Source: Hymenopellis radicata (taxonomy: Eukaryota; Basidiomycota; Agaricomycetes; Agaricales; Physalacriaceae). From it: a stretch of 64,000 nucleotides of DNA. Below the pieces are notes generated by a model. That model had not been told where the DNA came from. It saw only the letters and a program-made list of their open reading frames with translations, and searched no databases. Shown here in pieces: positions 1-64,000 of the stretch. The position numbers and the translations under genes are program-made. The DNA lies in NCBI GenBank assembly GCA_015501595.1, contig JADNRX010000232.1, forward strand, positions 23,813 to 87,812. Reading direction: 5' to 3'. The number at the start of each line of letters is the position of its first letter. Within the stretch, counting starts at the first letter, position 1.

Positions 1-857
1 ATCGATCAAGACTAAATACTTGTGATGAAGACGAGGCACGTACTGTTGAGCGTAATTGCTCATGCACAGATTCTGCACGACGATTATAGGTCTTCTGTCA
101 CAGTCCACCTGCCTTAGATGGCTTCTATCGCTCGGTAGTCCTAAAGGACCGCCTCCCCACCTTTATGGTCATCTGTGCCAGTACCCCAGGACACGGGTAA
201 GTGCGGAGGAGTCGGCGGGGGTGGGTATCGATAACAGAACTACGGTTCGAGCGTGTCCAGGCAAACTACCTGCACAGCAATGCAAGGCCGAACGAATGTG
301 ACGATGCAGTCCAAAAGGTTGGACGGTGACCGGCCCGATTTTAATTGCCGGGGGCGCCGACAGCGCGTAACACGTGTCTGTCACCAATTCAGAATGAGTT
401 CGTTGAAGGACGCTTTTGGGTAAGACGCCAGGCTTTCGGACCACACGTATGCCCATTAACTGTATACATAATGAACCAGACTGATCGGTGTTCAGCATTC
501 CGCCCTCTGAACAATCGTTCGCGGAGAGTAGAAGACAGCAGCTGCTTCTGATGGTCTTCTGTTGGGGCGATACACAATGCCGAGGTTTTGTGAGCTCATA
601 GTGATATCACGGAAAGAACACGTCGTATGACACTGCCCGAGTTGACAAAGTTATGAAACAGATGGCGCAGGGCCTAGAGAGTTTCTCGGGAAACCTAGTG
701 TGCTCATGGGAATGGTGGATGGAGAGGAAACGGGAACTACGATGGCATATTTGTCTAAGTAGTTGTAAATGCTAAACAACCACGGTCATATCTATTGGTA
801 GCAGGGACACATTGTGTGGAGAAATCTACGTCTACAGATCCCTATACATAGCCCTCC
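1..857. other. Left edge, no gene recognised
   Basis: Only short overlapping reading frames are present. None shows a conserved motif or plausible intron structure. It lies downstream of the UbiA-type gene that ends at 858 on the minus strand and may hold its 3' untranslated region. Confidence 0.5.
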
Positions 858-1878
858 CTAAATCTCCAGACAGCTGGAAGTAAATGAACGCTTGAGAGCC
901 AGATCTGGGTGACTCATCAGATGATGCAGCTTAGACATGATGATACGCACATTGTACCAGTAGTACGAAACCTCGTCATCCGCTCGTGTGCGGAGCACAA
1001 GAAATCGAAGGCTCACTAATAGTGAGAGCCCAGCAAATGGCAGCCCAAAGCACAGCCCCAAGCACCACATGGGAACGAGAAGAGCCGCCCAACCCATCAC
1101 GGCAATGAGAACACTGCAGCGGGATGCTACAGGATGGCGGATAGGAAATGTTCGTCGGTTATTCACCTTATCTCCTTCAACATCTTTGAAATCCTGAGTG
1201 TGTATGGTTGTCGCAACGACGCCAGAGCTGATATAGATGGCGCACAAGCTGACGTCGGTCAGTAGTGCACAATCAGCGCCTGAGCAACCATAAGCAGTGC
1301 AATAGGCGGTGTAATCCGAAAACTTACCCGCAACCAAGGTAGCACCCCATTCAAATGAGGCAACACCTGCCGCGTTGACCAAATTCCGGGTGATCCAGTG
1401 GTGGGAGTGAGCACCGAACTCGTCGTAGATTACTGTAAGCAGCGAAATCGCAACACTCGCTCCAAGAACAGCCGGGCTATACCAATATGATAACACAACG
1501 CATGCGGGTACGAGAAGCCATCGAAGGAATATCGCATTGTTTTGCGTTATAAGTTTCGCTGGCAAAGGCCGGTCGGGCTTGTTGTATCTGTCCTCTTCGA
1601 TGCCTACGATCTGGTTTGACACGTCAAACTGTAGAAGGTGCATCCATGTCCAGAACACCACCCCAGGAATTCTTGAGATGTCACTCAAGGGTGCAGATGC
1701 AATAGCGAAACATGACTGTCGCAATGCGTGAGACACCACGAAAAGAGACGAATTTAGGGATGCATACCACTGGTATCAACATTGTCTTTATGTCCGACTT
1801 AGTGAAAAGGTAGAGGATCCTGAGAGTTCCCCCAAGGGCGGAAAATACCCTACGCGCATCAGCAGCAAGCGAAAACAT
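858..1878 (-). CDS. UbiA-superfamily prenyltransferase / terpene cyclase
   Basis: Two exons, 1878-1768 and 1715-858, joined across a 52-base GT..AG intron, give about 322 residues. The join restores TKSDIKTMLIPV-SCFAIASAPL, the typical entry to the first membrane helix in fungal members. The first acidic motif is NQIVGIEED (residues about 68-76) and the second is DFKDVEGD, both needed for Mg-diphosphate binding in the UbiA superfamily. Several hydrophobic helices are visible, so it is an integral membrane enzyme. Known fungal relatives include the fumagillin bergamotene cyclase Fma-TC and the cyathane diterpene cyclase EriG. A substrate (FPP or GGPP) cannot be assigned from sequence. The gene is divergent from the P450 at 3157 and shares a 1.3-kb intergenic region with it, so co-regulation is possible. 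A general aromatic prenyltransferase role is the alternative. Confidence 0.85.
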
Positions 1879-3156
1879 GCAAATTTCTTCACTATAGCCG
1901 CAACAACAGTCGATTCTTATACCGATGGTTCATCTTCGCCTCATATCATAACATCAAGTATCATGGACTTGGCCTTAGGAACAAGAGAAGCCACAAATGA
2001 TACCACCGCTGACGATGAGCCACACATAGATGTCAGATCCATATGAAGCCGTCGATTATATGGTCCAATGTGAGGTGGGGATTCATAGATGCGAGGTGAC
2101 TCACTCGTAAGTTCTGTACAAGCTAAAAGCGGCGGCGCTCAGTTCGACGAGGATGTGACCTGACAGCATCGCCGATCGGAAGGCGACTGGCCACATGCAA
2201 ATGCGCTTCCATCTTTCATTAACCTGTGTGCATCCTTTGATCATCCATAAAAACCCGCGGATCGGATTGGTTCGCCTCTGCATACTAAGGAGTTACTAGC
2301 TTGAATTATTCTTCAAATTACTCACTCGGGATTTCGGGCTGAAGGTAATGTTCTTTCGGTGATATGAGCCCCCACAAGCTTTGCACTGTGCAGTGCCTCG
2401 ATAGAAGACCACTATCAGAAGCCATCTTCTACTCTCCAGAATCAGTTATTAAGCGTTGAACGTTGAACACCGATCAGGTCGGTTGATATACAGCTCACCT
2501 TCGATGAGAATTCATTCTGAATCGAATCGTAAAGCGAGACAGATCAGTATCCTCCATTGAGCTACTTCGATGTGGCCGGATGAGGGCTATCCTTCCACCA
2601 CCACCGAGGGATGGTGGAAGGTGGTGGTTAGTCGTATTTGCAAAAACTCTCGATCGACAGAAACTCGTGACTCGATCGAGCACGTGACGGGTTTGGTGTG
2701 TTCCCGACCATCATAGCTCATGTATTACCTCCCTCATAGCTCATAGCTCATAGCTCATCAGTCCCTTTGGTCTCTGTTACTCCTGTGGCCATCCCTACAA
2801 CTGTAAAATTTCTCCTCATTTAGAGAGCAAGTTGACGGGTGGAACCATAGAGCACTGCATTGATCTCACCGCAATGCAAGTATACTTGCCGTAATGTTGC
2901 CTTTCAACAGGTGCGTCTGACGGTCCACTTACGCACTGGGAAGCGAACCTCCCGTGTATCAACTTCTCGTAACCCTGGCATTGGTTTGGCACCCTATCCT
3001 ACCTAATGATTTGATGTCAGTTCCTCTTTGATCTCTGTTGGCGTACCACTTAATGTTAACCCCATCGCGCATCTCTCCGTCAGTCCCCCATCTCCGATTT
3101 TAGATATAGCGGAGGGCTCCCATGACATTCGACTTGCCATCTTTCATTCCAACACC
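1879..3156. promoter_or_regulatory. Shared upstream region of the UbiA-type gene and P450
   Basis: A 1.28-kb gap separates two divergently transcribed genes, so it should hold both promoters. It contains a hairpin with 10-bp arms at 2591-2600 and 2612-2621 (CCTTCCACCA / TGGTGGAAGG) and a short tandem repeat at 2734-2757. No clear TATA box was identified for either gene. The regulatory reading is inference from orientation. Confidence 0.4.
2734..2757. repeat. Short tandem repeat, unit TCATAGC
   Basis: The 7-base unit TCATAGC is repeated about 3.5 times without interruption. A related TCATAGCTCA stands slightly upstream at 2711-2720. It lies in the divergent promoter region; function unknown. 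Confidence 0.8.
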
Positions 3157-5471
3157 ATGATGCTCTCAACAGGATACGCAATTTTCGCCAGCACCGTGCT
3201 CCTAGCGCTCTTCAAACTCCTTCGCATTGGACGAAGGAAAGCTTCGCTCCCCCGGGTCTGTCCCCCAAGTGCCATGATTTGCATTCTTACTGACGGACAG
3301 CTGATAGGACCACCGACCATCCCGCTTCTCGGAAATCTTCATGTCTTTCCGACAATTAAGAATATGCATTTAAGGTACTGACGCGGAATCAGATTCTAGG
3401 CCTTGCTACGTTCTGACGAGCATTCTGTACTAGATTCTTTGAATTGGCTACGCAATACGGAGATATCATGTCGGTTAGTCAACATGACATTTGCTAGTCC
3501 ACAATCTCGTCACCTTTTTCAGCTCCAAGCATCATCGCAGACAGTGATAATTCTGTCGAGCGCTACTGCTGTGAAGGAAATCGTAGATAAAACAGGCTGG
3601 GCAGCAAGTTCTCGCCCCCCGAGCCACATACCGCACTTGATTGCGGGTCCGGAGCATTTGATCTTCGCGTGTGACAGCGAGTGATCATTTCGTTTCGGTG
3701 TCCCGTGTCGCTGACAATCTCTTCCAGCACCCAATCTCCGAGTCACTCGGAAGGCTATATCGACGTACCTCTCGAAGCAACATGCGTCCCGCAAGGCGCT
3801 ACTGGCCGTGGAGAGCGCTCAGCTCCTCCATGACCTTATGGAAAATCCACGGGTACGTCTTAATGCTCCCAATAACGCTGGCCATTGGCATCAGTATACT
3901 TACAGTCTCTAAGGAAATCAATGCATGCGCCAGACGGTACGCGTATTCTATCATGAAGGTAACGTTTGAATTGGCCCTCGGGTTGCAATCGTTGTTGAAC
4001 TCGATTTTAGACTCTGGCGTACGGTCAACGAGTCCCCTTCCATGATTCCCATGAAGTCATTGACTTCTTTCAAGTGCGTTCTCCGCCTTATATCCAATCC
4101 GCTCACATCTGTCCCTGCAGAAATTCGACGCGATGATACATATGTCGTCACCTGGACCAATGGATCTAATACCCGTCCTCAAGTATCTTCCCTCATTCCT
4201 CGCTCCTTGGAAGGCGGCTTGCTGTGAAATAAACACTCATCGTGTGGAACTTTGTTCTAAATGGTCGAACCAGGTGAAAGTGCGCTCGGAGAAACGCACC
4301 CATGGTGAAGACGAGGATTGTTTCATGGACTGGATACATCGCACACAGCCTCAGTTGAATGAAGACCTTGTTTCGTGAGTGGTGTTCCGATATTTCGATG
4401 CATGCACTTGTGTGACTGTACTTAGGACGATGTCCCTATCGGTTCTCGATGGCGGTTCTGACACAACCAGTGCTTTTCTTTCGACCGTTATCCTCGCGCT
4501 CGCATCAAATCCCGAGCATCAAAAACGCGCCTTCGAAGAGATAGACTCCATCCTCGGAAGCCGGATGCCGCAGATATATGATATGGAGAAGTTGCCTTTC
4601 GTCAAGGCGCTTCTTAAAGAGATTCACAGGTTAAGACCGACAGCGTCAATGGGATTGCCGCATGCTGTCACTCAGGATCTATGCGTGCGTCAACGGTTAT
4701 ACATGGTCAATACTAATGTGCGACCTGGCCTGCTGTAGTACAAGGGATATGTCATTCCGAAGGGCGCTACGATCCTCGTTAATATCTGTGAGTCCTGTAT
4801 GAGCATGCTTCATCGTTGGTCGGTCATAATCAGTCGTTCAGACGCTATCACAAACGATCCCCACGTGTTCGAAAACCCACAGGAGTTTAGCCCGGAGCGA
4901 TTCATGTGCTCTGAGTTCGGCACAATCCCAGGAAAAGACGAGAATTTCCGGGATAACTTTGCCTTTGGAACTGGTCGGGTAACTACCGTTTCTGGGATTA
5001 CCGACAACGTCAGACTGACCTTCTTTCAAGAGGATATGCCCTGGGCAATGGGTCGCAAGCCGTGCTGTGGTAAGGAATATGTATTGTCATCATAAGGGTG
5101 CTCATGGGCAATTCGCAGGAGTTAGCAATGATGCGGTTAATCTGGGCCCTCGAGTTCACTGACGCCGTAGACTCGAAGACTCGAAGATCTATACCGCCGG
5201 GGCTTGGTGCCGATACGTTCAATTATGTGAATATTTGTACTGATAGGTTAATATTCAAGTACTCACTATTTCGAAGGAGCTGGTAGTCACCCCTCGTCCC
5301 TTCGAGTGTAACATAACACCCAGACGTGACCGTGCGCACCTCATACGAGACAACTTCGCCGTGGCCTTATCCGAATCGGATAAATTTGAGGAAGAACTGT
5401 CGGAAGATGATGCACGCAGGATGCGTCAGTTGAAGGAAAGACTGATCAACGATGGTCGAGAAAAATGTTAG
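3157..5471 (+). CDS. Cytochrome P450 monooxygenase
   Basis: Spliced by eye from many short exons; about 500 residues. The start ATG ATG at 3157 opens a hydrophobic anchor (TGYAIFASTVLLALFKLL), followed after an in-frame 45-base intron (3256-3300) by the proline hinge LIGPPTIPLLGNLH. Further blocks are MHLRFFELATQYGDIMS, an atypical I-helix (DGGSDTTS where AGxDTT is usual), the K-helix ExxR as KEIHRLRP, PERF, and the heme-thiolate motif FGTGR-RICPG with Cys, split by an intron at 4979-5030. The last exon gives a hydrophilic tail ending at TAG 5471. The protein is expected to be ER-anchored and to hydroxylate or oxidise a small molecule with a P450 reductase. Its neighbours, a terpene cyclase and a GMC oxidase, suggest pathway oxidation. 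The 3' end is duplicated at 8749-8786 plus 11331 onward. All visible blocks can be joined without frame breaks, so it looks intact. Confidence 0.87.
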
Positions 5472-5914
5472 ATTCAATCTAGTGTATAACCTCTTGTGCA
5501 CCCCAAGAGGTGTGATGCCAGCCCACAAAAAATGCGATACGTAAAGCCTCGTCTGAATCTCCGATCGGTGATTGTCACTGTGGGTGTGCGTTCCTTCGAC
5601 ACAGCGGTAAAACTTCTGAAAGGAGACGGCCATGTGTCAAGCGGTCTTGTTCCTTGATCGGTCGCCTTGTGACTCTGAGACTTCGCGCGGCTGGTTCTCA
5701 AGATCTCAAGGACCATCAGCTTCCTCCTTCATTCTTTCCTCATCCGGGACTTATGCAAGAGAAATCCTCGGGCTCATGCGAACAGTCACACAGCCGGGCG
5801 CTTAGCTGCGGTACATGATCTGATTTACGGTAGGTGGTGTCTGTGACTATTGAAAAGCGTAATGGGAGTCTAAAGGACTCGATTTCTACCTTGCTCTACA
5901 TCAACTGCTTTGCT
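5472..5914. other. P450-GMC intergenic region
   Basis: A 443-base gap between two genes on the same strand. It carries the P450 3' flank, whose first part is repeated after 11575, and the promoter of the GMC gene. No clear TATA box or other feature was seen. Confidence 0.4.
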
Positions 5915-8497
5915 ATGTCCGACATCTCGAATACCTTCGATTACATTTTCATCGGTGGAGGCACAGCGGGCCTTCCAACAGCCGCTCGCCTCGCAGAGCT
6001 CTTCCCTACGGTCTCAATCCTTGTCCTCGAAGCGGGGAAGAATGTTGCCTCCGATCCAAAAACTCGCATTCCTGGTCGGCGCATTTGTGTCCGTTTCCCG
6101 ATCGGCCCTACGCTCACCCAAGTGTAGCGTCCTACCCCAAGAACTTGGGAAACCCGGAAGTCGACTGGGCCTTCTTCAGCACACTGCAAAGCCATGCTGG
6201 TGACAGGCCTGTGTATCTTCCTAGGTAGGTGTGCATTACTCACTTGCCCGACATAATGTCTGACTCTCGACAGTGGCAAGTCCCTCGGTGGCACGAGCAA
6301 TGTTTGTACCCCGTCAGAGATACTTCTAAAACTAACTTACGTTCCGATAACAGCTCAACCTCATGCAGGTCAATCGGTGCGTTGTCATTTTTCACTTTTC
6401 CGGGTCTCGGGTTTCACCATCTGTTGGTAGCGCCAACATCGAGGAGTATAACAGTGCGTAAATTGTTGGCGCCTGAATTTGTTGTCTAAATCATCGGCAA
6501 ATAGCCTTCGCGAACTTTGGTATCAACGGCTGGGGCTGGAAAGACCTGCTGCCCTATTTCAAGAAGGTATGGAACTTGTCCACCTACACATAATGACTGG
6601 CTAAAGTTTCGTAGTACGAGAACCTCACAGCCTCTCGAAAGTCGCAGGATCAAGCGCACGTCACTGTTAATTCCTCCGTACATGGTACAGACGGTCCCGT
6701 GGACGTAACTTATCCTATCGAGATCGCTCCGGCCCAGGACTACTTTTTCGAGGCTATGAACGAGTTGGGCGTTCCATTCAACCCGGACTCCGTGAGCTTA
6801 CCCCTGTACATTTGTATCTGAGACTAATGATGTGTTAGTCAAGCGGAAACAATCGTGGCGTCTGGACAAGTACCTGTGCTATTGATCCTACCACGGCCAC
6901 CCGCGTGTCTGCAGACACGGTAAGGATGCGTTCTTGAGCGGCTATTGAAAAATCCAACATCTCGAGTAGGCGTATTTGAAGCTGAACAGCTCAAACTTGC
7001 ACATCGTTACCGAAGCTCGTGTCAGTCGTATCTTGTTCAAAACTTCGCCGAAGGGTGAGGCAGTCGCGGATGAAGTCGAATTCATACAAGACGGAAAAGC
7101 GGTCATAGCGAAGGCGACCAAGGAGGTCATCTTGTCTGCAGGTCAGTCCGCTGCCTTGTAACACTATGCCTAGCTTACTCGTCAATTGCAGGCGCCTATC
7201 AGACTCCTCAAATTTTGGAACTCTCAGGTCAGCAGCCGTTTCCCTCAGCTATCTCATGTCACTCAACGTCGTCAGGCATTGGAGATCCTGCGATCCTCGC
7301 CAAATACGGAATTTCCAGTGTTGTTGACTTGCCTACCGTCGGGACGAATTTACGTGAGTGAACTATTGTCTTTGTTGATCTCATTCGATTAACGCTCTTC
7401 GCATAGAGGTATGCCATCACCATTCGAATCGACTCGTCAGCAAGCTGAGATGAATTCAAGGAACACATCTACGTCACCACGACCTTTGAGCTCAAATCGT
7501 CGTACACGTCTTGGGATGTGTTGCGCGATCCCGTTGTTGCCGCTGCCGAATTACAGAAATAGTATGTACCGCCTGACTGTGTGTTACGCCGTGTGCATGC
7601 TAACTCGTCACAGTGAAACGAACAAGACGGGCAAACTAACCACCGTTCCCTTTGCTTTCGCCTTCATCTCGCCTGATAAGCTTTGGAACCAGCAAGAAGT
7701 CTCAGATATCAAGAAGAAACTCGGGAGTTCTGGCAGTGAAACGCCCTTCACGCCTAAGATGAGCGACATACAACAGGATTGGCTGTCCAGCGTGCCCTTC
7801 TTGGAGTGAGTTGGTTGTTTTTGTTCATCGGCAGTTATAAATACCGGCAGGTTACTCTGGTTTGCGGGCTTCATGCCTTCCAATGTGAAGGCGGAGCCCG
7901 ACGCCGGCAAAAGCTATTACTCTCTTGCGGCCTGTCTGCAGCATCCGCTCTCCCAAGGAACTGTTCACATCCAGTCCGCCAACGTGACGGAGAATCCTGT
8001 AATTGACCCTCAGTTCTTCGCCAAGGATTTGGACATGGATATCATCCTCGATGGAATCAAGTACTGTCGCAAAGTTGCCGAGACCAAGGCGCTGGCTGAG
8101 ATCACTGTCAGCGAAGTGGCTCCTGGCGTTAACATTCAGTCAAACCTGACCTTAGAGAATATGCGAAGAGCAACTTTAGCCCAGTGTTCCATCCCATTGG
8201 GACGGCCGCGATGCTCCCCAAGGAACTCGGAGGAGTCGTTGACACGCACCTTCGCGTATATGGGACAGTCAATCTGCGCGTGGTGCGTTGCCGTTGCCTG
8301 TAGAGGGGGTTGACATTGCCTCACTCACTGTATCAGGTCGATGCGTCTATTCTCCCTTTGCATTTCACTGCACATCCCATGGCAACGTTGTATGCGATAG
8401 CAGAGAAGGTATGTCAGCTGTTCAGAATGCTGGCACTGCACGAATCCCAACGCTTCTTTAGGCGGCCGAGATGATTGCAAAGGCGGCGTGTGATTGA
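5915..8497 (+). CDS. GMC-family FAD-dependent oxidoreductase
   Basis: Starts MSDISNTFDYIFIGGGTAGL at 5915, giving the Rossmann FAD motif GGGTAGL near residue 15. A second GMC signature, GKSLGGTSN, follows around 6275. Later blocks are NGWGWKDLLPYFKK, VILSAGAYQTPQILELSGIG and the C-terminal catalytic region HPIGTAAM followed by LPLHFTAHPMATLYAIAEKAA; the two His residues fit the usual base pair. About a dozen short introns are needed; the stop TGA ends at 8497. The family includes aryl-alcohol, alcohol and glucose oxidases and dehydrogenases. Oxidation of an alcohol intermediate of the neighbouring pathway is likely but inferred. There is no obvious secretion signal in the predicted N-terminus, which starts directly at the FAD domain and so suggests an intracellular enzyme. 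The mid-gene exon joins around 6300-6500 are uncertain. Confidence 0.87.
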
Positions 8498-8644
8498 ATG
8501 ATACTTTGTAGATATGGGTGTCTAAATGTGAAGAGCTGCGTGTCGACAGGGAAACTGCACTTGGTTTGTACTGTTCTCTCAGCCAGAAGCATGCACCCCC
8601 GCATGGGCATTCGCGATGCGAGACCGTTTTGTACTCGTGGAGCA

Positions 8645-8687
8645 TCGAATCCTAATCTGTCGCTGTAACCACTTGGCTATAGCGCCC
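8645..8687 (-). ncRNA. tRNA-like 5' half, possible SINE head
   Basis: Read on the minus strand the stretch starts GGGCGCTATAGCCAAGTGG. It contains a good RNA polymerase III A box (TAGCCAAGTGG) followed by a B-box-like GGATTCGATGC, but no matching acceptor 3' strand or closed anticodon stem. It therefore looks like a tRNA-derived fragment or SINE head, not a working tRNA. Chance similarity is possible. Confidence 0.3.
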
Positions 8688-8748
8688 TGAGACTCTTCCG
8701 TCGAATCCATAGTACTGAGCGTAGACCGCGGCGGAAAGGCCAGTCCTC

Positions 8749-8786
8749 GGCCCTCGAGTTCACTGTAGACTCGAAGACTCAGAAAT
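8749..8786 (+). pseudogene. P450 3' fragment, left part
   Basis: GGCCCTCGAGTTCACTG followed by TAGACTCGAAGACTC matches the intact P450 around 5149-5185, with a small deletion. It is the left side of a duplicated P450 tail; the right side resumes at 11331 beyond the LTR element. The last five bases, GAAAT at 8782-8786, are repeated at 11331-11335 as target-site duplication. Confidence 0.75.
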
Positions 8787-9116
8787 TGTTAGGATTTGCT
8801 GGAGGTAATCGTCGGGTCTGGGGAGTGTTGGAGGAGACCCGACACGGACGTTCTTTATTACCATATATGGACATGGACTCCTTTCTGTTTCGTATTTAAG
8901 CCTTTCGATCGTCTCATGTCTCCTCAGTCGTTTCTGCTCTCGCGTGCGACTGAGGTGAGCCAATACCCTTTCGTTTACCATCTTACATACTTACAGGCAC
9001 TTCCCAGTGCTTACCGATACCATCTTCTTCCTTTAGGTTTGTTACCCGACTTCCAATATAGTCGTTTCTGCTCTCGCGTGCGACTGAGTGCTTACCGATA
9101 CCATCTTCTTCCTTTA
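8787..9116 (+). repeat. 5' LTR
   Basis: Begins TGTTAGGATTTGCTGG and ends CTTCCTTTA. Inside it, two blocks occur twice: AGTCGTTTCTGCTCTCGCG and GTGCTTACCGATACCATC, giving the LTR a partly duplicated 3' half. A TATTTAAG at about 8893 could serve as TATA box. Confidence 0.88.
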
Positions 9117-9385
9117 GGTTATGGGCCCCGAAAGCGCTTAGATCTCACAGACGACTCGCATTCATTCATTATCCATCCATTACCCGCCTCTCCAACTGAT
9201 ATTCCCGTTGTCTTCACCACTATCAACTCCTATCAAGCCATTCACACCGTACCACCTTATCACGTTCAAATCGTACCGCTACTACAACACCCCACGTTCA
9301 AATCGTCACTCATTCCACGTTCAAATCGTATCCTACGTTCAAATCGTATCCCACCGTTCATTCCACATACTATCACTATCTCACC

Positions 9386-10947
9386 ATGGCCCACCAACAA
9401 ATCCAGACATCGACTCTCACTGAACGCCTTATGCTCCGCACAGACAAGACGAACTATGCATCGTTCAAGATTCATATCGAGGAGTACATTGCAGGAAAGG
9501 GTATTTCCGGGTATCTCGACGCATCTATTCAGCAACCCCCTATTGTCACTGTCAGTGCGGGCGCTCCGATCCCTGCACCGACGCCTGTGTACTCCACCAC
9601 CCCTTCCCGTGACGAATGGAACTATCGCAATGGTGTCGCGAAGTCTATCATCATCACGAACATTGTCGATCCCATCGCTATTGGGCTCCAGCGAGACGGC
9701 ACCGCGGCTGAGGTCTGGGTACGGCTAGAGAAGATCTGCCTTCCTAAGAGTGACGCCGCACTCTCGCTTGCCGAGGAACAGTTCAACAATGCGAAGTTTA
9801 CCGGTACCTCACGAGTCGAACTAGACGAGCACATTGCCGACCTTCACGCGAAAGCAGCCAGACTGCGATCGCTTGGAAAGATAGTCCCGGATAAGGACCT
9901 CAAGAACACTATTTCGCGTTCACTACCGAAGACACCCGAGTGGTTTGGCGTCAGTGGCAGTCTTTACGCCGCGCTTAGCAGCGAGGATGTTATCGCGTTG
10001 ATCCAGGCTCACGCAATACATATTGGTTTGCCTGAGGAGCCAGCGCTAGGACCCGCTGTCAATGCGAACGCGTACGCTGCTAGTGGAGGTGCTGCAAGAC
10101 GTTCGTGCAGCAACCCAAATTGCAAGGCGCGTGACAGGTCAGGGCATTGGATCGCCGACTGCTATTGGCCGGGGGAGGAAAAGAAGGACAATTTCCGGCC
10201 AATTTTGGTCGTCGAGAGCAGCCTCAGCCTCAGGCCAACCAGGTTATCTATCCCTCCACCATTCATCGCGTACTTGCCGCGCAAAGCGATACCATCGAGA
10301 ACGGGGAGATTATTGTCAACTTTATGGACGAGACGGAGGCTGAAGATGTAATGCCAGCTTTGGAGTATATTGACTCAGAGGAATATGTAGACGGGGGGAG
10401 GGACAGAGAGATGGAAGGGAAGTTGGGATTTGTCGCTGTCGTGGAGAACATCCCGCGCGAGTTGAAGAAGATGGACAGGGAATTGGGATTTGCCGCTATG
10501 AAGGAAGACGACATGGGCACGGTGTCGCCAGAGCCTGTGCCTCTTGCGCTCGTTATGGTTGATTTACTGGCACCAATGCCGGGCAGCGCGAACCCGTTCA
10601 TGCTGGTTATGCAAGATGGGCCTGCATCCAAATCCTACGCTCTCCTGGACGACACACGCGAGACGACAATGATTCAAGCATTCGATGATTACCGACGCCG
10701 AATCGAATCCAATTTGAACTGCAGGATTCGCAAAATCTACGCTGATGGTATATTCACGTCGCGTGCATGGAAGGAATACTTTGATACTCACAGTATAATC
10801 CATCTGTCCTCCACGCCTATGTCCAGCACCACCACGGCCAATCAAGACCACGGTTCCCAAGACGTCGTCGACGTTGATGGCGAAGCGACAAAGAAGCGGA
10901 CCCGATGCGGAGTTTGCGTGGAAACTCACACGCGTATCGACTGTTGA
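9386..10947 (+). CDS. Gag-like polyprotein with integrase remnant (frame-broken)
   Basis: ATG at 9386 (context CACCATGG) opens a Copia-type Gag (UBN2-like): TERLMLRTDKTNYASFK, then RLEKICLPKSDAALSLAEEQ and SRSLPKTPEWF. A zinc-knuckle-like CSNPNC...GHWIADC follows near 10110-10160. At about 10171, in a run of five G, the sensible reading moves to the next frame and continues GGGKEGQFPANFG up to TGA at 10947. The downstream part has MIQAFDDYRRRIESNL and FTSRAWKEYFDTHSIIH, which resembles the Copia integrase core but with the key acidic positions poorly kept. Polymerase domains are missing. Product: capsid-like protein of a parasite element; integrase assignment is weaker. Confidence 0.7.
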
Positions 10948-11000
10948 TGGTATTACGAATCGAATCGATATATGCGTACGGCGTGATAGGTGTGCAGGTA

Positions 11001-11330
11001 TGTTAGGATTTGCTGGAGGTAATCGTCGGGTCTGGGGAGTGTTGGAGGAGACCCGACACGGACGTTCTTTATTACCATATATGGACATGGACTCCTTTCT
11101 GTTTCGTATTTAAGCCTTTCGATCGTCTCATGTCTCCTCAGTCGTTTCTGCTCTCGCGTGCGACTGAGGTGAGCCAATACCCTTTCGTTTACCATCTTAC
11201 ATACTTACAGGCACTTCCCAGTGCTTACCGATACCATCTTCTTCCTTTAGGTTTGTTACCCGACTTCCAATATAGTCGTTTCTGCTCTCGCGTGCGACTG
11301 AGTGCTTACCGATACCATCTTCTTCCTTTA
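11001..11330 (+). repeat. 3' LTR
   Basis: Copy of 8787-9116 with no difference noticed by eye. It is followed directly by the target duplication GAAAT and by P450-derived sequence. Confidence 0.88.
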
Positions 11331-11630
11331 GAAATCTATCCCGCCGGGGCTTGGTGCCGATGCGTTCAATTATTCTGTATGGGGTTAAGATTCAAGTACT
11401 CACCATTTCGCAGGAGTTCGTAGTCACCCTCGTCCGTTTGAGTCGTGCGCACCTGATACGAGACAACTTCGCCGTGGCCTTATCCGAATCGGATAAATTT
11501 GAGGAAGAACTGTCGGAAGATGATGCACGCAGGATGCGTCAGTTGAAGGAAAGACTGATCAGTGATGAATGAGAAAAATGTTAGATTCAATCTAGTGTAT
11601 AATACCTCTTGTGCACCCGAAGAATGGTGT
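11331..11630 (+). pseudogene. P450 3' fragment, right part
   Basis: Matches the last exons and 3' flank of the P450 at 3157-5471 (compare about 5185-5515). The tail RAHLIRDNFAVALSESDKFE is kept nearly unchanged and similarity continues past the stop codon. The copy lacks all catalytic parts and ends in TGA a few codons earlier than the parent. The neighbouring intron and exon are altered. It is a segmental duplicate, or the relic of a second P450, split by the LTR element. Confidence 0.8.
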
Positions 11631-11723
11631 GGTCAGCGCCTGCTAGGAAGTGCATATTGATTGAAGGGAAGAGTTGGACAACTTCGGTAGTCTAGGATGG
11701 GCTTTGAATACCTACATTGAACC

Positions 11724-13072
11724 CTAAAACACGCTCTTGACCTCCTCTTCCATCCAATCCCACAGTTGCTCGGACAATTTAGGGTCAAAGGTTCGTGCCC
11801 GTCCCAACCGAGCCACGGAATCAGAAACTAAAAGAGCGACCAGAATGAGAACCGTACACGAAAACAACAGCATCATTGATCACCTTGCCGTTGAAATTTA
11901 TACCCTCAGGATTGGTTCCAGCATACAGCGGCGTCAGAGCGCCCCATTCGGTAGGGTACATTTGCAGAACGTGCTAAAGCAACATAAGCGACGGGGAGGC
12001 AAAGATTGAGAATTGAAAAACCTACCAAGATGAACTTCTCGAGAGTGCCGTTCGAGCCTTGCACATATCTGTCTAAGTCAGACTTGACGTTTCCTACACG
12101 AAGTTGAGGAGAAGTCGACCTGCATCGCCATGACCGTGCGCTTACCCGGGTTGACCGCAATCGATATGACGCCGCGGTCACCGTAGCGTTTCGCAAGCTC
12201 GGTGGAGAAGAGAACATTTGCCTAGTAGAGATATCATCAATGTGCAGGAGATGTTGGAGTGCCGAGCACACTCACTATTTTGCTCTGACCATAGAGGTTC
12301 ATCAACGTGAGCTTCTGCCGTTCAGGTCCGTCCTTCAGCGTTTTGATGTTGAACATGCCCAGGTAGATAGATGACGACGCGACGTTAACGACTCGCGGAT
12401 TCTCACCAGTTTCTCTGAACGTGCGCAGCAACGTGGGGATGAGAAGCTGGGTGAGGTAGAAATGACCTGGTGCGAAGGATGAGGCTAGATGTGTTGTCTT
12501 ATGGTTCTGATTTACCTAACGCGTTGACTCCAAATGACAGATCATGACCCGCCGGAGTCGTTTGTTCAACTGGGGGAAAACAGATTCCGCTGCCCGTATG
12601 ATCAGTTGTATGCTTTCATTCGTACGAACATACAAACAACGAACCCGTTGTTGAAGAGAATATGTAGATTCTTTTCCTGGCTGGGGTGGAATGTTAATCC
12701 ATAGAAGAAGTCAATGAACGGGTAGACGTACGACACAAAATGCTCCGCCGCCGCTTTCACCGAAGACAAATCAGCGAGATCGAGACGAAGAAAGAGAGCA
12801 GTCCTTCCGGTCTGCTCATAGAGATCTGCGATGGTTTCCTCGGCGCTCTGCTGGTTCCGCGACGCGATATATACCCGCGCCGCATTGCGGGCAAGAAGGG
12901 CTTTGACGATTTCCTTCCCGATACCCGAGCTGCCCCCGGTCACAATGGCCGTCTTCCCAGACAAGTCGGGTATGTCTTGCACGGCCCATTTCGGTTTCCC
13001 AACGAGGAAGGCCTGGGCGAAAAAGTCTACGACGTCCCTGAAGGAGTCAATTGTGATATATCGTTCGAGCAT
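11724..13072 (-). CDS. Short-chain dehydrogenase/reductase (retinol-dehydrogenase-like)
   Basis: Starts MLERYITIDSFRDVVDFF at 13072; the upstream in-frame codon at 13114 is GTG, so 13072 is preferred. It shows the NAD(P) motif TGGSSGIG, then LHILFNNG, SFGVNALGHFYLTQ, VNVASS, the catalytic Tyr-Lys pair in YGQSK, and ISIAVNPG. At least five short introns are needed. The last exon has GKFLIPW followed, in another frame, by DPKLSEQLWDWMEEEVK and a stop at 11724, so one base appears missing near 11,786-11,812. SDRs of this type interconvert alcohols and ketones or aldehydes with NAD(P)(H). Its position between the GMC gene and AFR1 suggests a pathway role, but generic SDRs are common. About 330-340 residues, normal for the family. 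Confidence 0.82.
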
Positions 13073-13922
13073 GAGAGGGGGAGGTAAAGGAGAATGGAGG
13101 TGGACGACGCTCACGTACTAATAGTAACTCCTGGGAACCATCATCCATGGATGATATCACACTTGATTCAGCTAAGCAGGCAATTAGTGACCGCCGATGT
13201 GGGCGGTCAATGTAATAATTCGTGTGTTCAGGCCGAGGTCTAAGATCTGAGCATGTTCTGTTTCGATTCTTCAAGCGCCTCTCGAAGTGTGCAAGATTAG
13301 AAGTCGAAGATGCAGGCCAGTGGTACGCTCCTAGATGACTAGATAGAGCGTAGCCTACACCTGTGTTGGAAGTCGCCCAGAAACCCTGGAAAGTGAGAGA
13401 AGATGACATTGACAGATGGACAGAACAGTGCAGAGCGAGCCGAGTGGTGAGTATGGATCTGTCTAATTCTCACCAAGTGAGCGTCGGGCAGTCCTATGCT
13501 TCCACAAAAAAAAACCCGTTTTGTCGGCCCGGGAACTAAGTACATCGGACCGAGTACCGTAACCGTAACCGTGGTCCGTCTTGAGCCCTTGGGTTTTAAC
13601 TTTTAGACAAACTATGGAGAATCGAGATTGCCAAGCAAGTTCCATCTGAACTGTAGTGGCTACTGTTAACCTCTAGTTATCCGATGAATGCTCGTCTCAA
13701 GATTAGTGAGATCAAGTATATACGGAGAACAAGAGAGAGTCATGAAAGAGGCAACGATCACCGACGCATCGGTATCACGGAGAAAGAGGCGGGATTTGGG
13801 CGGGCCGGGGGATAGTAGAGGCGCCAATCATGTATTGGTCGATCCGACTCGATCATGTCATTTGCAACTTGAACCTGAACCACCACGATCGTCGTCTTCG
13901 CCGTCCGTCGACAGCGACAGCC
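13073..13922. other. Divergent intergenic region, SDR / RhoGEF
   Basis: About 850 bases between divergent genes. Reading frames here are short and lack motifs. It should contain both promoters; no clear TATA box or repeat was identified. Confidence 0.45.
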
Positions 13923-16900
13923 ATGCCGCTATCGCGCCCGAACCCGTACTCCCACTCTTCGGTGTCGCCGTTGAGCGCATATCCGCCATCGCCCAGGCCG
14001 CCCAAATTTCTCCCACCGTCCCACTACGCTGCTGCCGGCGGATTTGCTTTTCCTCAAACGAAAAAGGCGCATTCATCCAGTGCCGACAGCCGCGACGCAT
14101 ATCCGATATCCACAGAGACACCCGACGACGTCAAAAGCGGCGGGGACAAGCGTTTCACATTCAGGAGCAATGCTAGTCGCAACAAGCGGGAGAGCCAGCT
14201 CGTGAATCTGCCCATGGTCGAGACCCAGTTGCTGCCGTCGCTGCGGGACACGATAGACAGGATGACGCGCCCGCCGTCGCGTGCGTCGCCATCGACGCTG
14301 AAGGTTGCTCAGCCCCGTCTGGAGCAGTCGCCATCGCACGCCGACTACTCTCGCTCACCGCGGCCACGAACGCCTTTAACGCCTAAGCCGTCTGCCTCCC
14401 ACCCCCCTCCTGAAGAGCCGCCATCGACTCCTAGGACTCCCAAGTCAGTGCTCAAATCTGCCTTGCGAGCACCCACACCCAAAGTATCCGAACCGTCGTC
14501 GCCATCGCCAGCGCAGCGACTGGCGGCAGTGCACTCAAATCCGTGCGCAGTCTTCTCCGTCGCAAAAGCTCTGCTACTTCTAATCCCCCGCCCAAGGTGC
14601 GATTGTATGCGTTGCTTTCCCGATAATTCGCTGAATCATTGCAGGAGCTCCAAACGAGCATTCCCGTTCGCCAACGCGTCTGCGATCTCGTACTGATCCT
14701 GGTTCCATTCCAAAGCCCGCGCCATCCATTAATCCTCCAGTTACTCCACAACCATCCCGACGTAAACCATTTGTATCCAACATACCTCGTCTACGTGGTT
14801 CCTCAACTGACGACTCTGACGATCCACAATGTCACTTTGAGCCCAGACGCAGGCTTATGGTGGCCAACGCTGATGTCTTTGCGTCCAGCTCTTCCTCGGA
14901 CACGGATAACGAGGTCGCCACGCCTGTCCAGCCAAAGTGGCAGGGCAGAGGTCTGGGCTTGGTGTTTTCGCCCGACAAACATGACTTTCTCACTCCGGAA
15001 TTTGAATCAAAACGCATGTCTACCGCTTCCTATGCCTCGTCGGAATCGGATTATCCTGAAGACGAGGAGGAGGACTTTGAGGAGGCTCATAGGAAAAGAA
15101 AGGCGGCATTGATGGGTATTGTTAATGGTCTGGAGCTGTCCCACCCAGAGGACAACAAACCTGTCGACGATGACAGCGAGTATAATGGCGTTGAGGGTTT
15201 GGCGATTGGCGGATCTGGCGAGGTGGACGGGGCAGTGTCTGAATCAGAGTACGAGGACGATGAACGACCGCCTACTGTCATTGTGTCCTCGTCTGCCGGA
15301 AGGTCTTTCAGAGCTTCGTCTCCTTCACCTGCTCGGTCTTCGCTCAAGCCGAGTCGCGACGCGCCCTATTATGAAGCTGTATCTATTGCTCAGCATTCGC
15401 ATGTTGCTGCAGCGAGGCAGCGCCGTGCGTTTGGGATACCCCCGTCAGAGTCTGACGAGGTGTATCGTGGTACCCAGGCTGTGTTGTCGCATGCGGATAG
15501 TGTCCTCTCAGAGATGAACTGGCAGGATGACGAGGAGCGAGAGGATCTCAGCGAGGGTGCAGTGGCCTTGTTTCGCACGCTCAGCGGTGGGCGGCGAAAG
15601 AGTCGGACATCGAGCGTACCAGAGAAGGAAGTGGTGACGGAGATCCATCGCGGTGATTCACCAACGCAGCGGCAAGACGTATTCCGGACAATACGGGAAA
15701 CAGAGGCGACATTTGTCCAACGCATCACGCACGTTATCCGACTCTTCGTGTTACCTCTACGCGTGCAGGATTCCAAAGCATGGATATCGGGGGTACCCTT
15801 GGCCCTTTCGAGGCTATTCGACTGGCTGGAAGATATCCTGAATCTGCACACGCAGATCTTGGAGGTGTTACAGAGCGCGGATGCTGGTTCGGAGGGACTG
15901 AGGCAGCTCGTTCCGCGCTTGGAGATTTACCAGCCATATTTGGTCAGACTGGCAGAGTCGGTAGATGCGCTCAAGGGTTTTGTTGAGGACGGGAAGAACG
16001 ATTTTGGTGAATTTGTGAGGATGCAGCAGACGGAGGATGAGTGCGACGGGTGGTCTTTGGAACGCTTTTTGGTCGAGCCGGTGAACAGGATAGCTGTTTA
16101 TCCTGGACTCTTCAAGGTATGGTTTGGCTCCCGCCTCCGCTCTTTATTAATTGTTCTACCAGCAACTCTTGGACGCGACGCCTGGAACCCACGGCGACCA
16201 TCTTTCGACTGTGTGTCTTGTTCGTTCGACGGAGCTTATGATCAAAGTTATGACCGAGGTTAAACTGCGAGAGGACGAGTACGAGTTTACCAAGACCATT
16301 TCAAGGCGAATAAGCGGGCTATCGGATATTGCGCGGAGGGACCGGCGACTTCTTCAGCATGGCCAGGTTCATCGCGTACACCAGGATCCGCCTATGAATC
16401 CTCTTCGAGATCGTTCAAGCCGACTCGTAAACGCAATTAATGACTGGGACAACCGCCGTGCAAGATCTGGATCTACTACGACTGCAAGTTCTGCGAGCTC
16501 CTGGGAGATGCCACCAAGCCCTTCGCCTAGTTCAAGACAACCGAAGTTCAATCCGCCTACCGCAATTCATCTCTTCGTCTTTTCAGATCTACTAGTCTCG
16601 TGTGTTCCGCTTCAAGACCATCAAGATTCCGCCGATGGATGGGCGCTCTGCGAGGATATAGGTATTACGAGGATCCTCGAGGTAAAGGACGATACGCAAC
16701 AAGGTTTGGATTCTCACTACCTTTTCATTCTAAAGCTGACTATCTCTTAGATATTTTTCTGGAACTGCTGCCAGTCTACAATCCGAAGGATATCCACTGC
16801 AAGTACATTGGCGCGCTTCCTTTGACTGCACAGCTTCAGCAACTCAAGATACGCACGCAGGACAAGGCGCCGTGGCTCGAAGCATTACAACACTCGGCTA

Positions 16901-17124
16901 GAACGACCTCGCCATTGTTATCGATACCGATGGGCCTGGACTATGAGGATGACCGGCTGCAACGTACTTTTGTGGACTCGTTGGTGGAGAGTGGGTTGCC
17001 GATTCCGAGGAGCCCGTCGTTCCAGTTTGAGGGGAGCGATAGGCGGCAGGAGAGGGAGGAGCGGGGGTGGTGGTCGCTGCGATTCCGGGAGGTGCTACGG
17101 GATCATTTGGCGCGGGGATCATGA
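13923..17124 (+). CDS. Rho guanine-nucleotide exchange factor (DH-PH protein)
   Basis: Probable start ATG 13923 (MPLSRPNPYSHSSVS). The first 450 or so residues are Ser/Pro-rich and disordered, with repeated TPRTPKS-type phosphosite-like motifs and acidic patches. The Dbl-homology domain begins about 15,670 (QDVFRTIRETEATFVQRI) and runs through RFLVEPVNRIAVYPGLFK, then after an intron at about 16,116 to RRDRRLLQHG near 16,350. A PH-like segment follows (AIHLFVFSDLLVSC, about 16,560), then a second intron and a conserved C-terminus ending TGA 17124. Such proteins activate Rho/Cdc42 GTPases at the cell cortex in polarity and septation. Frame continuity from 14,460 to 14,650 cannot be explained by one simple intron, so the N-terminal model is uncertain. 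It is probably an unrelated resident of the metabolite region. Confidence 0.78.
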
Positions 17125-17435
17125 TGTGTCTTTTGATATAGACCGTCCACACACGCTATATTCCAACGACAATGGCAAAGCTACTTTCTTGTTCTAAGTT
17201 CTAAACTGCTCTCCACTGTTCATTTCCCCTTCACCACTACTGGACTGCTGTCTGTTCAAGGTCTTAGAATGCAAATGTATCGGCGCGTTCAGGCGCGTTT
17301 CCTCGCGACGCAGGTGCTGCGGGATCGTTTGGCACGGCGATCCTGATGGGTATCTTGATATGGACATTTCTTACCTGGATCACCGACAACACGTTTTGTT
17401 CTTCTTCATCGTTACCTCCATCTTCAGCGTTCGTT
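17125..17435. repeat. Short gap with copy of the RhoGEF 3' end
   Basis: Bases 17313-17365 (GGTGCTGCGGGATCGTTTGG onward) repeat 17091-17144 (GGTGCTACGGGATCATTTGG onward), covering the last codons of the RhoGEF and the bases after its stop, with roughly 80 percent identity by eye. This suggests a small local tandem duplication. The rest holds the 3' flank of one gene and the promoter of the next. Confidence 0.6.
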
Positions 17436-18275
17436 ATGCCACCAGCACTCGAACCCGCGTCTTCAGCGTTGCAGGCGATGCTGCAGATGTGGAATCATCG
17501 TATCAGGCAGGCTACGCTTGACGACGCACATCGATGGCAGCGCCACTTTGTGTCTGCTATACGCGGGGACACGCTCTCGGCAGAGGAACTTGCGCGAGGC
17601 GATATTGCGGGGAATGTCGTAGATGAGCTGCCCCGACCCCGTTCGAGAAGGCGCGACTCCTGTTGTTCTTGAAGAGCAGCAGCTATCCGGAAGTGAAAGT
17701 GTGTTCTGGGCGATATGTGGCGACGGCGTTTGACGTGACGAATGCGGATGCTGGGACGATCCTTATCCATGGGCGGATTGCTCGGGCGCTGGAAGCTGCC
17801 CCGAGGTCCGCGGCTGTGGCGTTTGTGGTTGTGGTGAACATCGTGCACGAGCTAGCGCATGCTGCGCGCGCTTACTTTCACGGGGGCTCGCCGTCCCAGG
17901 CGTGTTTGGAGGACGAGGGCAGGGCGCCGTTTTACGCCGAGGTTGGATATGATGGGCCGCCTGGGGGGAGAGTGTTGAGTTGGTTTCCGGAGGCAGGGTT
18001 CTTGTTGGAGAGAAAGGTATTTGGGGGTGTGGTTGGGGTGGTGTTCGAGGATGAGCACGAGGGCGTGCGGCCGGGGTTCTTTGAGTGCGATTATGAGAGG
18101 ATTGAATGTTTCTTTTTGATTGCGGGGGACGGGGGAGTCTATCGGTTGGGTGAGTGTTTTTGTTTTTGCTGCTTGTTATATGAAGGTATTGATGAATGAA
18201 TGGTATGTAGATATGGATGTTGTCGAGAGATGGCTTGACAGTCGCGCGTTCGCTCCGTTTGAACGGCGTCGATGA
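17436..18275 (+). CDS. Uncharacterised protein with HELAH zinc-peptidase-like motif
   Basis: Starts MPPALEPASSALQAMLQMW at 17436. After an apparent single-base break near 17,628-17,640 (in a C-rich run) the sensible frame continues DPFEKARLLLFLKSSSYPEV. The centre has VVNIVHELAHAARAYFHG, an HExxH motif as in zinc metallopeptidases, followed by CLEDEGRAPFYAEVGY, where Glu residues could be the third zinc ligand. The last exon (intron ending at about 18,208) ends ERWLDSRAFAPFERRR and TGA 18275. About 260 residues; no signal peptide or membrane segment seen. The family is not one I can name; a peptidase-like fold is a reasonable guess, but activity is unproven. Confidence 0.6.
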
Positions 18276-18601
18276 CGAGGATTCCTATGCCTTCAGATCC
18301 ACATATGCGTACTTGCGCTATGTTGAATTCTACGCATTTGCCTAGACGGAGAGATGGTGCGGGTGTTGATGCGGATGAGACTGTGGGGGAGACGTATAGC
18401 AGACCTCGGCCTGTTACTGTGTCTAGAAGTCCATCCAAGTTGAAGAAGATACACCCAGCGGGACTGGGACTCAAGTTGGGGAAATGTTTTCGTCGCTTCT
18501 TTACGCCACGAGTATGACATGATAGATATTTATAGCATTGAAAACGAGCATATGTACTGTACAAGCATTACAACTACTAACATATATTAACAACTGTCTA
18601 T
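18276..18601. terminator. Convergent 3' region
   Basis: Separates the stop codons of the plus-strand HELAH gene and the minus-strand AFR1. It is A/T-rich towards 18,520-18,600 (TATATTAACAACTG) and should carry both polyadenylation regions. No canonical AATAAA was noted. Confidence 0.35.
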
Positions 18602-21600
18602 CTAATACCCAACCTTTTCCCAATAGGAAATATATTCCTCTAAATGTGTTCGGTCTAAACTGGTGCTCATGACCATCTGCTTCGAATCCTCTTTCGCCTC
18701 GGACGTACCCAGAATGACCTCGCCAGAAGCCATCCTCGCAAAGTCTCGCTCGAGGAAATGCATGATTTTAAATGCAGGCGTCCCATCCCCAAGAAGACGA
18801 ACTTTGGCCAACCACTCGTCGAGCGATATGAGAGGTAGATTGAGGAGGGAGGAAAAGTCCTTCATGACGCCGCGCCATGACTGCCGAGAAGGATTCTCCA
18901 AATGATACGTCGGGCGGAAACGCTCCGAGAACAACAGGTCCACGATGGCGTTTCCAGCACGGTTGACGGGCATCCAGGAGAGCGACTAAACCAGCTGTTA
19001 ACAACATGATAGCAATGAAGAAACATAGAGACACTCACTCCTTCAATAACGGCAAAGCACCCATCATCTTCGACGTATGTATAATGATGGGGAAATGTTC
19101 ACTCTCATTCCACGCGCCACATCCTTCCGCGCCCGTCATCTGCCCAATCCTCACTGAACTGCCTCGAATGAGCTTCAGGCCCTCCATGCCGTAGAGGTGG
19201 TCGGCGATTTGGATTAACCGTTCGCAGACCCACTTTCCTTCGGGTAACCAAACTTTGCCGTGTACATCGCACCTAAAGGTGTTTCCGGGACTTCGTACGG
19301 GCCGTTGGGGTGGAGGACTGGGTAGCGACCCACAACGGCGACGGAGGAGGCGAAGATGAGACGGGTGGGGTAAAGGCAGTTTTGGGATGAGAGGATGCAG
19401 AGTTTGAGGAGGTTGACGAGGCCGGCGATGTGCGATTCGAAGGAGGTAACGTGTCGGTTGAAGTTGACGGGCCAGGCGTTGTGTATGATGTGCGTGACGC
19501 GAAGCATCTGTAATCGAATTCGTCAGGAGGTGATATGATGAGTTACAATAGGATCTACCTCTGGGTCAGTCCATTCAGCAGAACTGACGTCGGTGTCCAT
19601 GAAGGACACCCGTTTCAGAGCCGTTTCGTCGACAACAGCACCTCTGCGGTGCATGAGCCCGACCTGTCTCTTCATGGGGTCTGCACCATCGTCACGAGCC
19701 CGGTTAACACAGATGACCTTTTCCACCGACTCGTCTGCCAGCAAACGCGACAATAAGAGACATCCAAGGCTGCCCGTCGAACCCGTGAGCAGAACGACCT
19801 TGCCATCTCTAGCAGACGATCCCATGCTCTTCTTGCGTGCTCTCGTGTCTCTAGCCGTACCAGAAAACGCGACCAGTTGAGCACGATACTTCTCCACCAT
19901 CGCCTCCAATATCCCAATCCGCTTCTCTTCACTAGATTGCTGTGACTCCACCTCGCCTGCGAGGAGTTTGTTGACCGCAGTGGTTAGCGTCTCCAACGTC
20001 GAGTATTGGAAGCAAAAGTCCGACTCGACATCATTTTCCTGTATGGGAATGGGAAGGCTAGTCGTAGCGCGTAACGAGTTGAGGATCGCTTTCCTCAAGC
20101 GAGTCGCCTGTAGGCTGTCCATTCCTGCCTCGAAGAAATCCACCTTGTCCGCCTTGCCATCGCGGTACTCCGGAATCCCCGATACGTCGTACACCAGCTC
20201 TCTCAGCAGAGACCGAGCATCACCGACAAAAGGCGCACTCTTTCCGTCTCCACCAGCCGCCTCGTACGCCCTGTTGATCTCCTCCTCGAATAACGCCAAA
20301 TTTGCTTTCCTCTGCAGACTACCTTTATCCGTGCGTATCAAGGCCTTTACGCCTTCTGACGTGACGATGACCATATCCCGTGTAACCTTGCCATGTTTAT
20401 CGGTGACCACATTCCCCTTTTCGACGTACTCCCACAATGTGTCGTCAGCATGTGCGTCCCCAGCTAGTTCGACAATAAGCCCCATCGATTCCCTTCCCTC
20501 TCCGAACGCCAAAACGGCTTTGACAGAAGGGTGATCTTTGACTGCGTCCTCCATCCCAGTGGGTCTGACCTTCTCCCCGTTCGCGAGCACCAGGAGCTCG
20601 TCAGCGCGGCCCATGATACGGTACTGCGATGCGTCGCTAGGGTGGACGACTAGGAGATCTTGTACGACATGAGGCTCGTCCCAACCAGGAGCACGACCCA
20701 CCAGGCGATAAGTTTGGTCACCAGCGGGTTCATAACGGAGGCCGGTGTCCTTTCGAGGGATGATGTAACGCCAGTCATACCCAGCAGGAACTGGCTGTAT
20801 AGTCGCAATGGCGCCGAGTTCAGTACAGCCTGTGATACAGTTGCTTTAGTCGAAGCTTTTTGGAAGGATGTCCGAGACTTACCCCAATGGTTAAGCAGTT
20901 TAACTCCACGAGCCGTAAGCTCTTCGGCGACAGATTCCTTGATGGGTGCGCCGCCGACGGCGATGAACTGCAGTTTCTTGAGGGCGTCTACGCCGGCACC
21001 GTCTGGGAGACGTAACATTTCCTCCAAAATGGAGGGCACGGTGAACATCGTATTGGCATTGGTAATTTCTATCATCTTCAATGTCGACCGACCGGTTGGG
21101 ATAACAGTTGCGGCAGTTAATACCAACGGCATGCCGATTGCCAGCGAAAGGCATGGGGCCAAGAGGCCGAAGCTCTATCGCCCAACGTAAGTAAAAGAGC
21201 GTAATAAAGAGTATTGAAACCCATCACATACATGATACAGCGGCAAAGTCGACAAGTTCACCGGATACGAATCAGGTCGTGGCGGTAGATTATGGTTCGT
21301 TCCGTTCGTCAATATGAAAGCGTGTGCGTGCCACACCGCCTTCGGCAGCCCCGTCGTTCCGGAGGAGTGCAAGATCAGGGAATCGCGGTCCCCGTAACGA
21401 AAGTCTTCGTATTTGGGTGGAATCGGCTGCCTTGTGAGCCCCTCGATCAACTCCAAATACCCAAGAGCGTCCTGGAATTTAGGCGCCAGGCCGCCGGAGC
21501 CCATGAGCAAATCCTCAGCTTCCTTCGCAGCCCGCGCGACCTGAGCGCTGATGAGTACGTTGAAGGGTGGGTCTCCGTGATGAGATGCGCGATCGCGACG

Positions 21601-22084
21601 GGCGTCAGACGTGCCGATAGACATAAAACCTGATGAAAGAGTAAAGTCAAACTCTGATGGCAATCAAAGAAGGAATGGGACCAACAGGTGTACCAAGTCG
21701 ATTCAACGCAGCCATGTAGATGAATATACCGACATCACTGCCCATCAAGATGGCTACCGGTGGGACCTTGGTCTCTCTAGACGTGCGTATCACGGTCGCA
21801 CCCGACGAAACTAACCAGGCACATGCGTTCTCAACTGCAGTCTGCAGCTCCGAGAAGGTTATCTCGCGCGCGGGTGCGTCTCCAGGACGCGTTTGAAGAG
21901 CGAAGACGTGATTAGGATTGTGCCGTGCATTAAACTCGATGAGTTCGGGAAGAGATTCGACGCCATATAAGCGATCCTGGCCGTAGCCGATGTTAATATG
22001 CGGGCGGATAAAGGTGCTCGAATAGTCCATGGAAGCCAATGCAGACTTTTCACCCGCGGACAATCCGCGCTTTATAGCTGACAC
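18602..22084 (-). CDS. Adenylate-forming reductase AFR1 (A-T-R)
   Basis: Three-domain enzyme of about 1,050 residues without a condensation domain. Start MSAIKRGLSAGEKSALASM at 22084. Adenylation: [18 protein letters not shown]-loop [30 protein letters not shown] and KHGKVTRD. Thiolation: [15 protein letters not shown] with phosphopantetheine Ser in GMDSL. Reductase: NADP motif [18 protein letters not shown], then [20 protein letters not shown], ending near EYISYWEKVGY. The family activates an aryl, alpha-keto or amino acid with ATP, loads it on the carrier domain and releases it reductively as aldehyde or alcohol. Two single-base breaks are seen: near 21,557-21,562 (before VLISAQVARAA) and near 19,236-19,244, right at the reductase Tyr-x3-Lys (FGYP / GKWVCER). 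They could be inactivating or sequence errors. Substrate unknown. Paralogue of AFR2. Confidence 0.85.
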
Positions 22085-23927
22085 GTGGGTGGATGCATTA
22101 GCGTCTGCGGGCCAATGTTAACTGCATAATTCGGAGCGTAGTGGGCCAAGATTTTACTGTGTTTGACAGTGCCGTCATTTATGCGCTGATAAGGGGAATC
22201 CCTTCCTGTCGGACAAAAAAAACGGTGAGTAACATCCGTGATGTGCACATCAAGCTAATGCAAAAGGCGGAAGATCCACGAATGCCGGACAGTGTGGCGT
22301 TGCCGATGAAACTATTATAATGTTCGAGACACCCATATTTGTATGTCGGAGCCTCGGATGGAAGCACTTACAGCTTTACAGTGTACCGCCGAAGAGAGTG
22401 GATATATAATGTCTAGGAAAGGATAAAGGAGAGCTTGGATTGAAACGAAGGGACAAACCTCGTTATCATATACATCCTGTCGTGTCGTTTCATACTTGCG
22501 CCATGAAGACCGCCAAGATTTCCCCTACAGAGGATCCGAGCAATTCCCAAAAGGTGGGGTAAGTAAGGAACATTGAATGTAGAACAAATGTAGAAACACT
22601 TATTGTAATGTCTGAGCATAACTGCCGGCTTGAGTCTGTAAAAAGGAAGTCGGACAGTCTGAATACAGTTTTAGTAAATGAGACGCGGAGATTGAGTGGT
22701 GGAAGATGTCTTGACTGGAGCTGACAGAGGGCCGACAGTGATGGGAGTAGCTGGTTAAGAAATTTGCTAGCGTGACACGTTACACCTCACATGATGTGAC
22801 CACCTGCTTTTCTTGATCACGCCACAAACCTGGTGGACGAATGAAGCGCCACAGCTCTGAAGGAAATACATTATACAGAGTGTCGGCACCGTTTGAAACG
22901 GCGAATCCGATCGGCGCGCCGCGTCTTGAAGAACGCCAGCCGATACGGTCGGCCAAATTTTAGATCGTGTTAGGTCAACTTCATACTGTATTGTCTGTTC
23001 TGTATCCCGCCGGTCGGGTACCTACTTCAATCTCTTGTGCTCGATCGGTGGCCGCGTCTTCTACTGTGTATGGGGTTAACTATCCTAGCAACTCCCAAAA
23101 TACATTGAATGTAGAAACACTTACTGCATTGTTAAGATGTGTGTAGCTTCCGGCTGGAATCTGTAAAGCGAAGTCGGACAGGATCAATACCGTTCTAGTA
23201 AACCTGTTACCCGGAGATTGACGGTGGAATAGAGCGTATTTGCAGCCGAGTAAAACATCACGCGTAACGGCGAGATGCTGTGGCGATCACGTCACACACG
23301 CGTTCCGCCATGGACACGGTCTCCGTGTTGTCTTACCGCGAGATTGGCTTGTAGGTAAAGTACTTAAGGGGTAGTTAGGAATATGTACAGTACATTTGTG
23401 TCGTACTGTAGCCTAGCGTCCAATGATCTGCGTATGTCCGTGCCGAGTAAGTACTAATTGATGATGATGATGATCCGCCTGCCCCAGCTGCTCCTCGCGT
23501 TGCTGCCGTTCCTCTACACCCACGTCCAAGAAGTGTACAGCTGTTGTCTGCGTCAATGCTCCTGGATCCTTTGATACGGTTGATGCGCTCGACGTACCCG
23601 ATCCCTTTCATACCCAAAATCGATATTGGTTCCCCGCCTTATCCCTCCTGGGCTGTACAACGGCGCGCTCTTGGGCCGAGAAGCAGCAACTTTGTTGAGC
23701 AATGCGGCGCGGATAGGTGGTGGGATGGCGAAGACTTGGAGACTGGGCTGTTTCCGTCGCGGTGAGCAAGTTGCTGGAAAAGTCGGCGCTGGGAGCAGGG
23801 GCGATGGCGGCGATGGCGGGAGCAGCCGACGAGGCGGCAGCAGAGGCAGGGAGCGACGTGTCCATGATGATGAGGGCCAGAGGCAAGTGATGTCAAGTCA
23901 CGTCACGTTGTGAGACGAGACGAAGAC
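22085..23927. other. AFR1 upstream region with diverged internal repeats
   Basis: No gene recognised. Bases 22572-22713 and 23099-23238 are diverged direct copies, sharing CATTGAATGTAGAA, TGTAGAAACACTTA and GAAGTCGGACAG. Bases 22710-22826 recur at 24653-24723 with a deletion. The stretch lies upstream of AFR1 and borders the hAT-like element at 23928. Confidence 0.55.
22710..22826 (+). repeat. Direct repeat, copy 1
   Basis: Shares TAAGAAATTTGxTAGCGTGAC and CTTTTCTTGATCACGCC with 24653-24723. Copy 2 lacks roughly 35 internal bases. The two copies flank the hAT-like element and the duplicated segments. Confidence 0.7.
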
Positions 23928-24613
23928 TAGGGTGGCGTAAGAAATGGTTTGAAACTTTCTGACCGGTAGGTTACCAAGTCAGCCCGGAGGGCTCGGTTTT
24001 TTACGCGGTAATTTACCGCGTAAGTTACATCACGTGACTCACTTCAGGTGCAATTTTTGCGCGCTGCGCGACGCGACGCGGCCGACGCCGACCGACACAA
24101 TGCTGCCACGGAAGACCAGCTTCAGAGGAACATGCTAACATTATGGCTCCCACTTTGTACTACAATATTACCCACTAATCATAAGAAAAATTAAATGTAT
24201 TGTCAGATGTGGCCTCTGTTACCGCTTCGTGTTCCTTCTCGGGCTCCTCAAGTCTAGCCTTCTTCTTTGGACCTCCCTCAGCCGCATCCGTCAACTGCGA
24301 CAGCGCTGCTGTGATCCGTGGGTGTGTGATAATTGCGAATGTGCCGAGCTCGAAAGGGCCATCAACGTGTGGAATCGACGGCACATCTAGCCAGTCTTCG
24401 TCTTCCTCATCATGTTCCGGGGGCTCCACCGCAATCTTTCTGTCGGCTGAGGAGTCTTCTCAAACTGCCTCTGGATGGAGCTGAAACCTAGCGGAGCCGA
24501 CTTGAACTTGCGAGATGGCTCGGTAAATTACTAGTAAAATACAGTCACGTGACGCGTAAATTACGTGTAAAATGACATGCAGTAAAGAACAAGCTGTTTC
24601 TTCCGCCACCCTA
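23928..24613. mobile_element. hAT-like MITE (686 bp)
   Basis: Terminal inverted repeats TAGGGTGGCGTAAGAAA and TAGGGTGGCGGAAGAAA (right end, reverse complement) are flanked by an exact 8-bp target duplication ACGAAGAC at 23920-23927 and 24614-24621. Eight-base duplications fit hAT (also KDZ) transposons. Subterminal GTAAATTAC-like and TCACGTGAC motifs are repeated inside. It encodes no transposase; an 84-codon acidic frame on the minus strand (24175-24429) shows nothing recognisable. It shares its ends with the element at 41371-43182. Confidence 0.85.
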
Positions 24614-24621
24614 ACGAAGAC

Positions 24622-25328
24622 GGAAGCCGGCTGCAAATACGCGCTAATATGTCTTGACTGGGTAAGAAATTTGATAGCGTGACATGCTAGTCACATGACC
24701 ACCCGCTTTTCTTGATCACGCCCTGATCATCTCCCTTGGGCCTTCATCATGTTCCACTCGACATAAGAGCGAGAATCTTCTATAGTGCTGTTAAGGTGGC
24801 ATTTTCCCCGCGTCTTTTTATCTTGCCATTGTCGTGCAGTTGCTTGACTCGTCGTGACTTGTACTATTCGACACCCCGACCACCTCCATTTTGCACCTAG
24901 ATGACGATAAATCTGCGCGTGAATGGCTGTATATGTCTTCTCCAGCGTCTTGATATATGGCGCTCCATGAAGTCGGTTAACAAGGTTTTCATCTGCGTGC
25001 GTATCGTCTAATATTTCGGGCTAACCCTTCCGAAAGAAAGCCAGGGAAAGCTACACAACACAGCTTGCTACGCTAGCAACTTTTTTCCCGCTCGGTCGCT
25101 GTCCCCTCTCATCCTTCACAGCCTTCATCGATGGTAATCTTGAAGAGACACTTCACGTACTAAGCTCCGCCTCATGCCGGTGCTCATTGTCCTGCTTCCT
25201 TCCACGTCGAAGTTCTAGGTTCTTCTGAGTGACTTCCGCGGCGTATTCGCAATGGCATCACATCGATCAATCTTGGGGACCATGCTCTATAAATCCTCGG
25301 TGCGGCGACGCGACGCTGCTACGCCCCA
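24622..25328. other. Region upstream of membrane protein gene
   Basis: Contains the second direct-repeat copy and then T/C-rich sequence typical of a fungal promoter. No gene or clear TATA box recognised. Confidence 0.4.
24653..24723 (+). repeat. Direct repeat, copy 2
   Basis: Partial copy of 22710-22826, beginning GTCTTGACTGG and ending CTTTTCTTGATCACGCC. Confidence 0.7.
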
Positions 25329-27064
25329 ATGCCCCGTCTTGCTCGAGTAGTAAACGCTGTGTTAAACTATCGACTCGGATATGACCTCCAGCGACGTACG
25401 TTGGCAGTGGACACTTGACTTTATGTTTTAACACTCTCACCAGCATACCCGTGGAAGTGGACAACCCCAATTGTTGCCATTGCCTTTCTGCTCTTGACCG
25501 GGATTCTCGCTATCATCAACGGTGCGTTTTTTTACCAGTAACATCCATTACGAGATTAGTAATCATGCGGTGCAGTCCCTCTATCCGCCTACGACGTCGT
25601 ATCGGAGGTCACATACACGCCCAATGACACGCTACCGACTCTTCCGTTTAGTCCACTTATCCCTTCATCCATTCGACGTCAGCCAGGGCAGTTCACTCCC
25701 CAAATCTTTCGAGAAGGGGACGTGATACGGCCAAATGGATCCCTCTTTACGTATACAATTACTCATATTTACGACAACAACAATCTCTCGGAGACGGTTT
25801 CCTCTTTCTTGTACTACAACAATCCTCTGTCTTCATGTGATATCGTGCGTCTTTTCACTGATGCTCTGGGATGACACACTAATATCACCTCGTTCGCTAG
25901 TCTGTCTTAAAACTGTCAGTTCACTCTAGCAGTGGCACTTCGCATACGATGGGGCTCGGATCGGGAGTGACAGGCTGGGTATGATATATTTTGTGAAATC
26001 TTCTCTTGGAGAACTGAGCATCATAATAGGCGTTGATCTCATGTTGGAGCCCGGCCGTGTTTACCATGACATGGTCATTTGACCAATCCGAGATACGGTC
26101 CCAAGTTGAAACAGTGTACCAACCTTGGTGGAAGGTTATGATCAAGCTGGTAGGTGTTGCCGCCACAGGTGATCTAGACTGATAACGATATTCAAGAAAA
26201 CGATATGGGAAGATGCAACGTAAGCTACCGTCTCACTTTCACCCTCCATATTTGGTTACTAAGAATGTTGCAGATACCAAACTCCCGGGGACCTCCGAAA
26301 TTCTTCGGTTCTTGATGTTATGGTGCGGCCGTGTTGTTCCTGCGATACCACGTCGGAAACATGGATACAGCGTCTCGGGAGCACAAATATCCTACCGGAA
26401 GTTGGTCAATTGTCTGACAGCACGGCGGTGGTAGTACTAGAAGACGTACGCTTCATCCTTAATGCTCATCCACCATGTGAAGAGAATGGACAAGCAGCGA
26501 AGTTCCAGGACCTATACATTATCCTTGTCACGACGTCTCCAGATGGAGACAGTTCAGAGACGGACGCTACTAGGGGTGTTTTCACGGACGACTTTCCAGA
26601 TTCCACCCCAGCACTCAGACTGGCGCTACGTAACGCAATGCGGGCAACCTATCATATCATTCGGCTCGATTTTGGCATTCTTCTGGGGAATCAGATCTAT
26701 CAAAGCCCTGCGTTTTTCGACGAAAACATGGAGGATTATCACGCAACGTCACCTCGCAATAATCTTACCGATGACATTCCTTGGCAGGCATTTTGCAGCC
26801 CATGCGACATCTGGCCGACAGTACCCTCTGCGGCACGTACGGTGGTCCTTTCGTACCTTCGACCAGTGTTTCAATTGAAGCCTATCGGTTCGGCTATTGT
26901 GAGCGTCTTTGTGGCGACGTTCGCCATGGTATCCGCTCTGTGGAAGGTCTTCACCTTCGTCGCTGGATTTTTTGCGGATTCACGAGTCGAGGAAACGGCA
27001 GAGATAGGTCTGCGCCTCTGGGACTACTTGTTATCGGGCGTTTTTTTACAGTTACTCTTGTAGA
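25329..27064 (+). CDS. Uncharacterised membrane protein, two anchors (possibly degenerate)
   Basis: Start MPRLARVVNAVLNYRLGYDL at 25329; after an intron comes PYPWKWTTPIVAIAFLLLTG, an N-terminal membrane segment, then an extracellular-type region (VVSEVTYTPNDTLPTLPFSP, IREGDVIRPNGSLFTY-like). The C-terminal part (frame 26320-27064) has MRATYHIIRLDFGILLGNQ and VVLSYLRPVFQLKPIGSAIV followed by a second hydrophobic stretch SVFVATFAMVSALWKVFTFV. This layout matches a large basidiomycete family of unknown function with membrane segments at both ends. The middle (25,860-26,320) does not read through: stops occur in all plus frames near 25,880-25,920, and an 81-codon minus-strand frame covers 25921-26166. 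The gene may be broken or contain introns I could not place. Confidence 0.6.
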
Positions 27065-28384
27065 TCCCTGTGATAGCGTCGACTTGGAGGAACAAGTACC
27101 GTTGCATGATGAACGAGACGGTAAGTGCTTGCCACACCCTCCGAATGCATATCCATTCTCATGTACGCGCCAAGTAATAGCGAATGCCTCAGCATAATAG
27201 AGACACGGAAACAAGAATTATGTATTCGCAGTGTGATTGTGGTCTGTACTGGCATTGTAGATCTGCTTCACTGGCACTGGGTTCGTTGACCGCAAGAGAC
27301 TGAGGGGACCAATCACCTTGAAGGCCAGTGCGGCGGGAGCTTTGCAGGAGAATGTTGGGAACTAGACTCGCTACCAGTCGCACGAAGAAGATCGGCGTTC
27401 ATCGATGGGTTGGTGCAACGGACCAGCTGCGATTGCCTTGTGTACCATGTCCAAAAGCTCCGAAGCATCCTCCCAGGCTTTCAGAGGCGTGTATGCTGTT
27501 TTTCTAAGACTAATACACAATAGAATGGGGAAGGTGTAGTCAAGGCGAGAACGGGGAGCAGCGTCTTGTAAAAAAGCGAGAAGAAGCTGAATGCAGTAGT
27601 GGAATGTTTGTTCTGCGTTGTAGAGAGGGAGAGGAATAGAATTCTCAGATGCTTGTGTCAGAACTTGAAGGGAATTTCTTGGTTAAGCATAATAAATGAA
27701 CCGTCATATCGACGGAGCTGGAACCCAAAGTTACGAGTATTAGGGCGGTATACGTTGGGTGTACGCGTAGACAGAGAAACTGAGATACACGTGTGACAAA
27801 TGTGACCTAGTCACTCTAGACCAACCAGTGACCCACCATCATGATGATCATCCGTCGCCGCCGCACCGCCGCTGCCATTGTCGACAGTGACGCTATGCTA
27901 CTTGCACGCGCCAATATGTGCTACCGCTCGCTTTCAGCACCGTTGAGCACTTTGTATGCCTAGCGTATATGTTCAGAGGACGACGTCGCCAACCATAATC
28001 TACCGTCGTCGCCAACGGCAACTGACACTGTCGAGTGACTTGGGCTTGTCGTTGTCTGCGGTTTTCGCACGCTGTGCTCCCTGAATCACATCCAGCGACA
28101 GATCATGATGAGACTGCTACAGGACTGCCCGCATATATAGAAGTCAATCATCACCTCCGCTTCCGCCTGCAGGCTACACATCGCCCACACTGTTCCGTGG
28201 CCGGCGCCGTCTACCATCAAAAGCCCTGGAAAGTGGGTCCTCATCACGGAACACGATGTGGAAGCCAGACGTTGGCGCTGCGAATCTTTTTGATGTCAAA
28301 CACCGTAAACGCGTCGGATCAGCCCGATCAGCCCAGGCTCAACCTGTGGATTTAGCCCCCGCATTTTCCGAACATGATACTGCG
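27065..28384. other. Intergenic region upstream of AFR2
   Basis: 1.3 kb without a recognisable gene. Repeated CCGTCGCCGCCG / CGTCGTCGCC-type triplet-rich sequence occurs around 27,850-28,020. It should contain the AFR2 promoter. Confidence 0.4.
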
Positions 28385-31300
28385 ATGTCGATTTCCACCA
28401 ACGTAATCTTAGCGGTATCATCGGAGCAGGAAATCCCACCATCAACTCCGCGTCTCACGCTCTCCTACAAAAAACGCGCAATGTCCTTCGAACGCTCAAC
28501 TTTCGCCATGTCTCCAGGGTACATTCGCAGTACTTTCATTCGCCCCCACGTCAACACCGGTTACGGCAATGACCACCCAGACGGCGTCAATTCTCTTCCT
28601 GAGCTTATCGAGTTCGACGCGGAACACAACCCCGACCATATATTCGGGCTGCAGAGTCGCGTTGGGGACGCGCCGCCATTCGAGATTACGTTCGCTAAGC
28701 TGCAGGCGGCGGTGGAGAACGCATCGGGATGGTTAGTCCAGTCTGGTGCGACTCCGGGGCGTACGTCCAGGGACACCAAGGTACCGCCTGTCGCTATCTT
28801 GTTAGGCAGCGACATTGGCATCTTCATGTACATGGCTGCATTGAATCGGTTAGGAACACCCGTACGTCGATTCGTCTTTGTCGTTGACGCTTGAAGCTAA
28901 TGTCGTAATCTCAGGTCCTCTGTTTGTCGGCTCGTCTGACACCTGTGGCTATTGCCCATCTTATCAAAGAAGACCAATCCGTCTGCAGTCCTCATTAGTG
29001 CGCAAGTGCTCGTGCTGCCAAGGAGGCAGAAGACCTTTTGAACGCAGACACTGGACTGCTACACCTGCGTTCTTTGACGCGCCGGGTTATCTGGAGCTCG
29101 TCGACGGGCCCGCACCCAGCGTTATCCCGCCGACATACACCGAGTTCAAGTATGGCGATCGCGATTCGTTGATCTTACATTCGTCTGGGACAACTGGTCT
29201 ACCGAAGCCGATATATCATGCTCATGCATACATGTTGACCTATGCGAACAACCATAATTTACCGCCGCAGGATGACCCGTTCCAGTTCAACGTGTCGACG
29301 TTGCCTTTGTATCATGTATGTTTTTCGCTTCGCTTTCTCAATATCTGTATTTAACTTTATTCGTTGTGCAGGGTTTGGACTGTTAGCCCCCTCGCTTTCT
29401 TTATCCATTGGGATGCCTTTTGTTCTCCCCCAGCGACTGTTATTCCTACTGCACGTTCGACATTGCAGGTTCTGGAAGCGACCAATGCCAAGACAATGTT
29501 CTCGGTTCCGTCTATTTTGGAGGATATTCTTCGACTGCCGAAAGGCGTTGGCATTGAGACCTTAAAGGCTCTCGAGTTCATCGTTATTGGCGGTGCACCT
29601 ATGAAGGAATCGGTAGCCGAAGAGCTTACATCGCATGGTGTCAAGTTGCTTAATCATTGGGGTGAGCTATCTCGATCGATTGATATTCGGTATCTCATTG
29701 TCTACTCGTAGGTGCAACTGAGATTGGTGCGATCGCGACTGTCCAGCGCCTCCCGGCTGGTTATGACTGGCACTATCTTATCGCACGCAAAGACATCGGT
29801 CTAGTCTTTGAACCGGCCGGAGACGGCAAGACCTTCCGTCTCGTGGGACGTGCTCCGGGCTGGGACGAACCATATGTCGTGCAAGACCTGCTCGTCGTGA
29901 ATCCTCGCGACTCCTCGCAATACCGCATCATGGGCCGTGCGGACGACCTCATAGTTCTTGCCACCGGCGAGAAAGTCCGCCCAGCTGGTATCGAACGGGC
30001 TGTCTCCGAACATCCATCTGTTAAGGATGTCCTGGCGTTTGGTGACGGCCGGGAAGCGATGGGTATCATCGTTGAGCTCATCGGGGACCCACAGCCGGAC
30101 GAGATGTTTTGGGAATACTTGGAGAAGGGTAATGCGTTGACGGATAAGCATGGGAAGGTGACACGAGAGATGGTGATCTTCACACGGGAGGCGACGAAGC
30201 CGTTTGTGAGGACGGATAAGGGGAGCTTGCAGCGCAAGGCGAATGTGAAGTTGTTTGAGGAGGAGATTGGACGGGCGTATGAGCAGGCAGATGGTGGAAG
30301 GGCTGTACCGTTTACAGGGATGTGAAGCTCATCCTGAGGGCGATGGTGTTTGACGTATGGGGTGTGCCCGAATTCCGCGATGGGAGGGCGGATGGCGTGG
30401 ATTTCTTTGAGGCTGGGATGGACAGTCTTCAGGCGACGAGACTGCGCAGGGCGATTGTTGCCGGATTGCGTGCGACACCTGATCTGCCCCGCGCCATCGA
30501 GGACGCGGACGTCGAGTCCGACTTTTGTTTCCAGCATCCGACTTTGGACAAGTTGACAGCTGCTGTCGCCAAGCTGCTAGCAGGCGAGGTGGACGATGAA
30601 CAGGCGAGCGAAGACCGACGGATCGAGACCATGGAGGCGATGGTGGAGAAGTATAGGGCGCAGCTTGTTGCCTTTTCGCGGACAGCGAGGGAGACTCGAG
30701 CGAGGAAGAGAAACGCGGTGCCGGTTGCCCGAAAGGGTCATGTCGTTCTGCTTACGGGGTCGACTGGAAGCTTGGGGTGCTTCTTGCTAGCACGCTTACT
30801 TCGTGACGACTCGGTAGAGCGTGTTATCTGTGTCAACCGTGCTCGTGGGGATGATTCGGATCCGAAGGAAAGACAGGTTGGGTTGATGAAGCGTAGGGGC
30901 GCTGTTGTGCATGCGGATACTTGGGAGCGAGTATCTTTTTTGGATGCCGAGCTTAGCACTGTCGAGTGGACTGATCCTGAGGTATGTTTAGCATTCAACG
31001 TTTTATTCTGTTGACTAACCGGTTGGTCTCTCTAGCTTCTGCGCGTTACCCATATTATCCACAACGCGTGGCCGGTCAACTTCAACAGGCACATTGCCTC
31101 ATTTGAATCACACGTTGCTGGGCTCGTCAGTTTGCTTAAACTATGTGTACTCTCATCCGAGAACTACATCCACCGGACCCGCCTCCTCTTCGCCTCCTCT
31201 ATCGCTGTCGCCGGGCGATATCCCGTCCTCCATCCCGATGGTCCTTATGAGGTTCCCGAGACGCCTTTAGGCGCGATGTACACGGCGGAGTTCGGGTATC

Positions 31301-32031
31301 CCGAGGCCAAGTGGGTGTGTGAAAGGGTAGTGCAAACGGCTGAGCATTTGTATGGTGAGGATGGGATGAAGCTTATCCGGGGGAGCTCGGTACGCATTGG
31401 GCAGATGACGGGTGCGGAGGGGTGCGGCGCGTGGAATGAGACTGAGCATTTCCCGATTGTTATACGGGCGTCCAAGATATTGGGTGCGTTGCCGCGTGTT
31501 GAGGGGGTGAGTGATTTGGTCTTTGACTTGATAGATGCTTACTTGTCTGCGTTGTAGTCGCTTTCGTGGATGCCTGTGAACCGCGCTGGGGAGGTTATTG
31601 TTGAACTGGCGTTCTCTGAGCGGTTCCGTCCGATGTATCATATGGAGAACCCGTCGCGACAGTCGTGGGGTGGGGTCCTCGGTGATTTTTCGAGTTTGAT
31701 GGGATTGCCGTTGATATCATTTGACGAATGGATGGAGCGGGTAAGGGTGTTGGGGGATAAGACTCCTGCGTACAAGGTTATGCATTTCTTGGAGCAGGAC
31801 TTTTTGAGGATGGCTTCTGGACGGGTTATCCTTGGCACAGGGGAGACGAAGAAGGATTCCAGGGCGATGGTGTTGAGTACGAGTTTAGATAAGAGACATT
31901 TGGAGGAGTATCTGAGGTATTGGGAAGGGTTGTTTAGGTGGACTGTAATTGTAAACACCAGTAAATTATTCAAGGAGTACAACGTTTTTAGAAATGTTCA
32001 TCTCAACTTCCAGCACACTAATCTTCGTTGA
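28385..32031 (+). CDS. Adenylate-forming reductase AFR2 (A-T-R)
   Basis: Same order as AFR1. The start is taken at ATG 28385 because similarity to AFR1 begins upstream of the next ATG (28481). Adenylation: [52 protein letters not shown]. Thiolation: [15 protein letters not shown]. Reductase: [18 protein letters not shown], the Tyr-x3-Lys site intact in [32 protein letters not shown], and a C-terminus close to that of AFR1 up to YLRYWEG, after which a longer tail runs to TGA 32031. Expected chemistry: ATP-dependent activation and NADPH reduction of a carboxylic acid. Frame breaks occur at about 28,975-29,005 (two), 29,062 and 30,318 (GGG run where GGGG would keep frame). It is either a pseudogene or affected by sequence errors. 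It faces AFR1 in opposite orientation 6.3 kb away, a diverged duplicate pair. Confidence 0.83.
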
Positions 32032-32324
32032 ATCCAACCATGCAACAGCGCAGAGACCACTGGTAACGATAACAGAGCCTCCTAGAGCGACACTCCCTCA
32101 ACGTAAGCTTGCTGAATTTAGGATCCATGTGCACTTCAAGTTCTTGAATGCATATTCTCCTCCTGTCATTACCCTCCTGGTGTACTTGTAACATCAACAG
32201 CACGTCCTTGATACCCTGTTATTTCCAAATGGTTCTGCACAACAGTCGATCAACATTGCTTTTGCTTTGAAACCGTTAGCCATGATCCGCTCCACATACT
32301 AATATCTCTTGTAGAACCACCCAG

Positions 32325-33677
32325 ATGGCGCTCACGGAGGGGAAACACCATTTCATTGACCTCCCGCTAGAAATCAAGATCCTCATTTTAAACAAACTCC
32401 TCGAAAGCCGTGCATCCAAACAAGATCTCGCAAAGATGTGCTTCGTCTGGCGGGACACAGCGCCCATCATCCGCGAATACGTCTTTCACCAGCTCGTCAT
32501 TCCCTCGCATCTCCGCGACCCCAAAGGCGCCGTAAATGCACTCGTGGGCGCGCCACACATAGCCCCCATTGTCCTGTCGGCGAACTTCGCCCTTTCTTCG
32601 GAGCAGAGCAGCTGGCTCCCGCCCATTCCCTCGCCTAATCTCCACCTTCGTGAATCTTAACACTCTCATTTGCTCAAAATTCAAAGACATAAACGTTGAC
32701 GAGCCATTCTGCAAGGCCCTTTCCCTACTTCCCATCTCAACATTGAAGCTCCACTCCTGCAATTTCAGCATCACTAAACTCGTCCATCTCATTGCTGCTG
32801 TCTCCGTCCATCTGAAAGCGCTACACATAGAGTCGTCGACGTTTGATATGCTGCCATTCATAGTGGAGCGCTGGAATTGGAGGAATCAGTTGGATACCAA
32901 CTCCGAGTCTGCAGAAAGTTACGGGCTGCAGTATGTCTGCCAAGGCCTGTGCCTTGACCTCGAGACGTTGCAATTTGAATTCGGCCGTACAGGAAACCGC
33001 AATTTCCAGCTAATGCTCGACTTCTTCTCCGATGACAGCTTCTGCCCATTGCACGATGTGCGTACACTGAGTATGGACATAAGAACCGTCGAAATCGTCA
33101 ATTTTACTCAGAAGTTGATGACGAGGTTTTCGTCACTTGAAACGCTGGAGATTTCCAGTACGCACTCTCCGCTCCAGTTGCTCGTAGTATGTCAGCTGCT
33201 CATTTCATGATAGATGTAGATTACGACGTCGCCGCTCAGCTTGACATTTCCCAGGTCAAGCACCTGCGGTTCAACATAACCTTGGACACATCCGAAGGCA
33301 GTTGTACATTATGGGAATGGCACCTTCGAGCGCTCGAGAATCTCCCGCCGCACTCACCCCTACGATCTATCCACATCCAGATTCACATTCAGACTGAGTA
33401 CAGTGAACCCTTTGATGTCGCGTTTCCTCAGCCGGTTCTATGGGATTCGCTGGACCGCGTTCTATGCGCAGAAAACCTATCCCATTTGAGAAAGTTGACG
33501 TTCCACGTCGTGTATTCAGCACTGACGCGTAACAAGGACGCGGAGGAGTTGAAGTGCAGGATCGAGCATTGGTTGTTAGTTCGCTGCCTTCCGTTGACAT
33601 ATAAGAAGTATTTCCTTTCTTCGCCCCCAAAGGGCTTGGTGACGTTCCGGTATGAAAGACCGGCGCCAATTATTTGA
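32325..33677 (+). CDS. F-box-like protein with leucine-rich tail
   Basis: Starts MALTEGKHHFIDLPLEIKIL at 32325; LPLEIKILILNKLLES...LCxVWRD resembles an F-box, the Skp1-binding part of SCF ubiquitin ligases. The remainder is rich in leucine (LNTLICSKFKDINV, LHDVRTLSMDIRTVEIV, SSLETLEISS, LSHLRKLTFHVVYS), like the degenerate LRRs of basidiomycete F-box families. The frame shifts near 32,610 (C-rich run) and a short intron is needed near 33,190 to reach YERPAPII and the stop at 33677. About 440 residues. Substrate unknown. Such F-box genes are numerous in mushrooms and this one gives no hint of a link to the metabolite genes. Confidence 0.7.
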
Positions 33678-33802
33678 ATCGTTCACCACTCGACATGTAT
33701 TTTACTTGTGCCCAGAGCAAGAATACCCTACTAGTGTCTATATATTTCCCAAGTAGATAAAACGTACACTTCGAAGCCAATGTCCTTTACAGCTCCTACA
33801 CT

Positions 33803-35082
33803 CTACCACTCGATAACTTCCGGGAAGAATATCTCAATCAACGACTGATAGTACGGCTTCAACTTGGCGGGATCGACCGGCTCGTCACTCTTGCTGTACA
33901 AGTCATACGGATTGAACGCGCGAACTGCAGCGAGTGCCTTTTCGTCTGAGGGATTGGTCAGATGCGAATAGGCACCTTCTCTATGCCATCTGTCATCTTA
34001 TCAGCAGCCAGCACGCTCATTAGAAGACAAAGACGCACGGATAGAAGCTGTGATACCTAATCATCGCCAAACCTTCATCTGGAAGGGACGATTGGTCTTT
34101 AAGGACGTGGTACAGATACTCGTCATGGCCCCAAGATAACATGACGTTTTCCAAGCCGCAGTGAGGTTTGTACACGCCATACTCTGTCGAGTAGACCGCG
34201 TCAGAAGAGTCTGGATTGTTGGCAAAAGAACCAGGGTATATGATCTTGTCCGAGAACTTGCATCCGACAACAAACGTGTCCTGTGGGGGACGAAAGGAGT
34301 TAGATAGGACGAAACGACAACGTGGTGGCAGACTCACACCAACGACATCCCACTGTCCCCTGGTTGCGAGCAATCAGGTTAGCTTCTGCCACACAAGCTA
34401 AGCTTTCAGCGTGAAACTCACTCGGATCCGAAGATGTATAACAGCTTGCCAAGGTCGTGGACGAGCCCCACGACCTGCATCCACTCGGGCTTTCCGTCGC
34501 GGCGGATGGCTTCCGCGGTCTGAAGGAGGTGCTCAATTTGGGACACATCAGTCTATCGATCGATGAGCATGGTTTGAGTAGGAAACAGGCGCATATACAT
34601 CAGGATCCGAGTCGTCGACCAGCGTGTTCAGCTTCTCCATCGCTTCCCAGATTCCTGAGAAGACAGATCGCGTTACTCGTGCAACCAATTGAGTGCGTCA
34701 GAATATATTATATACCCATTCTAGCCCTGACGTGTTTGCGGAAATCGACACGCGCTCTGATGTTGAAGTCCATGGTTTGTTTTTCTGTCAAAGCGGATCA
34801 GGATATGCCAGCTCCGTGGAGCTCGAAGCACCCACCGTGTTGCTCGAGATAAAACTTCTTGACGCGTTCACAAGCCTCTTCATACTTGCGGAACTGCGTT
34901 TTGTCCTTTGACTCGTCAAACTCGGACTGACTGTTCCACGCGGCGTCCTTTGCAATGTTGCCTTTGAGAATGTTCACTGATACGTGTCGTTAGCTGGCGC
35001 TTTTCAAGACGGCGAGAGAGGGGAGAGCACCAGTGTCCACAGCATCAGAGACCTGCTCGAATTCTGGGGTGATCAGACGCAT
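33803..35082 (-). CDS. Inositol oxygenase (myo-inositol oxygenase)
   Basis: Start [18 protein letters not shown] at 35082, about 60 bases downstream of a TATATAAAG box. Spliced exons give [31 protein letters not shown], [56 protein letters not shown] and [18 protein letters not shown] before the stop at 33803. The HD pair and the following His residues are the expected diiron ligands. The enzyme cleaves myo-inositol with O2 to D-glucuronate in the cytosol, feeding the glucuronate pathway. About 310-320 residues, usual for the family, with at least six short introns. Assignment is firm; only exon edges are approximate. The symbol MIOX is used for animal orthologues. Confidence 0.93.
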
Positions 35083-35134
35083 GATGGGAGAAGTGATGGG
35101 AGGTAGTGAACTGAGGTTACAGCCAGTTCCTTCC

Positions 35135-35143
35135 CTTTATATA
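35135..35143 (-). promoter_or_regulatory. TATA box of inositol oxygenase gene
   Basis: TATATAAAG on the minus strand, about 55-60 bases before the ATG at 35082; spacing fits a short fungal 5' UTR. Confidence 0.5.
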
Positions 35144-35531
35144 CTCCTGGTGTCGGTGCACGTCCATAAAAGTCGCATCTGGAGTAATCGACATCATGGT
35201 TGAAATTCAACATGCAAAATGGTAACTCGTATCCGGTCCGGTGATCGACCTCGCCAATCAGCAGGGCACCAGCGCTTCCTGAACTGAACAGCTGCCTGTG
35301 TCCTTATGCTTGTTTACCGGAAATTGCATCTTCCGCTCGCCACTCGGATGTCCGTGTTCGTTCTTGGGAAAAAAATTATTACTGCGAGTGTCATGAGTTG
35401 ACGCTATCCTGGGTTGGCGACATCATGAGTTGACGGTGGCACGGACACGATGCGCTGTCCCGTCCACGATGTACGATAGGAACATACCCAAGCCGAACAT
35501 TGATTACACCGGAAGGCTACTCATTAACATG
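35144..35531. other. Intergenic region
   Basis: No gene. The phrase TCATGAGTTGACG occurs twice (about 35,391 and 35,425) as a short direct repeat. It lies between the start of the inositol oxygenase gene and the end of the MYND gene. Confidence 0.4.
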
Positions 35532-37311
35532 TCAGATACAGGAGAAATTGTGTTGCCTGGAGCTTAGCCGTTGAATGCTTGTCAAGCGAGTAGCAGGCAT
35601 CAGAGGCGCATACGGAGTGACAACGAGGACGAGATCCGACCCCTCGTTTACCATTTTTTGAGCTTGGTGCAAATAACTGTACCAAGTCGCCTCTTCCTTG
35701 ACCGACCAGAAGTTGCGGCAGTCCTGTAGGTACGCCGAAGTGATCTGGACGCGACCGTGATCAGAAGAAGTGCGGTAGTCCAGTTGCATAACAGGAAGTT
35801 CCGTCGCTGAAGTCGAAGTCACCGTTGTATGAAGCTTCGCCGAAGCAATCTCGTCCACATAGAGGTCGGCATCGTGGCTAGCATGAAACATGATTATCTC
35901 CTCGTCTATTTGTGGTATCGCGACATCCAGTATGCCACAGGCATCTAATAGAAGAACGCTAGCGTTAGCGTCGGGTACTATGAATACTGTGTGTGGGACT
36001 AACTTGCGACTGTGCTGCAGTCGTACTTGTGGCCATTCTTCCAATGAATCCGCTGACATGTCATCGAACAGTATGCCGTTCGAAGGCAGCCTGAGCATCG
36101 TTTCCTCATCAAGGGAGCATTGTGTCCGAACTCTCCGAGACAGCGGGCGCACTGGGGTCGTCAGTATCTGAAAGGGGAAGTATTACGCGTTCACGTACGC
36201 GAAGATTACCACACTTAGAGAGCATCACGTTCTTGAAAACACTATTTTGTTGATATTGTGACGCGACGCTGTCTGTGAAGATCTGCCATTTCTGAAGGAA
36301 CCGGCGATTGGGGTCGATACGAGCCAAAAGTCCGTTCCTTTCGACGCGTTTAATGTCCTTCCGCGCCGCTGTCACGACAGAACGATAAATGAGGTAGTGG
36401 ATGACGCCATCGATAATCTCTTGCCACAGCTGCATCAATGAATCCGCATCGTCTCCCTCGATAGCGCCGAGTCGGGTGAAACATGCTTCTGCTCTGAGCG
36501 CTGCTTCCAATACATGCGCCTCAACAGCACGAACAATTGCTTTGTAGCCGAAGATCATCAAATTGTGGATGGTCGAGAACAGTCGAAGGATGGTTTTTAC
36601 GAGTAGGATCGAGTTCTTGGGCGGCGTGCGCCGAGATGTCATTCGACGAGCCAGCTGTGTGAGCCCGGACATTACTCCGTTCTCGACCAACTGGGGAAGT
36701 ACATCCTGATTGTTGGCGCAGATGGAGAGTAAGGATAGAACCGACATGGCCTGATCCAGGTCAAGCACATCCTCCGCCGCTAGCGAGATGACCGACGACA
36801 AAACGGCCCTAGAAACCGCCCCAGGCAGTTCTGATTGGAACGCCTCTGTTATGGGACCGACACGTCCTGGGGATGCTTCCCCGGAAATGACCATTGACAA
36901 GACATGAGTCAAGTCGCCTGCAACTGCCCAAGAAGAACCCATGCATACAATCCACAGGCTGGCGAGGGTCTGCAGGAACTCGTCGTTATCCGCATTGGGC
37001 ATGAGATAACGTTTAGCGACGCCCCTCCAGGTGGACAACGCGTGTATTACACGCTCCAGCGACGAAATTACTTCGATATCACGGATAGCATCCTCGTCGT
37101 TTTCGAGGATGCGTGTACGGCGTATGAAATACAGCGACCAGTCCACGATTAATGGCCATAGTGGATCCGTCAGCTCTTCGTAGACACTCTCCATGGGCGG
37201 AACAGAGGCCGCCGCACATTGTCGAAATGCGGAGGTTATCATCCCGAAGCATGAAAGGGCATTAAGGGTCTTTGGCGACGAAGCCCAGTCGCTAGCTTCG
37301 ATTGGAATCAT
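35532..37311 (-). CDS. MYND-type zinc-finger protein
   Basis: A long helical N-terminal part (SLERVIHALSTWRGVAKRYL, LLSICANNQDVLPQLVENGV, ARRMTSRRTPPKNSILLV; 37311-36200) is followed after an intron by the MYND finger. Its Cys/His ligands are CARCLGEFG, RCSGCLRTAYCSMTCQ and HWKNGHKYDC (about 36,150-36,010). Another intron leads to a C-terminal domain ending RLSSRQHNFSCI and the stop at 35532. This architecture, armadillo-like helices plus a C-terminal MYND, is common among basidiomycete proteins of unknown function; MYND fingers bind proline-rich peptides. ATG 37311 is only a lower bound: an open frame extends upstream (GHLTKHALPVILCHLNRQN), so one or more 5' exons may be missing. Confidence 0.8.
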
Positions 37312-38187
37312 GTTTTGTCGATTTAGGTGGCAGAGAATAACGGGGAGTGCGTGTTTAGTAAGGTGGCCTCCTTTATCGAGAACATCTGCTCTAGCTCGCG
37401 CACAGCGAGAACCGAAGCATCGCCAAGAGCCGCGGTCTGTATTAATTAATTAACTTCTAGTCGGCGTTTTCAAAGACTATTTTGTTACCATGATTTGATT
37501 CATTCTGTTGCTTTTGGACATCGCAGAGCAATCGGGCGAAAAGTGGGTGTATCGCAGTGGCGGTTGAAGTTGAGCGATTATCGATATCCAAAAAGAACAC
37601 GCCACGTGAGTGGCGGCTCGTGGCGGCTATTGTCGGCACCGGGCCGAGTCTACCGCCGTTCCGCTTTTCTTTTCACCATCAACCTAAATTCAGGTTGTCT
37701 AGCCATTCCGGCGCATGTACTGGCCTAACGTTCTCTCAGATCCTTCTTTTCTGCACGTCAATCCCCGATGTGATGTTATCTTTGACTCAGCCTGCATCCA
37801 GGCCGTCCAATGATAATTTGTGCGACTGACAGCGGATGGATTCGTCGAGAACAGGAAGTCTGCTTGGAGTCCTGCTGACTTACCTAGACTCGCCGACGTA
37901 CTCATGTAGTTGCGGACTGTGTGGTTTCGCTGAGTATAATGAGTCAGCTGTTCTCTGTCGGTGGTTCGGGGCAAAGTCATCCCGACCCAGACAATTCGCC
38001 GTTGCTCAACAAGTCTTAGTCTACTATGACGCATACAGTCGAGATGGGTCTTCACGCTTTCTCGATGTTCCGCTTGTCGCTTTTTAAAGGATGAGGGGCA
38101 CACTGCATTCAGTCGTCCTTTCATCCTCGAGTATTGACACTCTCATAGCCTCTGGCAACGTTTGCCTCTCTAACCACAGTCCCAATC
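37312..38187. other. Intergenic region
   Basis: Divergent gap between the MYND gene and the first small membrane protein gene. It may include 5' exons of the MYND gene at about 37,312-37,450. A TAATTAATTAA palindrome stands near 37,441. No other feature identified. Confidence 0.35.
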
Positions 38188-39040
38188 ATGTCGTTCGGTC
38201 GACTTCCTATTTATGCTGTTTACTGTCTCTTCGTAAGTCGAAGGTATATGATGACGGGAAGTAGATACGCGCGCTGATGGAGAACACAGTGGATAATCTC
38301 TTGCGTCGAACTTGGCTTGACTGCATATCGTGTTCACCTCACTGAACACCAGGGATCAATTGGTATGTCCGACTTTTCGATGAACGTGCTTGATTAATCA
38401 TGCTCATGAACAGGTATGTATACGACTCTCTCGATGTGAACCGCAGCTGGGGACTTACAACCTATCTCCAGAGCATCCCACGGAGCCTGGATCTTATGGC
38501 AAGTTTTCCAACGCAAGGCCTGAACCGCCGGTCACTGATAGATCTTGTAGAACCGATTATGGTCGAGTTGATTGTTTCCTCGTCACTGGCTATTTTCTGG
38601 ATTCCGATTGCGTACGTACTGTGCTTGATTATCGTTGGCCATCTCTTATCCATTGTTTGCAGGTCACTCATGCTAATGGGGGATCCCGAAGCGACCCACA
38701 CTCGGTCGAAGCGCATCGTACCCATTGAAGTCGCCGGTGCCTGCGTTCTTTGGGTAATGTGGCTCGTTGGTGCCGTATACACAACGGTAAACATCCCTTG
38801 ATGCGCTAGCAATATTGAGTTCACCCTTCCTAGAACAAAATCCTTCCTGGGAAGAACTACTGCGTCGCTGGTGGAAAGGAATGTCATATCCTGACCGCGA
38901 TCCTGGCTTTCTCGTGGATGGGTTGGAGTTTGTTGTCTATCGTCATTGTTATGGGTTTGATGCATCTCGCTGCTACCAGGACGCCCAAGGAAAAGCCTAT
39001 CATTCACGAGAAGGCCGCAGAGGCAGCGGGTCAGGTTTAA
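38188..39040 (+). CDS. Small four-helix membrane protein, MARVEL-like, copy 1
   Basis: Starts MSFGRLPIYAVYCLF at 38188. Exons give WIISCVELGLTAYRVHLTEH, EPIMVELIVSSSLAIFWIPI, GACVLWVMWLVGAVYTT and, last, NKILPGKNYCVAGGKEC with LAFSWMGWSLLSIVIVMGLM, ending AAGQV and TAA 39040. Four hydrophobic helices with short loops and about 200 residues fit the MARVEL-type layout of fungal plasma-membrane proteins. At least five introns. It is the first of two tandem paralogues (second at 40416). Function unknown; a role in membrane organisation is only family-based inference. Confidence 0.75.
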
Positions 39041-40415
39041 AAAGATTGTGCTTCCTTTCTGATGATCCTCTCATGACCATTATTCCTTTCAACGCTAGTA
39101 CTTGATGCCCTCTTCAGCTACGACTTATATTCTAGAGATAGTTTAATACTTCGACATCAATGCATCATGTTGTACTCTGTAACAATGTTCCCAACCGTGT
39201 ATTTTGGTTTAATCTTTGTTAGATGTTAGAACTTGTATCATTCGCTTCCATACTCGGCAGGCTCCGGGACGACCCTAGATCAAGATGTTGGCTAACCAAC
39301 GGGCTAACCCCGTTGCACTCTCTTCATTCAAAACGCTCACGATGCCAATTGACGCGCTTTGATAGATGAACCTTATACTCCCAGTATTGAGTAACATCAT
39401 GGCATCTGGTCGGCCGATTCCGTCGCTCCTCTTCCCTGTAAATCCGTGATGGACGCCCATGTCCGCGAATGTTTGAACACATGATCTACTCTTCCCCACG
39501 ACGCGTATCCACTGCGTACCCTGCCAGTGCGACTTCCGTAACGAAGTTGGAGCTCTCAATTGACTCAAATCACCTCATTGTTATCTTTTTTTCCTTGATT
39601 GAATAGAATCCAACGGTCATGGTACGGGATTCCACGACTCCTTCATCAGCTTCGCGTACGTCTAGACTGCTCCAGCGATATCGATTTAGACGAGTTTCCG
39701 CTCTGGAAAGAGAGGAATGCTACGAGCCCTGTGTAGAAGGTTTCTCGGTGGCATGGTGATTCGACGCTATTTTTTCATAGGACGGAATTCTTCGCGGTGG
39801 CGGCGGGACAGCAGTTGGGGCGATCTGTGAGGTATATGGTCCTTCTGTCGTTCTATTTATGACACATTCAATAACAGACTTCAAGAATAGGGAAAGAAGA
39901 CCGTGTTGTTTGAGGTGAGAATGACTCGTCAGGTTCCTGAATACTGCAATTTCCGCCGACTACCGTATCTCTTTGTTCTAGGCTGCTTTTCTATGACGCC
40001 CGTACCACTGAGGAAGTCGGCGATATTCGGAAAACTAGCTGTGGTGTCTTCGACTGGCTTGCAGTCGCGGCGGCGGCCGCATAATAAGCTCACTAATGAT
40101 ACCTTCTCTTCGTATGTCTTCGTCATCTCTTTCATCTCTACCGGTCATCTGGCCAACATGTTACACCTCCCAAGGTTCATGTCGAGTAATACAGCGGTGT
40201 AAAGTGGTCCCATGGCTTCACGTCTGACTCAACTTTCAAGCCAAGGGCTTCTGTTGCGCCAGAAGGTTATATTCGTCGGTGCCGCAAGGAGGAGGTGTGA
40301 TTCTGTCGTATTCTTAGTATCCGCTTATAAAATATGGCCAAGAAGTGATACACGGCAAGTCTGTTGACGCCTACCGCCTGTCGATTTTTGCCCTCTCTCT
40401 CTCTGCCTTTTAATC
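39041..40415. other. Gap between tandem paralogues
   Basis: About 1.4 kb. A 97-codon minus-strand frame (39275-39568) and others are present but show no recognisable motif. A TATAAAA at 40326-40332 lies 84 bases upstream of the second paralogue. Confidence 0.4.
40326..40332 (+). promoter_or_regulatory. Possible TATA box for copy 2
   Basis: TATAAAA followed by a CT-rich stretch (CCCTCTCTCTCTCTGCC at about 40,391), a common fungal core-promoter layout, before ATG 40416. Confidence 0.45.
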
Positions 40416-41103
40416 ATGGCTATTGGTCGATTCCCCACCTACGCAGTGTATGGCCTTCTCGTAAGATAACTTCGTCGCAGCTATATCCTCACACTGACAT
40501 GGCGTCGTAGTGGATGGTCGCATGTGTTCTCCTCGGACTGACTGCCTACCGCGTGCATATCACAGAGCATATCGGCAGATCCTATGGTGGGTTTCGTTCA
40601 GGGAACAGGGCTCTTTCAGTGCTGACCAAAGTGTCTCTTGTTCAGAACCTATCGTCGTCGAACTGCTTGTATCTTCCATTCTCGCGATTCTCTGGGTTCC
40701 GATTGCGTACGTATGCATAGGACCTTCGCCATCTGTACACTCAAAATCGTTCCCAGATTCGTCTTACTCCTTTCTACTCGCATCATTCGTCTGGAAATGG
40801 CGGGGGCGTTCGTTTTGTGGGTGATGTGGCTTGTCGGTGCGGTGGATACTACGGTCAGTCTGAGTGTTTTGGATAATTGTTTGGCATCTGACATCCATGC
40901 TACTACAGAACCGAATTCTTCCAGGGAAGAACTATTGTCCTGTGAGCGGCAAGGAGTGCAACATCCTGACGACGATTCTGGCGTTCGCTTGGATTGGATG
41001 GAGTTTGCTTACGATTGTGCTCGTCATAGGGTTGATGAATCTTGCTGCTCCGGCCGAAGGGAGACGTGTAGTGAGGGAAAAGTCAGAAGCGTCACAATCG
41101 TGA
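40416..41103 (+). CDS. Small four-helix membrane protein, MARVEL-like, copy 2
   Basis: Starts MAIGRFPTYAVYGLL at 40416 and follows copy 1 exon by exon: WMVACVLLGLTAYRVHITEH, EPIVVELLVSSILAILWVPI, GAFVLWVMWLVGAVDTT, NRILPGKNYCPVSGKECN and LAFAWIGWSLLTIVLVIGLM, ending SEASQS and TGA 41103. Intron positions agree with copy 1, so the two arose by tandem duplication. About 190 residues, four membrane helices, function unknown. Confidence 0.75.
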
Positions 41104-41361
41104 TCGAAATTGTAGGCCACGCTTCCAGCAGTGAAGCCTTAGAGTCCACGACATCACGAATGTACTGTAACACCGTTTTTTAATTCTTCTTGGTCTTCCA
41201 TTGTTCTGTTACATCCTTGTGCAGAAAAATATTCAAAATTGTTGTTGCTTCCTTAAGCCCCGCCAACAAGAACTTGCGAATCGCAATAATATTGGATTTA
41301 TTGTCAATGTGGTTACTAATGGTATCAATACGGTATTGAAACTGTCGGAGGTCGGGAGGAA

Positions 41362-43325
41362 GGTTTCGATTAGGGTGGCGGAAATAAGTCCGGGCCCAGA
41401 TATTTACCTGTAAATTACCAGCGGCCCTCCGGAGGGCATGTAATTTACTTATTTACCAAGGAACCCCGCCGTTCTGAGGGGCACAGCCACCCACAAACGG
41501 TCGACCGTTTGACCGTTTATGCCGAGATGCCGACTGTGCGACCGCTCAGAGCGAGAGTTCGAATCCAGGGCGTCTCCCCCTCACTCTCTTTTTTTTAAAA
41601 AAAAGGCCACGAAGAGTTGAGAGTCTGATTTCTTATTTTCTAACAACTGGCACTCGTACATAAATCTTGTATCAGAAGGCATGATATGACAATAAATGCC
41701 TAAACACGAAATATAATAGAATTACTCTGAGGTAGTGAAAAGCACGGATCGGGGGCGGGGCTCATGAGCTCTCCCGCCCCGAACCTAATGGTATAGTACT
41801 CATATCGGGTACGGGTTACTCGTCATTTTCCCCGAGGATCTCAAACGGGGAACAGATCTCCCGATACTCGCTGGCTGGTTGTTTTCGCTGTGGCGCGGAA
41901 AGCCCAAGAGAGCGACCCACATACCAGAAACGAAAAAGTGGTAGATACAAGAGGTGGATAGAGGTTAGAGGGGAGCAATTGGATACATTAAACTAAGATA
42001 CATTAAATAGAAACAATAATAAATTGTAAGAATACATACCATGTGAGGCTAGATGTGTCCGTGACACCATTCAGCCCGGTTCAAACAGCGCGGATAATGA
42101 GACGTCGTCCAAAAGGGCTTTGACGCTGTGCGTGCACATTAAACCCCGCTGTCGTGAAGAAGAGTGCCAGATGTCGCGAGCATAGATGGCGGGGTATAGA
42201 CCTCTGCAAGTGAGTGCCCACCATCCATTGATAGTGCAGCCGTGTAGTAAGGGATAACGCGTGTCGCGGTCCATCCAGAAGGGGTCATTTCGCAGATAAA
42301 TGCAAGAAATCGTTCCAGTGGGCAATGAAGCAAATTTTATGTTCCAAGTGCAAAGAGAACGGTCTGATATAAGTGCTGCCTCGCTTGTGAGGGCTTACGC
42401 GTGCCAGATCCTTGTTAAATTAGTGTCGTCGCAAAGACGAACACCAGAATGCGCCCCGGAACGTATCCGAGGGCGCAGCGGCTGGCGCTAAGCTAAATCA
42501 GCGGCAGAAAGCGAGAAAAGAGAAGAGAAGAGGTAGAAGAGACTCCAGGGGTTCTCCGAACACGACAGTGTCGTCGTGCTGTGGTGGTCAGAGGGAAAGA
42601 TGTGATCGCGAGTAAGCATCAAAGAACATCAGCGGAACAATGGCCCGAACCATGTACGTAATTGAAAGAACATGCACTGAACGCGCACCGAAAAGTTGCC
42701 GGAAAGCGATTGAAAACCGTTGAGCAAACGGTCGTTGACCGAATTCCCCTCAGCAATGCCCTCAGCGGCTGTGCCGCAGTGCCTGTGGCACTGAAATGCC
42801 CTCAGAATGACCGTTTTACCCTTTACCAGGTAATTTACCACGCACGTGCCGATCACGTGACACCTTTTGCGGCGCAAATTTTCTTCCAAAAGTTCTCAAA
42901 ATTTCTTCAGAAAATGCTGTTAAAACAGCTCTCTGAGTCACCCCAGGCCACTGGTTGGCTTTAGGGCACTACAGCCACCTCCCTCAACTAGTCGGGCTTG
43001 TGCCGACACTGATATATGTCCGCAAATGGGTTGGTGGCGGCGCCGGACGGGTGCACGTGACAGGTAAATTACCACCCAAAATCTGACCCTCAGCCGGCCA
43101 TGTAATTTACCAGGTAATTTACTGTAATTTACATGTAAATAAGTGTTTTGGTAAAAAACCTACACTTATTTCCGCCACCCTAGTTTCGATATCAGCACGC
43201 GATTCTTCACGTGACGGCGCGCCGACGCTGAGGACAAGCAAGAATTGGCGGCACAGAGGCGGGATCAGGGCGGTGGGCCGCTGCGCCACATCACGTGGTG
43301 CAAAGCACGTGCTGGTATCGAAACC
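41362..43325. repeat. Older inverted-repeat element interrupted by the hAT-like MITE
   Basis: GTTTCGATATCAGCACG (43183-43199) and CGTGCTGGTATCGAAAC (43308-43324) form a 17-bp inverted repeat with one mismatch. The hAT-like MITE sits just inside the left arm, so the arm start (GGTTTCGAT, 41362-41370) is now displaced. No target duplication for the older element was found. Confidence 0.4.
41371..43182. mobile_element. hAT-like non-autonomous element (1.8 kb)
   Basis: A perfect 19-bp terminal inverted repeat, TAGGGTGGCGGAAATAAGT, occurs at both ends, flanked by the exact 8-bp duplication GTTTCGAT (41363-41370, 43183-43190). Subterminal GTAAATTAC / GTAATTTAC boxes are repeated near both ends, as hAT transposase binding sites often are. 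No transposase could be read; the internal short frames lack motifs. A GGGCGGGGCTCATGAGCTC-type hairpin (about 41,751) and a T9A9-like stem (about 41,590) lie inside. Same end family as 23928-24613. Confidence 0.88.
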
Positions 43326-43460
43326 GTTACTAACGGTTTCAAAACTAGAGCCAATACCGTTATTAACACCCCCGGGAGGTTTACTGCACCACCCTAGACA
43401 GAATGAGGGCGGCAAGGTTAATAACACCCCAAAAATTGGGGTATATCCCGGCGCCCGCCC

Positions 43461-43916
43461 TAGGGTTGCGCAGGATACCTATAATATCGCGCCGTTCGAT
43501 ATTTAACTGGTTATTAACGGTTATTAACCGGTTAATAACACCCCTTCGAGAGGTAAGTTTTTGGGCATTATTAACCCATCACATGATGCAGTCATGTGAA
43601 CAGGTGGGGCGGGGTGGCGCATTGGGGCGGGATCGGCGGGGAGAAGGGTGATTGCAGGCAAGATGGCTGGTAATGAGCCACTAGACTCAATACATACATC
43701 AGAAGATCAGTAGAACTTACATTAGATTATTTTGCAGCCATTCAAGAGGTTTCTGAGGGCCTGAGAAGAAAATTTTGCTTGGGACGGGGAAAATACGCCA
43801 CATTACATCACGTGTGCGGTTATTAACTGTTACTAACCGTTAATAACACACCCCAAAATGGGGGTATATTCCGCCGAGGTTACTAACCGCCTCGGGGAAT
43901 ATACTGCGCAACCCTA
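43461..43916. mobile_element. MITE with 8-bp duplication (456 bp)
   Basis: Ends TAGGGTTGCGCAGGATA and, reverse-complemented, TAGGGTTGCGCAGTATA. An exact 8-bp duplication GCCCGCCC flanks it (43453-43460, 43917-43924). Inside and around it GTTATTAAC/GTTAATAAC is repeated many times. It is related to, but distinct from, the TAGGGTGGCGG elements. It appears inserted into an older element of its own kind, since similar ends occur at 43,384-43,401 and 43,953-43,967. Confidence 0.83.
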
Positions 43917-43991
43917 GCCCGCCCATGTTATTAACCGGGCGGGGGAATTATCAACACTGCGCCACCTTAAAAAATTCACCAGACCAACAAA

Positions 43992-44074
43992 TGCCCTGTA
44001 CCCGGATTGAACGAATGACCTTCGCATGTTACATAATGTACAAGTGCGACGCGCTACCACTACGCCAACAGGGC
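43992..44074 (-). tRNA. tRNA-Thr (UGU) with intron
   Basis: Minus-strand cloverleaf: acceptor GCCCTGT pairs with ACAGGGC, discriminator A at 43992. The D arm is GGCGTAGTGGTAGCGC, the anticodon stem TCGCA/TGCGA and the T arm ATTCG-TTCAATC-CGGGT. The 18-base anticodon loop implies an 11-base intron at the usual position after base 37. The anticodon reads TGT, for threonine codon ACA. Mature length is 72. Confidence 0.85.
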
Positions 44075-44445
44075 TTGCGGACGAGTTTCTTTGTAATTTC
44101 AACCTCACATTACGGAGACGTTCTCCTTCGTTCTAAACTAAGATTATACCAATCATTGGACCACTCTTCGTGCCTCTTCTGCCATTTTAACGGGTCTTCG
44201 GAGCCTACTAAGATGAATATCTACCTATATCTACTCCACTGTGATATGGCGTACCTATCGGTTGCTATAGCGTCGTGGAGAAGAGCAGTGTTCTTCCCCA
44301 CTGATTATGTGGCATACGCCAGTTCTTTGATTAACGGTCTAGTACCACCAGTCACTAGAACATAACGTCGTCAAGTCAAAGTAATTTACACAACAAATGG
44401 TGTCTACCGCTGTACCACCCATCTACGAATCATAATGTGGACATT

Positions 44446-47400
44446 TTAGTTCGTGCGAGCAGCAGCCTGTACAACCAACAAGCTTGCTGCAGTCCCATCT
44501 GCAACTAATGCAGCCCCAACATCTCCTACGGTCTTCGAAACACTCGACCCAATCGCGGACCCTTTCTCAGCCACAATCCTTCCCAGCTCCGCCGTGTGGT
44601 TCAAAGCAGCCAGTCTCCTTGAACGCCCGGCCACTACAATAACGTTCCGACCGGACTGCGCCACCTCATCTTTGACCAAGTCTAAGACGCGGTGTAAGGG
44701 ATCAGATGCCTCCTCTGTCACGAAGGTCATACGCGAAAGCGCGGATAAGACGGCGGTATCGGGTGTGTACGTAGCCGATTTTTGTGTGTATCGGTTCCAA
44801 GCGATGTTATCAGCAGTGTCTGAGGCCAGGCGCGTCACGGTGTTCTGGATATCGTATACCGTATCGGCAGCAGTGACGGTCTAGCACCAAGGTAACATTA
44901 GTATAATCAAAGCGGAAAAGAGGAGATACTTACGTAGTGTAAACTTGGAAGTACATCAGAAACTAGTTCTGCGTTCTTCCCTTTATCATCCACACTACTA
45001 GTCGAAGTCAACGCATTGTCGGTCTTCACCACACGTACAACAGTCGCCTTTACTTCAGGATTGACGCAAAGTTGCATGAGGAAGGAAAGCGCCAACCGGT
45101 CGTCGGGGCCACCAAAGAACGGCAAGAAAAACTGCAGCGCACCCGTGTTGAGATTAGAGCCCCGATCCACGAACAGCGCCACGTCGCTTGGACAGCCCAT
45201 GAACACACGGCGGATAAACTCCGAATACACGACCGAGCTTGTCTGGTCGTGCGACGATGCGGACGATTTGTGAAATATGCCATCAAAGGGTTTGCGCGCG
45301 CCGGCCGCGTCTTCTTCAGTGTTGGATCCGCGCGACCAAGGCAGAATGACCATCTCCGTAGCCGACTCAGACACATGCGTCGAGATGGCGGTCGCGAACT
45401 CGTCGTGCGGGACGACTGAAAGCGCAGCGGATATGAGCAGCTTGTTCAGCTGACCGAATGTCCGGAAGACGGAGAGGACAGCGTCGCTCTGTAACAGGGA
45501 AGAAGACTCCGTTGATTTGAGGACCGCGGAGGTCCTGGTGGTGAGCTCGATGAGACGAAGCGCGTCGATGGTGATGTTGGGGGAGGTGGAAGAGTGCTTT
45601 TGGACGATGTTAGTGGAAGCCCCTCCATCGTGAGCGACTGTGCCTGTTGAAGCAAATGGATGTAATAGCTGAGCCAGCGTCATTGCTGCAGGAAGCTGCT
45701 CTATTTTGTCCAGCACTACGGCAAAGCGAGTCTTGAAGGCACTTTCGGATAATGAAGGACGAGTGCCCCGAGCTTCAGTATCTGTGTGAGGCGGTGTGCT
45801 CTTCACGATAGCACCGCCAGTGTGTACACGGTACTTCGATGGGTAGAACATTAGCGTAAGAGGGGTCGTAATGAACGTTAAGATGATGGCGTGCACGACA
45901 AACATTGAGAAGACGCGTGTGTCCAGAATGCCGGCTTGAAGGCCAACATTCAACACGATGAGCTCCACCAATCTGTAAAACGTGTTTGTGACTTGTCATG
46001 AAGACGAGAAGATCGCTTACCCTTTGCAACTCATGAGAGACCCGATGGCGCCAGACTCACGCCAGTTGAAACCCGTGCCCAAAGCCGCCGCCCCACAGGC
46101 GAAGAACTTGGCGGAGAAAGCAACAACACAGATAAGGATGGTGTATCCCCAAGTAATGCCATTATCAAGCAAACCGAGATTAGTCCTCAGTCCTGAGAGA
46201 GTGAAGTACTATGTAGAGATGAGAACATCATAAACTGAAGTCTAGTAGATAGTCTGCCACATACCAATGGTAGAAAGAGGATGGTTACAAGGTCTTCGAT
46301 CTTTTCCACTAAGGAGATGGCAAATCCGTTCTCGTGAGGTATGATCAGACCCGCCAAGAAGCCACCTATTGCAGCAAACTAAGACAGCACACACAGGAAT
46401 ATCGAAGAATGGCGTACCGAAGATGGCATGAACTCCAATTATATCCGTAAAGAACGCTGAGATGAAGACGATCAACAAAGTGACAGTCATCATCAGAGCA
46501 GTGGGCGAGCCCTGTTCCAGGCTGCCTGTCCGGCGGCAGAGCCAAAGATAGCCCCACTTGACGGGGAATGTAGAAATATGACATATCCCACGCTAGTGAG
46601 GAGGACATATAGCGCCACAAGACCTGTCGACGCATTTACGAGCGCGACAGTCAGCGCAAGTAATACCCATCCCACGACATCGTTCCCAACGCCGGCAGAC
46701 AAAACCACGACACCGACTGTGGTATCCAAAAGTTTGAGCTCGGTCAGGATGCGGCACAAGACCGGGAACGCCGTGATCCCGACTGCAACAGCTACAAAGA
46801 GGACAAAATATCCAAAATTGACGGCAGGGTCGATGAATTCGCGGTATACGCCAACTCCTAGGGCAGCGCCCAGGCCAAGAGGGACAAGCAATCCTGCAAC
46901 CGAAACCGCAGTCGCCGCCTTGATGTTCCTTTTCATAAGACGTGTGTCTATTTCAAGACCAACTAGGAAGAGGAATAGGACGAGACCAATGGTCGCAGTG
47001 AGATTCAAGAGCGGCATAGCGACGTCTAGTAAGTAGATGACGTGAATACGACGCCGTCCGAGGAATATCATTACACACCTGGGAAGATAGACTGTTTGAA
47101 GTTGGGGATGCGTCCCATTACCGTCGGGCCTAGGAGGACACCGCCTATTACCTCTGCTATAACGCGCGGCTGGCGGATTCGGCCAAAGATGAGAGCCAGG
47201 AGCTGGGTCATAGCAATAATGATCACTACACGAGGAGGAGGGATCAGCAACATGACGCGGTCATGCCATTCCGAAGGCTACGTACCAACTTGGATGACCC
47301 AGAGGCGGATGGGGTCCGACGCATTATAATCCGCTGGGTTGTCGCCGCTGAAGACACCTCCCTACAGAAGTTGGTGATGATGTAGGTAGGGACAGAAAGT

Positions 47401-47465
47401 AGGCAAGCAACCTGTGAAGTCGCAGCTCTGCGAATGAGACTGTTGATGAACGCTCCATCGCTCAT
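44446..47465 (-). CDS. Monovalent cation:H+ antiporter, CPA2 / KHA1-like
   Basis: Start [18 protein letters not shown] at 47465 (longer in-frame starts exist at 47486 and 47540). After an intron [20 protein letters not shown] leads into the transporter core: [80 protein letters not shown] and [13 protein letters not shown]. The C-terminal cytosolic part has two repeats of universal-stress-like sequence and ends VVQAAARTN at 44446. The conserved Asp (GND) of Kef/KHA1 exchangers is present. It should exchange K+ for H+ in an internal membrane. One frame break near 46,561-46,567 (CCCC run) separates FLHSP from VKWGYLWLC. About 880 residues and seven or so introns. Confidence 0.88.
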
Positions 47466-47910
47466 GCTGCGCGTAAATCCACCCATTTCGCGGGAATGAT
47501 GGGGGTGCAAGGACAAGCGAGCCAAGCTTTTGCTTTCCAAAATGAATAAGGCACAGGCACAGGCACATATCGGGCAACATATTTGTGTGCGCGATTGCCG
47601 TGTGATACTTGGCGCTATACAGTTTCTTTATGCTGCTAGTGTGCCTACGAGTCGGACCCATGACCAGGATTGCGCTAGTTATTCGCGGCGGTGAACTGCG
47701 TCTGCCAGTCTCCTGTCCCGCAAACCCACTTGAGATATCGAGTGCATAAAGTAAGACAAGATAGTGTCTAGAACCTGCGAGTGAAAGTATGTTGCAGGCA
47801 AGTCCAGGTGTAATGCCGGAAGGAATAAGAAATAACGAAAGGAAATATCCCAATGTATGGGAAAATGGATTATCGCAGACCGCCTGGTGGATGAAGGATG
47901 GAGAAGGGCT
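47466..47910. other. Gap between antiporter start and next gene end
   Basis: About 445 bases; both neighbours are on the minus strand, so this holds the antiporter promoter and the downstream flank of the next gene. Nothing else recognised. Confidence 0.35.
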
Positions 47911-48800
47911 TTATAATTGAGACATAGCAGTAGAAAACATTGCGCGTCGAAAGGGATCCGGATCGTTCCTGATTATCAGTGCGACTGAGAGCGCACGTGA
48001 CTGACGCGTCGCGTCATCCGTGGGAAATAACCGAGCCTCCTGTATCCCCTCCTCTTCCCAGGTCAGGACGATTCCCGTTACAACCTGCTTTGATGACCTG
48101 GTCATCCGTAAAAATAGTAACATCGTATGCATCATGACTTAGAATCAGGTCTGTCTCTGAAGTTGTCGGCGGCGGCGGCGGCCCTATATTATCCACAGTC
48201 GAGCACGGCTGGCAGCGAGGTCCTCCGTGTCTCCTAACTGTCACTGTCTTTGGCCTCCTAGAGTCGCGAAGTTTGATGTCTGCGTCTTTCCTCACTTAAA
48301 ATATGCTCTTTTCTTCTGATGATTCTCAGCAGAGAGTCTGTTCATCGACGCTCCTCTCACGACCATCTGGCTTTTTCTATCTCAAATCTCAGCGTACAGC
48401 CTTTACTGGCAGCTGCGGTCGGTAGTGATTCAATGTTTCCTCGGTTATCCTCCTGAGTTCCTAAGACCGTGACGCCTCGTGAGATTCTTTCCACGCGTTC
48501 TATGGTTAACTCACACTTTCTCAGCGTGGCTGTCATCCTCACAAGCGGTCTTTCCTTGATCCTGAAGATTTTCGGCAGCGCTCCGAGAGACCCGTTGCCT
48601 ACAAAATGAAATGTCCACCTGCATTGCTTCAATTTGACTTTCGAACGCGCTCTGCACGTGCATTGTTGCTTTAGGGTTAGGTCTATAGCTGGCCTTGGCG
48701 CTTCCTCATGCTCTCGTTTTCCTTCCACCATCAGGTCTATGGCGACGAGATTGCGACTTGTGCAGATCATCCGATGACCTCCTATTACAGGGCCGCTCAA
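47911..48800 (-). CDS. Hypothetical protein
   Basis: A 147-codon frame (48800-48357, MSGPVIGGHRMICTSRNLVA) followed after a probable intron by RKDADIKLRDSRRPKTVTVR and, in another frame, TWEEEGIQEARLFPTDDATR, ending AMFSTAMSQL at 47911. Basic residues and alternating hydrophobics suggest a beta-rich protein. A GPPPPPTTS proline run sits mid-way. No known domain recognised, no signal peptide. Its reality is supported by length and plausible splicing only. Confidence 0.45.
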
Positions 48801-48879
48801 TGAAGTGATCCTAGACCCGCACTGAACCCATCTCGCGACCGGAGCACGTCATCTTTGTATCAGATTATGTCAATATCGA

Positions 48880-48887
48880 TATAAAAG
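48880..48887 (+). promoter_or_regulatory. TATA box of peroxiredoxin gene
   Basis: TATAAAAG, about 42 bases before the ATG at 48929, which itself has the strong start context GACCATGG. Confidence 0.6.
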
Positions 48888-48928
48888 CCCGCCTTGCTTT
48901 ATTTCCCTTCTTATCTCCTGCATCGACC

Positions 48929-49821
48929 ATGGCTGACATCCCAAAGAAAGACTACACTCTCCGCCTCGGTAGCATAGCCCCCGATTTTGAGGCAGAGACC
49001 ACGCACGGACCCATCAAGTTCCACGAATGGCTTGGGGACTCTTGGGTATGTTTTTCCCGTCTGCCATTTCCTCTCACGCTGATTTTGTCGCGCTAGGGTG
49101 TCCTCTTCTCTCACCCAGATGACTTCACGCCCGTTTGCACGACGGAGCTTGGAGAGGTTGCCCGTCGCGCTCCTGATTTCGCCAAGCGCAACGTCAAAGT
49201 CATCGGTCTGTCTGCCAACAACCTTGACTCGCACAAGGCGTGGATCAAGGACATCGAGGAGTTTGGCGGCAAGACTTCTGGACCGACTGAAGTGCAGTTT
49301 CCTATTGTATGTCTCAATCCCGATGTGCGCGCGACAGGTACTTATTGCCTATCAGATTGCGGATGCCGACCGCAAAGTGTCGTACCTCTACGACATGTTG
49401 GACTACCAGGATGTGACCAACCGCGACAACAAAGGCCTTCCTTTCACCGTACGTGTCCTTTCTTCAATTAAACACAATGTCTCATGTTGCTCAGATTCGT
49501 ACCGTCTTCATCATCGACCCGAAGAAGGTTATTCGCTTGACCATCTCTTACCCCGCTGTCGCAGGACGCAACTTCGATGAAATCATCCGTGTCATTGATT
49601 CCATCCAGCTCGGCGACAAGCATCGTATTGCCACCCCCGTCAACTGGAAGCAAGGCGAGGATGTCATCATCCACGCTAGCGTCAAACCCGAGGAGGCCAA
49701 GACGCTCTTCCCCGACCACAAGGTCCACTACGTATGTCATTTATACTCTGCTGTCATTAGCGCTGTCTGACAAGGTTGATCTTAGCCATACCTCCGCACG
49801 ACGCCTCTCAAAGTCGAATAA
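48929..49821 (+). CDS. 1-Cys peroxiredoxin (Prx6 type)
   Basis: Starts [20 protein letters not shown] at 48929. After the first intron comes [20 protein letters not shown] with the peroxidatic Cys in [65 protein letters not shown] and [20 protein letters not shown] follow, and the last exon [11 protein letters not shown] ends with TAA 49821. The long C-terminal domain is typical of the Prx6/yeast Prx1 group. It reduces hydrogen peroxide and organic hydroperoxides. Five introns; all exons join in frame. About 220 residues; no clear mitochondrial presequence, so cytosolic localisation is likely. Confidence 0.95.
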
Positions 49822-50698
49822 ATTCTCTGTATACCAAGTAAACTAACGCATTAATGTTATGTATGTACCATTACTCGTGGAATCTCCTTCTCCTTCTGGA
49901 TTTGTGTGTTGCCGTGATCATAAGTTTAAGAACAGTACCCAGTTGTTGTGCAGAGCAACCTGAAGGAACTTCCACTTGGGAAGGAACTTAAGAAGGAATA
50001 TGCTCTGTTACTTGTGGATGGTTCTGCGTAACACTGGATCATCATCGCTCCTGCTTACTACCTTTTCCTCACGACATGATAATACCATCCGTGGTGTTCC
50101 ATTTCCACAAATGAGGCAGGCACTGTATTTACATCTTGAAGAGTTGTCGACCCGCGTATTCGGTTATGAGGGGACACGCTGACTGAACGCTGACTGACTG
50201 GTTCGCTAGTCGTCGATTCTCCCCCATCGCCTCCCTGCGCAAGCTCATTATATCAAGCTGCCTGACGGTTGCTGTGACAACTTGTGAGGATCTTCAACTT
50301 GATAGAGATGCGAGCTGGAGGTTTTCCCTAGAAGCTCTTGTTATTTGACGCGAAGTGGCAGATCCGTACTATGACCCAGATGGTACGTTGTTCGTGATCT
50401 TCGCAGAACGCCACCAAGCTTTATCTGAATTCACGGTCGATTTCAATCTCATTGCGCCGATAGGAAGATTTTCCAAGTCGAAAGGGTCAAATTCAACTAC
50501 GATTTGTATGATGATTGCCGTACGTATACCCATTTCCTCGGAGCTAGAGCCTGCATTGGACTTCAGTTCATACAGCGCAAACTTGGGACATTCCAATTTC
50601 ATTACCCATTCCATCCGAGGCATACAATAAATGTCAAGAACCTAAAGTAAACAGTAAAATACAGGATCATGGGCATCATTCATTCCATTAACGCATGT
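49822..50698. other. Convergent intergenic region
   Basis: About 880 bases between the stops of the peroxiredoxin and MFS genes. Short frames without motifs; it should contain both 3' UTRs. Nothing else identified. Confidence 0.4.
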
Positions 50699-52564
50699 TT
50701 AGACACTAGCAATGTCGCTCTGCTTTTCGTCCTGGCGAGGCTCTTCCTCGGCATTGAGTCCCTCCGCTGGGTACTTCTTCATGAGGAACTTGAAGACTTG
50801 CGCCATGATGCACAAGGCCAGCACGAATGCACTTCGCATAGCACGTCAGAAACGGAGAAGACACCGATGGAAGTATGAAAGACTTACGTCGTTGTGGCGA
50901 AGCCTTGGACGTAGCGAGGAGCGTCCGTGGAGGGCCATAGGAAAGAGCCATAAATGGACGCGCTATTTCCGAGACCGTTTACCAAGGCAATAGCAACTGC
51001 ACGCTTCTCGGCTGGATGGTCGATAACGCTTGAGACCCACTAAGGAAGGACTCAGCACGTTACACTGGTATGCATTTGAAAACACTTACCAAGAGCGTTA
51101 ACGGACACGTCGCGTAAACCCCTCCGACAGCAAAACACAAGAACGCATACTTCACATGGTCGTTGTTCACCGAAACCACAATGATGAACGAAATACCAGC
51201 AATGAACGACGTCAACGATACATAGTTGCCGCGCTCCTTCCGGAAGTCGCTGACGAAGCAGAACGTCAGGATGGAGACCAAGGCGACCATGTAGATGGGG
51301 ATCGTCATGTACTGCTGGGAAATACCGGTGTAGCCCATCTGGCCGACGAGGGTAGGAATGAAATACTGGATGGTCTGAGAGCCAGTCGCGAGCATGTACA
51401 TGACAACGAGGAACCAGGTGCGCCAGTCTGCGAGGGCGAGTTTGAGCGATTCCCTGTGCGAAGGCTCAGCGGCACCATTAGCGGAGACACCACCGATACC
51501 GTCGTGCTTGAGGCGCTGGATAGCTATGGACTCCACGATGACTGTGAGATAAAGGTGCCTAATGACGTGAGGATTGGAAACGTACGCGTTCTTCGGGAGT
51601 GAGCCACTTGGTGGTCGCTGGCCAGTCAGGGAGAATCATCCAAGTGAAAAGGGCTGGAAGACGGTCAGACGATAGACGACGAAAGTAGCTCGTGTCACGC
51701 ACCGACGAAGCAGGACCCAACGCCTTCAATAAGGAATAACCATCTCCATCCCTCAATTCCGCGAGCCGTCTTGAGATGATCCGTGATGAGGCCAGCAAGC
51801 AAGCCAGAGAAAGCGCCCTATTTGAAGACACGTTAGAAGCGACATCGTGTAGATACTTGAATCGAACGAACGTACCGAAACAGCCGTAGCGGTATAGTAG
51901 ATGGAGTACCTCTTGGCCAACTCGTGACGCTTGTACCAAGAGGACAGATAGAACGCGACACCTGGGGCGAATCCGGCTTCGATAATTCCCAAGCAAAACC
52001 GGACCACAGCGAGTGCCTGCCAACTGTTGATAGCGGCCATGCATGCGGCGACGCCACCCCATAGGAAACAGAGGACAGATAAGCTGCAAGTTGTTCGTAA
52101 GAAGTGGAGTTGACGATCAAGTTGAAGGCAAAACGCACAAGATCGACGGACGAACACGCGTCAGGATCATGTTGGCAGGGATTTCGAATAGGACATATGA
52201 CACCTATATGGGTATCTCTTCAGTCAGGAAGTATTGGTAAAGAAAATGGCAAACGGACGAAGAAGAGCAAAAGCACGACGGAGTACTGGTTGGACGTCAA
52301 GTTGAGATGCTCCTCCAATCCTCCGACTTTGGCATTTCCGATATTGGCTCTGTCGAGGTACGATAGCGTGTAAAGGACCCAGACCGTAGGGACCTATAGC
52401 ACTTTTAATAAGCAGACGAAAACTCCACGCGAAACACGACCACGTACAATGCGCAAGTCAATCTTACGAACAAGCCTCCGCTCCGCGTCGGTATTAGGCT
52501 CGTACGCAAATCCCTCCACACCTGCCTGTGCGCGCCATTCCTGTTCGTTTACAGATTTTGTCAT
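50699..52564 (-). CDS. MFS transporter, anion:cation symporter (allantoate-permease-like)
   Basis: Start MTKSVNEQEWRAQAGVEGFA at 52564. Membrane segments and signatures appear in order: WVLYTLSYLDRANIGNAKVG, the family-typical entry after helix 1; SYVLFEIPANMILTRVRPS; FLWGGVAACMAAINSWQALA; RFCLGIIEAGFAPGVAFYLS; GWRWLFLIEG; TPEER in the cytosolic loop; then helices 7-12 (DWRTWFLVVMYMLATGSQT, YMTIPIYMVALVSILTFCFV, WVSSVIDHPAEKRAVAIALV). It ends EEEPRQDEKQSDIASV at 50699. About 490 residues with seven to nine introns. Relatives (Dal5/Tna1-type) import organic anions such as allantoate, nicotinate or vitamins in symport with protons; the substrate here is unknown. Confidence 0.9.
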
Positions 52565-52780
52565 GTTAAGGAAGACGAAACGAGGGATGTGGGAAACGGC
52601 GACAAATGTCCCTAGGATTTATAAACACGGTGAGGCCCTTACCTCACATCAGCCTCCTGAGGGATTATATCTTTCCGGACAGCTCGACTTCATCAATGCC
52701 CAGGCCAATTTGCGCACGCTAGCACGGTTCCTGGAATGTTGGATGTCTTCTGCTCAACAAGCGAGGCCAGCTGACCATGG

Positions 52781-53465
52781 GAACCCGCAACTCCATATGC
52801 GAAAACGGCATGTTTGGCCATGTTAGGATCAGACGTTTCCGCCCCGATCTCAGCAAAAACCTGGTTCCCATTTTACATCGGGTGTTCTGAGAGCGTCCCT
52901 CCACGAAATGCCCTGCCATTTGTTTTCTCGCAACTTTCTAGTGTATAGAACAACTTCTTGGTAGCATAATCCCCAGATATACTTATTTCGTGTCACACAA
53001 TGCTCGAACATTCAAGCTGTTTTTCAGTGAAATCCAGCCTGTGGTGGCAACTCCATGCTATAAAGCAGCCATTCCACTGCCTTCTGACTATTGTTTTACA
53101 GATATATGAATGCAAGTCTTGGTCTCACCAAATTTTGCGGTGATTGGTGGTCTCCATGGTTGGCTAGACATATCACGACAGCACCTCGACGCGTCAATTT
53201 GACATGAACCGGGCATTCGCCGTGTTATTGCTCAAGAACGGCTCCAAGAAATTGCCTGGAAGTTTGAATACCCAATACTGAGATGTGAAATCAAATTTTA
53301 GTGCAGCCAGAATCTGACTATATTCTCGACGTGGACTGCAGAAGAGGTGTATTCAGCGGAACACATATTTTCTATCTAGGCGCGCGCGCTCCTTCCTTAT
53401 CAAGTAAGATCGGGTAAAACTAACATGGCCAAACATGCCGTTTTCGCATATGGAGTTGCGGGTTC
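52781..53465. mobile_element. Inverted-repeat element with 46-bp perfect arms
   Basis: Bases 52781-52826 (GAACCCGCAACTCCATATGC...) are repeated exactly in reverse complement at 53420-53465. The 593-base interior has no recognisable gene. No convincing target duplication was seen, so it may be a MITE with a lost duplication, a foldback element, or an inverted duplication. Confidence 0.65.
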
Positions 53466-53565
53466 TCAGTCGGATTCCCGGTGACTCGATCGCCCGTCAC
53501 CGAGCCAAGTCACTCGGCACGCGATCGGCACATTCGAACTCCGCCACCAGCTGCCGCCGCCGCCG

Positions 53566-53660
53566 CCCGCGCGCGGGTAACCGACGTCGCGGTTCGGCTC
53601 GCTCGACGCGCGCGCCTCGGGTAACCGCCGCTTTCGCTGGCGCGGGTAACCGAGCCCCGC
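53566..53660. repeat. CGGGTAACCG repeats in CG-rich sequence
   Basis: GGGTAACCG occurs three times within about 90 bases of very CG-rich sequence (GCGCGCGGGTAACCGACG, CTCGGGTAACCGCCGC, GCGCGGGTAACCGAGC). The same motif with CCGCTTTCG recurs at about 60,745-60,790, on the far side of the Crypton-like gene. Confidence 0.6.
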
Positions 53661-53894
53661 TTCGTCACGCTTTCCGGATTCGGTCTTTGGGGGCGTGTCA
53701 GCCAGTCACACGTCTCGCTGGTGGCTGTGCAGTCGTTGGCTTTATTTCGACAGACCGGTGACGTCGTCTGTCAAAATCAGCCCAACGGCAGCACAGCCAC
53801 CATCCGTTGAATCTTTACTCACTCGTCAAATACGCGCCTGCGCCTCCGGTACATCGCGGCGGCGCGATGGCTTGAAATGATGTTCGATCTTTGA

Positions 53895-54709
53895 ATGATG
53901 AGCAGTCGCGAGAACGCACTGGAGCCGAATATCGAAAGCGCAGACGGCGGCAGCGATGATTTCGCGCTCTCATCTGCTGAAACGGCTCTTCTGCTGAGGG
54001 CGATAACTGCTGAGGAGGAGGAGGAGGAGGCCGCGGCAGCAGCGGACGCGACGACGGCTATGGCAGGGGCACTAACAAGGTGCGTTCATCGCTTGTTCTA
54101 ACTTGTAAAATGAGATTGATCACCATCCAAATCAGAAACAGTCCCACTCCTTCGCTTTCTCCCCTTCGACCTCGCTGGACATGCACCTGGTGCGGATGCG
54201 ATCTATCCTTCAAAACCGCATCGTTCTCCCAGTGGCCGAGACTTGATTGCCGAACTCATCAACCATCAACTCCTTTCCCGACTTCTCCGACATTTGTATC
54301 TGTCTGGGTTCTCAAGTGCGGCCACCTGCTCGACACTCACTGCGCATTGGCCATCCTCCTTCCAGATATTCGAGATATGCACGGTATTCATAAAGTTGCC
54401 TGTGAGCAGCAGATCGATCCCTCGACCGCCATCTGTGTCAAGAAGGTGTTCAACTGCAACTTCGCGAGATGCGGCAAGGCCTTCTCAATAGTTGCACGGG
54501 ATCCTAGCTTGGACATTGGGACTCGCAGTTTCTGTGCCATGGCGTGGCGGTTCGAATCGCTTCGCCCTTTCAGATGGACACATCAATACGGTACTATAGA
54601 CGACTTGTATGGAGGGGGTTACGATCTCATGGACCTCGTAACCATATTAGGAGAGTCGTTGTTGCACCCAAGACCGAATTTTTTGGCATCTCGATACTTT
54701 ATTCGATGA
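53895..54709 (+). CDS. Hypothetical Cys-rich protein, acidic/alanine-rich N-terminus
   Basis: Frame starting MMSSRENALEPNIESADGG at 53895 contains an E6-A5 low-complexity run, then an intron or break near 54,090. A second frame (54080-54709) has paired Cys/His (WTCTWCGCDL, KCGHLLDTHC, FNCNFARCGK) reminiscent of a zinc-binding domain, but the spacing fits no family I can name. Gene model and function uncertain. Confidence 0.35.
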
Positions 54710-55359
54710 ATTTAATTGTGTCTTTCTGTCTGTGCGAGATTCGACACATCGCGAGCCTTACTGTTCAACTGAGTGATCAAGATGTTTGTGAAGGTTACTA
54801 GTCAGGACCCTTCCAACTAGGAAAAGAGAGAGGGACTGAGAGAATGAGTTGAGAGAAGAGGCTAGTTGATGAGGTTGATTCAACCAGTTCTGTAGACTAG
54901 AGACACAGCTTGAATACTGTAGTGATATTTTTCTGAGTGAGGTAAGTCTTGATACTGTGAGGTGGGTCTAAGACTAGGAGAGTCGAGATGAGACGAAGCG
55001 AAATATAATAGTATCTTGTCGAAGAGGAAGTTCATATCCATAAACGGCAACATATTAAGCATTTGCCTGCTGCTCTGGATACATAAAAACTTGAGGATAC
55101 CATAACAAGATGTATCAGATGACCTATACCACACAATCTCTACTTAGAACACAGAGCCTCTTGTGCTGGAGTAGTATTGAACTAAACGAGAACATCACTT
55201 TCTTCCCTTACCTTATAAGGAAATTGTGCTGTGCGCGGACGACCATTCTCATTTCACAGAATTATCGACACCACTCTGACAGTTGAAGAACATGAGTGAG
55301 TATATTAAAATGTGTTGTAGGTAATCATTCAGACTTTGCCCGTCGAACATACATATTAA
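54710..55359. other. Gap downstream of Crypton-like gene
   Basis: About 650 A/T-rich bases without a recognisable gene. It includes the 3' flank of the Crypton-like gene. Confidence 0.4.
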
Positions 55360-56598
55360 CTAGGAAGCTAACTTTGCATTCTTTCGGGGACGAGCATCAA
55401 CTGCTTTCGCTCGCCTCCGCTTCTCTCCTGTTCTCGTCAACAGACCGCCATCTCCAGCATCTGATATCTCTTCACTCTGTCGACTGACCCTCTCCTTACG
55501 CTGCTTCTCGACAACTTGAACTAATTGATTCAAAGAAAGCAATGTCGACTTTCCGGGTTGCGTGCGCAGCGCCTCGAGCTCAGCCAGAACAACTGCTGGC
55601 AAAACTTGGCGGCTCCGAGTCTCTTCTTCGATCCACTGAGGAATCTCGCGGTAGCGTTTCCACTTCTGCTTATCACCCTGTTGAAACGTTAGAGTAGTAG
55701 TAGTATCAAGAAGAATATGAACATGCATTTCGTTGAGCGCGCCATTTGTGTGCGAAGCGCTGTTCAAGCAGCTTCAAAGGTGGACAAAGCATGTCGTTAT
55801 ACTCCTCTCCTTGCTCATAGGAATTCCATAGGGAAGACAGTGTGAAGTCGGCAAGACCTCGAGGCTGGTACAGCTCCCAGAGCAGAATGGGCTGCTTGAT
55901 CTGATTGAATATGTCCGACCACGCAAGGTTTCGTTGTCTAAGAATGGGCGGGAAAATGCGATAACTCGATCCGTCGTCTACTCATTGATGATCATTGATC
56001 AGTGCTCTGCTGAGATGTGTGATGCCAGAAAGACTTACTAGGGTTGTAGAACGCGTCAATCGGCGGGAGCAGCATCCTCACCGAATGCACTAATGGCGCC
56101 GATGTTGGGCTTCCTTCTGATACCCGCATGGGCTCAATCGAAATACGACTCGGACGCGGTGGTGTTGATGGTACTTTCTGAGAGTGTGGCAGAGAATCAA
56201 TTACCATCGCTGAATGGTCTGAGCGGGATGCGTTCTCGTGATATAGAGCATTTGAGAAGCCTTTCGAAGGTGATAGAAATGATGTGCGACGGTGAAAGCA
56301 TTCGCGAAGTTCTTGAAGCTCTCTTCTTTGCTTCTCCACCTCTTGGTGATGCAACGCGCGCTCAGTTCGATTTTCCTCCAATACGCGTCGCAAAACTTCG
56401 TCCTGGATGCGTTCGAGATTAACAGATTCACCCGCTTCCGCCTGGAGTCGTGCTAGCTTGACGGGAAACTCAACCTTCATCCATTCCTGAACCTCTGCAT
56501 TCTGAAATGCTGGGAGCCGAAAGATGGGTAATGTCGGCAGCTTCTGATAGATGACAGCGCCGACCTGGAAGAGGTACGGTCGAAGTGACATGACCATA

Positions 56599-56831
56599 CT
56601 GTAGACTTTCATTCAATTCGTCGGCCCATGTGACCTGTGACCGGTCCGACGAAATTATGGTTTCGACGAATTACCATATATAGTAATTGCCGCCGCGGTG
56701 GAGCTGCGGCGGGAGGCTGGCGGGGGCCCCGCCGGAGACTTTTTCGTGATTTTCGCTGTGACGGCTGTGACTTTTCGTCGATTTCGGATCGTCCGTGACC
56801 CGTGACCGACGAATTGAATTAAAGTGTACAG
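56599..56831. mobile_element. TA-flanked MITE C, inside the Crypton-like gene
   Basis: 233 bp with ends CTGTAGACTTTCATTCAATT and (reverse complement of right) CTGTACACTTTAATTCAATT, a 26-bp imperfect TIR, flanked by TA on both sides (56597-56598, 56832-56833). The TA target and CTG..CAG ends suggest a Tc1/mariner-type MITE. The interior is CG-rich and non-coding. Without it the host codons read FWHMVMSLRPY in frame. Confidence 0.82.
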
Positions 56832-57954
56832 TATGCCAAAAGTTAGTTGCTCCAATCAAGCCCGCCTTCTTCGCAGCTGACAAACACTCAGTCTCGCACT
56901 CAAATGGCTTCACAGATAAGTGAACGTACTTGAAACCTTATGATAGTTGTCTTTGGCCATAGGACAGACAAGCTTGAGAAATGCCTCGGGAACGGATATG
57001 CGGCGCCAGATAGGATTGTACTCGTCAGTAACTTGATACCCATGAGCACCAAGTACAGCCTTCAATAGTAACTATGAGTTGAGAAACGGAACAGTAACAT
57101 GGAACTCACCGCCTTGGGAAGTGCGGGGGCATAAACATCAAAGTACGTCCCACGCTTCCATCCCATCTTTGCGGTCTCATTTGAGTCGACACTAGTGTGA
57201 TATGAGGACGTATTAAGCATTGAGAACAGCAGTTCTTACCCCATCTGTTCCTGCTTGTACGGTAGAAGATGTCGGGCCAAATGTACCTTTGAGTGTAAGA
57301 CAACTTCAGCACGTTCAAGAGTGCCCTTGTAAAGGTTGTACATGCAGCTCTCGTTATACGGAATCGTTGGAGTGCTGGCATGTAGTACACGAACCTGACC
57401 AGATCAGATTAGACAATGCAGCATCATCAAATGAAGAAAGACGAAACTTACCTGACGCCAGTCACGGTTCCGAGTCCAATCAATCTCCATTTTATCACCG
57501 AGACGGTAATAGTCAAGTAAGTAATGTAGATAGATTGCAAGTGCGCCAAGTGGGCAGGACTCGGCATCGCGATGAGCGACAAATACAGTGTATACAGGAT
57601 TGATGCTCTGAGAACAGATGAGGTACTCGTAACTCGTGAATTGTGGATTAAGCTTACCGTTGACATGCCACGGTCACCCGCCTTCTCCTCGTTCTGCAAG
57701 CCGAGCACCGAAAATACCTGTGTTGACTTGTCTGGGTGTAGCCAGATGTACGGTTGCAGCTGTGCCAGTCGTAGAGACCGAAAGTCATCGCCACGATTGC
57801 CACTTGCGCGCTGGCACACCCATGACAGATGTCCGAACACTGTTATACGAACTATACTATGTTGGTACAAGTACGATGATAGTAGAAAGATGAAATTTTA
57901 CGTTCACGATGGCTGAGAAACGCACGGCTGATGCGTGAAAGTTGCTCATCAGTA

Positions 57955-58207
57955 CTGTATACTTTCGACCGGATGTTCGCCGGTCGTGATGCGTTATGCA
58001 ACGAACTTATATGAACTAAGTTCGTTGCCAGGCACAGAGCCCCGACTTACCGCATTTGGACGTCCCGCCGTAGGCGGGAGCGAAATTTTTACCGTTTTGG
58101 GCCATCTGACCCTGAAATTGAGGTCCGTGATGCGTTATGGAAGGGGATAAGTTCGGTTCAGAGGCCCGCGTGATGCGTTATTCGAATATGCGGTCGAAAG
58201 TATACAG
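57955..58207. mobile_element. TA-flanked MITE A, inside the Crypton-like gene
   Basis: 253 bp with a perfect 17-bp TIR CTGTATACTTTCGACCG and TA on each side (57953-57954, 58208-58209). The right TA is shared with MITE B. Interior repeats GTGATGCGTTAT three times. Non-coding. Confidence 0.8.
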
Positions 58208-58209
58208 TA

Positions 58210-58358
58210 CTGTCCTATTTCGACCGTAAGTTCACGTCACAGGTCACAAGGCCTCCAAATTTCCTTATCGGACACCGGAAAACGCCTCCGATCACTTATC
58301 GGGCGTGGGAAGGTCAAAAAATTCAAAATTTTGTGAACTTACGGTCGAAATACTACAG
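58210..58358. mobile_element. TA-flanked MITE B, abutting MITE A
   Basis: 149 bp with 26-bp TIRs, CTGTCCTATTTCGACCGTAA and (reverse complement of right) CTGTAGTATTTCGACCGTAA, differing at two positions. TA at 58208-58209 and 58359-58360. Same end family as A and C. Confidence 0.78.
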
Positions 58359-60799
58359 TAATCTGTTGAAGAAATGTGTTGGCGACGATGTCTTGATCAT
58401 CTTCTGCATTCGGATCTCCGTCGGCGCTGAAGGCTGATGAGTGACTCGTGAGATTCAAGTCGAGAGAACTGTACCTTAGAGTGGTGGTGGGCAATGGTCG
58501 GATCGAGCGTGAGCGCTTAGTAAGCCGGTTACTTTGAGTTACCGGCGATCCGATGGCAAACGCACTTCTCGACGTCGTTGGAGCTCCTTTCACCTCTCAG
58601 TTACTTAATTCTGCACAGAAACTCTGAAAATACCATTAATTTATATTTCTACTTCTTTGCGACTTGCTTGGATCCCTGGAACACGTCAAGAAACTACATC
58701 CCGAGCTTCAAGATCCATTTTGTCACGCTTTGTCACACTGATCGGCGCGTCGCGTACATGATTCTTGAGGTGCATATATTGGAGGATGCAGGTCATATAT
58801 CACGTCGAAAAATACATACTCAGAACTTTGGATACTGAGAGCATACAATGCCCAATGGATTTTATTTTATCTTTAACTGATCCTGAGATCCTTTCGGTAC
58901 ATCAAGCAAGACAATAAGCTATTTATTGTCCCATTGGGCAAAGGATGTAAATACTCAAACAAAACAACTTTCTCTCCCACAGTTTGACTCTCGGGCACTG
59001 TGGAAGCTAATAAATGCACGTCCGTCAGCGCAAAGGATTCTCGCAGAGGGACCAAGGTAGCCAAACAACACCAAAGTCCTCCAGCCAAGTCGACGATTGC
59101 CCACCACCACTTAGAGTCCGCTTCAGGGCCTCACGCATGCGGGACTTGACGGCATCATAGACGATAGTTGTCGCAGCAGAGCGCTTGGCGGCAAGTGTTC
59201 GGTCATCGGCTTCCTGCAGCTTTCGAAGTCGCAAAGCCGCAAAGAAGAGTTTCTTGATTTGTGACTAGACAAAAGTCAGCAATAAGATCTATCAGCGAGA
59301 TGACTTAACTTACAGCACCAAGTCGCGTGTCAGGTATGAAGTTTCTCCTTCGGTCGCGCTTCGGACGGAGTGCAGAGTATCGAATAAAGAGCAACAGCGA
59401 GTGTTCATCAACAATCTTGTCCTTGATTTCACCGGCCAGAAGTGCGCTGGCACACCATTCCTATCAGAAGTATTAGCATTACGATGTTGAGAATCGAGAG
59501 CTGTTTACTTACATCCCAGGCCCGAACTAACGAAGCCTGAGTCTTCTTTCCGCCAGGTCGTCGATTCTGATCGGCGTGACCAGCCGCCTCCACTCGAGTC
59601 CGCTTGGTGAATGCCGCATACTCGTCTGAATGGGAATAGATATCAGGGAAGGTTAGAAATTCTGCATAAGGAAAGAACTTACCGGGATCGTTCAAATCAC
59701 CTTCGACATCGTCGAATTCATCATCGCCGCCATCAGGAACGGCATCGTCCATACCCAACAGCTCATCCATGCTTGCCGTCGTGACAGCAGAGCGGGCGGG
59801 ACTGAATGATTGAAGGAGCCGGTAATCTGAGTCTTCGTCGTCATCGTGAAATCGCAAGTCGGCGTCAGCCACATTGTCGTCCTCGTCTTCATCGAGACCT
59901 TCAAAGTGGACGACGTCCTCCGTAGCTATACTTGAAAATGATGGAGCGATGGAGGGAGAGCTGAATAGATTATCGTCAGAAGAGGAACAGGATCCGGAGT
60001 GGGTTGTGTCTGCAGGAAAGAGTTGACGCGCGACTGAATCAACACGTCGCGTATTCGGGGATAGATCGTTCACGGAACGCGAAGATTGAAGGGGTGCAGA
60101 CGTAGGACATGGTGTTGATGGCATACTTGAGACCGTTTCCAGCTCGAGAGAATGCCTAATATTAAGAATATAAGAAGTCGTTATAAAGAGTCAGATCCAA
60201 AAGTACGCACCAGTTCTCCAACAATGCATCGGTCAACTTTCTCATGGACCACGACTTCGCATAACGAATCTTCCGGCGCTCGCATTCGTTTCGAAGTGGA
60301 GCTTTAGTCCGAAATGTGTGTCTGCGACGCTGTTAGAAAAGAAAGCCAAGTCAGAAAAAGAGTACGTGCTTACAATTTGGCGGCATAACGTGCTTTATCC
60401 GGTGTTCCTGCAAGTGTGTCGTGTTCGAGCGTGCCCACGCTGTTGTTCTGCACCTGGCTTGCGGCCCTTGACGCGTGAATAGTCGAGGGTGGACGCGGTC
60501 CCGAGGGCACCTGGGAAAGGCGAGCTGATTCGCCAGCGCTAACTCCATCTGCCCGGAGCCTCGGATCAATGTGGGAGTCGTCCGTTGTTGGCATTAAAAT
60601 GATGAGAGTAAATAAAATATAAGATAAAAAAGATGTAGAGTACGGGATGGCCAAGAAAGACGTTGAAAGAGAGGATCCCCGAGGCGGACAATGGGCGTGG
60701 TTGTGGGGGTGGGGAGCGATGAGGGAGGGCACTCATTGGGTAACTGAGCTCGGTTACCTGCCGCTTTCGGCGCGGGGCGGGTAACCGAGACTCAGTTTA

Positions 60800-61208
60800 G
60801 AGCCTGTTCGGCAACCTGATATTCAGGAGGGTGATTTCGCGAAATCATGATATTGGCTGATTTCGGGTGATTTCGGACTGTCACGATGGGATATCGGCAC
60901 ACCGGCTCATGAACTCCCACGCCCCTATTTTCAGTTCTGTGAGCGCCGCATCTGCCAGTGCACCAACATTCCTCGTTCAAAAGCGCATAGTAGGGGGCGA
61001 CACCATTTCTATTGTATTTTGCCCCCACAATATCTATTATAATGGGTGTACACCGGAGAAAATGACGCGAATGTTCAGCTGAGGTCAGCGATAACGACAC
61101 GCAAGTCACACAACGTCACAAGTTCGGGGTTCCCCGAAATCACCCAAAATCAGCCAATATCATGATTTCGCGAAATCACCCTCCAATATCAGGTTGCCGA
61201 ACAGGCTC
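60800..61208. mobile_element. PIF/Harbinger-like MITE (409 bp)
   Basis: Long terminal inverted repeats of about 75 bases start GAGCCTGTTCGGCAACCTGA on both ends, with a few differences. They are flanked by the 3-bp target TTA (60797-60799, 61209-61211), the hallmark of PIF/Harbinger. The arms contain the self-complementary GATTTCGCGAAATC. No transposase. Confidence 0.88.
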
Positions 61209-61211
61209 TTA

Positions 61212-61638
61212 CCTGCCGATTGAGAGTCCCGCTGGGGTCTCCACGTTCCCACCAGTGACCAGTCAAAAGAGGTGCGCTCCACGCTTTGATTGCCGAAATA
61301 TTTCTGATTATCTGTGAGAGGTGTTACTTACGTGTAAGTATTGGTGAGAAGTAAACGAGGCTAACGAGGGCTGCATACCTTATCTTGTTGGATGGTGATA
61401 AGTGCTGGGTACGTGGTTGTTGTCTTATGTGTGGCGAGGTTGAAAAGTAGGGATCCCGGCTTCCGATCAAATGTATCCAATAACACGTTGGGCATGCAAA
61501 AGAGCACACTGCAAGAAAGCAAACGAAAAAAAACTACTCTGAGTATCCTACGTCTGGCGTAGGACAGTCCTTCTCTACAATACATCGTCCTCGATGGTAT
61601 ACACAACTATACAACAATAATTGTCATGGTCCGAATTC
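61212..61638. other. Gap between Harbinger MITE and membrane protein gene
   Basis: About 430 bases, no gene recognised. It includes the downstream flank of the minus-strand membrane protein gene. Confidence 0.4.
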
Positions 61639-63654
61639 TCAATTCTTATCCTTTTTTATGGCAACGACGCCACCAGAGGCCGCCTCCATCGCGTGCAAGG
61701 TAGGCAAGTAATACGTCGACTCTGGACGTTCGAAGCCTCCGGCTTTCAACGCATGCAAAGGGGGCGGAAACTCGGGTAGTTCCTGTTTCTCCACATCTCG
61801 ATCGTGTTCAAAGACCTCAGGCGAAAAGTGGGACGATGACAGCGCAGCCTCGGCATGCACTATAAAAATGTCTATGATCAGCCCGGGGAGGAAAGGAAGG
61901 AAGGAACATACAATAGTTCGCCAAGCCCTGTCCGAAGTTCCGCAGACATAGGAAGCCAAGAACCATAGTCGCAACCATGAGGATCATGTACGAGACGGTG
62001 TAGCATCCCAAGTTGGGCCACATGTAGAATGTCCACCGGAAGACTTGGGAGTAGAACATCACACAAGCGGCGGAAAAGAACAGGAAGCCGATCGCGAGGA
62101 AGACGAACATGGTCTTGCGCTTTTCGTAGCGCACCGCATACCAGCCCTGGAGTGCCATTAGACCTGACGAAAACATCGAATTCAAGGCCACATACCAGAA
62201 TGGTCCAAGGAACAACCAACTACGAGACGCCATCGTCAGTACATCTGGGCGAGGACATGAATGTGAGCCACGTACGATGAGATAGAAGATGAAAACGCCC
62301 TTGTATATAGGCGTGTTCGTGGAAATGTGCTTGATATACGTGTTTAACAGCTGGTCGATCCACAGTCCCATTCCCGCTAGTAGAACGTACATCTCAAGAT
62401 GCAGGCATGCTTGCACAGCCAGGTGGAGCTGGAAGAGTCTCAGAACAGAACAAGATTGGAAGATCACAAGGTTTATACCTTGAGCATACGAGTGATGCGC
62501 GCCGGAGCACCAACACACTTGTAGGACTGAACCGAATACACGCGAAGCAGCGTCCAGACCATGATCATCAGTGCCGTACAGTTTAAGACCAGGTCGGGTA
62601 TCTATCAGTATCACAGGCATGAGAATCAATTCCGGGGTCTTGAAGGGAAAGACCAACCTCCAGTCCTGATCGCGAAGCGAAATAGGTTGGAAAGAAATCT
62701 ATCGAGCAAGGCGTACCTGGCGCACTAAGCAGCGCGGAGTAGAGCTGCTGTAGATGCTTTGTACGCCATATCGAATACGCCGACCACGCTGTCAGTAGAA
62801 CGCGGGCCGCTATACCTGACATCCTGATGGCATCGTCAGATACATCCACCGTGAAAATATCAAGCAAAAGTAGCGTACAAGTGAGGCACAGAGTCATAGC
62901 ACATGGCGATTACCGACATCCCAAAGAGCCAGAATTGCAAAAAGATGAAGGCGAGGTCCTCCCGACGGCTGTTGCTTAGACTGTGATGATGCTAGGTTGG
63001 CGTTGATGTGAACAACGACGTTGACGTACTGTTGGTCCGGGTATAGAAGGGTTCGTATGCACTGGTCGCTTAAAGTTAAGGGCCCGATGCTACCGTCCTT
63101 CATCTCAAGGGTAACGGGGAACTGCTTGTTGTTCGATGAAGTGATCTTGACGCCATCGGCAAGACTCTCCCATCCAACCTAGATGGTAATGAGATTGCAT
63201 GTCCAACGCGCCTGAACCCGACCGTGGCTCACCAGACTCTAGCACGGATTCAGTGAGGCGTCAGGTCAAAAAGTAGACAGCTCACGTTCTTCGAACTATT
63301 GTGCGACGGCTGGTTTATCGTGAACACGTCGACACAATTGGTGTCATTATGCGGCAAGTAATTGCACATCCGAAGTGTCGAGCCCACGAAATACGTGTGG
63401 TTGGCGGGCGGCACATCCGCGGCCGCCACGATTTCGGATATGAATGAGTGATACGTCGAGTCCGCGCTGAACAGTAACGACTGGATGATGCCCTGTCCAA
63501 AACAGTGGAAGAAGCCAAAAAGAAAGAACGTCGCCGTCAGACGATTGAGTGTGATTCGGTCGTGCTGCACTATCCGCGTCAGCGCCCACAATATACAGCA
63601 CAGCGAACAAAGTCCTACCAATTTCCGCAACTTGAGAAAGAGAACACCTGGCAT
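61639..63654 (-). CDS. Multi-pass membrane protein of unknown function
   Basis: Likely start MPGVLFLKLRKLVGLCSLCC at 63654, because the upstream open frame lacks an ATG. A hydrophobic N-terminus is followed by an extracellular-type region with N-glycosylation sites (NHTYFVGSTLRMCNYLP), then VTLEMKDGSIGPLTLSDQCI, DFFPTYFASRSGLE, and several membrane helices (ACLHLEMYVLLAGMGLWID, TPIYKGVFIFYLI, WLFLGPFWYVALNSMFSSGL, TMFVFLAIGFLFFSAACVMF, YTVSYMILMVATMVLGFLC). NFGQGLANY precedes the cytosolic tail that ends AIKKDKN at 61639. This layout, a lumenal domain then seven helices, is frequent in mushroom genomes and has no assigned role; a receptor-like protein is speculative. About nine introns. Confidence 0.72.
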
Positions 63655-64000
63655 CGCAAAAGTCGTGAAGTGAACGAGAAGGAACGAATGTCGAATAGCC
63701 AATCCAGCAGCCAAAGGGTATTTGAAACAACGCTCCCACTTCAAGCCAGTCAAGGCCGTACTAGCGCGCGGTGATGGTGTTGAAAGGAAAGAATGGATAA
63801 TGGCCAGGAACGCAACTGGCCGACTGATGCCCTGTAAGGTTCTCACACCCAATCAGAGGTACTATAGCGTCCGGAGCGGAAAAGCCGCTGCTTGCCGCCA
63901 ACTACCTGTCCCACTGAAAGCAATTCGTATATCAGAAGAAATATTTCGTCGCAGTACGACGCATCACCTAGAAGACAGCTAATTATCGTGGGCTTGATGA
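63655..64000. other. Right edge
   Basis: Region upstream of the membrane protein gene, possibly with a further 5' exon of it. No independent gene recognised. Confidence 0.35.

What the first reader, a model, noticed from the sequence alone, without database searches (positions are those of the whole stretch)
55360..60594. Crypton-type recombinase gene interrupted by three related TA-flanked MITEs
Conserved protein blocks are separated by inserts with TIRs starting CTGTA and TA on both sides; removing each insert rejoins the flanking codons in frame (QIT-DEQLSRIS and FWH-MVMSLRPY). This orders events clearly: Crypton first, MITEs later. It shows a tyrosine-recombinase element used as a target by cut-and-paste MITEs.
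Basis: partly seen in the sequence, partly recalled or inferred. Interest (0 to 1): 0.75.

Follow-up and report, generated by a model that had tools for sequence, protein, structure and literature searches.

The report
Mushroom Crypton broken by younger transposons
In the mushroom Hymenopellis radicata a jumping gene that moves with a tyrosine recombinase was hit by five smaller jumping elements, and an almost identical copy elsewhere in the same genome without those hits shows the order of events; each kind of element is of an already known type.

Summary
Confirmed and extended. The minus-strand gene (60594-55360) encodes a Crypton tyrosine recombinase (NDC10_II, GCR1_C, catalytic positions kept). 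MITE A (56599-56831) and MITEs B and C side by side (57955-58207, 58210-58358) interrupt it at TA. A second copy on contig C918 (31 substitutions in about 6.1 kb) lacks all five, and carries its own MITE C at a TA that is empty in the window. So the Crypton came first; the inserts followed after the two copies separated. Crypton ends were found: GTTC at three left and three right junctions, with paralogous empty sites for both full copies; the window copy sits in the terminal repeat of an older TIR element. A second gene (53895-54709, +) belongs to the element and shows purifying selection against the C1137 copy. The autonomous source of the TA MITEs was not found; Tc1/mariner is unproven. The public gene model reads the inserts as introns; no cDNA was available, so splicing is unlikely but not excluded.

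The parts
53462..61248 (-). Crypton element, GTTC to GTTC, about 6.1 kb without the later inserts
   Evidence: Homology with C918 begins and ends here; GTTC at 3 left and 3 right junctions
55360..60594 (-). Tyrosine recombinase gene, 15 exons and 14 introns of 48-62 nt, open apart from the inserts
   Evidence: Exons, first acceptor moved so that exon 2 starts at 60321 and one intron added at 58427-58474 (read and P0002); NDC10_II and GCR1_C
56599..56831 (.). MITE A, 233 bp, TA on both sides (56597-56598, 56832-56833)
   Evidence: Absent from C918; 8 of 8 other copies cut out are TA-flanked
57955..58207 (.). MITE B, 253 bp, TA on both sides
   Evidence: Absent from C918; 8 of 8 other copies cut out are TA-flanked
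58210..58358 (.). MITE C, 149 bp, shares the TA at 58208-58209 with B
   Evidence: Absent from this place in C918, which has another C copy elsewhere; 11 of 11 other copies read are TA-flanked
58483..59109 (.). hAT-like non-autonomous element, 627 bp, TIR GGTGGTGGGCAAT, TSD CTTAGAGT (58475-58482, 59110-59117)
   Evidence: Absent from C918; 98% copy on C520 with TSD CTGCATCT, and three partial matches at 76-80%
60800..61208 (.). PIF/Harbinger-like MITE, 409 bp, TTA on both sides, upstream of the gene
   Evidence: Inverted repeats I1 and I2; absent from C918, C554 and C1137; 82% copy on C724
55098..55100 (.). Empty TA site at which the C918 copy carries its own MITE C
   Evidence: also empty in C1137
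53895..54709 (+). Second gene of the element, exons 53895-54079 and 54136-54709, 252 aa, RING-like CGHLLDTHC motif (motif recalled)
   Evidence: Present in C918 (with a one-base gap) and C1137; dN/dS 0.255 against C1137; homologues only in three H. radicata contigs
53462..53465 (.). GTTC, left border
61245..61248 (.). GTTC, right border
53571..53653 (+). Subterminal GGGTAACCG repeats at the left end, candidate recombinase sites
   Evidence: D1; function inferred
60749..60789 (+). Subterminal inverted repeat CTCGGTTACC/GGTAACCGAG at the right end, candidate recombinase site
   Evidence: I25; function inferred
52778..53465 (.). Older TIR element (TGGGAACCCGCAAC) that received the Crypton; its last bases GTTCCCA lie beyond the Crypton at 61245-61251
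   Evidence: I1; 5 of 5 other copies read end GCGGGTTCCCA

Best explanation
The window holds a three-layer nest. An older TIR element (52778 onward) was the landing site of a Crypton, a DNA transposon moved by its own tyrosine recombinase, which recombined at GTTC in that element's terminal repeat (borders shown; circular intermediate and GTTC as the exchange core inferred from the Crypton model). A near-identical copy sits at another GTTC on contig C918. After these two copies separated, the window copy took five insertions from three other cut-and-paste systems: three TA-target MITEs (A, B, C), one hAT-like element and one PIF-like MITE. The four within the gene break the recombinase reading frame, so this copy most likely no longer makes the enzyme (inferred).
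For: C918 copy has every insertion site empty, at base resolution. 31 substitutions in about 6.1 kb separate the copies (counted), while their flanks differ. GTTC at 3 of 3 left (C555, C918, C25) and 3 of 3 right junctions (C555, C918, C554) that were readable to the border. Empty sites: 5 of 5 other copies of the carrier element that were read end GCGG-GTTC-CCA, and C113 and C632 carry paralogues (72%) of the C918 site without an insert. Recombinase family, residues and fold. Purifying selection on the recombinase core against C554: dN/dS 0.076 over 180 codons; C-terminal exons against C1137: 0.327. MITE TSDs: A 8 of 8, B 8 of 8, C 11 of 11 other copies read.
Against: The annotated model of the window gene (P0001) treats the inserts as introns. 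The C918 copy, as assembled, has five single-base deletions in recombinase exons, so it is not a proven working copy; all five lie in runs of two or three like bases, so assembly error is possible. C1137 has lost the middle of the gene and has one stop in the part compared, and C554 has H at one of the two candidate first arginines. The carrier element lacks a clean 7-bp TSD here (3 of 5 other copies have one). C1137 has a changed right end and C59 begins inside the left end.
Confidence: 0.93

Rival explanations
1. The inserts are spliced as introns (introner-like MITEs), so the gene still makes protein.
For: Public model P0001 splices them: the donor CGACC|GTAAGT lies in the MITE C end and the acceptor TACAG| is the MITE B end; for A the donor is inside the MITE and the acceptor is its TACAG end (one search read by hand against the window sequence). 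MITE C carries GTAAGTTCAC inward of both ends. At 2 of 15 other A and B insertion sites the rejoined site lies in a long open stretch (L014, 193 aa; L024, 342 aa).
Against: The model is a prediction. The 14 ordinary introns are 48-62 nt, whereas the modelled ones would be about 208 (A), 388 (C+B) and 670 nt (hAT-like), counted by hand. Splicing at the outermost GT..AG leaves 4 extra bases and shifts the frame. At the same 15 sites the open stretch across the rejoined site was above the 90th percentile of positions in its own flanks in 0 and equal to it in 2 (a weak test, since the control lies in the same loci). Sister copies lack the inserts.
Confidence: 0.06
2. C918 and C555 are two alleles or a segmental duplication rather than two Crypton insertions.
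For: 98.8-100% identity in the five aligned pieces of the element.
Against: Identity stops at GTTC on both sides; the flanks have paralogues elsewhere that run through the site; a third left border on C25 and a third right border on C554 have yet other flanks.
Confidence: 0.03
3. The inserts were in the common ancestor and were lost precisely from C918.
For: Precise excision occurs for some elements (established knowledge, not tested here).
Against: It would need precise loss at four sites (five elements), with one TSD removed each time; C554 also lacks B, C, the hAT-like and the PIF-like insert, and C1137 lacks the hAT-like and PIF-like inserts.
Confidence: 0.02

Closest known systems
CryptonF (Kojima and Jurka 2011, PMC3212892; abstract and sections 3, 5 and 6 read)
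   Same: Tyrosine recombinase with GCR1_C domain, no terminal inverted repeats seen, short direct repeats at both ends (paper: 4 or 6 bp; here GTTC)
   Different: Carries a second, opposite-strand gene with a RING-like motif; their Table 1 lists only Cryptococcus among Basidiomycota, and this is an Agaricales element
Ndc10 of budding yeast (PDB 4aco)
   Different: The paper above says the catalytic site of Cbf2/Ndc10 is not preserved; here the positions are kept
TA-target MITEs such as Stowaway / Tc1-mariner derivatives (recalled)
   Same: Short, non-coding, TIRs, TA duplication
   Different: TIR CTGTA; no autonomous partner found
PlavakaA, PHISTA and ESTA lineages (PMC12730594, passages read)
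   Same: Fungal lineages with 2-bp or TA target duplications
   Different: PlavakaA ends are given as TGT..ACA, here CTGT..ACAG; none of the 6 Plavaka and 6 DDE_Tnp_4 loci cut out had these TIRs
Introners (PMC9860276, search listing only)
   Same: Element copies landing in genes, with splice-like ends in MITE C
   Different: No evidence of splicing here

Membership tests
CryptonF | Tyrosine recombinase with the R-H-R-Y catalytic residues | tested here: met
   In 30 aligned proteins, the window's and C918's own models among them: R396 28, K433 29, H531 30, R534 30, W556 28, Y565 29 (numbering of P0002). R401 is 30 of 30; which of R396 and R401 is the first catalytic arginine was not settled, and C554 has H at R396. 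The roles of these positions are recalled knowledge of the family.
CryptonF | GCR1_C DNA-binding domain | tested here: met
   P0002 23.3 bits against cut-off 23; P0003 32.2. The window piece alone scored 22.6, just under; likewise NDC10_II 22.6 against 26.3 for the window piece and 43.2 for P0002.
CryptonF | Short direct repeats at both ends, no TIRs | tested here: met
   GTTC at 3 left and 3 right junctions; the end sequences printed are not inverted copies of each other (by eye).
CryptonF | Mobile: several copies at unrelated places with empty sites | tested here: met
   Copies on C555, C918, C554, C1137; further left end on C25; paralogous empty sites.
CryptonF | Groups with CryptonF in a recombinase tree | not tested
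   No reference Crypton sequences were fetched.
CryptonF | Excision as a circle and integration by the encoded enzyme | not testable with these tools
   Needs experiment.
Tc1/mariner MITE (A, B, C) | TIRs and TA target duplication, short | tested here: met
Tc1/mariner MITE (A, B, C) | Shares TIRs with an autonomous Tc1/mariner element | tested here: inconclusive
   13 DDE_3 matches with 1.5 kb on each side: no such element; the assembly may miss it, pogo-type transposases were not searched, and other TA-target superfamilies were only partly tested.
hAT (58483-59109) | 8-bp target duplication and hAT-type TIR | tested here: met
   CTTAGAGT here, CTGCATCT on C520; the transposase was not sought, and the TIR likeness to hAT is recalled.
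PIF/Harbinger MITE (60800-61208) | 3-bp TWA target duplication | tested here: met
   TTA on both sides against one TTA in C918, with one T differing next to it; the TWA rule is recalled.
Introner | Spliced as an intron | not testable with these tools
   No transcript data.

The most novel reading that the evidence does not exclude
MITE C is a ready-made intron: it carries GTAAGT 16 nt in from its ends and ACAG at its end, so that splicing would leave 18 nt (with the TA), a multiple of three (one of the three frames of the CTGTAG version meets a stop). The window gene could then still be expressed despite the inserts, and this MITE class would be an introner in a mushroom.
Probability: 0.06. 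Interest if true: 0.7.

Novelty: new member of a known kind. Interest (0 to 1): 0.36.

Why it matters
It gives a mushroom Crypton with defined ends, a 4-bp exchange sequence, empty target sites and a near-identical sister copy, which makes both the recombinase reaction and the timing of MITE activity testable. A paper search for Crypton with Agaricomycetes and tyrosine recombinase returned 0 papers in the held library. It also shows that a public gene model has built transposon sequence into a predicted protein.

Tried and rejected
An autonomous source of the TA MITEs was sought and not found: DDE_3 (13 matches, all cut out with 1.5 kb on each side; L041 holds two MITE-like pairs next to a DDE_3 match but not around it, and L045 one unpaired TIR-like site); Plavaka (73 matches, 6 cut out, 2 of those widened to 7.5-8 kb) and DDE_Tnp_4 (18 matches, 6 cut out; L080 has one loose unpaired site). 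Pogo-type transposases were not searched. The first genome pattern search was too loose to be of use.

Exon preference of the MITEs was tested on 15 A and B sites that happened to be cut out (best-scoring copies, not a random sample): 0 of 15 above the 90th percentile of their own flanks, 2 equal to it. The test is weak.

A sequence search of the PDB with the alignment gave one match, at E 0.62 to an unrelated protein; the fold search found recombinases. The predicted model has mean pLDDT 68 and pTM 0.44, and the stretch holding the catalytic tyrosine (556-566) is below 50, so the fold match supports the core, not the active-site geometry.

Substitution count: I dropped the rows outside 53462-61248 and the rows at 55100, 58476 and 60797, which come from how the inserts were cut; 31 substitutions remain, 29 of them transitions (tally of that list). 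Gaps kept apart: one of 3 bases, one single base in the second gene, five single bases in recombinase exons and one in an intron, all missing from C918.

One search also printed a comparison in a wrong frame for the C554 stretch (ratio 2.4); the coding frame is the one that reads DEQLSRIS.

Excess of MITEs in the Crypton: with about 400 copies of the B/C class genome-wide, 0.065 are expected in two element copies and 3 are seen, P about 4e-5. I do not lean on this, because the locus was chosen for having inserts and B and C are neighbours.
Full report
What is there. The window is G000:C555:23813-87812 of a 75.5-Mb genome. Protein records whose contigs have the lengths of C555 and C918 (87,812 and 199,623 bases) are named Hymenopellis radicata, an agaric of the family Physalacriaceae. 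The gene runs on the minus strand from 60594 to 55360. Apart from the inserts it is open in every exon. One intron was added after comparison with the sister protein: 58427-58474, directly beside the hAT-like insert.

Inserts. A (233 bp), B (253 bp) and C (149 bp) have ends CTGT...ACAG and stand between TAs; B and C share one TA. A fourth insert of 627 bp (58483-59109) has an 8-bp duplication CTTAGAGT; its 98% copy on C520 has its own 8-bp duplication. A fifth, a 409-bp MITE with TTA, lies upstream at 60800-61208. The copy on contig C918 is 98.8-100% identical in its five aligned pieces and has each of these sites empty, while carrying its own MITE C at a TA that is empty in the window. Two older copies, C554 (82-89%) and C1137 (77-91%), lack the inserts at the sites they still hold: C554 covers the hAT-like, B/C and PIF sites, C1137 the hAT-like and PIF sites. 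Neither tells about A: C554 stops short of it at a contig end and C1137 has lost that part.

The MITE class. TACTGTNNNNTTTCGACCG occurs 393 times forward and 410 reverse in the genome, control 0, so roughly 400 elements with B- or C-type ends. The matches listed for A, B and C are mostly 93-100% alike, with two at 80% and 74%; these lists are capped at the best candidates. All copies read are TA-flanked: A 8 of 8, B 8 of 8, C 11 of 11. These were best-scoring copies, not a random sample.

Ends and target. Homology between C555 and C918 begins at GTTCTCAGTCGG and ends at CTCCACGTTC; outside, the flanks differ. A third left end (C25, 81%) and a third right end (C554) have the same borders with other flanks. 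The left flank of the window copy is the end of a TIR element; 5 of 5 other copies read continue GCGG-GTTC-CCA, which is the sequence obtained by leaving the Crypton out. The 7-bp duplication of that TIR element is exact in 3 of those 5 copies and not clean in the window. Paralogues of the C918 site on C113 and C632 (72%) run through without it. C1137 has a changed right end and C59 starts inside the left end. GGTAACC-type repeats lie near both ends; that they bind the recombinase is inferred.

Second gene. 53895-54709 on the plus strand, two exons, 252 aa, is shared by C555, C918 (one single-base gap) and C1137. Against C1137 it has dN/dS 0.255 (17 synonymous, 15 other changes). A search found only three proteins, all from these contigs, and Pfam gave nothing above cut-off. 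The RING-like reading of CGHLLDTHC is recalled.

Mechanism. Shown: insertion at GTTC with GTTC at both borders; recombinase with catalytic positions kept; inserts later than the copy separation. Inferred: circle intermediate and GTTC as the exchange core, by the model in PMC3212892 (sections 3, 5, 6 read); loss of function of the window copy.

Introns? The public model P0001 removes the inserts with splice sites partly inside the MITEs and so keeps short MITE-derived peptides. Insert length, frame arithmetic and sister copies speak against real splicing, but no transcript was available. Of 15 other A and B sites, two (L014, L024) lie in long open stretches, so some insertions in genes are possible.

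Novelty. Nested elements are common. New here, as far as the held library shows (searches; listings only), are the defined ends and empty sites of an Agaricales Crypton and its second gene. I read the abstract and three sections of PMC3212892 and passages of PMC12730594; the other papers were seen as listings.

Noticed in passing
P0028, P0040, P0041, P0051, P0056, P0060, P0067: Seven of 72 recombinase homologues in other agarics are annotated with an XPG-I nuclease domain (PF00867) in the same protein; fusion or annotation artefact is open.
   Followed up: no
window 53719-53802: An imperfect hairpin of two 37-nt arms in the left part of the Crypton; pieces of it recur at several other places in the genome, so it may be a small foldback element.
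   Followed up: no
window 52778-53465 and copies on C1077, C1073, C666, C558, C931: TIR element TGGGAACCCGCAAC; 3 of the 5 other copies read have an exact 7-bp target duplication.
   Followed up: partly
L027; G000:C496:91870-92332; window 58207-58210: MITEs of this class sit side by side sharing one TA at more than one place, as if a neighbouring end were a favoured target.
   Followed up: no
L024: A copy of MITE A lies in a 342-aa open stretch, perhaps another interrupted gene.
   Followed up: no
L029 1309-7547: The C918 copy lacks single bases at several short runs of like bases relative to the window; decay or assembly error.
   Followed up: partly
window 43992-44074: tRNA gene on the minus strand.
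   Followed up: no
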